This document shows positions 1 to 64,000 of a DNA stretch of 64,000 bases, piece after piece. Both the position numbers and the translations under genes were made by a program. Each line of letters begins with the position of its first letter. Within the stretch, counting starts at the first letter, position 1. This stretch comes from Dehalococcoidia bacterium. GTDB taxonomy: Bacteria; Chloroflexota; Dehalococcoidia; Lucifugimonadales; Australimonadaceae. The notes beneath the pieces are model-generated. The model saw only the letters and a program-made list of their open reading frames with translations. It had not been told where the DNA came from and ran no database searches. Location of the stretch: the NCBI GenBank assembly GCA_022820645.1, contig JAJEFD010000009.1, positions 1 through 64,000 of the forward strand. Reading direction: 5' to 3'.

Positions 1-844
1 CGATCTGGTTCTCCGCGAACAGTATCTTGAGGCTGGGGAAGCGGTCGAAGAGGCCGGAGAGCGTCCATTGGACGGCAGGCATCGCGCCGCTGCCCTTGAT
101 GGGGCTGAACCGCGCCATCTGCTCCGGAAAACTGCGCCCCGGCGCCTCGAGTTCCTTCAGCAGTTCGGGCGTGGCCCCGGGGTAGTCCAGGAAGGGGCCC
201 TTGCCGGTGCGTTCGATGTCCACGTGGACGGTCACCGGCATGTCGAGGTCGAGCGCCGTCTCCCAGAACCGGTCGTCCTCGATGGACGGGTACTGCTTGC
301 CGGACGGGAAGTCCTGCAGCATGATTGCCTTCGCGCCGATCTCCTTGCAGTGCTTCAGCTCATCGATATGGGCGTCCAGGTCCTCGATGATGGGCATGAT
401 GGTCACGCCGATGAGACGGTCCGGGTTCTCGGCGCAGTAGTCCTGGATGAGCCAGTCGTTGTACGCCCGGACGATGCTCAGGTAAGCCTCGTTGTCGTCC
501 ACCATCCGCCACATCCTCGGGCCGGTGGCCTGCGCGGGGAAGAGCACCTCGGCGTCCACGCCGTCGATGTCCTGCTCCTGCATGCGCTGCTCAGGCGTGC
601 CCGTTCCTGGCGTGCCCTCGTATTTCACGCCGGACGGCAGGTAGTGCTCGCGGCCCCTGCCGCCGTACAGGTCGGCCGGGTTCGCCTTGCGCGTCTGCTT
701 GCCGTCGATGAACCAGGCGTCGGTATCGTCGTCGAGGCGCACGAGCTTGGGCGCGCGGTCGCGGTGCTGCTCCGGGACGCGGGGCGTCCAGTTCGCGGTG
801 TCGACCTCCATGTGAGAGTCACCGGAGATGTAGTGGTAGTTCAT
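1..844 (-). CDS. Amidohydrolase family protein (PF04909-like TIM-barrel), partial; runs off the left edge
   Basis: Reverse-strand frame from ATG at 844: MNYHYISGDSHMEVDTANWTPRVPEQHRDRAPKLVRLDDDTDAWFIDGKQ...GVDAEVLFPAQ...IVRAYNDWLIQDYCAENPDRLIGVTIMPIIED...; not in the ORF track because it is truncated; same family look as 21076, 32411 and 37970. Confidence 0.85.
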   Translation of the reverse strand, partial: MNYHYISGDSHMEVDTANWTPRVPEQHRDRAPKLVRLDDDTDAWFIDGKQTRKANPADLYGGRGREHYLPSGVKYEGTPGTGTPEQRMQEQDIDGVDAEVLFPAQATGPRMWRMVDDNEAYLSIVRAYNDWLIQDYCAENPDRLIGVTIMPIIEDLDAHIDELKHCKEIGAKAIMLQDFPSGKQYPSIEDDRFWETALDLDMPVTVHVDIERTGKGPFLDYPGATPELLKELEAPGRSFPEQMARFSPIKGSGAMPAVQWTLSGLFDRFPSLKILFAENQI

Positions 845-952
845 GCACCCGCCTCCTAAAATGGCGTTGTCGTGTCGTTCGCAGGGGTCATTCTAGCGGG
901 TAGTACAGCCCTCGTCCCCCGTTCGACCCATGAGCGCAGGTCCAGGCTCCTG

Positions 953-2236
953 TTACTGTTGCCGGTGCTGCCGTCTGCGCGGGGCGCCCATGGCTCCCAC
1001 GTAGAGCGCCCATGTGCCCGCCAGGAGCGCGGCCGCGACGAGGAATCCTCCCTCGAAGCCGATCCTGTCCGCGATAAGGAATCCGGCGAACGGGCCCAGC
1101 GCCGCCCCGAGGTCCAGCCACGTCGAGTACCTGCCGAGCACGGCGGCGCGCGTCGAGCTGGTTGCCGTTTCGCCTATGGCGGCGTCCAACGCCGTGTTCA
1201 CACCCACCGCCGCGATGAACAGCACGGGCATCGTGAGGACCACGGCGACCACGGAATCGAACGCCACCATCACGGCCAGCGAGGCGACCATCGCGGCCAT
1301 CCCGTAAGCGATGGACATCCGCCTGCCGATGCGGTCCGAGAGGTGTCCCATCAGCACGCCGAGCGTTATCTCCGCGAGCCACCGGGAGCCGACCAGCAGA
1401 CCTGCGAGCGTCACCACGGCAAACGCCCCGCCGAGCACCCTGTCGTTGTCGTCGGCGAACCTGGCGAGGTAGGGAGCCATGGTGGCGATGGCCAACCCGT
1501 TCGCTCCGAACGCGGTGGCGAAGCGCATGAGGCTGATGGACAGGAGCGGGAGACGCAGCTTCCGGCCATACCTGGGCAGCCGGGATATCGCAAGATCCCA
1601 GGCGTTCAGGCGCTCCCGCAGGCCTCCCACGGAGAAGCGGATGCGCTCAGGCCGGAGGTCGGGCACCCGGGTGGCGATGAGCACGCCGAGCAGCCCGATG
1701 GCCGCAAGGATCGTGAAGGTCACTTCCCTCGAAGTGAGGTGGAAGACCATCGCGCCCGCGGTGACCGCGACGAAACTGCCGAACCGCTGCCCGGAGTTAA
1801 ACAGCCCCATCAACCTGCCCCGCATCGCGGATGTGCCGACCGCAAACGCCGTCAGCTGCGCGGCGAGCCTCATGAACGAGTACGCAACGCCCCAGGCGGC
1901 GCGGGCCAGCAGCAGCACCGCGACGCCGCTCCCCAGGCCGTATGCAAGCGTCGACAGGACGCCAACGGCGATGGAGGCGACGAACGGCCAGCGCACGCCG
2001 AACCGCTGGTAGACCGAAGCGGCGAGGGAGTTGCTTACGAGGCGGATGAAGCGGTTGATGCTGAGTGCGAGCCCTATCCAGAACGACGCCGCGAGACCGA
2101 GGTGTCCGTCGACGCCGAACTCGAGCGCAGCCACCGGCAGCACGACGTACATCAACGAGTCGCCCATGATGACCGTGCCCGTCGGGGAGACGGCGTAGAC
2201 CATCTCCATCGGAACGATCCGTCTCACACGCATCAT
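953..2236 (-). CDS. MFS-type transporter
   Basis: 427 aa with many hydrophobic helices and MFS-like loops (GHLSDRIGRRMSIAYG). Confidence 0.8.
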   Translation of the reverse strand: MMRVRRIVPMEMVYAVSPTGTVIMGDSLMYVVLPVAALEFGVDGHLGLAASFWIGLALSINRFIRLVSNSLAASVYQRFGVRWPFVASIAVGVLSTLAYGLGSGVAVLLLARAAWGVAYSFMRLAAQLTAFAVGTSAMRGRLMGLFNSGQRFGSFVAVTAGAMVFHLTSREVTFTILAAIGLLGVLIATRVPDLRPERIRFSVGGLRERLNAWDLAISRLPRYGRKLRLPLLSISLMRFATAFGANGLAIATMAPYLARFADDNDRVLGGAFAVVTLAGLLVGSRWLAEITLGVLMGHLSDRIGRRMSIAYGMAAMVASLAVMVAFDSVVAVVLTMPVLFIAAVGVNTALDAAIGETATSSTRAAVLGRYSTWLDLGAALGPFAGFLIADRIGFEGGFLVAAALLAGTWALYVGAMGAPRRRQHRQQ

Positions 2237-2306
2237 CTGAGTGCAGCCTCCTGATCCCCGTTAGTGGTCTGCCCGAGGCAGAATGGGCGCATGGTAGTAT
2301 GAGGAC

Positions 2307-2849
2307 GTGGCAAACGCTCCCCGCAACTACTGGATGGTCTCCGTCTGGCCGGAGTACTTCGACGCGTGCGCCGAGAAGGATTTCTCGGTGCTGGCGATGG
2401 GGCGTCAGCAGCGTCGGCGGGTGCAGCGCATGGAGATAGGCGACCGCGTGCTGTTCTACGTGACCCACCGGCTGGTGTTCGGGGCTATCGCGTCGATATC
2501 CGGCACGCACTACGAGGACAAGACGCCGCTCTGGCCCGGTTTCGAGGGCGCGGACCCGCTGGCGTGGCGGGTGAAGACGAAGCCTGACGTGGTACCCGAC
2601 GACGACCACGTGCTCGACGCGCGGTTCATCGCTCCGCGGATGGAGTACGTGAAGCGGTGGCCGCCCGAAGACTGGCCGCTCGCATTCCAGGGGCTGCTGC
2701 ACCTCATCCCCAAGCGGGATTTCCAGCTGATAGAGCACGAGATGCGCCGGGGCCGCCGCCGCCCGGATGTCGCATTCGTTCCCGACCCCAGACACGGCCC
2801 CGCCGCCCGCGAGGCGCAGTACGCAGGCAGGCCCGGAGAGAGCGCCTGA
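2307..2849 (+). CDS. EVE/PUA-like domain protein
   Basis: NYWMVSVWPEYFDACAEKDFSVLAMGRQQRRRVQRMEIGDRVLFYVT... resembles EVE domain proteins; GTG start. Confidence 0.6.
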   Translation: MANAPRNYWMVSVWPEYFDACAEKDFSVLAMGRQQRRRVQRMEIGDRVLFYVTHRLVFGAIASISGTHYEDKTPLWPGFEGADPLAWRVKTKPDVVPDDDHVLDARFIAPRMEYVKRWPPEDWPLAFQGLLHLIPKRDFQLIEHEMRRGRRRPDVAFVPDPRHGPAAREAQYAGRPGESA

Positions 2850-2850
2850 T

Positions 2851-3624
<774 letters not shown>

Positions 3625-3703
3625 CCCTCCACCCGCACTCCGGCGACTCTCCCTGCGCAGCGGCTACAATCCCGCCATCCGGTTGCCACGAAGGAGGCAC
3701 CCC

Positions 3704-4909
3704 ATGCCCGGCCCGCTCGAAGGGATACGCGTCGTCGACCTCACCCGCATCCTCGCAGGCCCCTACTGCACGATGATCCTCGCCGATCTCGGTGCGGACG
3801 TCGTGACGGTGGAGCAGCCGGGCGGGGACCAGGCGCGCCGCAACGGGCCGTTCTTCGCGGGCAGGGACGGCAGGGAGCGCAGCACCTACTTCACCAGCGT
3901 CAACCGGGGCAAGCGCAGCATCGTCATCGATCTCAAGAACCCTGACGGCAAGGAGACATTCCTGCGCCTGGTGGACGGCGCGGACGTAGTGACCGAGAAC
4001 TTCAGGCCGGGGACGATGACTAACCTCGGCGTGGACTACGCGACGCTGAGCGCGCGCAATCCGAGGCTCATCATGGCGTCGGTGTCCGGCTTCGGGCAGG
4101 ACGGCCCGTACGCCAAACGGGCCGCGCTGGACGTGATCGTGCAGGCGATGGGCGGGATGCTGAGCATCACCGGCGACGAGGGCGGCGGGCCGGTGCGTCC
4201 CGGCGTGAGCATGGGCGACATCACCGCCGCGCTGTTCACGACCATCGGCGTGCTGTCGGCGATCGTCGAGCGCGATCGCTCAGGCCTCGGCCAGCACATC
4301 GACATGGCGATGCTCGACTGCCAGGCGGCGATACTGGAGAACCCGCTGATGCGCTACTTCGCCGTCGGCGAGATGCCGGAGCGCATCGGCACGCGGCATC
4401 CGGTCACCGCGCCGGTGCAGGCGCTGCCAACGAAGGACGGCTACGTGGCGGTCGCAGTGTCGGACGGCCCCACCGGCCACTGGGGGCGTTTCGCCACACT
4501 CATCGGCAAACCCGAACTCAAGGACGACGAGCGCTTCGCGTCCGGCTGGCTCCGGCGGGTCAACTACGACGAGTTGCGTCCCCACCTAGAGTCGGCGCTG
4601 GCGCAGCGCACGACCGGCGAGTGGGTGGACCTGCTCGGCCCGGCGGGCATCGCGGTCGGCCCCGTGCAGGACGTCTCGCAGGTCGCGGTCGACCCGCAGC
4701 TGAACTTCCGTGGGATGTTCGTGGAAGCTGAAGCGCCGCAGGTGGGGCGGGTGACGTTCACGAACACGCCCGTCAAGCACTCGCGCACGCCGGGCGGGGT
4801 GCGGCGCGGAGCGCCTGAGCTTGGCGAGCATACCGATGCGGTGCTTGCCGAGGCGGGGGTTGGCGCGGAACAGGCCGCAGCGCTCCACGCATCCGGTGCG
4901 GTGGCATAG
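3704..4909 (+). CDS. CaiB/BaiF CoA-transferase family protein
   Basis: MPGPLEGIRVVDLTRILAGPYCTMILADLGADVVTVEQPGGD...; AAGGAGG RBS upstream of 3704. Confidence 0.9.
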   Translation: MPGPLEGIRVVDLTRILAGPYCTMILADLGADVVTVEQPGGDQARRNGPFFAGRDGRERSTYFTSVNRGKRSIVIDLKNPDGKETFLRLVDGADVVTENFRPGTMTNLGVDYATLSARNPRLIMASVSGFGQDGPYAKRAALDVIVQAMGGMLSITGDEGGGPVRPGVSMGDITAALFTTIGVLSAIVERDRSGLGQHIDMAMLDCQAAILENPLMRYFAVGEMPERIGTRHPVTAPVQALPTKDGYVAVAVSDGPTGHWGRFATLIGKPELKDDERFASGWLRRVNYDELRPHLESALAQRTTGEWVDLLGPAGIAVGPVQDVSQVAVDPQLNFRGMFVEAEAPQVGRVTFTNTPVKHSRTPGGVRRGAPELGEHTDAVLAEAGVGAEQAAALHASGAVA

Positions 4910-4943
4910 GGAGGAGCGTCGACACGGCAGCGTTCACGCGTGG

Positions 4944-6029
4944 TCAATCGGCCAGTTGAATAGCTCCCACAACCGCTGCCAACACTGCGGCGGCCCCGGC
5001 TACGGCCGAGGCTATCTTTATCCAGCTCCAGGGCCGTTCACCCTGCACTTCCCCCGTGCGTGCGTTGATGAGGAAGCGGAACGGCTTGTTCCGGTAGCGG
5101 TACGCGCTGATCCAAACGGGCAGCAGGATGTGCTTGAAGGTGATGTCGTCGAACTCCGAGTGCATCCACTGGATGATCTGCTCGTCCCCGCCGATGTGGT
5201 AGCGAATGGTCTGGCGTATGGGTCTGTCCATATGCCGGCGGGCTTCAGAGAAACCCTGTTCGAGGCCGACCTGATAGCTCTCGGCGCGGAATCCGCTCAT
5301 GTACTCGTTCTGGAATGGGACGAGGTCGGAGAGACCCCACGGCTCCAGCTTCTCCATATATGTCCGGGGCAGGGAGTGGCTCGCGAGCACCAGGATGTCG
5401 TCAAACTCGTTGTCCACCACACCGCTGACCGGCGTCCACCACGTACGCCGGACCATCGTCGTGCCTTTGCCTGTGCTCACCGGCACGTAATAGTAGACAC
5501 CTCGCTGGCCGGTGTACTGCGTCGTTACCGAGGCGTCGTAGGTCCAATGCGGGACGTACATGCCGGAGAGCGTCGTGTCCAGCCGGGCGCGCTGCTTGAA
5601 ATCGTTGGGAGCGAACCAGAGCTTCGACACCCACTGGCGGAACAACGCACGAGCCCGATCGCGCTCGACCTTGAAGGGCAGCAGTGAGCGCGGCTTGATC
5701 TGCTTGTGGGAGCCGCCCTCCGCCACGATGGTGGTGCCGCAGAAGGGGCACTCCTCGGAGGAGAGGTTCGCGTCCCGCTCGAATTCCGCGCCGCAACTGG
5801 GACAGGAGATCGTGATGACTTCTTCGAGGTCCTCACCGCTCTCCAGCGACGCCAGCCGCTCGTGGAAGTCCAGCTCCTCGATCTCTTCGTTGGACTCGGG
5901 GACGGGAGTCTCGAAGCCGCAATGCCCGCAGACGAGCATCCCGGTGCCCGGCTGAAACTCGAGCAACGAGCCGCACTGCTCACACGAGAACTCATCGGGG
6001 CCGCGTTCTACCTGCTTTTCCGTTGCCAT
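4944..6029 (-). CDS. Zinc-ribbon (TFIIB-type) protein with C-terminal TM helix; partner of the downstream SPFH protein
   Basis: CEQCGSLLEFQPGTGMLVCGHCG, CPSCGAEFERDANLSSEECPFCGTTI CxxC pairs; C-terminal ASAVAGAAAVLAAVVGAIQLAD helix. Confidence 0.7.
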   Translation of the reverse strand: MATEKQVERGPDEFSCEQCGSLLEFQPGTGMLVCGHCGFETPVPESNEEIEELDFHERLASLESGEDLEEVITISCPSCGAEFERDANLSSEECPFCGTTIVAEGGSHKQIKPRSLLPFKVERDRARALFRQWVSKLWFAPNDFKQRARLDTTLSGMYVPHWTYDASVTTQYTGQRGVYYYVPVSTGKGTTMVRRTWWTPVSGVVDNEFDDILVLASHSLPRTYMEKLEPWGLSDLVPFQNEYMSGFRAESYQVGLEQGFSEARRHMDRPIRQTIRYHIGGDEQIIQWMHSEFDDITFKHILLPVWISAYRYRNKPFRFLINARTGEVQGERPWSWIKIASAVAGAAAVLAAVVGAIQLAD

Positions 6030-6043
6030 GTGGGCGGACGCTC

Positions 6044-7141
6044 CTAGGGAGCCTGCGGCGGCAGCGGAGGCGGCGTGGCGCCGAACAGCGCGGTGAGCGT
6101 GCCGACATCCGCAGCTCTGGTCCACTGCGCCATACCCGCCTGCCATACGAGTGTGTCGCGAGTGAGCTGGCCCTGCTGGGCCTGTGTTGCCAGCACGTCC
6201 ATGCCGAATGGCCCGGTCTGTTGTCCGTTGACGGCTACGAAGAACTGCACAGGCTGGGGTATAGGCGGTGGGGCGGGCGCCGCTGCCGGTGGCGCGGCGG
6301 TCTGGCCGAGCTGGCCGCCCATCATCATGCCCATGCCCAGTCCGACCGCGCTGCCCGCGGTGCCGGGGTTGTTGGCGGCGGCCTCCACAGCCGTTGCCGC
6401 CTGGAACTGGGTGAACGCATTCAGGTTGCCGACGGCGCCCATGCTGGTGCGCTTGTCGAGAGCGGCCTCAACCTCGGCAGGGAGTGAGACGTTCTCCACG
6501 AGGAGTTTCGTGAGCTCGAGTCCGTAAGCATTGAACTCCGGCCTGACCTTCGAGGCCATGAAGGAACCAAGCTCGTCGTAGTTCGAGACGAGGTCGAGGG
6601 CGGGTATGTTGCTCTCGCCCAGGAGGTCTGCGAACCGCGAGACGATGATGTTGCGCAACTGGTCGGTGATGTCGTCGGTCCTGTAGTGGCCGGACGTCCC
6701 CACGAGCTCGCGGAGCAGGACAGCAGCGTCGTGCACGCGGATGGCGTAGGTGCCGAACGCGCGCAGGCGCACGAGTCCGAAGTCCTGGTCACGGAGCATC
6801 AGGGGATTCTTGGTGCCCCACTTGAGGTCTGTGAACCGCCGGGTGCTGACGAAGTAGACCTCCGCCTTGAACGGGCTGGAGAAACCGTACTTCCAGCCCT
6901 GAAGGGTCGAAAGGATGGGCAGGTTGGCCGTCTCCAGGATGTGCCTGCCGGGATTGAAGACGTCGGCCAACTGGCCCTGGTTCACGAAAGCAGCGGACTG
7001 CCCTTCGCGCACCACCAACTGCGCGCCGTACTTGATCTCGTTGTCGTACCGCTGGAAGCGGTAGACGAGCGTATCTTGCGAATCGTCCGTCCACTCGACG
7101 ATGTCGACGAATTCGCCCCGTATCTTGTCCCAGATGGCCAT
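6044..7141 (-). CDS. SPFH-domain / 'virion core'-type protein (YdjI-like) with C-terminal GYF_2-like domain
   Basis: MAIWDKIRGEFVDIVEWTDDSQDTLVYRFQRYDNEIKYGAQLVVREGQSAAFVNQGQLADVFNPGRHIL...; tail FFVAVNGQQTGPFGMDVLATQAQQGQLTRDTLVWQAGMAQWTRAADV. Confidence 0.8.
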   Translation of the reverse strand: MAIWDKIRGEFVDIVEWTDDSQDTLVYRFQRYDNEIKYGAQLVVREGQSAAFVNQGQLADVFNPGRHILETANLPILSTLQGWKYGFSSPFKAEVYFVSTRRFTDLKWGTKNPLMLRDQDFGLVRLRAFGTYAIRVHDAAVLLRELVGTSGHYRTDDITDQLRNIIVSRFADLLGESNIPALDLVSNYDELGSFMASKVRPEFNAYGLELTKLLVENVSLPAEVEAALDKRTSMGAVGNLNAFTQFQAATAVEAAANNPGTAGSAVGLGMGMMMGGQLGQTAAPPAAAPAPPPIPQPVQFFVAVNGQQTGPFGMDVLATQAQQGQLTRDTLVWQAGMAQWTRAADVGTLTALFGATPPPLPPQAP

Positions 7142-7285
7142 GGCCTCTCTCCTCGCGTTTGCAGGTGACCTTCCCACTGTACGGGGTTGCCGGGTGAGGC
7201 GCAACGCTGGGGCTCAGGCTTCGGTGAGGCTTTGCGGACGGGGTAGGATGTGTGGACGCTCGGAGATTTCGAGGGGGCTGACGCC

Positions 7286-7885
7286 ATGAGTCCACCTGTC
7301 TACTGCCCGCGGTGCGGATCGGTGCTGGGCGCGAAGTTCGATGGAGGCCGTGAGCGGCCCGCGTGCCTGGCGGACGACTGCGGGTTCCTGCACTTCGGCG
7401 AGTCGTCGATCGGCTGCGGTGGCGTCGTCATCCGGGACGGCAAGGCGCTCCTGATCCAGCGAGGGCTCAACCCCGGCAGAGGTACGTGGCAGATACCGGG
7501 CGGCTACGTCGAAGCCGACGAGGCCATCCCGGCAGCGGCGGAGCGCGAGGTGCGCGAGGAGGCAGGAGTCATTGCAGAGGTGCGGGAGGTGATCGGTTTC
7601 CGGCACTCGGCGAGCATCCCCGACCGTCCGGTGGCCAATCTCTACGTCGTCTTCTGGTTGGAATGGGTATCGGGCGAGCCGCGCGGGGACGGAGTGGAGA
7701 CGCTCGATGCGGGTTTCTTCACCCTTCCGGAGCTCGAAGAGAAGATGGGGATGCAGGCGATGTCGTTGTGGGCGATCAAGCTGGCGCTCGCCAGGGACTA
7801 CGGGAGCGGGTTCATCTCGCACCAGGACTCGTTCGAACTGCGACCGGGCTGGTCGGTGTTCGGAGTTCCGCCGGCAGCCCCCTAG
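7286..7885 (+). CDS. NUDIX hydrolase with N-terminal zinc ribbon
   Basis: Nudix box GGYVEADEAIPAAAEREVREEAGVIAE; YCPRCGSVL. Confidence 0.9.
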   Translation: MSPPVYCPRCGSVLGAKFDGGRERPACLADDCGFLHFGESSIGCGGVVIRDGKALLIQRGLNPGRGTWQIPGGYVEADEAIPAAAEREVREEAGVIAEVREVIGFRHSASIPDRPVANLYVVFWLEWVSGEPRGDGVETLDAGFFTLPELEEKMGMQAMSLWAIKLALARDYGSGFISHQDSFELRPGWSVFGVPPAAP

Positions 7886-8712
7886 CCGGTGTTCTGCAGC
7901 ACGCTCCCGTCGATACGTCCCCGCAGCATCCGCAGGTAGTTGGCGGTCGTGACCTCGGCGACCGTCTCGACGTCGGTGCGCTGGAGCTCGGCGAGCTTCT
8001 CCGCGACCTGCGGGAGGTGCCACGGCTCCGTGCGGCGGATGGGGTTCTTCTTGAACGGCTGCGGGTAGGAGTCGGTCTCGATGACGATGCGGTCGAGCGG
8101 GATGTGCTCCACTGCGGCCTGCAGTTCCGGCAGGCGGAGCAACGGTTTGGCGAGGGAGATGTAGAAGCCGAGGTCGATGACGCGCTCGGCCAACCGCAGG
8201 TCTCCCTGGAAGTAGTGCCACGCGCCTCCTACCTCGCCCGCGCCCTCCTCCTGGAGCAGGCGGACGGTGTCGTCGTCAGCCTCGCGGGAGTGGGTCACGA
8301 GGGGCAGGCCGAACTCCCGCGCGAGGCGTATCTGCCGGCGGAACGCGTCCTGCTGCACATCGTAGGCGGGCGAGTGGGGCATGTAGTCGAGCCCCGTCTC
8401 GCTCCACTCGACGACCCTCGGATGGCTGGCGAGATGCCGCAGTTCGACGGCGGTGCGTTCGTCCACCCAGCCGGTGAGGTCGCCGGGGTGCAGGCCGACG
8501 CCCGCATAGACGATGGGGTGGGTGTCGGCGAGCGTCTGCACGCGCCGACAGGAGTCCAGGGTGACCCCCGCTGCTATAATCACCCCCACGTTGGCCTCTC
8601 GTGCCCTGTCGAGCAGCGGGCCGATATCTTCGGAAGCGAACTGGTCTATGTGCGTGTGCCCGTCGATCAGTGGGCGGTCGCTCCGGGAATCCTGGGTTGC
8701 GGGTGCCTGCAT
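7882..8712 (-). CDS. TatD family hydrolase (metal-dependent DNase-like)
   Basis: LIDGHTHIDQF...GLHPGDL...EWSETGLDYM...PLVTHSREADDDTVRLLQEE...IVIETDSYPQ. Confidence 0.88.
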   Translation of the reverse strand: MQAPATQDSRSDRPLIDGHTHIDQFASEDIGPLLDRAREANVGVIIAAGVTLDSCRRVQTLADTHPIVYAGVGLHPGDLTGWVDERTAVELRHLASHPRVVEWSETGLDYMPHSPAYDVQQDAFRRQIRLAREFGLPLVTHSREADDDTVRLLQEEGAGEVGGAWHYFQGDLRLAERVIDLGFYISLAKPLLRLPELQAAVEHIPLDRIVIETDSYPQPFKKNPIRRTEPWHLPQVAEKLAELQRTDVETVAEVTTANYLRMLRGRIDGSVLQNTG

Positions 8713-8757
8713 GGACGGATTGTAGACGATGAAGGCTGAGGGAGGAGAACGGTCTTC

Positions 8758-9753
8758 ATGCCTTCGTGGGCACAGGCAGCGTTACGACTTTCCAGGAACA
8801 GGTGGGCACAGGCCGCGTTCGGCGTCGTCGCGAGCGGCTCGCTCGCGTACCTCGTTGCTCACAACATCGTCTGGAAGGAAGTAGCGGAGGCGTTCCTCGC
8901 GTTCCCTCCCGAGCTTGCACTCCTCGCTCTCGTCCCCCTCGCTGCGGCTATCGCGCTCCGTGCGTTGCGTTGGCACGTGCTGCTGCACCGGGAGCGCGTC
9001 TCGCTCTGGCAGGTGCTGCTGACACAGAACACCGGCCTCGGTTTCAACAACCTGTCGCCCGTGCGCATGGTGAGCGAGCCGGTGCAGCTGGCGATGATAA
9101 ACCGCCGCTACGGCGTGCCGTTCCCGCAGGCGTTCGCAACGCTGGTAGGCGAGAACGTGCTCGACATATTCACGACTGCCCTGATGATGGGACTTGGCGT
9201 CCTCCTGAGCCCGGGCGTCCGCGCAAGCAATGCGAACATCCAGCTCATCGGCGCAATCATCATGTTCATCGTCAGCGCGCTGATACTCGCCGCCGTCGTG
9301 CGCGGGGCGGTGCCGTGGCAGAACAGGTTCGCTTTCCTGCAACGGATCATCCGGGGCTTCACCGAACTCAAGGAAGAGCCTCTCCGACTATGGCTGTCGC
9401 TGGGCGTGAATATTGCGCACTGGCTGCTGTTGGGCGTCTGCGGATGGGTGCTGGGGACAGGCCTGGGGATGGACGTGCACCCCGTGACGATAGCGACCAT
9501 CCTCGTCGCTGCGACGTTCTTCACATCCGCCGTGCCGTCCGTGCCGTCCGGCCTCGGGACGTACCATTTCGCCGTGATAACGATGCTCACCGAATCAGGG
9601 ACGGAGCAGGTCGCCGCGCTGAACTTCGCGCTGATGATGCACCTGCTGATCGTGCTGCCACCGACGGCTATCGCTCTGTTCATGACCGGCAGGATGAGCC
9701 TGGGCACGTTGCGCGACCCGTCCGGCGCTCCCCATGGCGCGTCAGGCGATTAG
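8758..9753 (+). CDS. Flippase-like / LPG-synthase TM region (UPF0104-like) membrane protein
   Basis: 331 aa polytopic; ALRALRWHVLLHRE...NTGLGFNNLSPVRMVSEPVQLAMINRRYGVPFPQAFATLVGENVLDI. Confidence 0.75.
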   Translation: MPSWAQAALRLSRNRWAQAAFGVVASGSLAYLVAHNIVWKEVAEAFLAFPPELALLALVPLAAAIALRALRWHVLLHRERVSLWQVLLTQNTGLGFNNLSPVRMVSEPVQLAMINRRYGVPFPQAFATLVGENVLDIFTTALMMGLGVLLSPGVRASNANIQLIGAIIMFIVSALILAAVVRGAVPWQNRFAFLQRIIRGFTELKEEPLRLWLSLGVNIAHWLLLGVCGWVLGTGLGMDVHPVTIATILVAATFFTSAVPSVPSGLGTYHFAVITMLTESGTEQVAALNFALMMHLLIVLPPTAIALFMTGRMSLGTLRDPSGAPHGASGD

Positions 9754-11374
9754 GTTGCATATCCCTCTCCACATACGAAGCGCGACGCTCGTGGCCGTGG
9801 CAGTGCTGCTGGCAGTCTGCGCCGCGTGCAGCAGCGCCACGCCCACGCCGGGTCCTCCTGCTACTCCAACGGCACCTCCCATCATCGATCCTACCCCGCT
9901 CCCACCGCCCGAGGGCACGTTGCGCGTGGGGATCACCGGCGCGGCGCCGCACAAGGACATGCACGCGATGCTCTCCGAGTGGGCGGCGCTGTTTGGCCCC
10001 GGCCCCAGTCATGGACGGCTCATGCGGTTCGTGCTCGAAGCCGACGACCCTCCCACGCTGGAGGTGGAGTGCGACCTCTGTGAGTCGTGGGGGTTCGTGG
10101 ACGACCTGACCGCCGAGTTCCGCCTCGATCCGGAGGCGGCGTGGCAACCCGCCGAAGGCTTCGAATCGAGACCGGTGACGTCGCAGGACGTGGTGTTCAG
10201 CATGGACCGCCTGCGAATGTACCGCCTGTCGCACGCTTCGTTACTCGACTCTGTCGAGAGCGTCGAGCCGGCGAGCGAGGACGTCGTCCGGTTCAACCTG
10301 CGCTATCCCGACCCCGACCTGCCGATCAAACTGGCGAGTCCCTACGCGGTCATACTTGCCCCCGACTCACTGGACGGCGTGGACGTTCGCACGAGCGGTG
10401 CACCCGGCGCAGGACCCTGGCTGTACGAACGAGGCAGGACCGGCCAGGTGACGCTCAACGCGTGGGACGGCCACGCCACCGGGACGAAGGTCGAAAGTAT
10501 CGTGTTCCACCCAGCATCGAACCCTCAATTGGTGACGCGTCTGCTCAGCCAGGGTCGTGTCGACCTCGCGCAGGTGTCGGAGTCCGAGTGGCCGCAGCTC
10601 GAAGCGGAGGGGTTCTCATCGGAGGTCGTGCACCGTTCAGGCAGAGGCGTGTTGTTCGGTCTGAACTCGGCTCGGCCCCCTTTCGACGACCGCGACGTGC
10701 GCCGCGCGGCGTTCCTGGCGCTTTCGCCCCACGATGCACTGCGGGAGACATTCGGCATCGGCTCCGTCTCCACAGGGTTGCCGCTTGCCGACGGCACATG
10801 GGGCATCCCGCAGGCAGAGGTGGATGGCGTCCTCGGCGACCCGGCACGGGCGCAGCCGGCGCTCGATGCTGCCGTGTTGCAGGAGTCGATCACGGTCATC
10901 GTCGCCAACTTCGGCGAAACGCACGTGGAGCACGGCCGCCTGCTTGCGGAGCAACTCGAGGATGCGGGATTCGACGTCACGGTCGAGGTGCTGAGCCGCG
11001 CGGCGTACCTTCGCCGGGTGTGGGAGGAGCGGGACTTCGATGCGTTCGTGGGGCCGATGCCGCCGACGGATACGCCGAATGCCTTCCTGTTGGGGCTCGT
11101 GCATTCCGACGGCGCATTCAATGTGACAGGCGGCACGACAGCGCTCGACGCGCTCATCGATCAGCAGGCGTCGGAGCTGGACGATGCAGCCCGAGCGGAG
11201 CTCGCACGGGAGATACAACGGGAGATGCTCAGCGAGGCGCTCTTCCTCATGGCGGCAGGCGCTGCGGAGCGATGGGCGTTCAGCGATCGGGTGACAGGGT
11301 TCGTGCCGCACATGCCGATGGGAGCGGGCGACCTGTGGACCCGGACGGGTGTTGCGGACAAGGGAGCGGGCTGA
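9734..11374 (+). CDS. ABC transporter solute-binding lipoprotein, family 5 (peptide type)
   Basis: Lipobox AVCAAC and P/T-rich linker; ...VTSQDVVFSMDRLRMYRL...VRRAAFLALSP...; overlaps the upstream gene by 20 nt. Confidence 0.8.
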   Translation: MARQAIRLHIPLHIRSATLVAVAVLLAVCAACSSATPTPGPPATPTAPPIIDPTPLPPPEGTLRVGITGAAPHKDMHAMLSEWAALFGPGPSHGRLMRFVLEADDPPTLEVECDLCESWGFVDDLTAEFRLDPEAAWQPAEGFESRPVTSQDVVFSMDRLRMYRLSHASLLDSVESVEPASEDVVRFNLRYPDPDLPIKLASPYAVILAPDSLDGVDVRTSGAPGAGPWLYERGRTGQVTLNAWDGHATGTKVESIVFHPASNPQLVTRLLSQGRVDLAQVSESEWPQLEAEGFSSEVVHRSGRGVLFGLNSARPPFDDRDVRRAAFLALSPHDALRETFGIGSVSTGLPLADGTWGIPQAEVDGVLGDPARAQPALDAAVLQESITVIVANFGETHVEHGRLLAEQLEDAGFDVTVEVLSRAAYLRRVWEERDFDAFVGPMPPTDTPNAFLLGLVHSDGAFNVTGGTTALDALIDQQASELDDAARAELAREIQREMLSEALFLMAAGAAERWAFSDRVTGFVPHMPMGAGDLWTRTGVADKGAG

Positions 11375-11471
11375 CGAAGCGTCGTTGGGGTATACTGCCA
11401 GCAGGTGCATGAAACCAATCTGGACGTACAGTGGCGCTCACGCCCTGGCGCAAGTGAACGGAGGTTCTGAG

Positions 11472-11801
11472 ATGGCAAAGCCCCAGCCCGTAACCGATGC
11501 CGATTTCGCGACGACCGTGCTCGAGAGCGACCAGCCGATACTGGTCGACTTCTGGGCGGACTGGTGCGGCCCCTGCAAGATGATCGCGCCCGTGGTGGAC
11601 GAACTCGCCGAGGAGTACGAGGGCCGCTTCGCGTTCGCCAAGCTGGACGTGGACTCCAACCCGCAGACGGCGATGCAGTTCGGCATCCGCAGCATCCCGG
11701 CGCTGCTGCTGTTCAAGGACGGCAAGGTGGCCGAGAACGTTATCGGCGCGGTGCCGAAGGCCGTGCTCAAGAAGAAGATCGACAAGGTGCTCGAGGAGTA
11801 A
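11472..11801 (+). CDS. trxA: Thioredoxin
   Basis: VDFWADWCGPCKMIAPVVDELAEEYEGRFAFAKLDVDSNPQTAMQFGIRSIPALLLFKDGK. Confidence 0.95.
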   Translation: MAKPQPVTDADFATTVLESDQPILVDFWADWCGPCKMIAPVVDELAEEYEGRFAFAKLDVDSNPQTAMQFGIRSIPALLLFKDGKVAENVIGAVPKAVLKKKIDKVLEE

Positions 11802-11933
11802 GACCTCCGCTCAAGTCGATAAGCACACGGGCGGTGTCTCTTCTCCGTAAGGGGCGCCGCCTGTGCTGTTAACTCGCTCCCACGCCAGCCAAAGGGGTCA
11901 GGCAGCCTCTATACTGCGCGTCTCGGATCTCGC

Positions 11934-12031
11934 GGGAGTGGATGGGTCCCGGTGGGTCTCGCGGTCTTCAAAACCGTTGCCGGGCCAGCTTCCTGGTTCG
12001 GGGAGGGTTCGACTCCCTCGCACTCCCGCCA
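11934..12031 (+). tRNA. selC: tRNA-Sec (anticodon TCA), encoded CCA
   Basis: GGGAGTG/CACTCCC acceptor; 6-bp D-stem with CGGT loop; anticodon arm GCGGT-CTTCAAA-ACCGT; ~9-bp extra arm CCGGGCCAG/CTGGTTCGG; T arm GAGGG-TTCGACT-CCCTC; G + CCA. Eighth acceptor pair looks like G-G. Confidence 0.9.
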
Positions 12032-12120
12032 CGCCGTTCCGGGAGATTCCGCCATCCGTTACGGATAACGTCGCCTGCTGAGTCGGATACTCCCCGATTG
12101 CGTTCACATCACGGCAACGC

Positions 12121-12149
12121 TTGACGTTCACTCCTCGTAGAGGTAGCGT
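12121..12149 (+). promoter_or_regulatory. Putative sigma70-like promoter of the SBP gene
   Basis: TTGACG-N17-TAGCGT; same arrangement at 15400 and 16725. Confidence 0.55.
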
Positions 12150-12209
12150 GCACGCAACTTTCCTATGCGGACGCGGCGATGTCGCGCCCGGCTCCGAGGG
12201 AGGACGGAC

Positions 12210-13439
12210 ATGAGGAAGTTGGCACTCGCGCTCGTAAGCGCGCTCGTTCTCATGGTGGTCGCCGCTGCGTGCGGCTCCGACCCCACCCCGACACCAAGAC
12301 CCACAGCCACACCCGTACCACCCACCCCGACGCCAACCGCAATGGCGATGGCCGACGACCCCACGGCAACGCCCGTGCCGGAGCCTACGGCAGACCCCTT
12401 TGAAGCAGAGTGGGACGCCCTCATCGCCGCTGCGCAGGAAGAGGGCAGACTCGATGCCTTCATCTGCTGCGCGCTTGGCCGCGTGTTCGATGCACACATC
12501 GACGCCTTCCAGGAGGAATTCGGCATCGAGATCGTCAGCGCCACCGGCTCATCCCGGCAGCAGGCGGACCGGGTGCTCGCGGAGCGTGCCGCCGGCGTGT
12601 ACAGCCTGGACGTATGGACGGGAGGCCTCACCACCACCAACACGAGACTCGTCCCCGAGGGTGCGCTGACCGACCTGCGGCCATTGCTCATCCACCCCGA
12701 CGTGCTGGGCGGCGACAACTGGTACTTCGGAGAGCTCTTCTGGGGCGACCCCGAGATGAAGTACATCGTCGGCTACGGCGGCAACGCATCCAACGCTCCC
12801 ATCGCTTACAACACCGACCTGCTGCCGGACCCGACGGTCATCCAGTCGTACGTCGATATCGTGAAGCCCGAGTTCGTCGGCAAGATCGTCATGCGCGACC
12901 CCCGGGAGGCGGGAACCGCGAACAATCACCCGTTCTATTTCACGCAGGGTCTCGACGAGACGTACCTCATCCCCCTGTTCCGCGACATGGAGCCTGTCAT
13001 CGCATCGGACGCCCGCCAGGCCGCGGAATGGCTGGCCCAAGGCAGGTTCGCTCTCTGCATCTTCTCCTGCACCACTGAAGTCGAGGAACTCAAGGACCAG
13101 GGGTTGCCCGTGCAGGACCAGTTCCCGCACCCGTTGAAGGAGGGCGCGACGATCGGCACCGGCGGAAACAACATCTTCGTCATGGACCAGGCGCCGCATC
13201 CCAACGCCGCCAAGCTCTTCCTCAACTGGATGCTTGGCCCGGAGGGCCAGTCGCTCTACCAGGAAGCCAACGGCGACAACTCCCTGCGTATCGACATCCC
13301 AAAGGACAACGTCGTGCCGGGCAACCTGCCCAAGGACGGCATCGAGTACCTCGTGCCGAGCGCCGACCCTGGACACCAGAGCAAGATCGATGACGCTCTT
13401 GACTGGTTCCGTGCAGAATTGCCGAAGTACGGCTACTAG
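12210..13439 (+). CDS. ABC transporter solute-binding lipoprotein, family 1 (Fe3+/spermidine/putrescine-like)
   Basis: MRKLALALVSALVLMVVAAACGSDPTPTPRPTATP...; GGREGG-type RBS; followed by permease and ATPase. Confidence 0.85.
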   Translation: MRKLALALVSALVLMVVAAACGSDPTPTPRPTATPVPPTPTPTAMAMADDPTATPVPEPTADPFEAEWDALIAAAQEEGRLDAFICCALGRVFDAHIDAFQEEFGIEIVSATGSSRQQADRVLAERAAGVYSLDVWTGGLTTTNTRLVPEGALTDLRPLLIHPDVLGGDNWYFGELFWGDPEMKYIVGYGGNASNAPIAYNTDLLPDPTVIQSYVDIVKPEFVGKIVMRDPREAGTANNHPFYFTQGLDETYLIPLFRDMEPVIASDARQAAEWLAQGRFALCIFSCTTEVEELKDQGLPVQDQFPHPLKEGATIGTGGNNIFVMDQAPHPNAAKLFLNWMLGPEGQSLYQEANGDNSLRIDIPKDNVVPGNLPKDGIEYLVPSADPGHQSKIDDALDWFRAELPKYGY

Positions 13440-13458
13440 CAGCTTGAGAAACGAGAAC

Positions 13459-13489
13459 GGGGACCGGGGACGCTAGGCCCTCGGTCCCC
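13459..13489 (+). terminator. Intra-operon hairpin (attenuator-like) between SBP and permease
   Basis: GGGGACCG (13459-13466) pairs with CGGTCCCC (13482-13489); no U tract. Confidence 0.5.
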
Positions 13490-13509
13490 GGCAGGGACGA
13501 AGTGCACTC

Positions 13510-15354
13510 ATGATGAGAACGCCGGCACTCGTGTCTCGCAGCAGGGCCGTCATCCGGGGCCAGTCGCCTACCGGCGCGTTCGTGATGGCCGTGCTCATCA
13601 TCGTGTTCGGCGTTTACATCGTCTATCCCGTCATCCTCATCTTCATCAACAGCTTCAATGTCGCCGAGCGTGTTCGCGACCCCTTCGTCTTCTCCTTCGA
13701 CAACTGGCGCATGGCGTTCTCCGATGCCACGCTCTTCGAAGCCCTTCGCAATACCTTCGTCGTCTATTTCCTGTACACGGGCATCAGCTTCCCCGTGGCC
13801 ATCGTCATAGCCTGGCTTCTCGCCCGCACCAAGATGAAGTTCAGCTACGGTCTGGAGTTCATGTTCTGGGTGTCGTTCATGCTGCCCGGCATCGCGGTCA
13901 CCATCGGATGGACGTACCTGCTCGACCCGCACATCGGATTCATCAACCAGTTGCTTTGGAAGCTGCCGTTCTTCGAGAGGAGCTTCGACGGCGGGCCGTT
14001 CAACATCTACTCCGTTCCCGGAATCATCTGGGCGCATCTGATGGCTAACGCCATCTCCCAGAAGGTCATGCTGCTCACTCCCGCCTTCCGAAACATGGAC
14101 CTCAGCATGGAGGAGGCGGCGAGAGTCTCCGGCGCTTCGAATGTGCGTACCATGATCCGGGTGACCCTACCGGTGATGGTCCCTGCCCTCTCCGTAGTGT
14201 TCATGCTCAACATCGTCCGCATCTTCCAGTCGTTCGAGACCGAGCAGATCCTGGGCACGCCGATCAACTTCTACGTCTACTCCACCAAGATCTTCCAGTT
14301 CGTCCGCTACTTCGATCCGCCGGAGTACGGGCAGGCCACCGCGCTCGCGAGCCTTACGCTCATCATCATCGCCGTGGTCATTCCGCTGCAGCGCTGGTTG
14401 CTGAACCGGCGCCGCTACACGACCGTGACGGGAAGCTTCCGGCCCGGCCTGATCGACCTCGGCCCGTGGCAGTGGGTCGCCTGGGGCGCGATTGTGTTCC
14501 TCGTGGCGCTGCTCACCGTTGTCCCCGTTCTCGTGCTTGTCGGCGGCAGCTTCATGACCCGGGTCGGCTGGTTCAACATCAACGACGTATGGACGCTCGG
14601 GCACTGGCAGGACGTGCTCGGCGACCGGTTCTTCATGCAGGCCCTCCGCACGACCATCATCCTCAGCATGAGCACAGCCATCATCTCGCCGTTGCTCTTC
14701 TCGATGGTTGCCTACGTGCTCGTACGCACGAGATGGCGGGGGCGCGCCATCCTGGACTCGCTCTTCTGGATGTCGGCGTCTATCCCGGGCATGCTGGCCG
14801 GCCTGGGGTTGCTCTGGGTGTTCCTCGGCACACCCGGCCTGGTCGCCATCTATGGAACGATCTTCGCGCTGCTTCTGGTGGTCATCCTGCAGGGCAAGCT
14901 CACCAGCACACAGCTCATCAAGGGCGCCTATCTGCAGATGGGGTTGGACCTGGAGGAGGCTGCGCGCGTTGCCGGCGCGGGATGGTTCCGCACCTATCTC
15001 CGCATCTGGTTGCCGCTCATCATGCCCACGCTGGTGCTCATCGGCACGATCAACTTCGTGTTGTCGGCTCAAGCCACCGCCAGCATCATCCTGCTGGCGA
15101 GCAGAGGCACCACGACCCTGTCGATCCTGGCGCTGGAGAAGATGACCCATGCAGACGGCACGTTGCTCGAACAGGCCGGCATCGTGAGCCTGTTCATCGT
15201 TGGCATGACCGTTGTCGTTGCCCTGATCGCGCGACGGTTCGGTCTGGTCCTCGGCGTGCGGCACGACGTGCGGAGCACGGCCAACGCCGCACCCGCAGAC
15301 GCGGGGTCGCAAGGCATAGCGGCAGCGAACCAGGCAACCGGCCTGGGCAGATAG
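13510..15354 (+). CDS. ABC transporter permease, double BPD_transp_1 (iron/FbpB type)
   Basis: 614 aa with two permease halves; EAARVSGASNVRTMIRVTLP and EAARVAGAGWFRTYLRIWLP EAA loops. Confidence 0.88.
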   Translation: MMRTPALVSRSRAVIRGQSPTGAFVMAVLIIVFGVYIVYPVILIFINSFNVAERVRDPFVFSFDNWRMAFSDATLFEALRNTFVVYFLYTGISFPVAIVIAWLLARTKMKFSYGLEFMFWVSFMLPGIAVTIGWTYLLDPHIGFINQLLWKLPFFERSFDGGPFNIYSVPGIIWAHLMANAISQKVMLLTPAFRNMDLSMEEAARVSGASNVRTMIRVTLPVMVPALSVVFMLNIVRIFQSFETEQILGTPINFYVYSTKIFQFVRYFDPPEYGQATALASLTLIIIAVVIPLQRWLLNRRRYTTVTGSFRPGLIDLGPWQWVAWGAIVFLVALLTVVPVLVLVGGSFMTRVGWFNINDVWTLGHWQDVLGDRFFMQALRTTIILSMSTAIISPLLFSMVAYVLVRTRWRGRAILDSLFWMSASIPGMLAGLGLLWVFLGTPGLVAIYGTIFALLLVVILQGKLTSTQLIKGAYLQMGLDLEEAARVAGAGWFRTYLRIWLPLIMPTLVLIGTINFVLSAQATASIILLASRGTTTLSILALEKMTHADGTLLEQAGIVSLFIVGMTVVVALIARRFGLVLGVRHDVRSTANAAPADAGSQGIAAANQATGLGR

Positions 15355-15379
15355 CGCTCCGGAGGAGGTAGGCCAGCAA

Positions 15380-15392
15380 GGGGGGGGGGGGG
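15380..15392 (+). repeat. Poly-G homopolymer tract (13 nt)
   Basis: agcaa-GGGGGGGGGGGGG-acctgc, just upstream of the 15400 promoter-like sequence. Confidence 0.8.
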
Positions 15393-15399
15393 ACCTGCC

Positions 15400-15428
15400 T
15401 TGACGTTTGGGCTTCATGGGGTTAGCGT
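15400..15428 (+). promoter_or_regulatory. Putative internal promoter upstream of the ATPase gene
   Basis: TTGACG-N17-TAGCGT followed by TCACGCAACTTTT, matching the leader at 12121. Confidence 0.5.
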
Positions 15429-15495
15429 TCACGCAACTTTTCCTGTGCGCGCGGGCTTGGCCCGTTCGGATTCCGACGGATGACGGAGGGGAACA

Positions 15496-16668
15496 ATGAC
15501 GACAGCCACCGCAACAACCGAACGGAACGCAGCGGTGAAGCTCGATGGGCTGAGCAAGACCTACCCGGGCGCTCAGATCCCGGCGGTGAACGAGCTCTCT
15601 CTCAACGTGGAGGACGGCGAGGTCTACACGCTCCTCGGCCCGTCCGGGTGTGGCAAGACGACGACGCTTCGCATGGTCGCGGGGCTCGAAGTGCCCGACG
15701 AAGGCGACATCTTCTTCGGCGACCGCGAGATCGTCGTCACCAGCAAGCGCTTCCGGCTCCCGCCGGACAAGCGCGACCTTGGCATGGTCTTCCAGTCCTA
15801 CGCCATCTGGCCGCACATGACCGTGGAAGAGAACGTCGCATTCCCGCTCGCGACGCGCCACATGAAGCGCTCCGAGATACGGGAGCGGGTCGCTCACGTG
15901 CTGGACCTCGTGAACCTTCCCGGTCTGCAGAAGCGCCCCGCGCCGTTGCTCAGCGGCGGCCAGCAGCAGCGCGTTGCTCTCGCAAGGGCACTCGTCATCG
16001 AACCCAAGATACTGCTGCTCGACGAACCGTTCAGCAACCTCGACGCGAAACTCCGTGAGCAGATGCGCGTGGAGTTGAAGCTGCTGCAGAAGCGACTCAA
16101 CATCGCGGTCCTGTTCGTTACGCACGACCAGATCGAGGCGCTCAGCCTCTCCAACCGGATCGCGCTCATGAACCTCGGCATCATGCAGCAGCAGGGCCCG
16201 CCGCAGTTGCTCTACGAGGAGCCTGCCAACGAGTTCGTCCGTGACTTCATCGGCAAGACCGTGCTGTTGCGGGGCAAGGTGGAGAGCAGCAATCCCTCCG
16301 GCCAGGTCTCCGTGGCTATCACAGGAGGCCCCAACTGCGTCATATTCGGACGCTCGTACAACCCGGACGGGCTCTCTACCGGGCAGGACGTGTACACCGC
16401 CATACGTCCCGAAGACATCGAGGTGCAGCCTGCAACCGGCAACGACATCCCATCAGGGGCTATCGGCGGGACCGTTAGCGCAGCCCTCTTCACGGGCGAG
16501 CGCTTCGAGTATCAGGTCGAAGTGGACGGCCAGGGGACGCTGCAGGTCTTCGGCGAGCGACACAACCCGGCTGAGGAAGGCAACAAGGTGAACCTCGTGC
16601 TGCGTCCGGACGGCCACAGCGTCTGGTCGTCCGACTGGACGCACACCGAGACCAGTGAGGCCGATTAG
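15496..16668 (+). CDS. ABC transporter ATP-binding protein (FbpC/PotA type)
   Basis: Walker A GPSGCGKTT; signature LLSGGQQQRVALARAL; Walker B ILLLDEPFSNLDAKLR. Confidence 0.93.
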   Translation: MTTATATTERNAAVKLDGLSKTYPGAQIPAVNELSLNVEDGEVYTLLGPSGCGKTTTLRMVAGLEVPDEGDIFFGDREIVVTSKRFRLPPDKRDLGMVFQSYAIWPHMTVEENVAFPLATRHMKRSEIRERVAHVLDLVNLPGLQKRPAPLLSGGQQQRVALARALVIEPKILLLDEPFSNLDAKLREQMRVELKLLQKRLNIAVLFVTHDQIEALSLSNRIALMNLGIMQQQGPPQLLYEEPANEFVRDFIGKTVLLRGKVESSNPSGQVSVAITGGPNCVIFGRSYNPDGLSTGQDVYTAIRPEDIEVQPATGNDIPSGAIGGTVSAALFTGERFEYQVEVDGQGTLQVFGERHNPAEEGNKVNLVLRPDGHSVWSSDWTHTETSEAD

Positions 16669-16695
16669 CATCTCGCGCAACGCAGGACTCGCTTC

Positions 16696-16726
16696 GCAGC
16701 GCCCCTGAACCGGGGCGCTGCTTCTT
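16696..16726 (+). terminator. Rho-independent-like terminator after cassette 1
   Basis: GCAGCGCCCC-TGAACC-GGGGCGCTGC followed by TTCTT. Confidence 0.7.
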
Positions 16727-16754
16727 GACGTTAACGGCTTGCACGGGATAGCGT
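16725..16754 (+). promoter_or_regulatory. Putative promoter of the second SBP gene
   Basis: TTGACG-N18-TAGCGT; -35 abuts the preceding terminator. Confidence 0.5.
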
Positions 16755-16799
16755 TCGTCAATCACGCGCGGGAGCGTTGCGCCCCGCTACCGAGGGAGG

Positions 16800-17957
16800 A
16801 TGGTTGTGAGAAAGATAGCGCTCTTTCTGAGCACGATGCTTGCGCTGCTGGTGGTAGCAGCCGCATGCGGTTCCGACCCGACGGCAACCCCGGTCCCCCA
16901 GCCCACGCCGACGCCGACACAGGCGATGGCGGAGGAACCGACGCCTACGGCAATGATGGAAGAGAAGTCGTTGGAGGAGCAGCTCTACGAAGAGGCGCTC
17001 GCTACCAACGACGGCAAGATCGCCTGGGTGTTCCCGACGCGTGCGTCGCAGGGCGACCCCATCATGGAAGCGTTCGAGGCGGAGTACCCCGGACTCGACG
17101 TGGAGTTGACGACCAAGAGCACCAGTGAAGTGACCGAGGGGCTGCTGCTCGAGCACCAGCTCGGCAGGATCGCCGCGGACGTTTCCGACCCCGGACGCGA
17201 CAGCCGCCTGCTCGACAGGGGCATCTTCGGCGACAGCAGCGACATCTTCGCAGACGTGGGGATCGCGGAAGCCGCGATCTATGCCGACGGCCTTGCGACG
17301 CTCTACGTCCCGCTGGCGCACGGTGTCATGTACAACACCGACATCGTCACGGGCGACGACATCCCCCAGACGTACGAGGACCTGCTCGACCCGAAGTGGA
17401 AGGGCCAGATGGTGCTGGAGGACCGGCTCAAGGGCTTCATCTACCTCACTGACCTGCCCGAGTACAACGGGCGCTACGAGAACCTCTGGCCCGAGGCACA
17501 GATCGTCGATTACCTGACCAAGCTGGCGGAGCAGGACGTGCTCATCCAGCACGGCAACACCACGGTCTCCAACACCGTGGCCAGCGGCGAGCGGCCCATC
17601 AGCCCGGACGTGAACGTCGCCTCCATAGGCAACGCTATCGTCCAGGACCACCCCGTGGACCTTGCTCCCGTAACGCCTAACGCCATCGAGCAGTGGCTCA
17701 TCGGCGCGGTCGCGGACGGGCCGAACCCTGCCGGCGGCAGGCTCTTCCTCCGCTGGCTGCTGAGCTCGGACCAAGGCATCCCGGTGCGGGTCTCGGTCCA
17801 GCCGGGCACGACCCTCGACCCCGACTCCGGCGACATCATCGGGGAACGCGCGGCGCGACTGGGCCTGAAGATCGGCTACACGGGCATCGAGATGGCCGAC
17901 AACTTCTCGCGGCTCCAGATGACGTATCGAGAGGCGATGGGCATCCCCACCAGTTAG
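16800..17957 (+). CDS. ABC transporter solute-binding lipoprotein, family 1
   Basis: MVVRKIALFLSTMLALLVVAAACGSDPTATPVPQPTPTPTQAMAEEPTPTAMMEEK... Confidence 0.85.
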   Translation: MVVRKIALFLSTMLALLVVAAACGSDPTATPVPQPTPTPTQAMAEEPTPTAMMEEKSLEEQLYEEALATNDGKIAWVFPTRASQGDPIMEAFEAEYPGLDVELTTKSTSEVTEGLLLEHQLGRIAADVSDPGRDSRLLDRGIFGDSSDIFADVGIAEAAIYADGLATLYVPLAHGVMYNTDIVTGDDIPQTYEDLLDPKWKGQMVLEDRLKGFIYLTDLPEYNGRYENLWPEAQIVDYLTKLAEQDVLIQHGNTTVSNTVASGERPISPDVNVASIGNAIVQDHPVDLAPVTPNAIEQWLIGAVADGPNPAGGRLFLRWLLSSDQGIPVRVSVQPGTTLDPDSGDIIGERAARLGLKIGYTGIEMADNFSRLQMTYREAMGIPTS

Positions 17958-17976
17958 GTGGCGACCGGGTCTGATC

Positions 17977-18004
17977 GGGGACGGGCTCATCCGGGCCCGT
18001 CCCC
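17977..18004 (+). terminator. Intra-operon hairpin between SBP and permease in cassette 2
   Basis: GGGGACGGGC (17977-17986) pairs perfectly with GCCCGTCCCC (17995-18004). Confidence 0.55.
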
Positions 18005-18067
18005 CAACCTCTTCCTGTCCCGTCTCGCGGTAGTGCGTGCGACGGGCGGGAACACACCGGAGGCGTC

Positions 18068-19813
18068 ATGGCGACGGCCACCCAGGTAGCACGGAGAGTC
18101 TTACCGGGACGCTTTGCGAACCTGGAGCCGCAGTACGTCATCTTCGTCGGCGGGCTGGGACTCATCCTCGCGCTGCTGGTTATCGCGCCGCTGGCCATCC
18201 TGCTGTTCTACAGCCTGTGGAGCGTCGGGCCGGTGGACGACGGCGGCTCGTTCACGCTGGAGAACTACCGCAAGACGTTCCTCTCCAGCACGACGTATGA
18301 GTTGCTGTTCAACACCGCCGTGTTCGGCATCGGCTCCGTTGCCGTTGGTCTGGCTTTCGGCGTGTCGCTGGCGTGGGTGGTGGAGCGCACGAACGCTCCG
18401 TTCCGCAACTTCGCGTTCGTTGTCGCCATCATCACGGCGGGCATCCCCCCGCTCCTCTACGCGATGGCGTGGGTGTTCCTGCTCAACCCGCGCACCGGCG
18501 TGTTCAACATCCCGTTCACGCAGTGGCTGGACTGGGACAAGGGCATCTTCAACCCCTACACGCTGGGCACGCTCGTTGTCGTGGAGGCATTCCGGCTCAC
18601 GCCGACCATCTTCCTCATGGTGGTTGGGCTGTTCCGCAGCATGGACCCGGCGCTGGAAGAGGCGGCTTCAACGTCCGGCGCCAACACAGCCACGACCGTT
18701 CGAAAGGTGACGCTGCCGGTCATGCTCCCCGGCCTGTTGGGCGTCATCATCTTCGTCGGCACCGCGACGATCGGCCTGTTCGAGTTGCCGGCCATACTGG
18801 GGATGCCGGGCGGCATCCACGTATTCGCCACGCGCATCTACATCGCGATGGACACCACGCCGCGCGACTATGGCCTCGCAACGAGCCTGGGCACCGTTGC
18901 TGCGCTGATTGGCATCGTCGGCATCTACTACTACCACCGCGTCACGCGGGTGCAGCAGAAGTTCGCCACGATAACAGGCAAGGGCTACCGCCCGCGCCGC
19001 ATGGACCTGGGCAAATACCGCCCGTGGGCCGGAGCGGCGATCATCGGGTACTTTCTCCTGATGGTTGTACTGCCGTCTATCGTATTGATCTACGCGAGCA
19101 CGCAGACCTTCTTCAGGCCTCCTTCTCTCTCTGCCATCCAGGACGGAAGCCTCGAGGCATACCGGGAGATATTCGGGCAGGAGGCGTTCTGGATCGGGCT
19201 GAGGAACTCGCTCATGCTCATCGCGACGGTGCCTATCGCCACGATACTTCTGTCGGCGGTCGTCTCGTGGATCGTCGTGCGTTCCAAAGCGCCCGGCCGC
19301 GGCATACTCGACACGCTCGCGTTCGTGCCGTTCACCGCGCCGAGCATCGTGTTCGGACTGGCCTTCCTGCTCATCGCGTTCTGGGTGGACTGGATACCGG
19401 TCTATGGCACGATATGGCTCATCGTCATCGTTCACGTGGCGCGCTTCCTCGCCTACGGCACGCGGGCGACGAACGGCGCGATGTTCCAGTTGCACAAGGA
19501 GCTGGAGGAGGCAGGGTCGGTGAGCGGTGTCGGCTGGCTCACGGTGTTCCGCCAGATAACGCTGCGCCTGCTCGTGCCATCGCTGATCGCGGGGTGGCTC
19601 TGGGTGGCCATCCATAGCGGACGCGAGCTGTCCATGGCGCTGCTGCTCAGCACCCGCGACAGCCAGATCCTCTCGCTCGTCGCATGGGGCGCGTGGGAGA
19701 ACGGACGGAGCAACGAGGCCGCCGCGATCGGCATGATCCTGATGGTGATGATGACCATCATCGTTGTCCTGGCGAGGCTGGTGACGCTGCGTCTTTCGAG
19801 AGAACAGGGTTAG
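18068..19813 (+). CDS. ABC transporter permease, double BPD_transp_1 (iron/FbpB type)
   Basis: 581 aa; EEAASTSGANTATTVRKVTLP and EEAGSVSGVGWLTVFRQITL EAA loops. Confidence 0.88.
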   Translation: MATATQVARRVLPGRFANLEPQYVIFVGGLGLILALLVIAPLAILLFYSLWSVGPVDDGGSFTLENYRKTFLSSTTYELLFNTAVFGIGSVAVGLAFGVSLAWVVERTNAPFRNFAFVVAIITAGIPPLLYAMAWVFLLNPRTGVFNIPFTQWLDWDKGIFNPYTLGTLVVVEAFRLTPTIFLMVVGLFRSMDPALEEAASTSGANTATTVRKVTLPVMLPGLLGVIIFVGTATIGLFELPAILGMPGGIHVFATRIYIAMDTTPRDYGLATSLGTVAALIGIVGIYYYHRVTRVQQKFATITGKGYRPRRMDLGKYRPWAGAAIIGYFLLMVVLPSIVLIYASTQTFFRPPSLSAIQDGSLEAYREIFGQEAFWIGLRNSLMLIATVPIATILLSAVVSWIVVRSKAPGRGILDTLAFVPFTAPSIVFGLAFLLIAFWVDWIPVYGTIWLIVIVHVARFLAYGTRATNGAMFQLHKELEEAGSVSGVGWLTVFRQITLRLLVPSLIAGWLWVAIHSGRELSMALLLSTRDSQILSLVAWGAWENGRSNEAAAIGMILMVMMTIIVVLARLVTLRLSREQG

Positions 19814-19822
19814 GGAGAACGT

Positions 19823-20995
19823 ATGGCTGCTACGGTACGAGTCACGGATCTGGAGAAGCAGTACGCCACGGACGAGGGAGCGGTCAACGCCGTTCGCGGC
19901 GTGTCGTTCGAGGTGGAGCACGGCGAGTTCTTCACGCTGCTCGGCCCGTCCGGCTGCGGCAAGTCGACCACGCTCCGGTGCATCGCCGGGCTCGAGAAGG
20001 CGAACGGCGGCGAGATCGTGATCGACGACCTCGTGGTCATCTCCCGGAGCGGCGCGCACGTCCCGGCGCACCAGCGCCCCATCGGCATGGTGTTCCAGTC
20101 CTACGCCATCTGGCCGCACATGGACGTGTTTGACAACGTGGCGTTCCCCATCTCGCAGGGCAAGGGCAAGCTGCCCAAGGCCGAGGTGCGCGAGCGCGTG
20201 CTGGAGGCGCTGAGCCTGGTGCGGCTCGACGGCCTGGAGCGGCGGCCTGCGCCGCAGCTCTCCGGTGGCCAGCAGCAGCGGCTCGCGCTCGCACGGGCGC
20301 TCGTGCGGCAGCCGAAGGCGCTGCTGCTCGACGAGCCGCTCTCCAACCTCGACGCGAAGCTGCGCGACGACATGCGCGTCGAGTTGAAGACGCTCACCGA
20401 GCGGCTGAACATCACCACGCTGTTCGTGACGCACGACCAGCTGGAGGCGTTGACGCTCTCCGACAAGATAGCCGTGATGCGGGACGGCGAGATCGTCCAG
20501 CTCGGCGGGCCGAAGGACATCTACGACGACCCGAACTCGCGGTTCACGGCGGAGTTCATCGGCACGACCAACCTGCTCGAGGGGACGGTCGCCAGCCGCG
20601 AGGGCAACGTGATGCGCGTCGAGACGCCGCAGGGGACGATCAACTGCGCCGCGGTCGAACTGGTCGAGCCGGGCGACAGCGCGGCCATCGCCATCCGTCC
20701 CGCGAACATCGGCGTTTCAACCGAGCGGCGCGAGGCCGACAACGTCATCGAGGGCGAGGTCGAGACCGTGGTCTTCCTCGGCGACTCGGTGGACTGCCGC
20801 GTGGACGTCGGCGGTGCGGTCATCCGTGCTTTCGTTCACGCATCGCAGCCGATCACTCGCGGCGACCGTGTGTTCCTGGCGATGAACGCCGGGGACTGCC
20901 GACTGCTCCCGGCGGAAGCGGCGTTCGTCGAGGCGGAAGAGGGCGGCGGGCCGTCCATGCAGGTGTCGGCGGGGGCGCCGCCCTCAGTGGCGTAA
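19823..20995 (+). CDS. ABC transporter ATP-binding protein (FbpC/PotA type)
   Basis: GPSGCGKST; QLSGGQQQRLALARAL; LLLDEPLSNLDAKLR; C-terminal TOBE-like region. Confidence 0.93.
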   Translation: MAATVRVTDLEKQYATDEGAVNAVRGVSFEVEHGEFFTLLGPSGCGKSTTLRCIAGLEKANGGEIVIDDLVVISRSGAHVPAHQRPIGMVFQSYAIWPHMDVFDNVAFPISQGKGKLPKAEVRERVLEALSLVRLDGLERRPAPQLSGGQQQRLALARALVRQPKALLLDEPLSNLDAKLRDDMRVELKTLTERLNITTLFVTHDQLEALTLSDKIAVMRDGEIVQLGGPKDIYDDPNSRFTAEFIGTTNLLEGTVASREGNVMRVETPQGTINCAAVELVEPGDSAAIAIRPANIGVSTERREADNVIEGEVETVVFLGDSVDCRVDVGGAVIRAFVHASQPITRGDRVFLAMNAGDCRLLPAEAAFVEAEEGGGPSMQVSAGAPPSVA

Positions 20996-21075
20996 GGGGT
21001 ACCCTCACCCCCAGCTCCGCCGGTTCACCCTCACCCGCCGCTGCGCGGCGACCTCTCCCCTCAAGGGAGAGGGGC

Positions 21076-22173
21076 TCAGACCTCGCGGGCGCGGAAGCCG
21101 TAGAAGCGCTCGGCGTTCTCGTGGAGGACCATCGCCTTCTCGGCGGCGGTGAGGTCGGCCTCCAGCACTTCCTCGATCTCGTGGCGGACGCTCTCGCGGT
21201 TCACCTCGTGCGGGAAGTCGGACGAGTACATGAACGCCTCCGCTCCCGCGACCTTGATCGCGTACGGGAGCGAGAACTCCCCGCCCTCGCAGCCGACGTA
21301 GATGCGACCCTCGCGCACCTGCCGCACGGTGTAGTCGAAGATCGACTCGCCGTCCAGCAGCCGGATGTACTTCGCGTCCGGGTCGAACGGGATGTGAGTG
21401 GCCCAGGACTCGTCGAGCCGTTCGAGGCAGAGCAGGAACCAGGAGACGCCGCCCTCCAGGAAGCCGACGCGGATGCCGGGGAACTTGTCGTAGATGCCGT
21501 TCATGAGGATGCCGGCGAACGAGATCATGATGCCGAACGGGTGGCCGAGGCCGTGGACGGCGGGGTAGATGTTCATGTCGTCCAGCCCCATGCCGCTGTG
21601 GCAGCCGCCGTGGATGCCCAGGCAGCAGCCGAGGCGCTCCGCCTCCTCGAAGACGGGCCAGTACTCCGGCGAGCCGACGTGCGCCTTGAGACCGGTGGAG
21701 GGCAGCATCGCGCCGACGAAGCCGAGTTCCTCGACCGCGCGGCGCAACTCAGCGACCGCGGCGACGGGGTCCTGCATGGGGATGAGGGCCATGCCCTTGA
21801 AGCGGGAGTCGTTCTGCATGTAGGCGTCGTAGACCCAGTCGTTGTAGGCGCGGCAGACCGCTATCGCCCAATCGATGGAGACGATCTTGCCGTAGGCGAG
21901 GGCGGAGGTGGGGTAGAGGACAGATGCGCTGATGCCGGCTGCGCCCATGAAGCGCTTCCAGCCCTCGGTGCCGGAGCGCTCGAACGAGCCAGGCGGCAGC
22001 TGGACGAGCGACGCCGAGTGGAGGTGGTCGAGCGGCGGGAAGAGCCTCCCCAATTCGAACGGCCCGCGCTCGCGGTAGCCGGGCGGCATGAGGGCGCTGA
22101 TGCCCTCCGGGTCCTCGAAGAGGTGCCCGTCCGCGTCGATGATGGTTTCCAGGTCAACGCTCTTGGTTGCCAT
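21076..22173 (-). CDS. Amidohydrolase family protein (PF04909-like)
   Basis: IIDADGHLFEDPEGISALMPPGYRER...LGIHGGCHSG...GRIYVGCEGGE...MYSSDFPHEV. Confidence 0.85.
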   Translation of the reverse strand: MATKSVDLETIIDADGHLFEDPEGISALMPPGYRERGPFELGRLFPPLDHLHSASLVQLPPGSFERSGTEGWKRFMGAAGISASVLYPTSALAYGKIVSIDWAIAVCRAYNDWVYDAYMQNDSRFKGMALIPMQDPVAAVAELRRAVEELGFVGAMLPSTGLKAHVGSPEYWPVFEEAERLGCCLGIHGGCHSGMGLDDMNIYPAVHGLGHPFGIMISFAGILMNGIYDKFPGIRVGFLEGGVSWFLLCLERLDESWATHIPFDPDAKYIRLLDGESIFDYTVRQVREGRIYVGCEGGEFSLPYAIKVAGAEAFMYSSDFPHEVNRESVRHEIEEVLEADLTAAEKAMVLHENAERFYGFRAREV

Positions 22174-22266
22174 GAGGTGCTCCTCCTGCGCTCATGCCGG
22201 TCTGCTGCGGGGAGTATAGGCGACCCCGCGCCCCGCCGCGAGCGTGGGCGGTCCGATCGTCCTGCG

Positions 22267-22296
22267 GGTAACATTCGGTAACAATTGGTAACATGC
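22267..22296. repeat. Three 10-bp direct repeats GGTAACAnnn
   Basis: GGTAACATTC-GGTAACAATT-GGTAACATGC. Confidence 0.7.
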
Positions 22297-22416
22297 CACG
22301 CTCCTGGCGGGAGGGCTGCCAGAGGCTTCGCAGCCGGAACCATGGTAGGGCGGGTGGCCTCGACCGCGAAAGGGGCGGGTGTCAGCAATCTCACATCGAT
22401 GGACAGGATGAACAGG

Positions 22417-22539
22417 ATGGAAGCGATTGACCTGTCGAGGCTCGGCGGACTGCGAGACAAGATATCCCCGGACGCTCCCCCGTTCGACATCCGCAAGTTC
22501 CGGGACGAAGGGTATGACCCCGCGGCATATCGGGATTGA
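22417..22539 (+). CDS. Small antitoxin-like ORF (tentative)
   Basis: MEAIDLSRLGGLRDKISPDAPPFDIRKFRDEGYDPAAYRD; overlaps the start of a PIN-like reading frame. Confidence 0.3.
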   Translation: MEAIDLSRLGGLRDKISPDAPPFDIRKFRDEGYDPAAYRD

Positions 22540-22630
22540 TACCTCTATTCTCGTAGGGCTGTCACTGGGGATCCTCCCGACGCTCACGCTGGACAGGCAG
22601 ATGCCCCGCTGTCCGGCACGCAACTGCCCC
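22514..22630 (+). pseudogene. Possible remnant of a PIN-domain (VapC-like) toxin with the core deleted
   Basis: MTPRHIGIDTSILVGL joined to LPTLTLDRQMPRCP: typical N- and C-terminal PIN strands without the middle. Confidence 0.4.
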
Positions 22631-22686
22631 AGGGATTGGGGCCGTCACTCCAGCGGAGGCTGGAGTCCAGGGGTGGGCGGTGGGTC

Positions 22687-22730
22687 TGTCATGCCGAGCG
22701 TAGCTGAGGCATCTCTCGGGAGGCAGGCTG
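22687..22730. repeat. Partial copy of a dispersed TGTCATGC(C/T)GAGCG repeat
   Basis: TGTCATGCCGAGCGTAGCTGAGGCATCTCTCGGGAGGCAGGC, resembles 35136-35250. Confidence 0.6.
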
Positions 22731-22851
22731 CTTTATCACACCTCGCGTGGCGGACCCACCGTTAACAGGCCGCGTGGGGCACGCCTGCTACCATGCTCCG
22801 CGTTCACCCCCATCCCCCATCAAGGGGGAAGGGGCTAGGCAGGGCTGCGAG

Positions 22852-22871
22852 GTTCCTGCCTGCGCAGGAAC
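22852..22871. repeat. Short palindromic intergenic repeat
   Basis: GTTCCTGC-CTGC-GCAGGAAC. Confidence 0.6.
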
Positions 22872-22940
22872 GAGGGCCCGGCTGGAGGAACGACGTAGTT
22901 GTATCCTGTTCGGAGCCGCTTGCGCTTCCGGAGTCCGCGA

Positions 22941-23654
22941 ATGTCCAATCTGACGAACGAGTTCGGCCAACCCATCGGTTCCGCCGTGCCCGACTGGATG
23001 CCGCCTGCGCGTCCTGAGCGAACGACGATGCAGGGAGCGTACTGCACCGTGGAGCCGTTCGATATCGACTCGCATGTGCCGGACCTGTTCGAGGCACTGT
23101 GCGCGATCGAACCGGACTGGACGTACCTGCCGTACGGCCCGTTCGCAGACCTCGCCGCGTTCCGAGAGTGGGTGCAGGAGCGGTGCCTCGGAGACGACCC
23201 GCTGTTCTACACGGTTCCGGACAGCGAGACCGGGAAGACCGGTGGGGTGGCGAGCCTGATGCGCATCACTCCCCAGTCAGGGACGATAGAGGTGGGGCAT
23301 ATCCACCTCGGGCCGACCCTGAAGGGGAGCCGGGCAGCCACCGAGGCGATGTTCCTGCTCATGGAGTATGCTTTCTCGCTCGGGTACCGGCGTTACGAAT
23401 GGAAGTGCGACGCGCTGAATGCGCCTTCTCGGAACGCGGCGCTCCGGCTGGGATTCACGTTCGAGGGCACCTTTCGGCAGGCGACCGTTTACAAGGGACG
23501 CAATCGCGATACGGACTGGTTCTCCATCACTGACGCCGAGTGGCCCCGCCTCCAGGAAGGGTTCAGGCGCTGGCTCGACCCCGATAATTTCGCCAGTGGC
23601 CGTCAGCGTCGCCGGTTGCAGGAGTGCGTGGCGTTCGGGCTACTGCACTCCTGA
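22941..23654 (+). CDS. GNAT family N-acetyltransferase
   Basis: EVGHIHLGPTLKGSRAATEAMFLLMEYAFSLGYRRYEWKCDALNAPSRNAALRLGFTFEGTFRQATVYKGRNRDTDWFSI. Confidence 0.88.
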   Translation: MSNLTNEFGQPIGSAVPDWMPPARPERTTMQGAYCTVEPFDIDSHVPDLFEALCAIEPDWTYLPYGPFADLAAFREWVQERCLGDDPLFYTVPDSETGKTGGVASLMRITPQSGTIEVGHIHLGPTLKGSRAATEAMFLLMEYAFSLGYRRYEWKCDALNAPSRNAALRLGFTFEGTFRQATVYKGRNRDTDWFSITDAEWPRLQEGFRRWLDPDNFASGRQRRRLQECVAFGLLHS

Positions 23655-23798
23655 CGAGTCGATGGCCGTGTGGTAGACATAGAGCGTTATGTGTTTCTTC
23701 AAGCGTCTGTCAGGACCCACGTATGTGACGCTCGAGATGGATAGCCCACGGAGAACGAGCGCGATGCAGCCGAGTACCGAGGCGCATACCTGCTGCTC

Positions 23799-24074
23799 AT
23801 GGAGAACATCCGCATGCGGCTGAGCATCTCTACGTTGGACCCGCTCTCCAACGAATACAGCCATCGCGTCAGGGCACGCGTCCGGTACACAACCGAGTCG
23901 CTGCGGCCGCACCGGATCGCATCGTTCGAGGAGTTCGAGCAACACACGCCGTACCAGAAGGGCTGGGTGGTGGTGAACCGGCTCTCGGTGCATCCTGAGG
24001 ACGTGGACAAGGCAGTCCATCTGTTGGGGAAGGCGGGCATAGAGGCGAAGAAGGAGCCTCCGTCCCAGTGGTGA
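23799..24074 (+). CDS. Hypothetical protein (91 aa)
   Basis: Open frame with protein-like composition; no recognised motif. Confidence 0.35.
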   Translation: MENIRMRLSISTLDPLSNEYSHRVRARVRYTTESLRPHRIASFEEFEQHTPYQKGWVVVNRLSVHPEDVDKAVHLLGKAGIEAKKEPPSQW

Positions 24075-24199
24075 CACCAGGCACCGCCCGACGCCACCCC
24101 GGTTCACCCCCATCCCTGCATCAAGCGCGGGGCAGGCTCTAACCTTCCCCCGTCGATGGGGGAACTTTCCCCACCGCGTGACCTGCCCCGTCACTCTGA

Positions 24200-24218
24200 A
24201 TTCCCGCGGTGCGGGAAT
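24200..24218. repeat. dRS3-like palindrome ATTCCCGC-N3-GCGGGAAT
   Basis: Perfect 8-bp arms; related to 35357-35376. Confidence 0.65.
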
Positions 24219-24436
24219 GACGGGGGGTGCGCCCTCGCACTTCTCATACACCCGCACGCTTATCGCATTGAGGGACGCGCTTCGGTGCCGGAGAATCGGT
24301 TGCCAACATAGGTTCACTCACGGTTCGCCCAGTCCCCCACGGCGGACCAGGCGGGTGGCGCAGGGGCCTGAAGAGCGAGCCCCTGCGGCATCCGAACATA
24401 CGATCCCGACGCGAGTTCCGTGTCCCCAGGAGCAGC

Positions 24437-27400
24437 GTGAGACACCTGACCGTATCCGTCCCCGGCGCTTCGACCCGTATCCTCTTGCCAGCGTTCATGG
24501 CGGCAGCCTTCCTGCTGCTGTTGCTGCTGCCCACGTTCGGGCAATCTACCTTCAACCGCACGGACGGGAAGATCAGCATCGGCGGCCTCAGCGTCGGCGT
24601 GTTCGACGACATCCAGGATGCCCAGTTCCAGAAGAACGCGCTGACGCCCTACACGGACGGGACGGTCGTCTACCTTCCCCTGGCAAATCCCAGCACCTAC
24701 CTGGGGACGCGGGGCTCACACCTCAAGGGCGATATCGCGTACCTCGCAACCGGGTTGGTCTCGCCACAACACACCTTCTTCGGCGGGAGGCTCTGGGTTT
24801 CCAACAACCGGGTGAACGACTTCGACGACCCGGCCACGACGGGCGTGGACGAAAGCCTCGTCGAAGGCGCCTACAACACCATCCTCATCGCTGCGGAGAA
24901 GGACAGTGTGACGCCGGCGCCGGATGCGAACGGCTGTGCGGTTGCGACGGTGCGGAACCCGCGCGCCAACGATTCCATCGCGGTGCAGATGGCCGAGGCG
25001 AGCGTTTCGGACGGGATCACGTACTACCAGGCGTTCGTGCGTGTCCTCGATCCGTTGGAAGAGAACCACGACGGCACGCTTGCCCACGAGTCGAGCGACT
25101 CCGGCCCGGCGTGCGCGGACTACACGACGGGCGTTATTCATGCGAATACCGCTGCCATCCTCGCGCGGCACGGCGACCGCATCACGATAGAGGTGGAGGG
25201 CGCTGGAGAGGTGACGGTGGACGTGGACGGCAAGGGGCCGGACGTGACCGGCATCACGCCGGAGGACCTGAGTTACGTGCGTTCCAGCAGCCTCCATTAC
25301 TCGTTCACGGTGCGCGACAACGACGCGGGCCTGCGCCACGACGGCGAGAGCATCATCTCCAGCGACGGCGACTACACGGAGGTGAACCGGGACAAAGACC
25401 ACGACACCACCGGCGAGCCGCTCTCGGTCGGCTCCTCCGGGGGACAGATCAGCACGAACGGGGAGGCCGCGGAGATAGACCTGAAGGTGTGGCCCAGGGG
25501 CGCCGACCGCAACGCTGCGGACGACATCACGGAAACGGGGAGCTGGACGCTCCAGGGGAACACGCCGGGAGTCGCGTACTCGTTCTCGGCGGACGGCGGC
25601 AACACGGACGAGGGTGTGTACCTCATGGAGGTGTCCGCCTATGACCGCGCCGGCAACAGGACGGTGACCGAAGCGCCGGACGACGAATACCCGGGCCCGT
25701 ACGCGTTCACCGTGGACGACACGGACCCGTCGGTGGTGCAGGCGTGGACCGGCATCGCGTACGACCCGGACCTCACGATGATGGGCAAGGTCGTACAAGG
25801 GGAGGTCGCCGACCGTTCATGGATCATGGTGGAGTTCAACGAGCCGGTGCGTACGGGTATCGACCCGGACCGGATCCGGGTCGCCGACCACGAGGTGGTC
25901 AGCGTTTTCCAACCGAACTACGCGCCGTCGTTCGTGAGGATCGTCGACAGCAGCGGCACGAACACGTTGCCGGCGGGGACGCAGCGACCGACGTTCGCGC
26001 CGCCCGTGCTCCGCGCCGCGGCCTCGCTCGCGCCCCAGGCGCAGGTGTGCACGGACCCCTCCACCGACGGGATAACCGGCCTCGGTTTCGATTACGACGA
26101 GACCACGGGCAACGCCACGATCTCCTGGAACCGGCTCAGCAACGCCGACTGCGACGGCTACCGGCTCGCCATCCTCTCGGGGCGGGCGGTGCTGTTCATC
26201 GCAGACCTGGAGCGGCCCGCTTCCGGGACGACCGTGTCCTTCAGCATACCGAGGGCGTCCGAACTGGGGCGGTACATCGAGGCCGACGCCGGGGACTCGG
26301 ACTCGGAGGACCTGACCATCCTGGCAGGGCTGCGGTACGCCTCCGTAGCCGCAAACACGGACAAATTCGGACGCAGGACGGCGAGCGCGACCGTGGACCT
26401 CGCCGGCCTGACAGCGCCAACGGCGGCGGTGACCGGCAGCGTGGTTGCGCCGTTCCTGCTGCACCCGGCGTCGGCGCCCGCGGTGCTGCCGGCGATCGCG
26501 GCGAGCGACGCCTCGCTCGAGTGCGGCTTCACCTCCGGGGACCCTTCCTGGGATGAAGTCGTGTTCTCCTTCACGCACACCCCGTTGACGGTCGGCGGGT
26601 GGGAGCTCGTGGGGTACTACCGGCAGCTCTTCTACCCGCCCGACTACAGCACCGACGACCTGAACCGCCTCTTCGACTACACCGCGGTCGGGGCGGACGG
26701 CTGGGAGACGAGCGTGAGCTTCCAGCACTACTACAACTCGAGCCCGGAGGTGTACAACGCCAAAGGGGAAGTCGTGGCGGTGTACCGGAAGGACGGCAGG
26801 ACGCTCGCGGGCGCGGTGCGGACCGTCGGATGCACCGGCAGTTCGGTCACCAACCCGAACGTGGACAGGAGCCCGCCGCTGCTCCAGACGGCAGCGGTCA
26901 GCGGCACGACGCTCAGGCTGACCTACAACGAGGCGCTGGACGGCGGCTCGACACCGGACGGTAACGCGTTCGACGTCCGCGTGGACGGGGCGCAGCGCGC
27001 GGTCGACGGGGTGTCGGTGATCGGCAGGCAGGTGGCGCTCACGCTGGGCTCGCCGGTCACGGCCGGGGAGTTCGTTACGCTCAGCTATACGAAGCCGGGC
27101 GCCAACCCGATCCAGGACATCGCCGGGAACGACGCGTTCAGCTTCCGGCTCTGGCCCGTCTCGAACGTCCTGGGAGGGGGGAACAACGCCGCCTACGTCG
27201 TCGACATAACGGGCCTCACCCACGCAGAGGCGCTGGCAGACCTGGGATACTGGCCGGTAGACATCAACGGCGACAAGATCGACGACGCGCGCACGCGCAT
27301 CTACATCGAACTCGCGCGCGAGCTGAAGGCGGACGAGACGCCGGAGGTGACGATCTTCGCCGGCGCCGTCCTCGACCTCGCGGGCAATGCCAGCGCCACC

Positions 27401-28858
27401 GAGGAGATCACGCCGCGCGACGGCATCGCGCCGCGCTTCACGGTCACGGTGACCGCAACAGCCCAGGACCGGCCGGTCGCGAACGCGCGCGGGGAGTTCG
27501 TCGTGGACGTGCGCGCGGACGAGGATTTGCGGCGCCGTCCGGTGGTCTACTTCACCGGCATCGAGGCCACGGTGGACGGCGCCGGTGCGTACGGCTACGA
27601 CATCGGCGGCCTCCAGGCAGGCCACACGCTCACCGTGCAGGAGGACGAAGCCCACTGGGCCGGGACGTACCCGGCATCGGGCCTGACCGGGCTCGGCGGG
27701 CTGTTCGGCCTCGTGGTGTACGGGTTCGACTACGAGGACAACATCGGCGAGTCGGGCGGCTGGACACCGCCCAGGCACCAGCGGACGCCGGAGACAGGTC
27801 CACCCGTCGAGGACCATGCCCTGGACCTCACGGAGATGCACGAAGCCGGAGTGCTGCTGGAGATAGACGAGGAGTTCAACGGCGGCGCAACGCCCGAGTT
27901 CGCCCTGAACCCGACGCGGAGGCAGCGGAACGACGAGACGGAGAGCTCCTCCCCGATCGTCAGCATCAGTTTCCCGGCGGAGGAGGGCGAGTACGCGGTC
28001 TGCCCGGGGAACGGCTGCGGCGGCGACAATCCGGACGCCGGGTTCTCTGACTCGCACGCGGGGGTGACCATCGCGGCGGTCACGCTGGACGACAACGACG
28101 CGATGGGGCAGCTCTCACGAGTGAACGCCTCGAAGTTCGCGCTCCTCGCCAGCGACCTGGCGCTCGGAGCGCACGAGATCGAGTACATGGCGGTCGACGA
28201 CGCCGGCAACGTGGCCACGTTCGAGTTCACGTTCTCGGTGGTCGAGCGCGAGCCGTACGAGCTGAACGTGCAGCCGGGCTGGAACCTCATCTCCTTCCCC
28301 GGCACGCCCGGGGACCCGTCGCTGGGCGGCGTCATTCCGTCCGGCGCGCGCATCTCGCCCGTGCTGGCGTACCAGGACGGGGACTGGTTGACGGCGGTGG
28401 TGAACGAGGAGGGCGAGTGGGGTGGGAACCTGAAGCGGTTCGAGGCGGGCTTCGGCTACTGGCTGTTGGCCACGACGTACGCGACGCTCAACCCGCTGAT
28501 CCCGGAGCATGAGCGGACGGACACCCCGTTGACCGCGCCGGTGCGGCACGGCTGGAACCTGCTGGGCGTGATGGACATCTTCCAGAGCCCGGCAGGCATG
28601 CCTCCGGGCCCGGACGGCGGCGACGGCGAGGCCGACAACTATTTCGGCAGCATCCCGTGGCGCATCGCCTACACCTACGACACGGTGCACAGCCTGTGGG
28701 TGCGGAGCATCCCGGGCGCGGACAGGACTGCCCCAGAGGATACGACTGCGGACGAGAGCGGGTTCCGCCTCGTGGACGGCGAGGTCGTAACGCAGGAGAT
28801 CCTGAACGGCAAGGGCTACTGGGTCTGGTCGGCTGAGCCGGGCACGCTGGCGCCGTAG
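24437..28858 (+). CDS. Large exported multidomain surface protein (1473 aa) with Ig/SwmB-like region and duplicated C-terminal GWNL module
   Basis: N-terminal hydrophobic signal AAFLLLLLLPTFGQS; SwmB-like LRLTYNEALDGGSTPDGNAFDVRVDG...GNDAF; C-terminal GWNLISFPGTP...GYWLLA and GWNLLGVMDIF...GYWVWS. Confidence 0.75.
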   Translation: MRHLTVSVPGASTRILLPAFMAAAFLLLLLLPTFGQSTFNRTDGKISIGGLSVGVFDDIQDAQFQKNALTPYTDGTVVYLPLANPSTYLGTRGSHLKGDIAYLATGLVSPQHTFFGGRLWVSNNRVNDFDDPATTGVDESLVEGAYNTILIAAEKDSVTPAPDANGCAVATVRNPRANDSIAVQMAEASVSDGITYYQAFVRVLDPLEENHDGTLAHESSDSGPACADYTTGVIHANTAAILARHGDRITIEVEGAGEVTVDVDGKGPDVTGITPEDLSYVRSSSLHYSFTVRDNDAGLRHDGESIISSDGDYTEVNRDKDHDTTGEPLSVGSSGGQISTNGEAAEIDLKVWPRGADRNAADDITETGSWTLQGNTPGVAYSFSADGGNTDEGVYLMEVSAYDRAGNRTVTEAPDDEYPGPYAFTVDDTDPSVVQAWTGIAYDPDLTMMGKVVQGEVADRSWIMVEFNEPVRTGIDPDRIRVADHEVVSVFQPNYAPSFVRIVDSSGTNTLPAGTQRPTFAPPVLRAAASLAPQAQVCTDPSTDGITGLGFDYDETTGNATISWNRLSNADCDGYRLAILSGRAVLFIADLERPASGTTVSFSIPRASELGRYIEADAGDSDSEDLTILAGLRYASVAANTDKFGRRTASATVDLAGLTAPTAAVTGSVVAPFLLHPASAPAVLPAIAASDASLECGFTSGDPSWDEVVFSFTHTPLTVGGWELVGYYRQLFYPPDYSTDDLNRLFDYTAVGADGWETSVSFQHYYNSSPEVYNAKGEVVAVYRKDGRTLAGAVRTVGCTGSSVTNPNVDRSPPLLQTAAVSGTTLRLTYNEALDGGSTPDGNAFDVRVDGAQRAVDGVSVIGRQVALTLGSPVTAGEFVTLSYTKPGANPIQDIAGNDAFSFRLWPVSNVLGGGNNAAYVVDITGLTHAEALADLGYWPVDINGDKIDDARTRIYIELARELKADETPEVTIFAGAVLDLAGNASATEEITPRDGIAPRFTVTVTATAQDRPVANARGEFVVDVRADEDLRRRPVVYFTGIEATVDGAGAYGYDIGGLQAGHTLTVQEDEAHWAGTYPASGLTGLGGLFGLVVYGFDYEDNIGESGGWTPPRHQRTPETGPPVEDHALDLTEMHEAGVLLEIDEEFNGGATPEFALNPTRRQRNDETESSSPIVSISFPAEEGEYAVCPGNGCGGDNPDAGFSDSHAGVTIAAVTLDDNDAMGQLSRVNASKFALLASDLALGAHEIEYMAVDDAGNVATFEFTFSVVEREPYELNVQPGWNLISFPGTPGDPSLGGVIPSGARISPVLAYQDGDWLTAVVNEEGEWGGNLKRFEAGFGYWLLATTYATLNPLIPEHERTDTPLTAPVRHGWNLLGVMDIFQSPAGMPPGPDGGDGEADNYFGSIPWRIAYTYDTVHSLWVRSIPGADRTAPEDTTADESGFRLVDGEVVTQEILNGKGYWVWSAEPGTLAP

Positions 28859-28878
28859 GGGTCCGTCGGGAATGCAAA

Positions 28879-28913
28879 GGGGCTGCGCCACACGCGGTGT
28901 GCGGCGCAGCCCC
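28879..28913. terminator. Hairpin between convergent genes (bidirectional terminator)
   Basis: GGGGCTGCGCC / GGCGCAGCCCC, 11-bp stem. Confidence 0.75.
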
Positions 28914-28959
28914 TCTCGTCAGGCCCGCCCCCCATCAAAGGGGAAGGGAACAGGCGTTG

Positions 28960-30741
28960 CTACTTGTCCAGCCAGACCGTCGCGAAGTCGAGGTTGCGGC
29001 GGTAGTTGTCCACGGGCACCTGGATACCCTTGATGTACTCGCGGACGACCGTGTGCGTGTTCTCGGTGTAGAGCGGCGCCGAGTAGACGTTCTCCACCGC
29101 GAAGTACTGCTCCATCTCCCGAGCGATCTCCACGCGCTCCTCGATGGTGGGCGCGGCAGCCAGGCGTACGAAGAACTCGTCCACCTTCGGGTCGTCGTGC
29201 TTCGATTCAGCCGCGGTGTTCGTGCTGGCGCTCGCGATGGTCGAGAAGTACTCGCTCGGCACCGCCACAGTTGCTCCGCCGTGCTGCATGTCGAACGCGC
29301 CCTCCAATATCCTGGATGCCCGCGTGGCGTCGTCCACGAGCTGGAGGTCAATGCTGATGCCGAGGGCTTCCAACTGGCCGGCTACCGGCTCGCACATGTG
29401 CACCCAGAGCCTGCGGCACATGTACTCGAGGTCGAAGCCGTCCGGGTAGCCCGCCTCCGCCAGCAGCGCCTTCGCCTGCTCACGGTCGGCTGCCTTGGTC
29501 TCGGTGCTCCAGCCGGGCGTGTCCATGAGGCCGGGGGTCGCCCATGCGGTGTCGGGGTCGAACATGCCGACCCGCTTGGCGAAGCCGCCGAAGGTGACCT
29601 GGATGAGTTCCTCGCGGTCGAGCCAGAGGTGAATGGCGCGCCTGACGCGCACGTCCTTCACCGGGCTCTCACGGAGCGAGTTGAAGGCGAGCGGGATGAA
29701 GCTGGACTGGCCCATCTCCAGGATTGTGACCTCACCGGGGGAGAAGCTGGAGAGGATGGCGGCCTCGCGCTCGGGAGTGAGCTGGAACCCGCCGCCGCGG
29801 GCGGTGGCGTCCAGGCGTCCCGTGCGGAAGGCGGTGTCCATGCCGGACTGGTCGGGGGTGACGTAGAAGTCGATGCCGTCCAGGTAGGGGAGCTGGTTCC
29901 CGTTCTCGTCCGACAGGTAGTACTGGTCGAACCGGCGTACCTTGATGACACTGCCGGGCCGGTACTCCTCCAGGTAGAACGGGCCGAGCCCGATGAGCCC
30001 GATGTCCAGCGGGGTGACGTTGACGTTCCCGGCCTGTATCTCAGGCTCCATCAGGTGCTGCGGGTGCTGGATGATCTGGTTGTCGATCGCCAGCAGCTGG
30101 TCGAAGTCGAAGACGGGGCTCTTGAGGTGGATGACGACGGTGAGGTCGTCGGGGGCTTCGACGCTCTCCACCCACGGGACGAAGTCCCAGTTCGCGGGGC
30201 GCCTCGCGTCCTGTCCGACCGTCACGCCGAAGACCATCAGGTCAAGCCAGAACTTCACGCCGGCGGCGGTGAGCTGGACGCCGTCGTGCCAGTAGACGTT
30301 GTCGCGCAGGGTGAACGTCCAGGTCGTCCTTTCGTCGTTGGACGACCACTCGGTTGCCAGGCCGGGGCAGATCGACGCGCCGTCGTCCCAGCACTGTTTG
30401 ATCATGTTCCCCATGCCGAAGATCGAGCCTCCCGGCTGGAGGATGCTGATGGTGCCGGAGCGGGACACGTCCCATCCAAGGGGCGGGTCGGCGCGCGTGG
30501 AGAAGTTGACGATGCCACCGTAAGGGGCCTCCTCCATCATCATGGCCGTCGGGGTGGGGGCGGGCGCTGCGCCGTCGCCCGTGTCCGAGGGCGTTGGAGT
30601 GGCTGCAGGGGCCTGCGTGTCCGGGGCCCTGGTCGGGGTCGGGTCCGGGTCGTCCGACGTACAGGCGGCCAGCGCCATGGTCAGGGCGAGGATGCTTACA
30701 AGAAGCGCCAGTGCTTTGAGCACACGATTATCGGTGGTCAT
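28960..30741 (-). CDS. ABC transporter solute-binding lipoprotein, family 5 (paralog of 60816-62603)
   Basis: LTMALAACTSDDPDPTPTRAPDTQAPAATPTPSDTG...APTPTAMMMEEAPYGGIVNFSTRADPPLGWD. Confidence 0.88.
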   Translation of the reverse strand: MTTDNRVLKALALLVSILALTMALAACTSDDPDPTPTRAPDTQAPAATPTPSDTGDGAAPAPTPTAMMMEEAPYGGIVNFSTRADPPLGWDVSRSGTISILQPGGSIFGMGNMIKQCWDDGASICPGLATEWSSNDERTTWTFTLRDNVYWHDGVQLTAAGVKFWLDLMVFGVTVGQDARRPANWDFVPWVESVEAPDDLTVVIHLKSPVFDFDQLLAIDNQIIQHPQHLMEPEIQAGNVNVTPLDIGLIGLGPFYLEEYRPGSVIKVRRFDQYYLSDENGNQLPYLDGIDFYVTPDQSGMDTAFRTGRLDATARGGGFQLTPEREAAILSSFSPGEVTILEMGQSSFIPLAFNSLRESPVKDVRVRRAIHLWLDREELIQVTFGGFAKRVGMFDPDTAWATPGLMDTPGWSTETKAADREQAKALLAEAGYPDGFDLEYMCRRLWVHMCEPVAGQLEALGISIDLQLVDDATRASRILEGAFDMQHGGATVAVPSEYFSTIASASTNTAAESKHDDPKVDEFFVRLAAAPTIEERVEIAREMEQYFAVENVYSAPLYTENTHTVVREYIKGIQVPVDNYRRNLDFATVWLDK

Positions 30742-30783
30742 GGGGTCCCTCCCTTGTGCCTTGCCGGATCCACTGTCGTCCTG

Positions 30784-31293
30784 CTACTCCGACGGAGCGG
30801 CGACGAATGTGATGGGTGCGGTTGCCAACGAGCCCATACTGCCTTCGGCTCTTACGGTGTACGTGCCGGGGGCGGAACGGATGCGCTCCATCCTGAACCG
30901 TCCGCGCGGCGTTGCTTCGAATGTTCCGTATGGGGACGCGTCGATGCCGGCGACGGTGCCGGGGCCATAGACGTCGGTGTGGAAGATGATGAGTACGGAC
31001 TCGCCGGGCTGGAATCCCCATCCAGAGACGGTAAAGGTACGCTCGGAGCCCAGGGTGTAGACCGCTTTTTCGAGCGAGATGCCCGCGGCAGAGGCGGGCG
31101 CGGGGTCACCGGGAGGTCCTTGGGCGCCATCGGCGCCAGCGGGTCCGGCGGGGCCGGCCGGTCCCGCGGCTCCCTGTGGTCCCTGTTGTCCCGCGGGTCC
31201 GGCGGGGCCAGTCTGTCCCGCTTCGCCCTGGCATGCCGTAGCAACCAGTGCGAGCGTGAGCATCAGAACGCAGATGGCTGGAATCATTCGCAT
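30784..31293 (-). CDS. Collagen-like (Gly-X-Y) lipoprotein with C-terminal Ig-like domain
   Basis: LVATACQ lipobox then [42 protein letters not shown] (14 triplets), then [38 protein letters not shown]. Confidence 0.85.
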
Positions 31294-31396
31294 CGGAGTT
31301 CCTCCCTCTCATGCGCATTCGGGGATCAGCCGGACAGCCACCGCCGCCGCCATTCACCCATCCGGCGTAACCTCCCGCTACGCCGAAGCGCGGCGC

Positions 31397-31425
31397 ATTG
31401 TAGATAGGCGTAAAGCACCTGTCAA
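31397..31425 (-). promoter_or_regulatory. Sigma70-type promoter for the collagen-like/SBP module
   Basis: Minus strand TTGACA (31420-31425), N17, TACAAT (31397-31402); AT-rich upstream. Confidence 0.7.
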
Positions 31426-31575
31426 ATGAAGAGATATATAAAGAATCAGTACGCTGCTCCGCTGTTTTTCAGCGAATTCCAGCAAACCGCAACCGGACGA
31501 TCTCCCGCTCCCCGCCGACGGAGCATCTGGTGTAATCTTGCGGCGGTATCCCCGGACGCAGGGGAGGGCGCGGGT

Positions 31576-32373
31576 ATGCGATTCGACCTCACGGACAAGG
31601 TGGCCGTCGTCACCGGTGGGAGCCAGGGTATCGGGCGCGGGATCGCGCTGACGCTGGCGGAGCACGGGGCGCACGTCATCGTCGTGGCGCGCGAGCCCGA
31701 GGCAGTTGCGGGCTGCACGGAGCGCATCCACCGACCCGTGGACCCGGTCGTGGAGGAGATCGAGGCGATGGGCCGCAGGTCGCTGGGCATCCTCGCCGAC
31801 GTGCGCGACTCGGAGCAGGTGCAGGGGATGGCCGCGCAGGCGACGGAAGCGTTCGGACGCGTCGACATCCTCGTGAACAACGCGGGCGCGACGTGGGGCG
31901 AGACGTTCAAGATGGCCCCGCTGCTGGAGTTGACGCCGCGCGACTTCCAGGAGTGCCTGCGGCTGAACCTGGTGAGCCAGTTCCTGTGCAGCAGCGCGTT
32001 CGCGGCCGGGATGGTGGAGCGCGGCGAGGGGTGCATCATCAACCTGGCGTCGATCTCCGGGCAGGGGCCGAGTCCCGGCAACGGCGCATACGGCGCGGCG
32101 AAGGCGGGGGTGCTGTCGCTCACGCAGACGATGGCCGTGGAGTGGGCGCCCGTGCGCGTCAACGCCATCGCGCCCGGCAGCGTGGAGCACGCCGACCGCG
32201 CCGCCGTCCACCCGTACGCCCGGGGCCGCGCGCCGGTCGCGCAGACGACGGCGGTGGGTCGCGGGGGCACGGTGGACGACATCGCCGCCGCGGCGTTGTA
32301 TCTTGCGTCGGACGAAGCGTCGTACGTCACGGGGACGGTGATCAACGTGAACGGGGGACGTCAGCCCGGATAG
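31576..32373 (+). CDS. SDR family oxidoreductase
   Basis: TGGSQGIGRGIALTLAEHGA; NNAGA; YGAAKAG; VNVNGGRQPG. Confidence 0.9.
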   Translation: MRFDLTDKVAVVTGGSQGIGRGIALTLAEHGAHVIVVAREPEAVAGCTERIHRPVDPVVEEIEAMGRRSLGILADVRDSEQVQGMAAQATEAFGRVDILVNNAGATWGETFKMAPLLELTPRDFQECLRLNLVSQFLCSSAFAAGMVERGEGCIINLASISGQGPSPGNGAYGAAKAGVLSLTQTMAVEWAPVRVNAIAPGSVEHADRAAVHPYARGRAPVAQTTAVGRGGTVDDIAAAALYLASDEASYVTGTVINVNGGRQPG

Positions 32374-32410
32374 GGCCGTCCCAACGAGCGTGGGAGCGAA
32401 AGGAGCAGCC

Positions 32411-33508
32411 ATGACGACCGAGGTCAAGACGCTGGTGGTGGACGCGGACGCGCACGTCGTGGAGTCGCCGCACACGTGGGACTTCCTGGACGCGGACGAG
32501 GAGAAGTACCGGCCCGCGCTGTTCAGTTCGCCGGACCGGCCACAGACGGAGTTCTGGGTGATCGACGGCAAGCCGCGCGGCACGAAGCTCCCGACGCTCG
32601 CAGAGAAGCAGCTGGAGGAGCTGTCGAAGCGTTCCGGCTACAACGTCGTGACCGCCGTCGCCGCCCGCGAGATGGACGACGTGCAGCTGCGGCTGGACCA
32701 CATGGACGAGCTCGGCGTCGATGTGCAGGTGCTCCACAACACGCTCTGGATCACGACTATCGCCGAGCGGCCGGACACGGAGGCCGCGCTCACCCGGTGC
32801 TGGAACCGCTGGATGGCGGACGCCTACCACAAGGGGCAGGGGCGCCTGCGCTGGTCGTGCGTGCTGCCGACGATGACGATCTCCGAGGCGATCGTGCAGA
32901 TGCGCTACTGCAAGGAGAACGGCGCGGTAGCGGTCTGCCTGCGGGCACACGAGGGGAACCGTCACCTGATCGACCCGTACTTCTACCCGCTGTACGAGGA
33001 GGCGCAGCGCCTGGATCTCGCGATCGTCGTGCACGTCTCGAACGCGGACGCGTGGCTGTCGGAGCGGCTGAAGTCGTCGTACGACATGGGGTCGAGCTTC
33101 TCGAACCTGCGGGTGCCGACGGTGACGAGCTGCCACGAGTACATCATGAGCGAGGTGCCGACGCTGTTCCCGGAGCTGCGGTGGGGGTTCGTGGAGGTGA
33201 GCGCGCAGTGGGTGCCGTGGCTGGTGAAGGAAGCGCGCCGCCGCGCGAGGAAGCTGAGCCGCGACGTGCCGTACGACATCTTCCCCGAGTACCGCATCTA
33301 CGCCGCGTGCGAGACGGACGACGACATCCCGTTCATCCTGAAGTACGCGGGCCCGGACAACATCGTGATCGGGACGGACTACGGCCACACGGACATCTCC
33401 AGCGAGACGGACGCGATCGGCATCTTCCGCGCCACCGACTACGACATCACCGAGGAAGAGAAGATCAAGATCCTCTCGGACAACCCACGGAGGCTCTACG
33501 GGCTGTAG
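32411..33508 (+). CDS. Amidohydrolase family protein (PF04909-like)
   Basis: TLVVDADAHVVESPHTWDFLDADEEKYRPAL...IGTDYGHTDISSETD. Confidence 0.85.
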   Translation: MTTEVKTLVVDADAHVVESPHTWDFLDADEEKYRPALFSSPDRPQTEFWVIDGKPRGTKLPTLAEKQLEELSKRSGYNVVTAVAAREMDDVQLRLDHMDELGVDVQVLHNTLWITTIAERPDTEAALTRCWNRWMADAYHKGQGRLRWSCVLPTMTISEAIVQMRYCKENGAVAVCLRAHEGNRHLIDPYFYPLYEEAQRLDLAIVVHVSNADAWLSERLKSSYDMGSSFSNLRVPTVTSCHEYIMSEVPTLFPELRWGFVEVSAQWVPWLVKEARRRARKLSRDVPYDIFPEYRIYAACETDDDIPFILKYAGPDNIVIGTDYGHTDISSETDAIGIFRATDYDITEEEKIKILSDNPRRLYGL

Positions 33509-33550
33509 GGGTAGGGAATCCCGGTCAACATGCCTGGAGGCGGGGAGGCG

Positions 33551-33865
33551 ATGGAAGTCCTGAACAGGATCGGAGTGGGGTCGGCAGCGAAGTTGTCAGC
33601 TGCCGGAGGCGTCGTCCTCGGGTTGCTCGCCGGGATCGCCTATTCCTTCGGGGGCGCCATCATCGACGCACTGGTCAGCGCAGGGTGGGTAACCTCGGAC
33701 GAAACACCCGGGCTGAGTTCCGGGACAGCGCTTGCCTTCGGCGCTCTCCTCGGAATGCCGGTTATCGGCGGAGTTGCGGGGTTCGTGGCCGGGGCGTTCG
33801 GAGCCTGGCTGTACAACTCGGTGGCCAGCCGGGTTGGAGGCGTCAAGATCGACCTCCAACGATAG
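33551..33865 (+). CDS. Small hypothetical membrane protein
   Basis: Two to three hydrophobic segments (GGVVLGLLAGIAYSFGGAIIDAL; MPVIGGVAGFVAGAFGAWLYNSV). Confidence 0.6.
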   Translation: MEVLNRIGVGSAAKLSAAGGVVLGLLAGIAYSFGGAIIDALVSAGWVTSDETPGLSSGTALAFGALLGMPVIGGVAGFVAGAFGAWLYNSVASRVGGVKIDLQR

Positions 33866-33893
33866 GTCCACTCCTCAAGGGAGAGGGGATCGA

Positions 33894-36419
33894 TCACTCA
33901 CCTGCGGCACCGCTCTCGAACATCTGCGTGACCGTGGCATCGTCGAGGCCTATGACCTCGGAGAGGACGTAGCGCGTGCCTTCGCCGAAGTCGGGGGCGG
34001 ACGCCGACGGGAAGTGCGGCTCCGCGTCGCTCAGGATGAACGGCGCGCTCTCCACGACACCACCATCCGGGAAGCGGCGGTAGAAGCCCCGGCTCGCCAT
34101 CTGCGGGTCGTCGTCGATGAGCTGTCCGGCGTGCAGCACCGGACTCGCGGCGACGCCCGCCGCTTGCAGCGCCTCCGCCGCATCGTGCGGGCCGCGCCGT
34201 GACGTCCACGCCCCGATGGCCTCGTCAATCTCGTCGTGATGGGCCATGCGGCCTGCGGCGTCGGCGAAGCGGTCGTCGTCGGCCCAGGCGTCGCGTCCGA
34301 TGAGGCGGCAGAGCGCGGCCCACTCCTCGTTCGAGGCGACGGTGAGGGCGCACCATTGGTCGTCGCCGTCGCAGCGGTAGACGCCCTGCGGCGCGAGGTG
34401 GCTGGAGCGGCTGCCGGTGCGCGCGGGCTCCGCGCCGTTCGCCTCGTACTCCAACAGCGCGGGGCCGAGGTAGTTGATAGTGGACTCCAACTGGCGGAGC
34501 TCGATGTGCTCGCCGAGGCCGGTGACGTTGCGCCGATGGAGCGCCGCGAGCAGCGCGACGAGCGCGTGGCCCGCATTGCAGGTCGTGTCGGCGTAGGCGA
34601 AGCCGACGTCTGTGATGTCGCGGTGGGGGTAGCCGATGAGGCCGTCGAGCGCGGCGCGGGCCTGGAAGTAGGAGCCGAGCCCCTTGTAGAGGCGGTGCGG
34701 GCCGGTCTTGCCGAGCGCGGGCATGCTCATGGTGATGATGCGCGGGTTGATCTCCGCGAGGCGCTCCGGCGTGAAGCCCCAGTTCGGCAGCACGTCCGGC
34801 CCGAAGTTGTCGACGACGACGTCGCTACGCTCGACGAGCCGCACGATGGCGTCGCGCGCCTCCTCAAAGCCCATGTCGAGGGCGAGCGAGCGCTTGCCGA
34901 CGTTGAGGTTGTTGAAGCTGACGACGGAGTCCGGGCTCATGTTGCCGCGGTTGAGGGCGGCGCCCTTCTTGAACCGCTCGACCTTGATGACCTCCGCGCC
35001 GTAGGCGGCGAGCCACTTCGTGTGCAGCGGCCCCGCGATGACCCACGTGAAGTCGCAGACGCGCAGGCCCGCGAGGGGGCGTGCGGCTCCCTGCGCTGTG
35101 TCACCCTCACCCGCGCCTCGCTCCCCGCCGCCGGTTGTCATGCTGAGCGCAGCCGGAGGCGTAGTCGAAGCATCTCTCGGGAGACGTCTGGAAGCACGGC
35201 CTGCCGCCTGAGAGATTCCTCGGCTTCGCTGCGCTCCGCTCGGAATGACATCCTCCGCCTCGCCCAGGGCGGGGGCGGGCGCCCCCTCGCGGAGGCCGCC
35301 GGTGAAGCGGTAGGGCGGGCCGGCGTCGGTGAGGGCTGCGCCGTCTTGGGGGTTGGATTCCCGCCTTCGCGGGAATGACGATACAGGGTGGGCGATGGTG
35401 CGGAAGAAGCCCTCGCCCGCGAGCTGGGGGTCGGTGGTGAGCTCGCCGACGCTGTTGAAGGCCATGAGCATGATGCCCCGGCCCTGCGCCTCGTGCATGA
35501 GCGTGCGGGCGTCCATCGTGCGGAAGAAGCGGTCGAAGACCGGCTCCAGCTCGTTGAGCCCCGCCGTGCGCGCCGCCGGGTCGAGCCAGCGCTCGTCCCG
35601 CAGCCCCTCGCCGTGGCCGTGCGACTCGAGCCAGTCCAGCAGCAGGGGCCACTCGCGGTCGGAGCTCTGGCTGAGCAACTGGAAGCGGACGAGGCCAGGG
35701 TTGCACTCCCAGATGCGGCGGTAGCGCTTGCCGCTGGAGCCCTGGCCGTGCCCCGCGCGCTTGATGAGCGTCCTGTGGGTCACGTACATCGGCATGACGT
35801 CGTACTGCATGAGCGCGATGCCTTCCTGCAGTGACACGTCCACGAAACCGCCTTCGCCGGTGGCGTCGCGTCGCGCGAGCGCGAGCAGGATGCCTCCCGT
35901 CGCATGCGCCGAACTCTGGTGGTGCGCGAAGCCCTCGCCCATGCTGTTCGGCGGGTCCTCGGGGAAGCCCATGCGATACATCAGGCTGCCCGCCGCCTGC
36001 GCGACGAGGTCGGACGACTTCCAGCCCGCGCGGGGCCCGCTCGCCCCGAAGCCGGAGATGCGCGCGTGGAGCAGGCCGGGGTTGACGGCGCGCAGGGCGG
36101 CGTGGTCGAGCGAGGGGGAGGACTCGTCCTCGATGAGCACGTCCGCCGACGCCACGAGCCGCTCGAACGTGTCGTATCCCTCCGGAGTCCCGCGGTCGAG
36201 CACGACGCTCTGCCTGCCGCGGTGGAAGTGGAGGAAGTGCAGGCTTACCGACGGGTCGTCGTGCAGGAACGGTGGAAGGCGGCGCTCCTCGGAGCCGCCG
36301 GGCGGTTCGACGTCGAACACGTCGGCGCCGAGGTCGGCGAGGAGTTTCGCGCAGTACGCGCCGCGCTCACCCGTCAGGGCGATGACGCGGATGCCGTCGA
36401 GCGGGGACGAGATCAACAC
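33894..36419 (-). CDS. Double-domain CaiB/BaiF CoA-transferase, two fused copies joined by a repeat-derived linker
   Basis: Domain 1 SSPLDGIRVIALTGERGAYCAKLLADLGADVFDVEPPGG; domain 2 RPLAGLRVCDFTWVIAGPLHTKWLAAYGAEVIKVERF; linker contains SSFPRRRESNPQ and VIPSGAQRSRGISQ; exact start (GTG 36419 or TTG 36416) uncertain. Confidence 0.82.
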   Translation of the reverse strand: MLISSPLDGIRVIALTGERGAYCAKLLADLGADVFDVEPPGGSEERRLPPFLHDDPSVSLHFLHFHRGRQSVVLDRGTPEGYDTFERLVASADVLIEDESSPSLDHAALRAVNPGLLHARISGFGASGPRAGWKSSDLVAQAAGSLMYRMGFPEDPPNSMGEGFAHHQSSAHATGGILLALARRDATGEGGFVDVSLQEGIALMQYDVMPMYVTHRTLIKRAGHGQGSSGKRYRRIWECNPGLVRFQLLSQSSDREWPLLLDWLESHGHGEGLRDERWLDPAARTAGLNELEPVFDRFFRTMDARTLMHEAQGRGIMLMAFNSVGELTTDPQLAGEGFFRTIAHPVSSFPRRRESNPQDGAALTDAGPPYRFTGGLREGAPAPALGEAEDVIPSGAQRSRGISQAAGRASRRLPRDASTTPPAALSMTTGGGERGAGEGDTAQGAARPLAGLRVCDFTWVIAGPLHTKWLAAYGAEVIKVERFKKGAALNRGNMSPDSVVSFNNLNVGKRSLALDMGFEEARDAIVRLVERSDVVVDNFGPDVLPNWGFTPERLAEINPRIITMSMPALGKTGPHRLYKGLGSYFQARAALDGLIGYPHRDITDVGFAYADTTCNAGHALVALLAALHRRNVTGLGEHIELRQLESTINYLGPALLEYEANGAEPARTGSRSSHLAPQGVYRCDGDDQWCALTVASNEEWAALCRLIGRDAWADDDRFADAAGRMAHHDEIDEAIGAWTSRRGPHDAAEALQAAGVAASPVLHAGQLIDDDPQMASRGFYRRFPDGGVVESAPFILSDAEPHFPSASAPDFGEGTRYVLSEVIGLDDATVTQMFESGAAGE
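35136..35250. repeat. MITE-like dispersed element (~115 bp) inside the CoA-transferase gene
   Basis: Ends TGTCATGCTGAGCG... and ...CGCTCGGAATGACA form imperfect terminal inverted repeats; partial relative at 22687. Confidence 0.65.
35357..35376. repeat. dRS3-like palindrome ATTCCCGC-CTTC-GCGGGAAT inside the CoA-transferase gene
   Basis: Perfect 8-bp arms; translates in frame as SFPRRRESN. Confidence 0.75.
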
Positions 36420-36424
36420 TCCGG

Positions 36425-37543
36425 TCAGCCCGTGCTCAGCATGAGCACCCAGCTGGGGACGGCGTCGAAGCCGAGCGCCACGAGGCAGTTCTCCAGTCCC
36501 GGCACCTGGCGCTCGCCCGCGCGTCCCATCACCTGCATCGCGCCCTCGCGGACGTGCCCCATGCCGTGCAGCCGCCCTTCGCCCTGGCTGCCGCCGAACG
36601 TCGTCACCGGCAACGCGCCGCCGTGCGCGATGCGCCCGTCGCGGGTGAACTCGTGCGCCTCGCCTCTGCCCGCGAAGCCCAACTCCTCCAGCCATTTCCA
36701 GACGACGGGGCTGAAGCCGTCGTAGAGCTGCGCGGCCTGTACTGCCTCGCGCCCGATACCGGACGCCTCGAAGATGGCGTCGCCGCGCTCGCGGGTGCTC
36801 ACGAACCCCGATATGTAGGCGGGCCTGTGGGGCAGGTCCTTCGCGCGGTCGGCGGTCGTGAGCACGACGGCTCCCGCGCCGGTTACGGGGATGTCGTAGT
36901 CGTAGAGGCACATGGGTTCGTAGACCCAGCGCGACGAGAGGTAGTCGTCGAGCGAGAGCGGCTTGCCGCGCCAGTAGGCGTACGGGTTCAGTTGCGCGTG
37001 CCCGCGCAGAGCGCTGACGACGTCGAACAGTTCCTCGCGGGTCGCTCCGTAGTCGTGCATATAGCGCTGCAGCCACATCGCCATCGCGCCGATGCCGACG
37101 CCGTACGGCGCGGTGAACTGCTCAGGTCCGCCCGAGGCCGACGACTCGGACGCCGCGTAGCGCACGCCGGGCCGCTCGTACATCGCGCGCAGGCAGACCA
37201 CGTAGTTCGCCGTGCCAGTGACCAGCGACTGTATCGCCGCCGCGACGGCGTCGCCGACGACCCCCCGGTTGAAGTCGGACGCCCAGCGCAGGTTGAGGCC
37301 AAGCGCGTTCGCCATGTAGCGCTCGCTGATCTCGTCGACGCCGTCCCAGTGCAGGGCGGAGGCGTTGGGCGCCTTCGGCGTGCCGGCGTAGCCGTCGATG
37401 TCGGCGGGCGTCAGTCCCGCGTCGGCGATGGCGTTCTTCGCCGCTTCCATCGCGACGTCCGGCAGGCTGCGCCCGGACTTGCGCTCCATCGCGGTGTAGC
37501 CGACGCCGACGATGGCTGTCTTGTTGCGGAGCGACGGGTCCAT
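36425..37543 (-). CDS. Thiolase-fold / lipid-transfer protein (Ltp2-like), acetyl-CoA acetyltransferase superfamily
   Basis: KTAIVGVGYTAMERKSGRSLPDVAMEAAKNAIADAGLTPADIDGY...AQLYDGFSPVVWKWLEELGFAGRGEAHEF...GGALPVTTFGGSQGEGRLHGMGHVREG. Confidence 0.85.
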   Translation of the reverse strand: MDPSLRNKTAIVGVGYTAMERKSGRSLPDVAMEAAKNAIADAGLTPADIDGYAGTPKAPNASALHWDGVDEISERYMANALGLNLRWASDFNRGVVGDAVAAAIQSLVTGTANYVVCLRAMYERPGVRYAASESSASGGPEQFTAPYGVGIGAMAMWLQRYMHDYGATREELFDVVSALRGHAQLNPYAYWRGKPLSLDDYLSSRWVYEPMCLYDYDIPVTGAGAVVLTTADRAKDLPHRPAYISGFVSTRERGDAIFEASGIGREAVQAAQLYDGFSPVVWKWLEELGFAGRGEAHEFTRDGRIAHGGALPVTTFGGSQGEGRLHGMGHVREGAMQVMGRAGERQVPGLENCLVALGFDAVPSWVLMLSTG

Positions 37544-37962
37544 CACGCGCCTCCATCGGAGACGGGCCGGAACTGTGGAACGGCAACATCCTCGCCGCGG
37601 TCCTCGAACGCGACCTCCACGCGCATGCCGATGCGGGCGTCGCCCGGCTCGCAGTCGATGAGGTTCGTGGTGAGGCGGAGGCCGGGCTGCTCGTCGAGCT
37701 CGATCTGCGCGACGAGGTAGGGCGGATCGAAGCCGCGCATGTAGCTCTCGTGCATGACGGCGAACGAATAGACCGTGCCGCGACCGCTCACCGCGACCCA
37801 TCGCAGCGCACCGAGGCAGCGCGTACAGGTGGGGCGGGGTGGGAAGACGTAGCGCGTGCAGGCGTCGCAGTACGGCAGCTCCAGCGCGTGCCGTGCCGCG
37901 GCGTCCCAGTAGAGCTGCGACTCCGGGTCGGGGACGGGGATGGGGCGGGCGTTCGTGGTCAT
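37543..37962 (-). CDS. DUF35 / OB-fold zinc-ribbon acyl-CoA-associated protein
   Basis: ELPYCDACTRYVFPPRPTCTRCLGALRWVAVSGRGTVYSFAVMHESYMRGFDPPYLVAQIELDE; 1-nt overlap with the thiolase gene. Confidence 0.88.
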   Translation of the reverse strand: MTTNARPIPVPDPESQLYWDAAARHALELPYCDACTRYVFPPRPTCTRCLGALRWVAVSGRGTVYSFAVMHESYMRGFDPPYLVAQIELDEQPGLRLTTNLIDCEPGDARIGMRVEVAFEDRGEDVAVPQFRPVSDGGA

Positions 37963-37969
37963 CGCTCGC

Positions 37970-39061
37970 CTACAGCCCGTAGAACGCCTTGGGATTGTCG
38001 TAGAGGATCTTGTCAACGGTGGACTGAGGGATGTCCCCGTTGTCGGCGCGCTCCTGGAGGAGCTTCTGGAACTCCAGCTCCTTGGACTGGTCCTGATGCG
38101 TGTAGTCCGAGCCGGCGAGCAGGTTGTCCTCGCTGATGTAGCGCAGTGCGTAGGGCAGGTCCTCGTCCACCTGTACGGTCACGTAGATGCGGTTGGCCTT
38201 GAAGATGTCGTCCGGCAACTCGAACGACGGGTCGCTGCCGATGTTCGACTCCTGGCTGCGCGCGAGCCTGCGGCGCAGGTCGTAGTCGACGAACGGCACC
38301 CACGAAACGCCGGACTCGATGCAGCCGAAGCGCAGCCTGGGGAACCGCTCGGGCACGCGGTGGAGGATCAGCGAGTAGATGCCGTGGATGGCGGGCATCC
38401 GCAGCTTGATGAACGCGCCGTAGGAGAGCTCACGCGCGGGGGTGAAGTCCGGCGTGCCTGAGCCGAGGTGGAAGCAGATGGGCATGTCCAGCCGCTCTGC
38501 CTCCTCGTACAGCGGGAAGAAGTACGGGTCGACGGACCATTTGTCCGCTTCGAGGTCGCCCTTCTTGAGCACGCCGCACGCGCCGTTGTCTTTTGCGAAG
38601 CGCAACTCCTCCAACGCGGCTTCCATGTTGCGGGCCGGGGGGACGCATACCCAGCGCAGCCGCCCGTGCGACTGCGCGCAGCGGTCGGCGAGCCAGCGGT
38701 TGTAGCTGCGGGTGATGGCGAGCTCGGTCTCCGCCGAGTCCGACGGCTCCACGAGGAAGAGCGATGGGTAGATGACCTGCGTCTGCGTGCCGAGTTCGTC
38801 CATATGGCGCAGGCGCGTTGGTACGTCCAGCAGCTCGCGGGCCTCGAGCGGCGTGCCGCTCTTGCCGTCGTCGCGGATGCGGCGGTGCTTGCGCTTGCCG
38901 TTCACGAGCCAGTAACGGACGGGTGGACGGTTCGGGTCCGGGTTGGAGGGGTACTGGGTCGTGGGCTTGTAGGCCTCGTCCTCCGGCAAGATGAAGTCCC
39001 AGGTATCGTCGGTCTCGTCGACGTGCGTATCGCTGTCAATGACCCGGAACTGCTCCGCCAT
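37970..39061 (-). CDS. Amidohydrolase family protein (PF04909-like)
   Basis: MAEQFRVIDSDTHVDETDDTWDFILPEDEAYKP...ICFHLGSGTPD...LLAGSDYTHQDQSKELEFQKLL. Confidence 0.87.
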   Translation of the reverse strand: MAEQFRVIDSDTHVDETDDTWDFILPEDEAYKPTTQYPSNPDPNRPPVRYWLVNGKRKHRRIRDDGKSGTPLEARELLDVPTRLRHMDELGTQTQVIYPSLFLVEPSDSAETELAITRSYNRWLADRCAQSHGRLRWVCVPPARNMEAALEELRFAKDNGACGVLKKGDLEADKWSVDPYFFPLYEEAERLDMPICFHLGSGTPDFTPARELSYGAFIKLRMPAIHGIYSLILHRVPERFPRLRFGCIESGVSWVPFVDYDLRRRLARSQESNIGSDPSFELPDDIFKANRIYVTVQVDEDLPYALRYISEDNLLAGSDYTHQDQSKELEFQKLLQERADNGDIPQSTVDKILYDNPKAFYGL

Positions 39062-39269
39062 GTCGCGCCTCCCCCGTGTGGTGGGGCGCAGTATAGCGCA
39101 GGCTGCCCTGTCGTTCCTGCGGAGGCAGGGGACCCGCAGCCCCCGCTCGTTGATGCTCCCCCTCACGGACCCCGTCCGGGTGCGGTATCCTATGGAGAGC
39201 ACGGAACCCCGGTCATCGAGCGGCGTCCGCACCGGCGGGCGCCGACGCATGTACAGCAATGGAAGGCGC

Positions 39270-41104
<1,835 letters not shown>

Positions 41105-41108
<4 letters not shown>

Positions 41109-41542
41109 CGGTTCACGTAGACGCTGCCGGCGTGGCGGCCGTCCTGCTGACGCTCGCGCAGCGCCTCGTAGTTGACGCGCTGGTTCCTGATGGCCGGGTC
41201 CGTCGCGGCGTTCCGCATGATCTCCAGCGGCTCGTCGCTCACCGACTCGAACCAGTAGGGCGTGCCCTTCGGGATGAAGAGCGCGTCCTTCGGTCCGAGC
41301 TCGACGGACTCGCCCTCCTTGCCGTAGAACTTCGCGCGGCCCGCCAGCACGAACCAGACGGCGTCCTGCCCGGAGTGCGCGTGCAGATTCGTCTCGCCGC
41401 CGTCCCTGCTGACGACCTGCACGTTCACGCTGAGCAGCCCGCTGTTAGCCAGCATCGAGCTCCGCTTGGGCGAGCCTGCCAGGTCAGGCGTCTCGTACCG
41501 GATCGCTTCCATCCCGCCGATGCTCTCCCGCTCCATGGCCAT
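41105..41542 (-). CDS. Cupin domain protein
   Basis: GETNLHAHSGQDAVWFVLAGRAKFYGKEGESVELGPKDALFIPKGTPYWFES. Confidence 0.85.
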
Positions 41543-41637
41543 GCGCCACCTCCTCGCTCGTGCGTTCGCTGCGCGTACCATACGCCTTCCCGCGCTGCGT
41601 GTCGTATAGTGCGGACACCACCCGAGGAGGCGCGCCC

Positions 41638-42354
41638 ATGAGCGACGGCGACCTGAAGATAGGGTTCATCAAACCCGGCGCGGGGAACACGCACTACGAC
41701 GAGTTCGCCGCCATGATCCCGCCCGGCATAGACCTGGAGATGGTGGAGCTCGGCGTCCTGCGCACCGCACTCACCGACTTTGCAGGGCGGGCCGACGCCA
41801 TCCTCGAGCGCGCCGTCAACCAGACACGCGAGTCAGGCTGGCAGGGCGTCATCATCCCCGGCGCGCCGGTCGAGGTGCAGAACCCCGGCCTCCGTGCGCG
41901 GCTGGCGGAGGCGCTGGACGTGCCGTTCACGACGGCGCTGGGCGCAGGGGAGAACGCGCTTCGGGCGTTCGGCGCGAGCCGCATCCTCCTGTTGACGCCG
42001 TTCGACTCGTACATGAACTCGCTCGTCGTGCCGCACCTGACCGCAGCAGGGTTCGACGTGCAGCTTGCCGACCTCGGCTTCAACAGCGAGCAGGAGGCGG
42101 TCGACCTCGATTCGAGCGTCGTGTTCGATATGGCGCGCGGCGCGGTACGGGCGGCAGAGGGCGTGCAGGCGCTCTATTTCCAGGGCGCGGTGCTGAACCC
42201 GCTGCCGGTCATCGATGAGATGGAGGCCGAGTTCGGCTTGCCCGTCGTGGCGAGCAACCCCGCGATGCTCTGGTCGGTCGCTTCGCAACTGGGCGGCACG
42301 TTCAGCATCGAGGGCAAGGGGCGGCTCGTGCGGGAGTGGCCGCCGCTGCCGTAA
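41638..42354 (+). CDS. Asp/Glu/hydantoin racemase superfamily (maleate isomerase / arylmalonate decarboxylase-like)
   Basis: DLKIGFIKPGAGNTHYDEFAAMIPPG...GVIIPGAPVEVQ...RILLLTPFDSYMNSLVVPHLTAAGFDV...LPVVASNPAMLW. Confidence 0.7.
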   Translation: MSDGDLKIGFIKPGAGNTHYDEFAAMIPPGIDLEMVELGVLRTALTDFAGRADAILERAVNQTRESGWQGVIIPGAPVEVQNPGLRARLAEALDVPFTTALGAGENALRAFGASRILLLTPFDSYMNSLVVPHLTAAGFDVQLADLGFNSEQEAVDLDSSVVFDMARGAVRAAEGVQALYFQGAVLNPLPVIDEMEAEFGLPVVASNPAMLWSVASQLGGTFSIEGKGRLVREWPPLP

Positions 42355-42384
42355 TCGGCAGGTGCAAGCAAGGAGCGAACGAAG

Positions 42385-43200
42385 ATGAGACTCGGCATAG
42401 CGCTGCCCATCGACTTCGGCGGCGACCCTGCGGGCGACGTGCTCTCGGAAGGGGCACGGGCGGCGGAGGCGAACGGCTTCGACAGCGTCTGGTTCTTCGA
42501 CTCGATCGGGCGAGGGCGGATGGCGCTCGATCCGCTCATGGGCGCGGCGGTGGCGGCAGCGGCGACGGAGCGTATCGAGGTCGGGCTCGGCATCCTGCAG
42601 GTGCCGCTGCGGCATCCGGTGGAGCTGGCGAACCGCGTCCTCACGGCGCAGGTGGTATGCGGTCCGCGGCTGCTGCTGGGCGTCGGCTCCGGCTCGACAC
42701 GCGGCGATTTCGAGGCGGTCGGCAAGCGGTTCGAAGACCGGATGACGCTGCTGCGCGACGGGCTCGCGACGATGAAGCGGCTATGGGACGGCGAGACGGT
42801 GGACGGCGTGAACCTCGCGCCGTCGAGTGCGGTGCTCGGCGGGCCGTCCATCCTCATCGGCAGTTGGGCAGGGCCGCGATGGATCGCCTCAGCGGCGAAC
42901 GACTACGACGGCTGGATAGCGTCGGCGTTCTTCTCCGGGTACAACACGCTCAAGGAAGGGCTCGACCGCTACCGCGCCGCGGGAGGAAAGCGGGCCGTCG
43001 TGACGAACATCTCGCTCGACCTGAACGCGCCGACGGAGTTTCTGCGGGATACAGAGAACGCCTACCACCTGCGCTGCGCGCCGCCCGACGCAGCGGTGCG
43101 CCTGCAGCGCCTCGCGGACGCCGGGTTCGACGATGCGGTCGTCGTGTACCGCGGCGGCGCTCCGCCGGACCTTGCGGCGATACGCGCCCTGCTGCCGTAG
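42385..43200 (+). CDS. LLM class (luciferase-like/F420 or FMN) oxidoreductase
   Basis: [40 protein letters not shown]...[52 protein letters not shown]. Confidence 0.9.
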
Positions 43201-43202
43201 CG

Positions 43203-44087
43203 ATGGCGGAAGAGGTGCAGCCGCACGCAGCACTGCCAACCCTCGCCTACCTCGTGCAGAAGACCGCAAGACGACTGGAAGCGGCCGGCATCGGCGACGC
43301 GCGGCTGGAGGCCGACCTCATCTGGACGACGGCGCTCGGTATCGACCGCGCCGCGCTCTACGCCGCGTTCCGCGATACGCCCTCCGAGGAAGAGGCGGGC
43401 AGGGCGGAAGCGCTCTGCGAGCGGAGGCTCAATCGCGAACCCGTCGCCTATCTGATGGGCACGCGCGAGTTCTACGGCCTCCCCATCGCCGTCGGGCCCG
43501 GCGTGCTCATCCCGCGTCCCGAGACCGAGACCGTCGTCGAGGAGACGCTGCGGCTCGTGGAGGGCGAGGCGTCGCCGGTGCTGGCCGACGTGGGCTGCGG
43601 CAGCGGCGCCATCGCGGTTGCGCTGGCGGTCGCGCGCCCGGAAGCAGTCGTCTACGCGCTGGATGTTTCGCAACGAGCGCTGGAGCTGACCGCGCACAAC
43701 GCGGCGACTCACGGCGTGAGCGAGCGTATCCATGTGCTGGAGAGCGACCTGCTCGCGGCGTTGCCGCGCCCCGTGCACGTCGTCGCGGCGAACCTGCCGT
43801 ACGTGACGTCGGAGGAGATTCCGCTGCTGGAGCCGGAGGTCTCGCGCTACGAGCCCCGCGAGGCGCTGGATGGCGGTGCGGACGGGCTGGCGCTCATACG
43901 GCGCCTGCTCGCCGAGGCGGGCGGGCACCTGCTGCCCGGGGGCGCGCTCGTGCTGGAGATGGACCCGCGCCAGATCGCAGCGGCAAGCGACACGGCTGTC
44001 ACGTGCTTCCCCGGCGCGCACGTTCGTGCGGTGCGCGACCTCGCGGGGCGGGAGCGGGTCCTGATTGTCCGAACCGTACACCGTTGA
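43203..44087 (+). CDS. prmC: Peptide chain release factor N(5)-glutamine methyltransferase
   Basis: [29 protein letters not shown]...[17 protein letters not shown]...[12 protein letters not shown]. Confidence 0.92.
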
Positions 44088-44143
44088 CCTGCGGGGCGAT
44101 GCTTGGCACACTCTCGTCGAGTAACATGGGGGGAGCGAGGACC

Positions 44144-44776
44144 ATGAGCCATCACGATCACCACGACCACGACCACACCGAGCCGCCGTCCGACATCGAG
44201 CTGCGCGTGAAGGCGCTGGAGTCGTTGCTCGTCGAAAAGAGGCTCGTCGACCCGGAGGCGCTCGACGCGCTCATCGACCTGTACGAGGACAAGATCGGCC
44301 CGTCTAACGGCAAGCACGTCGTGGCGCATGCCTGGGCGGACGAGGAGTTCAAGCGGTGGCTGCTGGACGACCCCAACGCCGCTATCGCCTCGATGGGCTA
44401 CGTCGGGTCGCAGGGCGAGCAGGTACGCGTCGTTGAGAATACTGACGACGTACACAACCTCGTCGTCTGCACGCTCTGCTCGTGCTACCCGTGGCCGCTC
44501 CTCGGGCTGCCGCCCGTGTGGTACAAGTCCGCGCCGTACCGCGCGCAGGCCGTCGCCGACCCGCGCGGCGTGATGCGGCAGTTCGGCTCGGAGATGCCGG
44601 AGGAGAAAGAGGTGCGCGTGTGGGACTCGACGTCCGAGATGCGCTACCTCGTGCTCCCGCAGCGGCCCGCAGGCACCGAAGGGTGGAGCGTGGAGCAACT
44701 GATGGAACTGGTCACGCGCAACTCCATGGTCGGCGTGGAAGAGGCGCGGCTTCCGGCAGCGGTGGGTACGGCATGA
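44144..44776 (+). CDS. nthA: Nitrile hydratase alpha subunit (Co-type motif), His-rich N-terminus
   Basis: [63 protein letters not shown]-terminus. Confidence 0.95.
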
Positions 44777-45444
44777 ACGGCGTCCACGACCTCGGTGGGA
44801 TGCAGGGGTTCGGGCCGGTGAAGCCGGAGCCGGAGTCCGAAGAGCCGGTCTTCCACGCGGAGTGGGAGAGCCGGGTGTACGGCATAACGCGGCTCATGGG
44901 CCGTCTCGGGCTGTGGAACCTGGACAAGTCGCGCTACAACCGGGAGCAGCTGCCTCCCGCGGACTACCTCTCCTACACCTACTACGAAAGCTGGTTCGCG
45001 GGTCTGCTGAAGCAACTGGTGAACTCCGGCCTCATCTCAGAGGAGGAATTGCAGACGGGCAGGGCGTCGTCTCCCGTCCCAGAAGGCATCATGGAGCGCG
45101 TCGTGAACGCTGAACAGGTGCGCGCGGTCCCCATCATGACCACGAGCTACGTCCGTCCTACGCCCGCGGAGCCCCGGTTCTCGCCGGGCGACCGCGTTCG
45201 CGCGCTCAATCGCCACCCGCGCGGGCACACGCGCGAGCCGCGCTACGTCCGCGGCCACATCGGGACGGTGCGCGAGCACTACGGCTCGCAGGTCTACCCG
45301 GACCTGAGTGCGGAAGGCGTGGACGAGGGGCATCACCTCTACAGCGTGGGCTTCGACGCGAGCGAACTGTGGGGTGAGTCGGCCGACGCCAACAGCGTCG
45401 TATACGTCGACCTGTGGGAGGACTACCTGGAGCCCGCGCCATGA
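44773..45444 (+). CDS. nthB: Nitrile hydratase beta subunit
   Basis: [16 protein letters not shown]...SYYESWF-like; [35 protein letters not shown] overlap with alpha. Confidence 0.95.
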
Positions 45445-45815
45445 CGTACGCGCAGTTGCCCGGCGGTACGAGCAGGCTGGGGGACATCCCACTCGGCGAC
45501 GACGGCAGGCCGGTGTTCGCCGAGCCGTGGGAAGCGTCGGCGTTCGCGCTCGCGGTGCGGCTCTCCGGTGAGGGCCACTTCACGTGGGACGAGTGGGCGG
45601 CGACGCTGAGCGAGGAGATACGTGCGGCGCAGCGGCAGGGCGACCCGGACCTGGGGGACACGTACTACCGGCACTGGTTGCGCGCGTTAGAGCGCCTGTG
45701 CAGGGAGCGGGGGCTGGTGTCCGAGCCTGAGGCGTCGGACCGGAAGGAAGCGTGGCGGAGGGCGTACCTCAACACACCGCACGGCAAGCCGGTCAACCTC
45801 GCAGCAGGCGGCTGA
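45441..45815 (+). CDS. Nitrile hydratase accessory protein (P14K-like)
   Basis: DDGRPVFAEPWEASAFALAVRLSGEGHFTWDEWAATLSEEIRAAQ...YYRHWLRALERL; ATGA overlap with beta. Confidence 0.85.
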   Translation: MTYAQLPGGTSRLGDIPLGDDGRPVFAEPWEASAFALAVRLSGEGHFTWDEWAATLSEEIRAAQRQGDPDLGDTYYRHWLRALERLCRERGLVSEPEASDRKEAWRRAYLNTPHGKPVNLAAGG

Positions 45816-45840
45816 GAGGCCGGTTCCCATACAGGTGGGT

Positions 45841-45890
45841 CGTCTGTGAGAGAGGGCCGGGTGCCGCGTCCGACACCTCTCCCACAGACG
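45841..45890 (+). terminator. Hairpin after the nitrile hydratase operon
   Basis: CGTCTGTGAGAGAGG ... CCTCTCCCACAGACG, 14 of 15 paired, 20-nt loop. Confidence 0.55.
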
Positions 45891-46050
45891 CCGCCGCGGC
45901 ACTGCCTCCATCTCGCATGGCGGCACACGGAGGCTATGTCTATTTACGGGGAGGTCTGTTGCGGCTGTGTTACGTGGGCGTTACGCGGCTGTAACGGTTT
46001 CGCAGTGCGCCGCGGCGATAGCGTAGACATGGAGTACGTATACTGAACCG

Positions 46051-47850
46051 ATGCGTCACGGAAGAATCGCGCCCATCAAGTCGGAGACCGCCCTCGGCAA
46101 AGGGAACCTCTGGCGTATCTTCGGTTTCCTCGCGCCGTACTGGTTCCGGCTCGTTCTCATCCTCTTCACGGTTGCTGCCGCGGCCTTCATCGGACTCGTG
46201 CCGCCGCTGCTCGTGCGGGGCATCATCGACTCGGCGATCGAGGGAGCGGACCAGCCGCTGCTGCTGTGGCTCTCCGTGGGCCTGTTCGCGGCTGCGGTGG
46301 CGCTGGGGCTGGTCGGCGTGCTCAGGAGCTACCTGAACACCGTCGTCAGCCAGCGGATCATGTACGACCTCAAGCTGCGGATGTTCACGCGGCTGCAGTC
46401 CCTGTCGCTGCGGTTCTACACCGAGGCCCGGACGGGCGAACTGATGTCCCGGCTGACGAGCGACATCGCCGGCATCGACACCATCATCTCGGGCTCACTC
46501 GTGACCGTTGCGCAGAACGTGCTCATCCTGACGACGACCCTCGTAACGATGCTCGCGCTCGACTGGCGTCTCACGATCGTTTCGCTGATGGTGCTGCCCT
46601 GGCTCATCATCCCGACGTTGACGGTCGGGAAGCTGCGGCGCCGCCTGCGGACTGAGCGGCAGCAGCGGAGCGCGTCGGTCAATTCGCTCATGGCCGAGAG
46701 CCTTGGCATCAGCGGGCTCATGCTCATCAAGACGTTCACCCGCGAGCGCGAGGTGCTGTCGCGGTTCCAGCGCGAGAACTGGGAGTTGATGGAGTTGCAG
46801 GTCCGCGAGGCGCTCGTGGGGCGCTGGTATTTCATGCTGCTGTTCATCGTGACGACCGGCGGGCCGGCGGTCATCTACTGGTTCGGCGGCGGACAGGTCA
46901 TCTCCGGGTCACTGACCATCGGGACGATCGTGGCGTTCGTTGCGCTCCTCAGCCGCCTCTACACCCCCGCGACCGACCTGATGTCGCTGCACGTGGACGT
47001 GGTCACGTCCGCCGCCTACTTCGAGCGCATCTTCGAGTACCTGGACCTGGAACCCGACATCACGGACGCGCCGGACGCAGTGGACGTGGATAACGCCGCG
47101 GGAGCCCTGGAGTTCGAGAACGTCGTCATGGAGTACACACCCGGACGAAGAGCGCTGGACGGCTTGGACTTCGCGATCGAGCCGGGCCAGATGGCGGCGC
47201 TGGTAGGGCCGAGCGGAGCAGGGAAGACGACCACCACCTACCTCATCCCGCGCCTGTACGACCCTACCCAGGGACGAGTGCTGCTCGACGGCGCCGACAT
47301 CAGGGGGCTGAAGCTGGAATCGCTGCGGGAGCAGATCGGGTACGTTTCGCAGGAGACGTTCCTCTTCCACGACACGGTGGGCGTCAACCTGCGCATCGCG
47401 CGCCCGGACGCGACCTACGACGAGATGGTAGAGGCGTGCCGGGCTGCGTCAGTGCTCGACGTGGTGGAGAACCTCCCCGACGGGTTCGACACCGTGGTCG
47501 GGGAGCGGGGCTACCGTCTCTCCGGAGGCGAGAAGCAGCGGTTGGCCATCGCGCGGATGCTGCTCAAGGACCCGCGCATCCTGATACTCGACGAGGCTAC
47601 CTCGTCCCTCGATTCGCATTCGGAGCGGGCGGTGCAGTCGGCGCTCGCCAGGCTGACCGAAGGCCGCACGACCATCGTGATCGCGCACCGGCTCTCGACG
47701 GTGAGGGCGGCGGACGTGATCCTGTACGTCGAGGAGGGCAGGGTGGTCGAGCGCGGGACCCACTCCGAGCTGATGGCGCTGGACCGGCGCTACGCCGACC
47801 TCTGCCGGGAGCAGTTCACCTCGATGATGGGCGCCGGCTGGCTGGACTAG
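46051..47850 (+). CDS. ABC exporter (fused TM + NBD, MsbA/LmrA-like)
   Basis: 599 aa; GPSGAGKTTTTYLIPRLYDPTQG; LSGGEKQRLAIARMLLKDPRILILDEATSSLDSHSE. Confidence 0.93.
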   Translation: MRHGRIAPIKSETALGKGNLWRIFGFLAPYWFRLVLILFTVAAAAFIGLVPPLLVRGIIDSAIEGADQPLLLWLSVGLFAAAVALGLVGVLRSYLNTVVSQRIMYDLKLRMFTRLQSLSLRFYTEARTGELMSRLTSDIAGIDTIISGSLVTVAQNVLILTTTLVTMLALDWRLTIVSLMVLPWLIIPTLTVGKLRRRLRTERQQRSASVNSLMAESLGISGLMLIKTFTREREVLSRFQRENWELMELQVREALVGRWYFMLLFIVTTGGPAVIYWFGGGQVISGSLTIGTIVAFVALLSRLYTPATDLMSLHVDVVTSAAYFERIFEYLDLEPDITDAPDAVDVDNAAGALEFENVVMEYTPGRRALDGLDFAIEPGQMAALVGPSGAGKTTTTYLIPRLYDPTQGRVLLDGADIRGLKLESLREQIGYVSQETFLFHDTVGVNLRIARPDATYDEMVEACRAASVLDVVENLPDGFDTVVGERGYRLSGGEKQRLAIARMLLKDPRILILDEATSSLDSHSERAVQSALARLTEGRTTIVIAHRLSTVRAADVILYVEEGRVVERGTHSELMALDRRYADLCREQFTSMMGAGWLD

Positions 47851-47851
47851 A

Positions 47852-47880
47852 GAGAGGCCCCGGAACATCCGGGGCCTCTC
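47852..47880. terminator. Bidirectional terminator between convergent genes
   Basis: GAGAGGCCCCGGA-ACA-TCCGGGGCCTCTC, 13-bp perfect stem. Confidence 0.8.
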
Positions 47881-47904
47881 GTCATGCGTGGCTGTCTGTC
47901 CTGG

Positions 47905-49662
47905 CTACTGCTCGAGCCAGGCGTTCTCGAATATCTGGTGGTACATCTTGTTCGTGCCGCGCCAGCCGACGTTCTTCACCTCCGGCCTCGCGACGATGCC
48001 GTTGCCCCACACCGGGCTGGTGATGCGGTACTGGGCGCTCGCCACGTAGTGCTGCAGCTGCGTGAGCACTCCGGGGCGGGTCTCCGGGGTGGAGGCCCAC
48101 AGGTCGGCCACGAGGCCGTCGAGCGTCGCGTCGGGCGCGAGCGTCAGCCCGTTGGGCGGCCGCTGTCCGCTCCAGTAGTAGGTGGAAGCGAGGTCGTTGA
48201 AGTCGAACGAGTTGTTCCACCCGAAGTAGAGGTCGTCCCAGGTCTGCTGGCTTCCCATGCCGAGGAACGGGCCGTACTCCTGGATGTTGAACTGCGCGTC
48301 GATCCCGACAGCGCGGAGCATCGTGAGCATGATCTCCGCGACGCCCTGCCACGGGTCGCCGTACGCGGGCGTCCAGACGACCGTGGTGCTGAAGCCGTCG
48401 GGGAAGCCGGCCTCGGCCAGCAGCTCCTTCGCCTTCTCGGGGTTGTACTGCTGGTACTCCGCGATCTCCTCCGGGTAGTCCTCCAACTGGAGCGTCTCCG
48501 GGTCGAGCGGCCAGCCCTGGAGGACGATCTCGCCGTTGCCGCGCAGCGCGGTGTCGATGATGGCCTGGCGGTCGAGCGCCATCGAGACGGCGCGGCGAAC
48601 GCGGACGTCGTTCCACGGCGCCTTGTCGAGCCTCATGCGGATGCCGAGGTGGAAGAGGCTCGGGCAGGACTTCACGAAGAAGTCCGGGTTGGTCCGCTGA
48701 ATCTCTTCCTGCACGCGCGGGCCGGCTGCGGGGAAGACGTTGATCAGGCCGGAGCGGAGCGACGCGATGCGCGTTGCCGCGTCCGGGATGATGTGCGCCT
48801 CGACCGTGTCGGCGTAGGGGAGCCCTTCCTTGAAGTAGTTGGGGTTGCGCTCGAATACGACCTTCGTGCCGGTCTCGTGCTCGGCGAACATGAACGGGCC
48901 GGTGCCGACCCAGGAGAGGTTGGGGTCTGCGAGGGCTTCCTCGCCGGACGCCTCCTCGGCCACGATCCAGCCCTGCCGGTTGCCGGACGTGACGCCCCTG
49001 ACGAAGTCGAACGGCTGCTTGAGGTGGATGCGGACGGTGTAGTCGTCCACCGCCTCGGCCCGGTCGAAGAAGACCTGCCCGACGTACGCCTGGCCGGCGA
49101 GGCCCTTGGCGAAGCGCTCGTTGTAGGTGTAGGCGACGTCGTCCGCCGTGAGCTCGCGACCGTTCAGCGGGGCCTTGTCGTGCCACTGGATGCCCTCACG
49201 GAGCTTGAACTCCAGGACGGTGGGCTCGACGTACTCCCAGCTCTCCGCGATCTCGGGATCGAGGTCTATCTCGCAGCTGTCGCCGAGTTGCGCCGCGGGC
49301 GAGTAGAGCGGGTTGAAGACGAGTTCAGCGATCTTGCGGGTGGGGTCCCAGAAGCGGGTGCGGCCCCACGGGTCCCAGCCGGGAGGGTCGCTCCGGATCC
49401 AGTAGGCGAGCGTGCCGCCGTACTGCCCCTCGGGCTCCATCATGGAGTCGTCCGTCTCCTCCATGGCGGGTTCCTGCGTCGCCTCCATGCCGGGCTCTTC
49501 GGTTGCGGGCATCGCGGGCTCTTCGGTCGCCTCCATCTGGGGAGCGCTGGTCGCGGTCGGCGTGGCCGTGGGGTCTTCCGACGTACACGCAGCGAGCGCG
49601 GCCAAGCCGGCGATTGCAAGAGCGAGCAGAGCGAATGCCCGCAGTGTCCATCCTCTGGTCAT
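47905..49662 (-). CDS. ABC transporter solute-binding lipoprotein, family 5
   Basis: MTRGWTLRAFALLALAIAGLAALAACTSEDPTATPTATSAPQ...; GPFMFAEHETGTKVVFERNPNYFKEGLPYADTVEAHII. Confidence 0.9.
   Translation of the reverse strand: MTRGWTLRAFALLALAIAGLAALAACTSEDPTATPTATSAPQMEATEEPAMPATEEPGMEATQEPAMEETDDSMMEPEGQYGGTLAYWIRSDPPGWDPWGRTRFWDPTRKIAELVFNPLYSPAAQLGDSCEIDLDPEIAESWEYVEPTVLEFKLREGIQWHDKAPLNGRELTADDVAYTYNERFAKGLAGQAYVGQVFFDRAEAVDDYTVRIHLKQPFDFVRGVTSGNRQGWIVAEEASGEEALADPNLSWVGTGPFMFAEHETGTKVVFERNPNYFKEGLPYADTVEAHIIPDAATRIASLRSGLINVFPAAGPRVQEEIQRTNPDFFVKSCPSLFHLGIRMRLDKAPWNDVRVRRAVSMALDRQAIIDTALRGNGEIVLQGWPLDPETLQLEDYPEEIAEYQQYNPEKAKELLAEAGFPDGFSTTVVWTPAYGDPWQGVAEIMLTMLRAVGIDAQFNIQEYGPFLGMGSQQTWDDLYFGWNNSFDFNDLASTYYWSGQRPPNGLTLAPDATLDGLVADLWASTPETRPGVLTQLQHYVASAQYRITSPVWGNGIVARPEVKNVGWRGTNKMYHQIFENAWLEQ
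49454..49549. repeat. Four imperfect 24-bp tandem repeats encoding the lipoprotein linker
   Basis: Units gtcgcctccatgccgggctcttcg-like; encode ME-ATEEP-type octads (MEATEEPA MPATEEPG MEATQEPA MEETDDSM). Confidence 0.7.
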
Positions 49663-49719
49663 GTCTTCCTCCCGGGGCACAACTACGTATAGCAACGGAG
49701 CACGCCCGCTGCGCGAGCG

Positions 49720-49748
49720 TTTGTACGCTTTCTGGGGCGTTGTGTCAA
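49720..49748 (-). promoter_or_regulatory. Sigma70-type promoter for the 47905-49662 SBP gene
   Basis: Minus strand TTGACA (49743-49748), N17, TACAAA (49720-49725). Confidence 0.6.
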
Positions 49749-49811
49749 TGAACCGGGGCAACCCTCACCCACGCGCAAGCGCGTCTCCCTCTCCCAGGGG
49801 GCGAGGGGAGA

Positions 49812-50258
49812 TTACGGTTGGGCGTCGATGAGGATGAAGGCGATGACGCAGGGGGCGGGGCCGCGGTTGTTCCAGTTGTGGACGGTGGCCCGCTGCACGA
49901 GGACGTCGCCTGCCTGCAGGTGCACCTCGACGCCGTCGTCCAGCTCCATGTCGATCTCTCCGGAGATCACGACGGCGTAGTCGATGGTGGGGGTGACGTG
50001 CATGTCGCGCTCGTTGCCGGGGGAGAACTCGATGATGCGGAAGATGGAACCCCGGTAGGAGGGAGGACGCTCCACGGTGCGTGCGCCGAGGTCTTCCCGC
50101 CCGGTGAGCTCCGCGGGTGTCGAATCGGTCATCCAGGCGAGCACGGTCTCGACGCCGGGGCGCGGGTTGCGCTTGTTGCCGGCGACGTCGTCGATGAATA
50201 CGACGGCCTTTCCGTGGTCGTCGTGGCCGGTGACTACTCTGCGAACGTTTAGCGGCAT
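49812..50258 (-). CDS. Cupin domain protein
   Basis: PPSYRGSIFRIIEFSPGNERDMHVTPTIDYAVVISGEIDMELDDGVEVHLQAGDVLVQRATVHNWNNRG. Confidence 0.88.
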   Translation of the reverse strand: MPLNVRRVVTGHDDHGKAVVFIDDVAGNKRNPRPGVETVLAWMTDSTPAELTGREDLGARTVERPPSYRGSIFRIIEFSPGNERDMHVTPTIDYAVVISGEIDMELDDGVEVHLQAGDVLVQRATVHNWNNRGPAPCVIAFILIDAQP

Positions 50259-50404
50259 GTTGCTCTCCTTCAGGTTGGTCTGTGGCCCGCATGCTACGGC
50301 GAGCGCGCTTCCGCCGCCACAGCCGTCCTGCCTTGTTCGCCGAGCGAACCGGGTGCTATCCTGCTTCCATGCTGAGCCGGGGCTCTCTGGCTCGTCCCAA
50401 GCGT

Positions 50405-50480
50405 GGGCCTGTGGCGCAGTTGGGAGCGCGCCTCAATGGCATTGAGGAGGCCGGGGGTTCGAATCCCCCCAGGTCCACCA
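50405..50480 (+). tRNA. tRNA-Ala (anticodon GGC), encoded CCA
   Basis: GGGCCTG/CAGGTCC acceptor; anticodon arm CCTCA-ATGGCAT-TGAGG; T arm with GGTTCGAATCC; ends ACCA. Confidence 0.95.
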
Positions 50481-50585
50481 CGCATTACCGATTCCATACC
50501 CGGTGGCTGAGGGCGATCTCTGGGCGCACCGACGATATTCCTCGTGCTATGCTCAGTCGTCTTCTACGCCTGAGGTGAAGCCGGA

Positions 50586-52505
50586 ATGCGTTTGAGCGGT
50601 CGGTTTGCGTTCTGCGGGCTGTTGCTGGCCCTGTCCCTGCTGTTGGGTTGTACCGGGGAAGGGGACGCCGGCGAAACTCCCGCGGCGACGCCGACGGCTC
50701 CATCCGAAGCGGAGACGGAGAAGGTCTACCGGATCGGTATCGCGTCGGACCTGACGACCACGAACCACTGGGCTTACCTCGGGCCGGACGGGACGATATG
50801 GAACGGCTACGTGCTCGGCGGAAGCAAGCCGTCGCTCTACGCGTATTCGGCGCAGCGGTACGACTGGGTCCCATCGCTGGCGGCCGACTTCCCCACCCCG
50901 CTCGAGGAGGAGGCGGTTGAAGGCGAGACGTTCTGGACCACGGAGGTGGAGCTGCTGGAAGGCGTGAAGTGGAGCGACGGCAGCGACGTCACCGCCGAGG
51001 ACTTCGCGTTCACGGCCAATACAGCCGTGGAGATGCAGCTCACCGGCAACTGGCCGTCCATAGTGGACCCGGAGTTCTTCGACCACGCCGAAACGGACGG
51101 CCCACACCGGCTCAAGATCTTCTTCAAGCAGAAGCCGGGCCTGGCGCGATGGCAGTTCGGGCTGGCGTTCATGCCCATCTTCTCGAAGTCCTACTGGGAG
51201 CCGGTGGTGGCCGAGGCCCGGCAGGCCGGCGAGACCACCGAGCAGCAGAAGGTGCTGTTCTCCCACGTCCCTGAAGGCGAACCGAGCGCCGGGGGCTTCA
51301 TCTTCGACCAGTGGGAGCGGGGCGCCTTCGCAGAGAAGGACGAGAACCCGGCCTACTCCTTCAGGGGGACGGAGGTTGCGCTGTACGCCAGCGGCGCATA
51401 CTCGGCCACCACTCCCGGGCTCACCGAGTTCACGGCCTACGGCGAACCCGTCGGCGAGACGGTGCTGGAGTACGTGGAAGGCCCCAACGCGGCGAGCACC
51501 ATCTACTCGATCTACGGCAGCCAGGACGCAGCCGTTCTGGCCCTCAAGAAGGGCGACATCGACTTCATGCTGAACCCGCTGGGGCTGTCCAAGGGGCTGC
51601 AGGAGCAGCTGGCGGGAGAGGATGGCCTGACCACCATCGAGAACGCATCCGACGGGCTCCGCTACCTGGGTTTCAACTTCCGCAGAGCGCCCATGGACAA
51701 CAGAGCGTTCCGGCAGGCGGTCGCAACCCTTATAGACAAGGAATTCCTGGTGGACACGGTGCTGCAGGGCGTAGCCATCCCCATATACACGATGGTGCCG
51801 GAGGGCAACGGCGCCTGGTACAACGCCGACGTGCCGCTCATCGGCAAGGGACTGAACCGCCAGGAGCGCGTCGGCAGGGCCGTGGAGCTGCTCAAGGAAG
51901 CAGGGTTCACCTGGGAGACGGAGCCCCGCGTCAGCGAGGACGGCAATTTCATCGAACAACAGGGTGAAGGGCTGAGGATGCCCAACGGCGAGCCGGTACC
52001 GGCGATGGAGGTGCTCGCCCCCAGTGCGGGATACGACCCGCTGCGCTCCACATTCGCCATCTGGATCGAGCGATGGCTGAGCGAGGTGGGCATCCCCTTG
52101 CGGGCCAACCTCACCGGCTTCAACGTCATCGTCGAGAAGGTGTTCGACCAGCAGGACTTCGACATGTGGATCCTCGGCTGGGGTCTCGACCCCTTCCCGG
52201 ACTACCTCGAGTCGTTCTTCCACAGCCGTCATTCGGAACTGGAAGGGTACAACCCCGGCGGGTACAACAACCCCGAGTTCGACCGCCTAGCGGACGGACT
52301 GCTCACCGAAACCGACCTGGAGGCAGCGCGCCAGCAGGCCTTCGAGATGCAGGCATTCCTCGCGGAAGACCTGCCCTACGTGGTGCTGTTCGACACTCCC
52401 ATCGTGGAAACCTACCGGAGCGACCGGGTCGACTTTCCCTATACGGAAACCTGGGGCGGTCTGCAAAGCGTCGCCGGGATGCCCACCCTCGTGGACTTCA
52501 GGTAG
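50586..52505 (+). CDS. ABC transporter solute-binding lipoprotein, family 5 (operon A)
   Basis: LLLGCTGEGDAGETP lipobox; VEFLLEGVKWSDGSDVTAEDFAF-type motif; followed by permeases and ATPases. Confidence 0.9.
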   Translation: MRLSGRFAFCGLLLALSLLLGCTGEGDAGETPAATPTAPSEAETEKVYRIGIASDLTTTNHWAYLGPDGTIWNGYVLGGSKPSLYAYSAQRYDWVPSLAADFPTPLEEEAVEGETFWTTEVELLEGVKWSDGSDVTAEDFAFTANTAVEMQLTGNWPSIVDPEFFDHAETDGPHRLKIFFKQKPGLARWQFGLAFMPIFSKSYWEPVVAEARQAGETTEQQKVLFSHVPEGEPSAGGFIFDQWERGAFAEKDENPAYSFRGTEVALYASGAYSATTPGLTEFTAYGEPVGETVLEYVEGPNAASTIYSIYGSQDAAVLALKKGDIDFMLNPLGLSKGLQEQLAGEDGLTTIENASDGLRYLGFNFRRAPMDNRAFRQAVATLIDKEFLVDTVLQGVAIPIYTMVPEGNGAWYNADVPLIGKGLNRQERVGRAVELLKEAGFTWETEPRVSEDGNFIEQQGEGLRMPNGEPVPAMEVLAPSAGYDPLRSTFAIWIERWLSEVGIPLRANLTGFNVIVEKVFDQQDFDMWILGWGLDPFPDYLESFFHSRHSELEGYNPGGYNNPEFDRLADGLLTETDLEAARQQAFEMQAFLAEDLPYVVLFDTPIVETYRSDRVDFPYTETWGGLQSVAGMPTLVDFR

Positions 52506-52536
52506 CCCTGAGCGTCGCGTTGAGAAGTCAGAACCG

Positions 52537-53688
52537 ATGACAGGCTATCTGGTCAGGCGAACCGGGCAGATGGTGTTGACGCTGTTCCTCATCATCACGT
52601 TCACCTTCTTCCTGGTGCAGGCGCAGCCGGGGGACTACGCTTCCTTCTACGTGCTGAATCCCGACCTCCCGCCCGAAGTGAAGGACCAGATCAGGGCCGC
52701 GTTCGGGCTGGACAAACCGGCGTGGCAGCAGTACCTGATCCATCTCAAGAACACCTTCACGGGCAACCTCGGGGTCTCTTTCGGGAACTTCCCGCGGCCT
52801 GTGCTGGACGTGCTGGTGGAGCGGGTGCCCCGGACGCTGGTGCTGTTCCTCACCGCCACCGCCGTGTCCTTCTACATCGGGTTCTTCCTGGGAAAGGCCA
52901 TGGCATGGCGCCGGGGCGGCCTGTTCGAGTACGCGACTACCATCTCGGGAGCCCTGCTGTTCACCGCCTTCACTCCGGCTTTCGGCCTGATGATGATCTG
53001 GGCGTTCGCCTTCAAGCTGGGCTGGTTCCCAGTGGGCAAGTTCCTGGATCCCCTGGTGTGGCGGGGGGCCGACGTCAGCGCGAACTACGTCTTCGGCAAC
53101 ATGCTTCTCAGCGCGGCGGCCTTCATCGCTTTCGCGCTGCTGGTCATGCTGTGCCTCAAGAGGTTCGGCCGGAGAGTGCCGTCCGTGGCAGCCTTTCCCA
53201 TAGTCCTTGGCGGCGCGCTGATCATCGTGGCGGCCTGGGCCCTCTCAGGTATCGGCGGGCTGGCCCTGGATATCGTGAAGCACATGGTGCTGCCCGTCGC
53301 TACTCTCACGCTCATATCCTTCGCCGGGACCATGCTGCTGACCCGCAACAGCATGCTGGAGACCATCCGCGAGGACTACGTGATGGCTGCGCGGGCCAAG
53401 GGCCTGCCGGACAAGCTGGTGCGCGACCGCCATGCGGCCCGGAACGCCATGCTGCCGATCGTGACCAGCCTGGTCTACAGCCTGATATTCGCTATAGACG
53501 GGAGCGTGATCATCGAGAGCGTTTTCTCCTGGCCCGGCACCGGCTTGACCCTTCTCCAGGCAGTGAGGAGCGAAGACCTGCCTCTGGTCATGGGGGCCAT
53601 GCTCTTCATCGGGATGCTCTCGCTCCTGGCGCACGTCATCGTCGATGTCCTCTACGTCTACCTTGATCCCAGGATCCGCTACCAGTGA
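52537..53688 (+). CDS. Oligopeptide-type ABC permease (DppB/OppB family)
   Basis: MTGYLVRRTGQMVLTLFLIITFTFFLVQAQPGDYAS...MLETIREDYVMAARAKGLPDKLVRDRHAARNAMLPIVT. Confidence 0.92.
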   Translation: MTGYLVRRTGQMVLTLFLIITFTFFLVQAQPGDYASFYVLNPDLPPEVKDQIRAAFGLDKPAWQQYLIHLKNTFTGNLGVSFGNFPRPVLDVLVERVPRTLVLFLTATAVSFYIGFFLGKAMAWRRGGLFEYATTISGALLFTAFTPAFGLMMIWAFAFKLGWFPVGKFLDPLVWRGADVSANYVFGNMLLSAAAFIAFALLVMLCLKRFGRRVPSVAAFPIVLGGALIIVAAWALSGIGGLALDIVKHMVLPVATLTLISFAGTMLLTRNSMLETIREDYVMAARAKGLPDKLVRDRHAARNAMLPIVTSLVYSLIFAIDGSVIIESVFSWPGTGLTLLQAVRSEDLPLVMGAMLFIGMLSLLAHVIVDVLYVYLDPRIRYQ

Positions 53689-54677
53689 ATACCCCAGTAC
53701 CGGTAGGCCCCGTTCCCACCCCGGAGTCCGGGGTCGAACCCGGCCGCGGCAGGGTGCGTTTCGTGCTGGCGCGACTGCGACTGATGTGGCGGTCGTTCAG
53801 GAACGGCTGGGGGATATTCATGGACAGCCGGATCGGCATGCTGTCCCTGTTCACCATAATCGCCTTTGCCCTGATGGCGGCCGCTCATCCCATACTGATG
53901 GCGTTCGTCTGGGACCCCGCCACCTACGACCCCGTCACCGGCTACTCCTTCGACCAGGTGGAGCAGCCGGCTCCGCCGAGTTGGAAGCATCCCCTTGGGA
54001 CCGATCCGTTGGGGCGGGACGTGCTGAGCCAGCTGCTCTACAGCACCCGCTCCGAGTTCGTGCTGGGGATAACCGCGGCACTCGTGACCGTAGGCATTGC
54101 GACCTTCGTCGGGGCGGTGGCCGCCTACTACGGCAGGTTGCTGGACGCCTTCTTCATGCGGTTGGCAGACCTGATCATCGCTCTGCCGGCCATATCGTTG
54201 CTGATAGTGTTGAGCGCCCTGTTCCACCTCAACCTGTTCTACCTGGCGCTGATCATCGGCGTGCTGGGCGGGTTCGGGGGAACGGCCATCATCCTGAAGT
54301 CTCAAGCGCTCAGCATCAAGGTGAAGCCCTTCATCGAAGCCGCGCGAGTGGCCGGCGGCGGCCATTTCCACATCATATTCGTGCACATCATTCCCCACCT
54401 GTTGCCCCTGGCCCTGCTCTACATGATGTTCACCGTCACCAGCGCCATCTTCGCCGAGGCTGTGCTGTCGTTCCTCGGCCTTCTGGACATCAGGATGAGC
54501 TGGGGAATCATGATCCACACGGCCAACACCGGCGGCTATCTGCTGGGCGGCACCCGGTACTGGTGGCTGATCGTGCCTGCCGGGGCGTCCATCACCCTTC
54601 TCTGCAGCGCGTTCTACCTGGCCGGGCGAGCCCTGGACGAGGTGGTGAACCCCCGGTTGAGGCGGCGCAATGACTGA
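53685..54677 (+). CDS. Oligopeptide-type ABC permease (DppC/OppC family)
   Basis: HPLGTDPLGRDVLSQLLYSTR...EAARVAGGGHFHIIFVHIIPHLLPL. Confidence 0.92.
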   Translation: MNTPVPVGPVPTPESGVEPGRGRVRFVLARLRLMWRSFRNGWGIFMDSRIGMLSLFTIIAFALMAAAHPILMAFVWDPATYDPVTGYSFDQVEQPAPPSWKHPLGTDPLGRDVLSQLLYSTRSEFVLGITAALVTVGIATFVGAVAAYYGRLLDAFFMRLADLIIALPAISLLIVLSALFHLNLFYLALIIGVLGGFGGTAIILKSQALSIKVKPFIEAARVAGGGHFHIIFVHIIPHLLPLALLYMMFTVTSAIFAEAVLSFLGLLDIRMSWGIMIHTANTGGYLLGGTRYWWLIVPAGASITLLCSAFYLAGRALDEVVNPRLRRRND

Positions 54678-55662
54678 CCGGCACGACCCCTTGCTGAAGG
54701 TGGACGGTCTGAGCCTGAGCTATCAGACCAGGCTGGGAGAGGTACAGGCCGTCCGGAACGTCAGCTTCGAGTTGGCCCGGGGCTCCGCTCTGGGGTTGGT
54801 GGGTGAGTCCGGCTGCGGAAAGACTTCCATCGCCAACTGCCTGATGCGCCTGCTGCCCGACAACGCCCGGTTGTCGGCAGGCCGCGTGCTCCTGGACGGG
54901 CAGGACATCCTGCCTCTGGCCGAGGAGGATATGCGGCTCCTGCGGTGGCGGCGCATCTCCATGGTCTTTCAGGCCGCCATGAACGTTCTGGACCCGGTGT
55001 ACCGCGTGGGCCGACAGATCATTGAAGCCATCGAGACTCATGGCGTCGAGTCCACTGACACCGCAGCTAGGGAGCGGGTCGCCCGCCTGTTCCGGATGGT
55101 GGGGCTGGACCCGCAACTGATGGAGCGCTACCCCCACGAGTTCAGCGGCGGTATGCGCCAGCGAGCGGTCATTGCGATGGCCCTGTCGTGCGACCCCGAC
55201 CTGATGATCGCCGACGAGCCGATCACTGCCCTTGACGTGATTGTGCAGGACCGGATACTCCGGGAGCTGAAGGCCATTCAGCAGCAGCTCGACATGAGCA
55301 TCATCTACATCAGCCACGACATAGCGGTTGTCGCCGAGGTGACAGACGTGGTGGGAGTGATGTACGCCGGGCGGCTGGTGGAGATGGGAGACACATCCGA
55401 CGTGTTCCGCGCCCCCGCCCATCCCTACACCGCGGCGCTGATGTCCTCATTCCCCAGCGTCAGTGGGGAGAGGCGTCCGTTGACCGGCCTCCCCGGCGAG
55501 CCGCCGAACCTCTCGGACCTGCCCCAGGGCTGCCCGTTCCATCCCCGCTGCGCCTATGCCACTGACGTATGCCGGACCCAGTACCCGCCCCAGGCGAGGT
55601 ACGGCAGTCATTGGGCCGTCTGCTGGCATCCACTGGACGCTACGATGGCCGTGCAGAGCTGA
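54670..55662 (+). CDS. Oligopeptide-type ABC ATPase (DppD/OppD family)
   Basis: [53 protein letters not shown]-terminal CPFHPRCAYATDVC. Confidence 0.93.
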   Translation: MTDRHDPLLKVDGLSLSYQTRLGEVQAVRNVSFELARGSALGLVGESGCGKTSIANCLMRLLPDNARLSAGRVLLDGQDILPLAEEDMRLLRWRRISMVFQAAMNVLDPVYRVGRQIIEAIETHGVESTDTAARERVARLFRMVGLDPQLMERYPHEFSGGMRQRAVIAMALSCDPDLMIADEPITALDVIVQDRILRELKAIQQQLDMSIIYISHDIAVVAEVTDVVGVMYAGRLVEMGDTSDVFRAPAHPYTAALMSSFPSVSGERRPLTGLPGEPPNLSDLPQGCPFHPRCAYATDVCRTQYPPQARYGSHWAVCWHPLDATMAVQS

Positions 55663-55665
55663 CGG

Positions 55666-56739
55666 ATGGAAAGCGCAAGCAACACTCCTGAGACCCCGGA
55701 TACCCGGGCAGCCGGTTCTAACGCTTCGGACGGCGAGCCACTGGTGGCCGTTCACGGCCTGACCAAACTGTTCCCGGTGGACGGGGGGCCTTTCCGCAAG
55801 CCCTCGAGCTTCATCCATGCCGTTGACGACGTCAGCTTCCAACTGGGGCACGGAGAGAGCCTCGGGCTGGTGGGAGAGTCGGGCTGTGGCAAGACCACCG
55901 TGGGCAAGCTGCTGGTCAAGCTGTTCGAGCCCTCCGGCGGCGAGATACTCTTCCGGTTCACCGATGCCCCGGCTGTCTCTTCGGCTGAGGCTCCCTGGGA
56001 TGCTGCCGCCATCAGAGGACGGCTGTTGCGCTCCTTCCGCAGGCGTGTGCAGATGATCTTCCAAGACCCCTATGAGTCCATGAATCCCCGGCGGACCATC
56101 TACGACATCATCTCCGAGCCGCTGTCAGTGCAGGGCATGGGCGACGTTCAGTACCGGGTCGACCGCGTGCTGGAGATCCTGACGCTGGTCGGTCTCACGC
56201 CGGCAGGAGCGTTCCTGTTCCGACATCCCCACGAGCTTTCGGGTGGGCAGCGCCAGCGGGTGGCCATCGCTCGCGCGTTGGTGATCCGGCCATCCTTCGT
56301 GGTGGCCGACGAGCCGACTTCCATGCTCGACGTCTCCAGCAGAGCGGGGGTGATGTCCCTGATGCAGAACCTTGCCACCGAGATGGGAGTAGCCTACCTG
56401 TACGTTACGCACGACCTGGCGGTGGCGCGCTATATGTGCAACCGCATCGCCGTGATGTACCTGGGGAAGGTGGTGGAACTGGCTGAGACGGAGGAGTTGC
56501 TCCGTAATCCGCTGCATCCCTATACGAAAGCGCTGTTGTCTGCCGTGCCCGTGGTTGATCCGGGGCGCCGGCGCTTGGCGCCGGACATACGCGGCGATCT
56601 CGCTACACCGATAGATCCGCCTTCCCGCTGCCGGTTCTACGAAAGATGCCCCGCCGCCACCGAGCACTGTCTAAACCATCCGCATCCTCCCATGGAAGAG
56701 AAAAGCCCGGGACACTTCGTGGCGTGCTACGAGGTCTGA
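55666..56739 (+). CDS. Oligopeptide-type ABC ATPase (DppF/OppF family)
   Basis: [55 protein letters not shown]. Confidence 0.93.
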   Translation: MESASNTPETPDTRAAGSNASDGEPLVAVHGLTKLFPVDGGPFRKPSSFIHAVDDVSFQLGHGESLGLVGESGCGKTTVGKLLVKLFEPSGGEILFRFTDAPAVSSAEAPWDAAAIRGRLLRSFRRRVQMIFQDPYESMNPRRTIYDIISEPLSVQGMGDVQYRVDRVLEILTLVGLTPAGAFLFRHPHELSGGQRQRVAIARALVIRPSFVVADEPTSMLDVSSRAGVMSLMQNLATEMGVAYLYVTHDLAVARYMCNRIAVMYLGKVVELAETEELLRNPLHPYTKALLSAVPVVDPGRRRLAPDIRGDLATPIDPPSRCRFYERCPAATEHCLNHPHPPMEEKSPGHFVACYEV

Positions 56740-56785
56740 GCAGTCAGCCTCAGGTGACCGAGATGACCTGTACGAACGGGTCTCG

Positions 56786-57802
56786 TTATACGCGTATGCA
56801 GGCGACGGAGTGTCCCGGACTCTTCTCTTCGAGCGGAGGCACCGTGGTACGGCATTCATCTATGGCCATGGGACACCGGGTGTGGAACACGCACCCTGCC
56901 GGCGGGTTCAGAGGACTGGGGATGCTCCCCTCGAGGATGATCCGCTCCCTGCTGCGCTCAGCCCTGGGGTTCGGGATCGGCACTGCGGACATGAGCGCCT
57001 TCGAGTAAGGATGCAGCGGATCCTGGAAGATGCTGACCCTGTCGGCTATCTCCATGATCTTGCCGAGATACATGACCGCCACGCGGTCGGAGATGTGGCG
57101 CACCACCGACAGGTCGTGTGCGATGAAGAGGTAGGTGAGCCCGAACTGCTTCTGCAGGTCCTCCAGCAGATTGATGAGCTGCGCCTGTATGGAGACGTCC
57201 AGCGCGGAGACCGGCTCGTCGGCCACGATGAAGTCCGGCTGCACTGCCAGCGCCCGGGCGACACCGATACGCTGGCGCTGTCCCCCGCTGAACTCGTGCG
57301 GGTACCGGTCTGCCATATTGGGGTTCAACCCCACGGTACGGAACAGGTCGGCAACCCTGGCAAGGTACTCTTCTTTCGTCTCGACCAGTTTATGCACCCT
57401 CAGCGGCTCACCGACGATGTCGCCGGTCTTGATCCGGGGGTTGAGTGAACTGTACGGATCCTGAAAGACGACCTGGATGCGCCGGCGCATCGCCCGCATG
57501 GCCCCGCCCTTGAGGGTCCCGAGGTCGACGCCGTCGAACGTGATGTGACCGCTCGTGGGCTCGTAGACCTGGAGTATGACGCGACCGATGGTGGTCTTGC
57601 CTGAGCCGCTCTCACCCACGAGCCCCAGCGTCTCGCCCCGTCGTACGGCGAAGCTCACGTCGTCCACAGCCTTTACTTCTCCAACCTTGCGCTGAAGGAT
57701 GACGCCCGACATCACGGGGAAGTACATCTTGACGGCGCTGACTTCCAGCAGGTTGTCCTGGCTCGACGCTGCCGGGGTGGGGGCAGGGGAGGTCTGTGTC
57801 AT
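56786..57802 (-). CDS. Oligopeptide-type ABC ATPase (DppF/OppF family), operon B
   Basis: [62 protein letters not shown] overlap with the upstream gene. Confidence 0.93.
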
Positions 57803-58806
57803 GCTTGTGTCTGCACGAGTTCCAGGGGACCGAACTCGTGTCCTTTCCAACACGCGTACACGTGTTCGGTGCCGTCCTTCGACGAAAGCGGAGGCATCTC
57901 GGCGCGGCAGTGGTCGTCCGCATGGGGACAACGGGGGACGAAGGAGCAGCCGGGAGGAAGCCGGTCCAGGTCCGGCGGCATCCCTTCGATAGACGCCAGC
58001 CTGTCCTCGCGGTCGACATCCAGCCGGGGCACGGAACCCAGCAACCCGCGCGTGTACGGGTGCCTCGGCGTTTCATATATCTCATCCGCGGTCCCGCGTT
58101 CGATGATCTTGCCCGCGTACATAACGTTCACGCGATCTGCGTACCGGGCAACCACGCCAAGGTTATGCGTGATGATGATGACAGCGGTGCCCAGTTCGGT
58201 ACTGAGATTCTTGATGAGTTCGAGTATCTGGGCCTGGATCGTCACGTCCAGAGCGGTGGTTGCTTCATCGGCGAGGAGCAGTCGCGGGGTACAGCTGAGG
58301 GCGATGGCAATCATCACCCGCTGGCGCATCCCGCCGCTGAACTGGTGGGGGTAGTTGCTCAGGCGGCTCCTGGCGTCCGGTATGCCGACCATCTCCAGCA
58401 GTTCCACGCTCCGGCGGACCGCTGCCTCCGGCGAGTACCCCATGTGGAGCTCGACCGTTTCTGTGAGTTGTCGTCCTATCGTCAACACGGGGTTCAGGGA
58501 GGTCATGGGTTCCTGGAAGATCATGGCGATCTTGTTGCCGCGGATGCTCCTCATCTGGCGTTCCGTCAGCTTCATCAGGTCCTGGCCTTCGAAGATGACT
58601 TCCCCGCCGACGATCCTGCCGGGCGGGTTCGGGATGAGCCTGAGGAGCGACAGGGCGCTGACGCTCTTGCCACACCCGCTCTCGCCGACGAGGCCCAGCG
58701 TCTCGCCCTCCTGCAGGTCATAGCTCACGCCGTCCACGGCTTTGACGATACCGCTTTCGGAGTTGAACTCGGTGCGAAGGTCACGCACCTCCAGCAACGT
58801 ACCCAA
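57799..58806 (-). CDS. Oligopeptide-type ABC ATPase (DppD/OppD family), operon B
   Basis: [59 protein letters not shown]. Confidence 0.93.
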
Positions 58807-58851
58807 ACAGCAACTCCCTTCTGACTCGTTCGTCCTGCAACCGGCAGTCTG

Positions 58852-59784
58852 CTAAGAATCGCCTCGCCGCAGACGCGGGTCGAGCACGTCGCGCAGAGCG
58901 TCGCCTAGCAGAGCGAACGTGAACACGACCGCCGACAGCGCGATGCCGGGGAAGATGACCATCCACGGCGCCGCTTCCATGTAGCCGCGCGCGCCGATGT
59001 TCAGCATGCCGCCCCAGCTCGGCGAAGGCGGTGGTATGCCGAGGCCGAGGAATGCCAGTCCGGCCTCGGCGACGATCACGCCGCCAAGCGCGCCCGTCGC
59101 GAGGACGAACACCGGACCGAGCGTGTTCGGCAGGATGTGCCGCAAGACCATGCGCAGCAGGCTCACCCCGATCGTCACCGCTGCCAGCACGTACACCTCT
59201 TCCTTCACGCTCAACGTACTCGAACGCGACAGGCGCACGACCCGGGGCACGATGGCGACCGATAACGCGATACCCACGTTGAGCAGCGATGCGCCTAGGG
59301 CGACGACGAGCAGCATGGCCAGAATGATGAACGGGAACCCCATCAACACGTCCACCACCCGTTGCACCACCAGGTCGAGCTTGCCTCCCAGGTAACCCGA
59401 AAGGACTCCGATGATCATGCCGATGACCGTGCCCAGTCCGATGGCGAGGAACCCCACCTGGAGCGAGATGCGCGCACCGTAGACAACCCGGCTGAAGACA
59501 TCGCGGCCAAGGTTGTCGGTCCCCATGAAGTGAGATGACGAAGGGGCCTCCAGCCGTTCTGCCGCGACCTGATCGCGGATCGGGTCATGCGTTGCAATCA
59601 CTGGCGCGAACAGCGCGATGAGTGCGAGCAGGATGAGCACGACGGCGCTGACGGCGCCCGCGGGTTTCCGGCGGGCGAACCGCTTCAGGTTCTGCGCTAC
59701 CGTGCGCTTCGGCCTCGCCTCCTGGACCAACTGATCGAAGGCTGATTGGCCCCCTGCTGTTGCTTCTATCGCCATGCTGTCCAC
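58852..59784 (-). CDS. Oligopeptide-type ABC permease (DppC/OppC family), operon B
   Basis: HFMGTDNLGRDVFSRVVYGARISLQVGFLAIGLGTVIGMIIGVLSGYLGG...AEAGLAFLGLGIPPPSPSWGGMLNIG. Confidence 0.93.
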   Translation of the reverse strand: MDSMAIEATAGGQSAFDQLVQEARPKRTVAQNLKRFARRKPAGAVSAVVLILLALIALFAPVIATHDPIRDQVAAERLEAPSSSHFMGTDNLGRDVFSRVVYGARISLQVGFLAIGLGTVIGMIIGVLSGYLGGKLDLVVQRVVDVLMGFPFIILAMLLVVALGASLLNVGIALSVAIVPRVVRLSRSSTLSVKEEVYVLAAVTIGVSLLRMVLRHILPNTLGPVFVLATGALGGVIVAEAGLAFLGLGIPPPSPSWGGMLNIGARGYMEAAPWMVIFPGIALSAVVFTFALLGDALRDVLDPRLRRGDS

Positions 59785-59798
59785 ACCTCCCAGTCCAC

Positions 59799-60767
59799 CT
59801 ACGAGTACCGTACCCGTGGGTCTACGTAAGAGTACGCGATGTCGACCACGAGGTTGAGGCCGAGCATGAAGAAGACGAGCATCATCGCCAGGCTCTGCAC
59901 GACGGGGAAGTCCCTGCCCACGGCCGCTTCAACGATAGCCTGACCGAGACCGGGGATCCCGAAGAGGTTCTCCAAGATCACGGTGCCGCCCAGCAGCGTG
60001 CTCACTTCCAGGCCTCCCAGCGTGATGACCGGGATGAGGACGTTCGGCAGGCTGTGCCGGCGCACCACCAACTGCTGGCCGAGCCCCTTCGCCTTGGCGG
60101 TCCGCACGTAGTCCTGGGCGAGCACTTCCAGCATGCCGGAGCGCGTGATGCGTGTCATGTACGCACTGAAGCGCCAGGCGAGGATCAATGCAGGCCAGAT
60201 CATTATCTGGAGATGGTGGAACGGGTCCACCCAGATGTTGGAGTAGCCCAACGGGGGTGACCATCCGATCTGCGTCACCATGAAGAGCAGGAGCAGGAGC
60301 GCTATCCAGAAGTTCGGCATCGATTGGCCGAGGATCGCCCCCATGCGGAGGACATAGTCCGGCCACTTGTCCTGGTACAGGGCAGAGAACACCCCGAGCG
60401 GCACGGCGACGATTATGGAGAGCAACACCGTGTAGACGGTAAGTTGGAGCGTCACCGGCAGGCGCCGGGCGATGATCGAAGAGAGCGGCTCCGTGGAGCG
60501 GATCGACTCCCCGCCGAACTCTCCGTTGACCATCGACCAGGCCCATTTGGCGTACTGGATGGGGAGAGGGTCGTTCAGGCCGAGCTCCTCGCGGAGCTCC
60601 CTGATCTGGGTCTCGGTGTACCCGCCGCCACCCTCAACGGCTTCCTGCCCGAGGATGGCAAGCGCCACGTCTCCCGGCAGGATCCTGAGTATCCCGAAGA
60701 TGAGGACGCTCGCGAGCAGGAGCGTCGGGATGAACAGCAGTACTCGCCGTGCTATGTACTTCTGCAT
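59799..60767 (-). CDS. Oligopeptide-type ABC permease (DppB/OppB family), operon B
   Basis: MQKYIARRVLLFIPTLLLASVLIFGILRILPGDVALAILG...MLEVLAQDYVRTAKAKGLGQQLVVRRHSLPNVLIPVIT. Confidence 0.93.
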   Translation of the reverse strand: MQKYIARRVLLFIPTLLLASVLIFGILRILPGDVALAILGQEAVEGGGGYTETQIRELREELGLNDPLPIQYAKWAWSMVNGEFGGESIRSTEPLSSIIARRLPVTLQLTVYTVLLSIIVAVPLGVFSALYQDKWPDYVLRMGAILGQSMPNFWIALLLLLFMVTQIGWSPPLGYSNIWVDPFHHLQIMIWPALILAWRFSAYMTRITRSGMLEVLAQDYVRTAKAKGLGQQLVVRRHSLPNVLIPVITLGGLEVSTLLGGTVILENLFGIPGLGQAIVEAAVGRDFPVVQSLAMMLVFFMLGLNLVVDIAYSYVDPRVRYS

Positions 60768-60815
60768 CCCGGGCCTCTCAAGCTCGTTTTCCCATGCGGC
60801 TTATCATCCGTGCTC

Positions 60816-62603
60816 TTACTTGTCCAGCCAGACTGTAGCGAAGTCCAGGTTCCGGCGGTAGTTGTCGATGGGCACCTGGATGCCCTTCACGTACTCGCGC
60901 ACGACCGTGTGGGTGTTCTCCGTGTAGAGCCACGCCCCGTAGGCCTGCTCCACGGCGACGTACCGCTCCATCTCCTGCGCGATCTCGATCCGTTCTTCGA
61001 CACTGCCTGCACTCGCCAGGCGGACGAAGAAGTCGTCCACCTTCGCGTCGTTGTGCTTCGGGTCGGCTGTGGCGCTGGTGCCTGCACTGGACGTGATCGA
61101 CCCGTATTGGCTGGGCAGCGCGAGCGTCGGGCCGCTCATCACCATGTCGTACGAACCTTCCAGTGTCCTGGCTGCTCGCGTCGCGTCGTCCACGAGCTGA
61201 AGGTCGATATTGATGCCGAGGTCTTCCAGCTGGCCAACCAGGGGCTCACAGACGAACCCCCACAGCCTGCGGCACATGAACTCGGCGTCGAAGCCGTCCG
61301 GGTAGCCTGCCTCGGCCAGCAGAGCCTTGGCCTGCTGCCGGTCGGCGTCCTTGGTCGCGGGATTCCAGCCGGGCGTCTCCATGAGGCCGGGGTTCGCCCA
61401 TGCGGTGTCCGGGTCGAACATGCCGGTCATCTTCCCGAAGCCGCCGAACGTCACCTGGACCAGTTCCGGGCGGTCGAGCCAGAGGTGTATGGCCTGCCTG
61501 ACCCGTACGTCCTGCAGCGGCCCCTCGCGCAGTGTGTTGAAGGCGAGCGCCCAGAAGCTGGACTGCGCCATCTCCAGGATCGTCACCCTTTCGGTGCCGA
61601 GGGTGGAGAGGATGGCTGCTTCACGCTCCGGAGTGAGTTGGAAGCCGGAACCGCGGGCCGTGGCGTCCAGCCGTCCCGTTCGAAAAGCGGTATCCATGCC
61701 GGACGGGTCCGGCGTAATGTAGAAGTCGATGCCGTCGAGGTAAGGGAGCTGGTTCCCGTCCTCGTCCGTCTTGTAGTACTGGTCGAACCGGCGCATCTTC
61801 GCAACGCTGCCGGGTCGGTACTCCTCGAGGTAGAACGGGCCGAGCGCGACGAGTCCTACATCCAAGGGGGAGACATTGACGTTCCCGGCGTCTATCTCGG
61901 GCTGCATCAGGTGGCGCGGGTGAGCGATGATCTGGTTGTCGACGGCAAGCAGCTGGTCGAAGTCGAAGACGGCGCTCTTGAGGTTGATGACCACGGTGAG
62001 GTCGTCGGGCGCCTCGACGCTCTCTACCCACCGTGCGAAGTTCCAGCTTACGGGGCGCCTGGAGTTCTCTCCGACCGTTACGCCGAATACGGCCATGTCC
62101 AGCCAGAACTTCACGTCCGCAGCGGTGAGCTTGACGCCGTCGTGCCAGTAGACATCGTCGCGAAGCGTGAACGTCCAGGACGTCCTGTCGTCGTTAGATG
62201 ACCACTCGGTGGCCACGCCGGGGCAAACCGCCGTACCGTCGTCCGGGCATTGGCGGATCATGTTCCCCATCCCGAAGATCGACCCCGCCGGCATCAGCAC
62301 GCTGATACTGCCGGACCGCATCGGGTCCCATCCGAGGGGCGGGTCGGCGCGAGTGGAGAAGTTGGCGATGCCTCCGTATCGGGACTTCTCCTCCATCATC
62401 ATGGCCGTTGGGGTAGGGGCGGGAGCAGCCCCGTCGCCGCCGTCCGACGGCGCGGCGGTCGGCGCCGGAGCCTGCGTGTCCGGCGCTCTGGTGGGGGTGG
62501 GGTCAGGCTCGTCGTCCTACGCGCAAGCGGCCAGCACCATGGTCAGGGCGAGGATGCTTATGGATAGCATCAGTGCTTTGAGTGCACGCTTTATGATCAT
62601 CAT
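60816..62603 (-). pseudogene. ABC transporter solute-binding lipoprotein, family 5, interrupted by an in-frame amber codon just after the lipobox
   Basis: ATG at 62603 encodes MMIIKRALKALMLSISILALTMVLAACA, then TAG (62517-62519), then in frame DDEPDPTPTRAPDTQAPAPTAAPSDGGDGAAPAPTPTAMMMEEKSRYGG...; close paralog of 28960-30741. Confidence 0.75.
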
Positions 62604-62634
62604 CGGAATCCTCCCTGGTCCACTTGCCGTTCCC

Positions 62635-63147
62635 TTACTCGGCCGGCGCTGGCGCCACGAAGGTGATGGGCGCGGTGGCGAGGGAGCCCATGCTGCCTTC
62701 GGCCCTTACGGTATAGGTGCCGGGTGACGAGCGGATGCGGTCCATCCTGAACCGTCCGCGTTGCGTTGATTCGAACGTTCCGTACGGGGATGCGTCGACA
62801 CCTCCGACGGTGCCTGGGCCGTAGACGTCGGTGTGGAAGATGATGAGGACGGACTCGCCGGGCTGGAATCCCCATCCGGTGACGGTGAAGGTGCGCTCGG
62901 AGCCGAGGGTGTAGACGGCCTTGTCGAGCGAGATGCCTGCGGCGGATACGGGCGCGGGGTCGCCGGGAGGGCCCTGAGCGCCATCAACGCCTGGAGGTCC
63001 GGCGGGGCCGGTCGGTCCGGCGGCTCCCTGTGGTCCCTGTTGTCCCGCGGGGCCGGCGGGGCCAGTCTGTCCCGCTTCGCCCTGGCATGCCATAGCAACC
63101 AGTGCGAGCGCGAGCATCAGAACGCAGATGGCTGGAGTGGTTCGCAT
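62635..63147 (-). CDS. Collagen-like (Gly-X-Y) lipoprotein with C-terminal Ig-like domain (paralog of 30784-31293)
   Basis: [49 protein letters not shown] then [45 protein letters not shown]. Confidence 0.88.
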   Translation of the reverse strand: MRTTPAICVLMLALALVAMACQGEAGQTGPAGPAGQQGPQGAAGPTGPAGPPGVDGAQGPPGDPAPVSAAGISLDKAVYTLGSERTFTVTGWGFQPGESVLIIFHTDVYGPGTVGGVDASPYGTFESTQRGRFRMDRIRSSPGTYTVRAEGSMGSLATAPITFVAPAPAE

Positions 63148-63209
63148 CGGAGTTCCTCCCTCTCACGTGCCATTCCGAAGAGCAGACTCAGGCATCCAAC
63201 AGCCAGCGC

Positions 63210-63238
63210 ATTCTAGGAATGGGTGTGTGACCTGTCAA
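63210..63238 (-). promoter_or_regulatory. Sigma70-type promoter for operon B
   Basis: Minus strand TTGACA (63233-63238), N17, TAGAAT (63210-63215); AT-rich upstream. Confidence 0.7.
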
Positions 63239-63329
63239 CAAAATCCGAAAGGCAAAAGGCTTGTATGTGACTGATTTCACAAGATTGTCAGGGCGCGATA
63301 GGCAAGTGGCAAAACAATTCTGCTGAAAT

Positions 63330-64000
63330 TCAACGGATTTCGACCAACATGCCACTCGCTCCGGTCGCGTAGAGTGCGTCAGCGCCGGCCGCGATGCCGA
63401 GGACCGCGCCATCTCCCGGCTGGATGCGCCATCGCATCTCCCCTGTCGCAGAGTCAACTGAGGCCAGCATGCCTGTTCGGGTTCCGACAACGACTTCGTT
63501 CCCGATAACCGTGGGGGAGGTTGCTGCAGGCGCATCGAGGTGAGCTTGCCATAAGGGAACGCCCGTCTCCTTGTCGTAAGCGAACACCGTCCCGCCTGCC
63601 GTTGTTGCATACACTTTCTCTGCATCGACTGCGGGAGTCTCGGTGAAGCTCTCCCCTCTTTCCTGACGCACCCAGACCACGCCTTTCTGAGGTGGCAACT
63701 CATTGGCCATCCCCCATCTGAACATCCACTGGCGAACGTTTCGAGTCGACTTCTCGAACGGCCACTCCCGGTTGTCCCAACGCACACGCCGGATGGTCCC
63801 ACTGATGTCTGCGGCATATACCGAATCTCCAGCGATCGCCACGGAACCGTCGGCGAGCGATGTCTCGTAGTCGAACCACCGTTTCGCGGTGTGCCTGTCG
63901 ATGAAATGGATGAGGTTGTCCTGGGAGACGACAACGACGAGTTGTTCATTCACCGCAGGGCCGGACGTGATGCGTCCTTTCGTGGCGAAGCTCCACCGCT
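63330..64000 (-). CDS. PQQ-like beta-propeller repeat protein, partial; continues past the right edge
   Basis: ...RWSFATKGRITSGPAVNEQLVVVVSQDNLIHFIDRHTAKRWFDYETSLADGSVAIAGDSVYAADISGTIRRVRWD...TTAGGTVFAYDKETGVPLWQ; frame stays open to base 64000, so the tracked GTG at 63953 is probably internal. Confidence 0.8.
   Translation of the reverse strand, partial: RWSFATKGRITSGPAVNEQLVVVVSQDNLIHFIDRHTAKRWFDYETSLADGSVAIAGDSVYAADISGTIRRVRWDNREWPFEKSTRNVRQWMFRWGMANELPPQKGVVWVRQERGESFTETPAVDAEKVYATTAGGTVFAYDKETGVPLWQAHLDAPAATSPTVIGNEVVVGTRTGMLASVDSATGEMRWRIQPGDGAVLGIAAGADALYATGASGMLVEIR

Follow-up and report, generated by a model that had tools for sequence, protein, structure and literature searches.

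The CoA-transferase gene and its two inserts

The window, that is, the whole stretch of 64,000 nucleotides analysed here from a Chloroflexota genome (G000), contains on its minus strand an open frame of 841 codons that runs from a GTG at 36419 to a stop at 33894. The encoded CaiB/BaiF protein is matched twice by the CoA-transferase family III profile (PF02515, E=8.8e-150; Pfam), and the frame stays unbroken through two palindromic repeats. The first-pass annotation had described two in-frame palindromes in an open double CoA-transferase gene, and both the frame and the coordinates are borne out. It had put the smaller palindrome in domain 1, where it does lie; more precisely, it occupies the loop of a beta-hairpin towards the domain's end. 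The larger one, a 115-bp element, had been placed between the domains and is found there, but the interdomain insert also contains a further repeat-like tract. The features are listed below.

33894 to 36419, minus strand: fused double family III CoA-transferase gene, also fused in orthologs
35262 to 36407, minus strand: domain 1, BbsE-like (best PDB match 9fn0 chain A, E=6.7e-37)
35349 to 35390, minus strand: site-1 insert of 42 nt (14 codons) that contains the small repeat, from DNA and protein alignment with the orthologs of genomes G003, G004 and G005; the site is empty in G004
35354 to 35380, minus strand: small repeat, a CGTC-1 REP of 27 bp, read as SFPRRRES
35136 to 35250, minus strand: 115-bp MITE-like imperfect palindrome of a genome-wide family, at the domain junction (residues 390-428)
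35210 to 35250, minus strand: left arm of the element, TGTCATTCCGAGCG...GAATCTCTC
35136 to 35178, minus strand: right arm of the element, GAGAGATGC...CAGCATGACA, from coordinates and extracted copies
35085 to 35135, minus strand: remaining linker TGGGERGAGEGDTAQGAAR, which, as read from the sequence, partly resembles a third, GGTGAGGG-type dispersed tract
33897 to 35084, minus strand: domain 2, BbsF-like (best PDB match 9fn0 chain B, E=1.9e-64)

Both PDB matches lead to the benzylsuccinate CoA-transferase BbsEF (9fn0/9fol). The putative catalytic aspartate of domain 2, D611, aligns with D178 of chain B in the 9fn0 alignment, and a D178-CoA adduct is named in the title of entry 9fol. Domain 1 holds no aspartate at the matching position. 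Based on the chain matches and on the placement of the aspartate, the best reading of the 841-residue protein is that of a BbsE-BbsF-like heterodimer in a single chain, domain 1 resembling the non-catalytic and domain 2 the catalytic subunit. BbsEF itself consists of two subunits, whereas the window protein is one polypeptide.

An AF2 model built from 34 aligned homologs has a mean pLDDT of 86 and a pTM of 0.90, with both domains largely above 90. The segments below 50 include residues 352-355 of the small repeat, in a loop between two strands, and residues 401-443 of the element and the rest of the linker. Both inserts lie in the least confident stretches of the model, which is consistent with disorder but is not proof of it, since sequence without homologs also yields low pLDDT.

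Two dispersed repeat families

On the coding strand the small repeat reads CGTC-ATTCCCGC-GAAG-GCGGGAAT-CCA, that is, a CGTC tag, an 8-bp stem beginning with a complementary AT, a 4-nt loop and a CCA tail. In all four parts it agrees with CGTC-1 as defined by Di Nocera et al. (2013; PMC3733652), who equate CGTC-1 with the dRS3 repeat of Neisseria and with RPE-6 of R. conorii, and RPE-4 with CGTC-4. Their survey lists CGTC REPs in five phyla, with Chloroflexi absent from the list, whereas the repeat of the window belongs to Chloroflexota.

Both repeats had been proposed to be dispersed, and the genome counts agree. In the 2.75-Mb genome there are 69 copies of the exact REP pattern as compared to 0 for a reversed-pattern control; the element arm occurs 78 times at no more than one mismatch, again vs. 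0 in the control, and a 301-bp query stretch gives 53 BLAST matches. CGTC REPs are present in all six genomes of the genus examined and in G007, which belongs to a different genus in the family; the nine other family members examined have none. Exact copies number from 35 to 613 per genus member. The 613 copies of G001 lie in one 2.5-Mb contig and are strongly clustered.

Mobilisation of the REPs by a RAYT was considered and rejected, because no Y1_Tnp gene (PF01797) was matched in G000 or in G001 with its 613 REPs; G003 has one partial match. In having no RAYT found, too, the repeat is like the CGTC-1 superfamily including dRS3. An Rfam search of the 64-kb window returned tRNA-Sec and one other tRNA only, leaving the repeats unmatched. 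The selenocysteine tRNA lies at 11934-12027 (69.9 bits).

The larger repeat has the features of prokaryotic MITEs: it is small, multicopy and non-autonomous, has no ORF of its own, and carries terminal inverted repeats of the TGTCAT...ATGACA kind. Two-armed copies are mostly of ~100-130 bp; their arms, TGTCAT(T/G)C(C/T)GAGCG...CATCTCTC or GAATCTCTC, are conserved and the centre varies. The predicted fold is strong on either strand, about -48 to -55 kcal/mol. The element differs from typical MITEs in its unconserved centre, in the many single-armed copies in the genome, and in that neither a parent IS nor a target-site duplication was identified: no arm pair at IS spacing occurs among the genome arm matches with no more than one mismatch, and no duplication is evident by eye in the flanks of extracted copies. 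In the open-access literature searched, we found no published description of its terminal motif in a related context. A third repeat family, giving PLPEGEG / SLEGRGRAESAGEGE peptides, is also visible.

In-frame copies in other genes

Five of the six REP frames are free of stops (RHSREGGNP, VIPAKAGI, SFPRRRES, WIPAFAGMT and DSRLRGND), and the sixth contains a stop. All five are used in conserved genes, four in G000 and the fifth in G003, which argues that what selection would keep is the frame of the host gene and not a particular peptide encoded by the element. A special coding compatibility of the repeats finds little support, since their frame openness is close to that of shuffles (REP, 5/6 vs. 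4.7/6; element, 2.6/6 vs. 1.9/6). Stop-free frames are common at 66% GC.

A census based on fixed patterns and a rough codon model, which covers pattern-matching copies, placed 8 of the 158 G000 repeat zones in frame inside coding sequence. They are spread over seven ORFs; six of these are credible, among them the CoA-transferase gene. The earlier suggestion that the repeats entered with the ORF left intact, in the manner of Rickettsia palindromic elements, is supported. The other five encode an HTTM/VKGC protein, CTP synthase, a 2-oxoacid dehydrogenase E2, an F420 reductase-like protein (these four with Pfam matches) and a terminase-like protein that has no Pfam match and is conserved in genus mates. 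The CTP synthase gene is present in a single copy, as judged by one full match in the genome:

G000 contig C8, 44669-46525: CTP synthase (L053) with a tandem 57-bp in-frame REP insert, read as DSRLRGND

The insert is missing in 10 of 11 relatives; in G003, a REP in the same loop is read in another frame, as IPAFAGMT. The insert of the F420 reductase-like protein, ~50 residues long, is absent in G005. In both proteins the REPs lie inside single domains, and with the CoA-transferase these are the genes for which orthologs lacking an insert are shown. The repeat of the HTTM/VKGC protein lies between its two Pfam domains; genus mates have no full homolog that could show an empty site.

In G000 the linkers of E2, a dihydrolipoamide acyltransferase, hold four REPs. 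Those of G003, G004 and G005 have REPs as well, and every one of these copies is read in the VxPAxAG frame; the G001 linkers lack REPs. In G000 (contig C9, near 303 kb) these linkers also carry three SLEGRGRAESAGEGE-type repeats, and they are hypervariable across the genus. In the terminase-like linker of G004, two REP-like peptides and two from element arms directly follow one another. The terminase-like family (L081 on G000 contig C9, near 22 kb, and L220-L227) has repeat-filled central linkers and is multicopy in genus mates, with at least eight members in G001. Of 65 REP zones sampled in G001, two were flagged as in frame, and neither makes a convincing gene; a high copy number by itself therefore does not lead to many intragenic copies.

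Age of the fusion and origin of the linker repeats

The orthologs in G004 and G005, of the same genus, each consist of one fused ORF whose product shares 91-92% identity with the window protein. G004 lacks both the 42 nt with the site-1 REP and the 115-bp element, and a short REP of its own occupies the domain junction. In G005 the site-1 REP is present; of the element there is just the left arm, at a site identical to that in G000. REPs occupy both places in G003, where the linker is out of frame beside poly-C runs of 13-17 nt; together with a partial duplication these runs break the frame of the fused gene, through assembly error or real decay. The G002 contig stops at a palindrome partway through the linker, whose readable first part holds REP-like sequence. 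The four linkers readable end to end (G000, G003, G004 and G005) thus show four different repeat combinations between conserved flanks, and three of them, all except that of G003, are in frame. Among more distant homologs, four (L017, L018, L029 and L031) are fused by ordinary repeat-free linkers, and several others consist of adjacent gene pairs with stops between them. The homolog in G007 is a fused double CoA-transferase whose interdomain linker includes the REP-derived sequence SFPRKRES.

As judged from these sequences, the fusion predates the repeats and the 115-bp element did not create it, since there are fused orthologs of the same genus without the full element and distant fused homologs without repeats. 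A concatenated tree places G004 outside (G003,(G000,G005)) with support of 82 and 75; single-gene trees differ. The concatenated topology agrees, if weakly, with the site-1 REP and the element having been gained later, and at this support gain and loss are not cleanly separated.

It is highly probable, in our judgement, that the repeats multiply, are mostly purged from genes, and survive as in-frame additions to linkers and loops, in this case of an already fused enzyme. A BbsE-BbsF-like CoA-transferase would have been a single chain with a long exposed tether between its domains before two families of small mobile palindromes, the CGTC-1 REP and the MITE-like inverted repeat of ~100-130 bp, multiplied in the genus. 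We assume that some enzyme mobilised them, though no RAYT match was found in G000 or G001. Most insertions into genes would be purged, and the survivors would be copies whose codons, once translated, keep the frame and lengthen a linker or loop harmlessly. The tether of the CoA-transferase would have gained, lost and exchanged copies independently in each species.

Protein-coding palindromes have been described as a peculiarity of Rickettsia, and intragenic REPs are listed mainly in Proteobacteria. Like the Rickettsia palindromic elements RPE-1, RPE-4 and RPE-6, the repeats reported here are small dispersed palindromes that lie in frame in unrelated genes and add codons. Apart from the phylum, the Chloroflexota REP differs in being read in five frames, in its position at domain linkers and loops, and in the minority of copies that are intragenic. 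In-frame intragenic REPs have already been described in several species (PMC3733652), and a 2024 review of MITEs recounts the Rickettsia findings and raises the possibility of similar events elsewhere (PMC10969869). Given the fit to CGTC-1, the survey without Chloroflexi and the element motif for which no publication was found, this is therefore the RPE principle in another phylum, together with a second element whose description we did not find and with several frames in use. Such a related system in uncultured Chloroflexota offers, in its sequenced relatives, a natural experiment in which one gene has sites that are filled, half-filled or empty. The single-copy CTP synthase with its insert adds to this. 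With such a system one can test how frequently selfish DNA turns into protein, what frames persist and whether insertions usually land in linkers.

A more far-reaching reading, which we consider unlikely, would see the REPs and MITE-like palindromes of the genus as continuing raw material for linkers. The surviving frame would then depend on the protein, Pro/Ala-rich VIPAxAGI in the swinging-arm linkers of E2 and others elsewhere, and selection would use selfish DNA to set the length and composition of tethers.

Somewhat less probable again is that the frame is open by chance, with domain 2 translated from its own internal start and the repeats effectively intergenic. High GC does keep frames open, REPs prefer intergenic space (PMC3733652), the G003 linker is frameshifted, and an ATG (M429, in ...CAGCATGACA) lies inside the right arm of the element. 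However, G000, G004 and G005 all keep the two domains in a single frame although their inserts differ in length, no clear Shine-Dalgarno sequence is seen by eye upstream of the M429 ATG, and two products are implausible for the REPs within the single domains of CTP synthase and the F420 reductase-like protein.

The strong fold of the element, and the fact that REPs are known RNA elements (PMC3733652), could suggest palindromes kept as RNA hairpins that regulate or process the mRNA between the parts coding for the two domains. This is quite improbable: repeat position and type differ between species, G004 having only a short REP, there is no conserved RNA structure at the linker site, and the CTP synthase copies are missing from nearly all relatives. 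Misassembly of the repeats appears more improbable still. The genomes with named records are all MAGs (three of Chloroflexota/Chloroflexi bacterium, one of SAR202 cluster bacterium), and both the contig terminating at a palindrome in G002 and the poly-C tracts of G003 would fit it; against it, two separate genomes, G000 and G005, have the left arm at the identical site, frames are kept and flanks align at ~90%. The least probable explanation is the first-pass proposal that the larger repeat joined two separate CoA-transferase genes, suggested by its place at the domain junction and by the separate adjacent ORFs of several more distant relatives: fused relatives without the repeat, which that annotation had itself named as counterevidence, do exist, and the proposal is already refuted unless every fused ortholog of the genus once had the element and lost it.

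Isolate names suggest that the relatives with named records come mostly from sponges. More REP-like and element-arm sequence is found in the window at 22644-22705 and 24197-24221, outside clear coding sequence.
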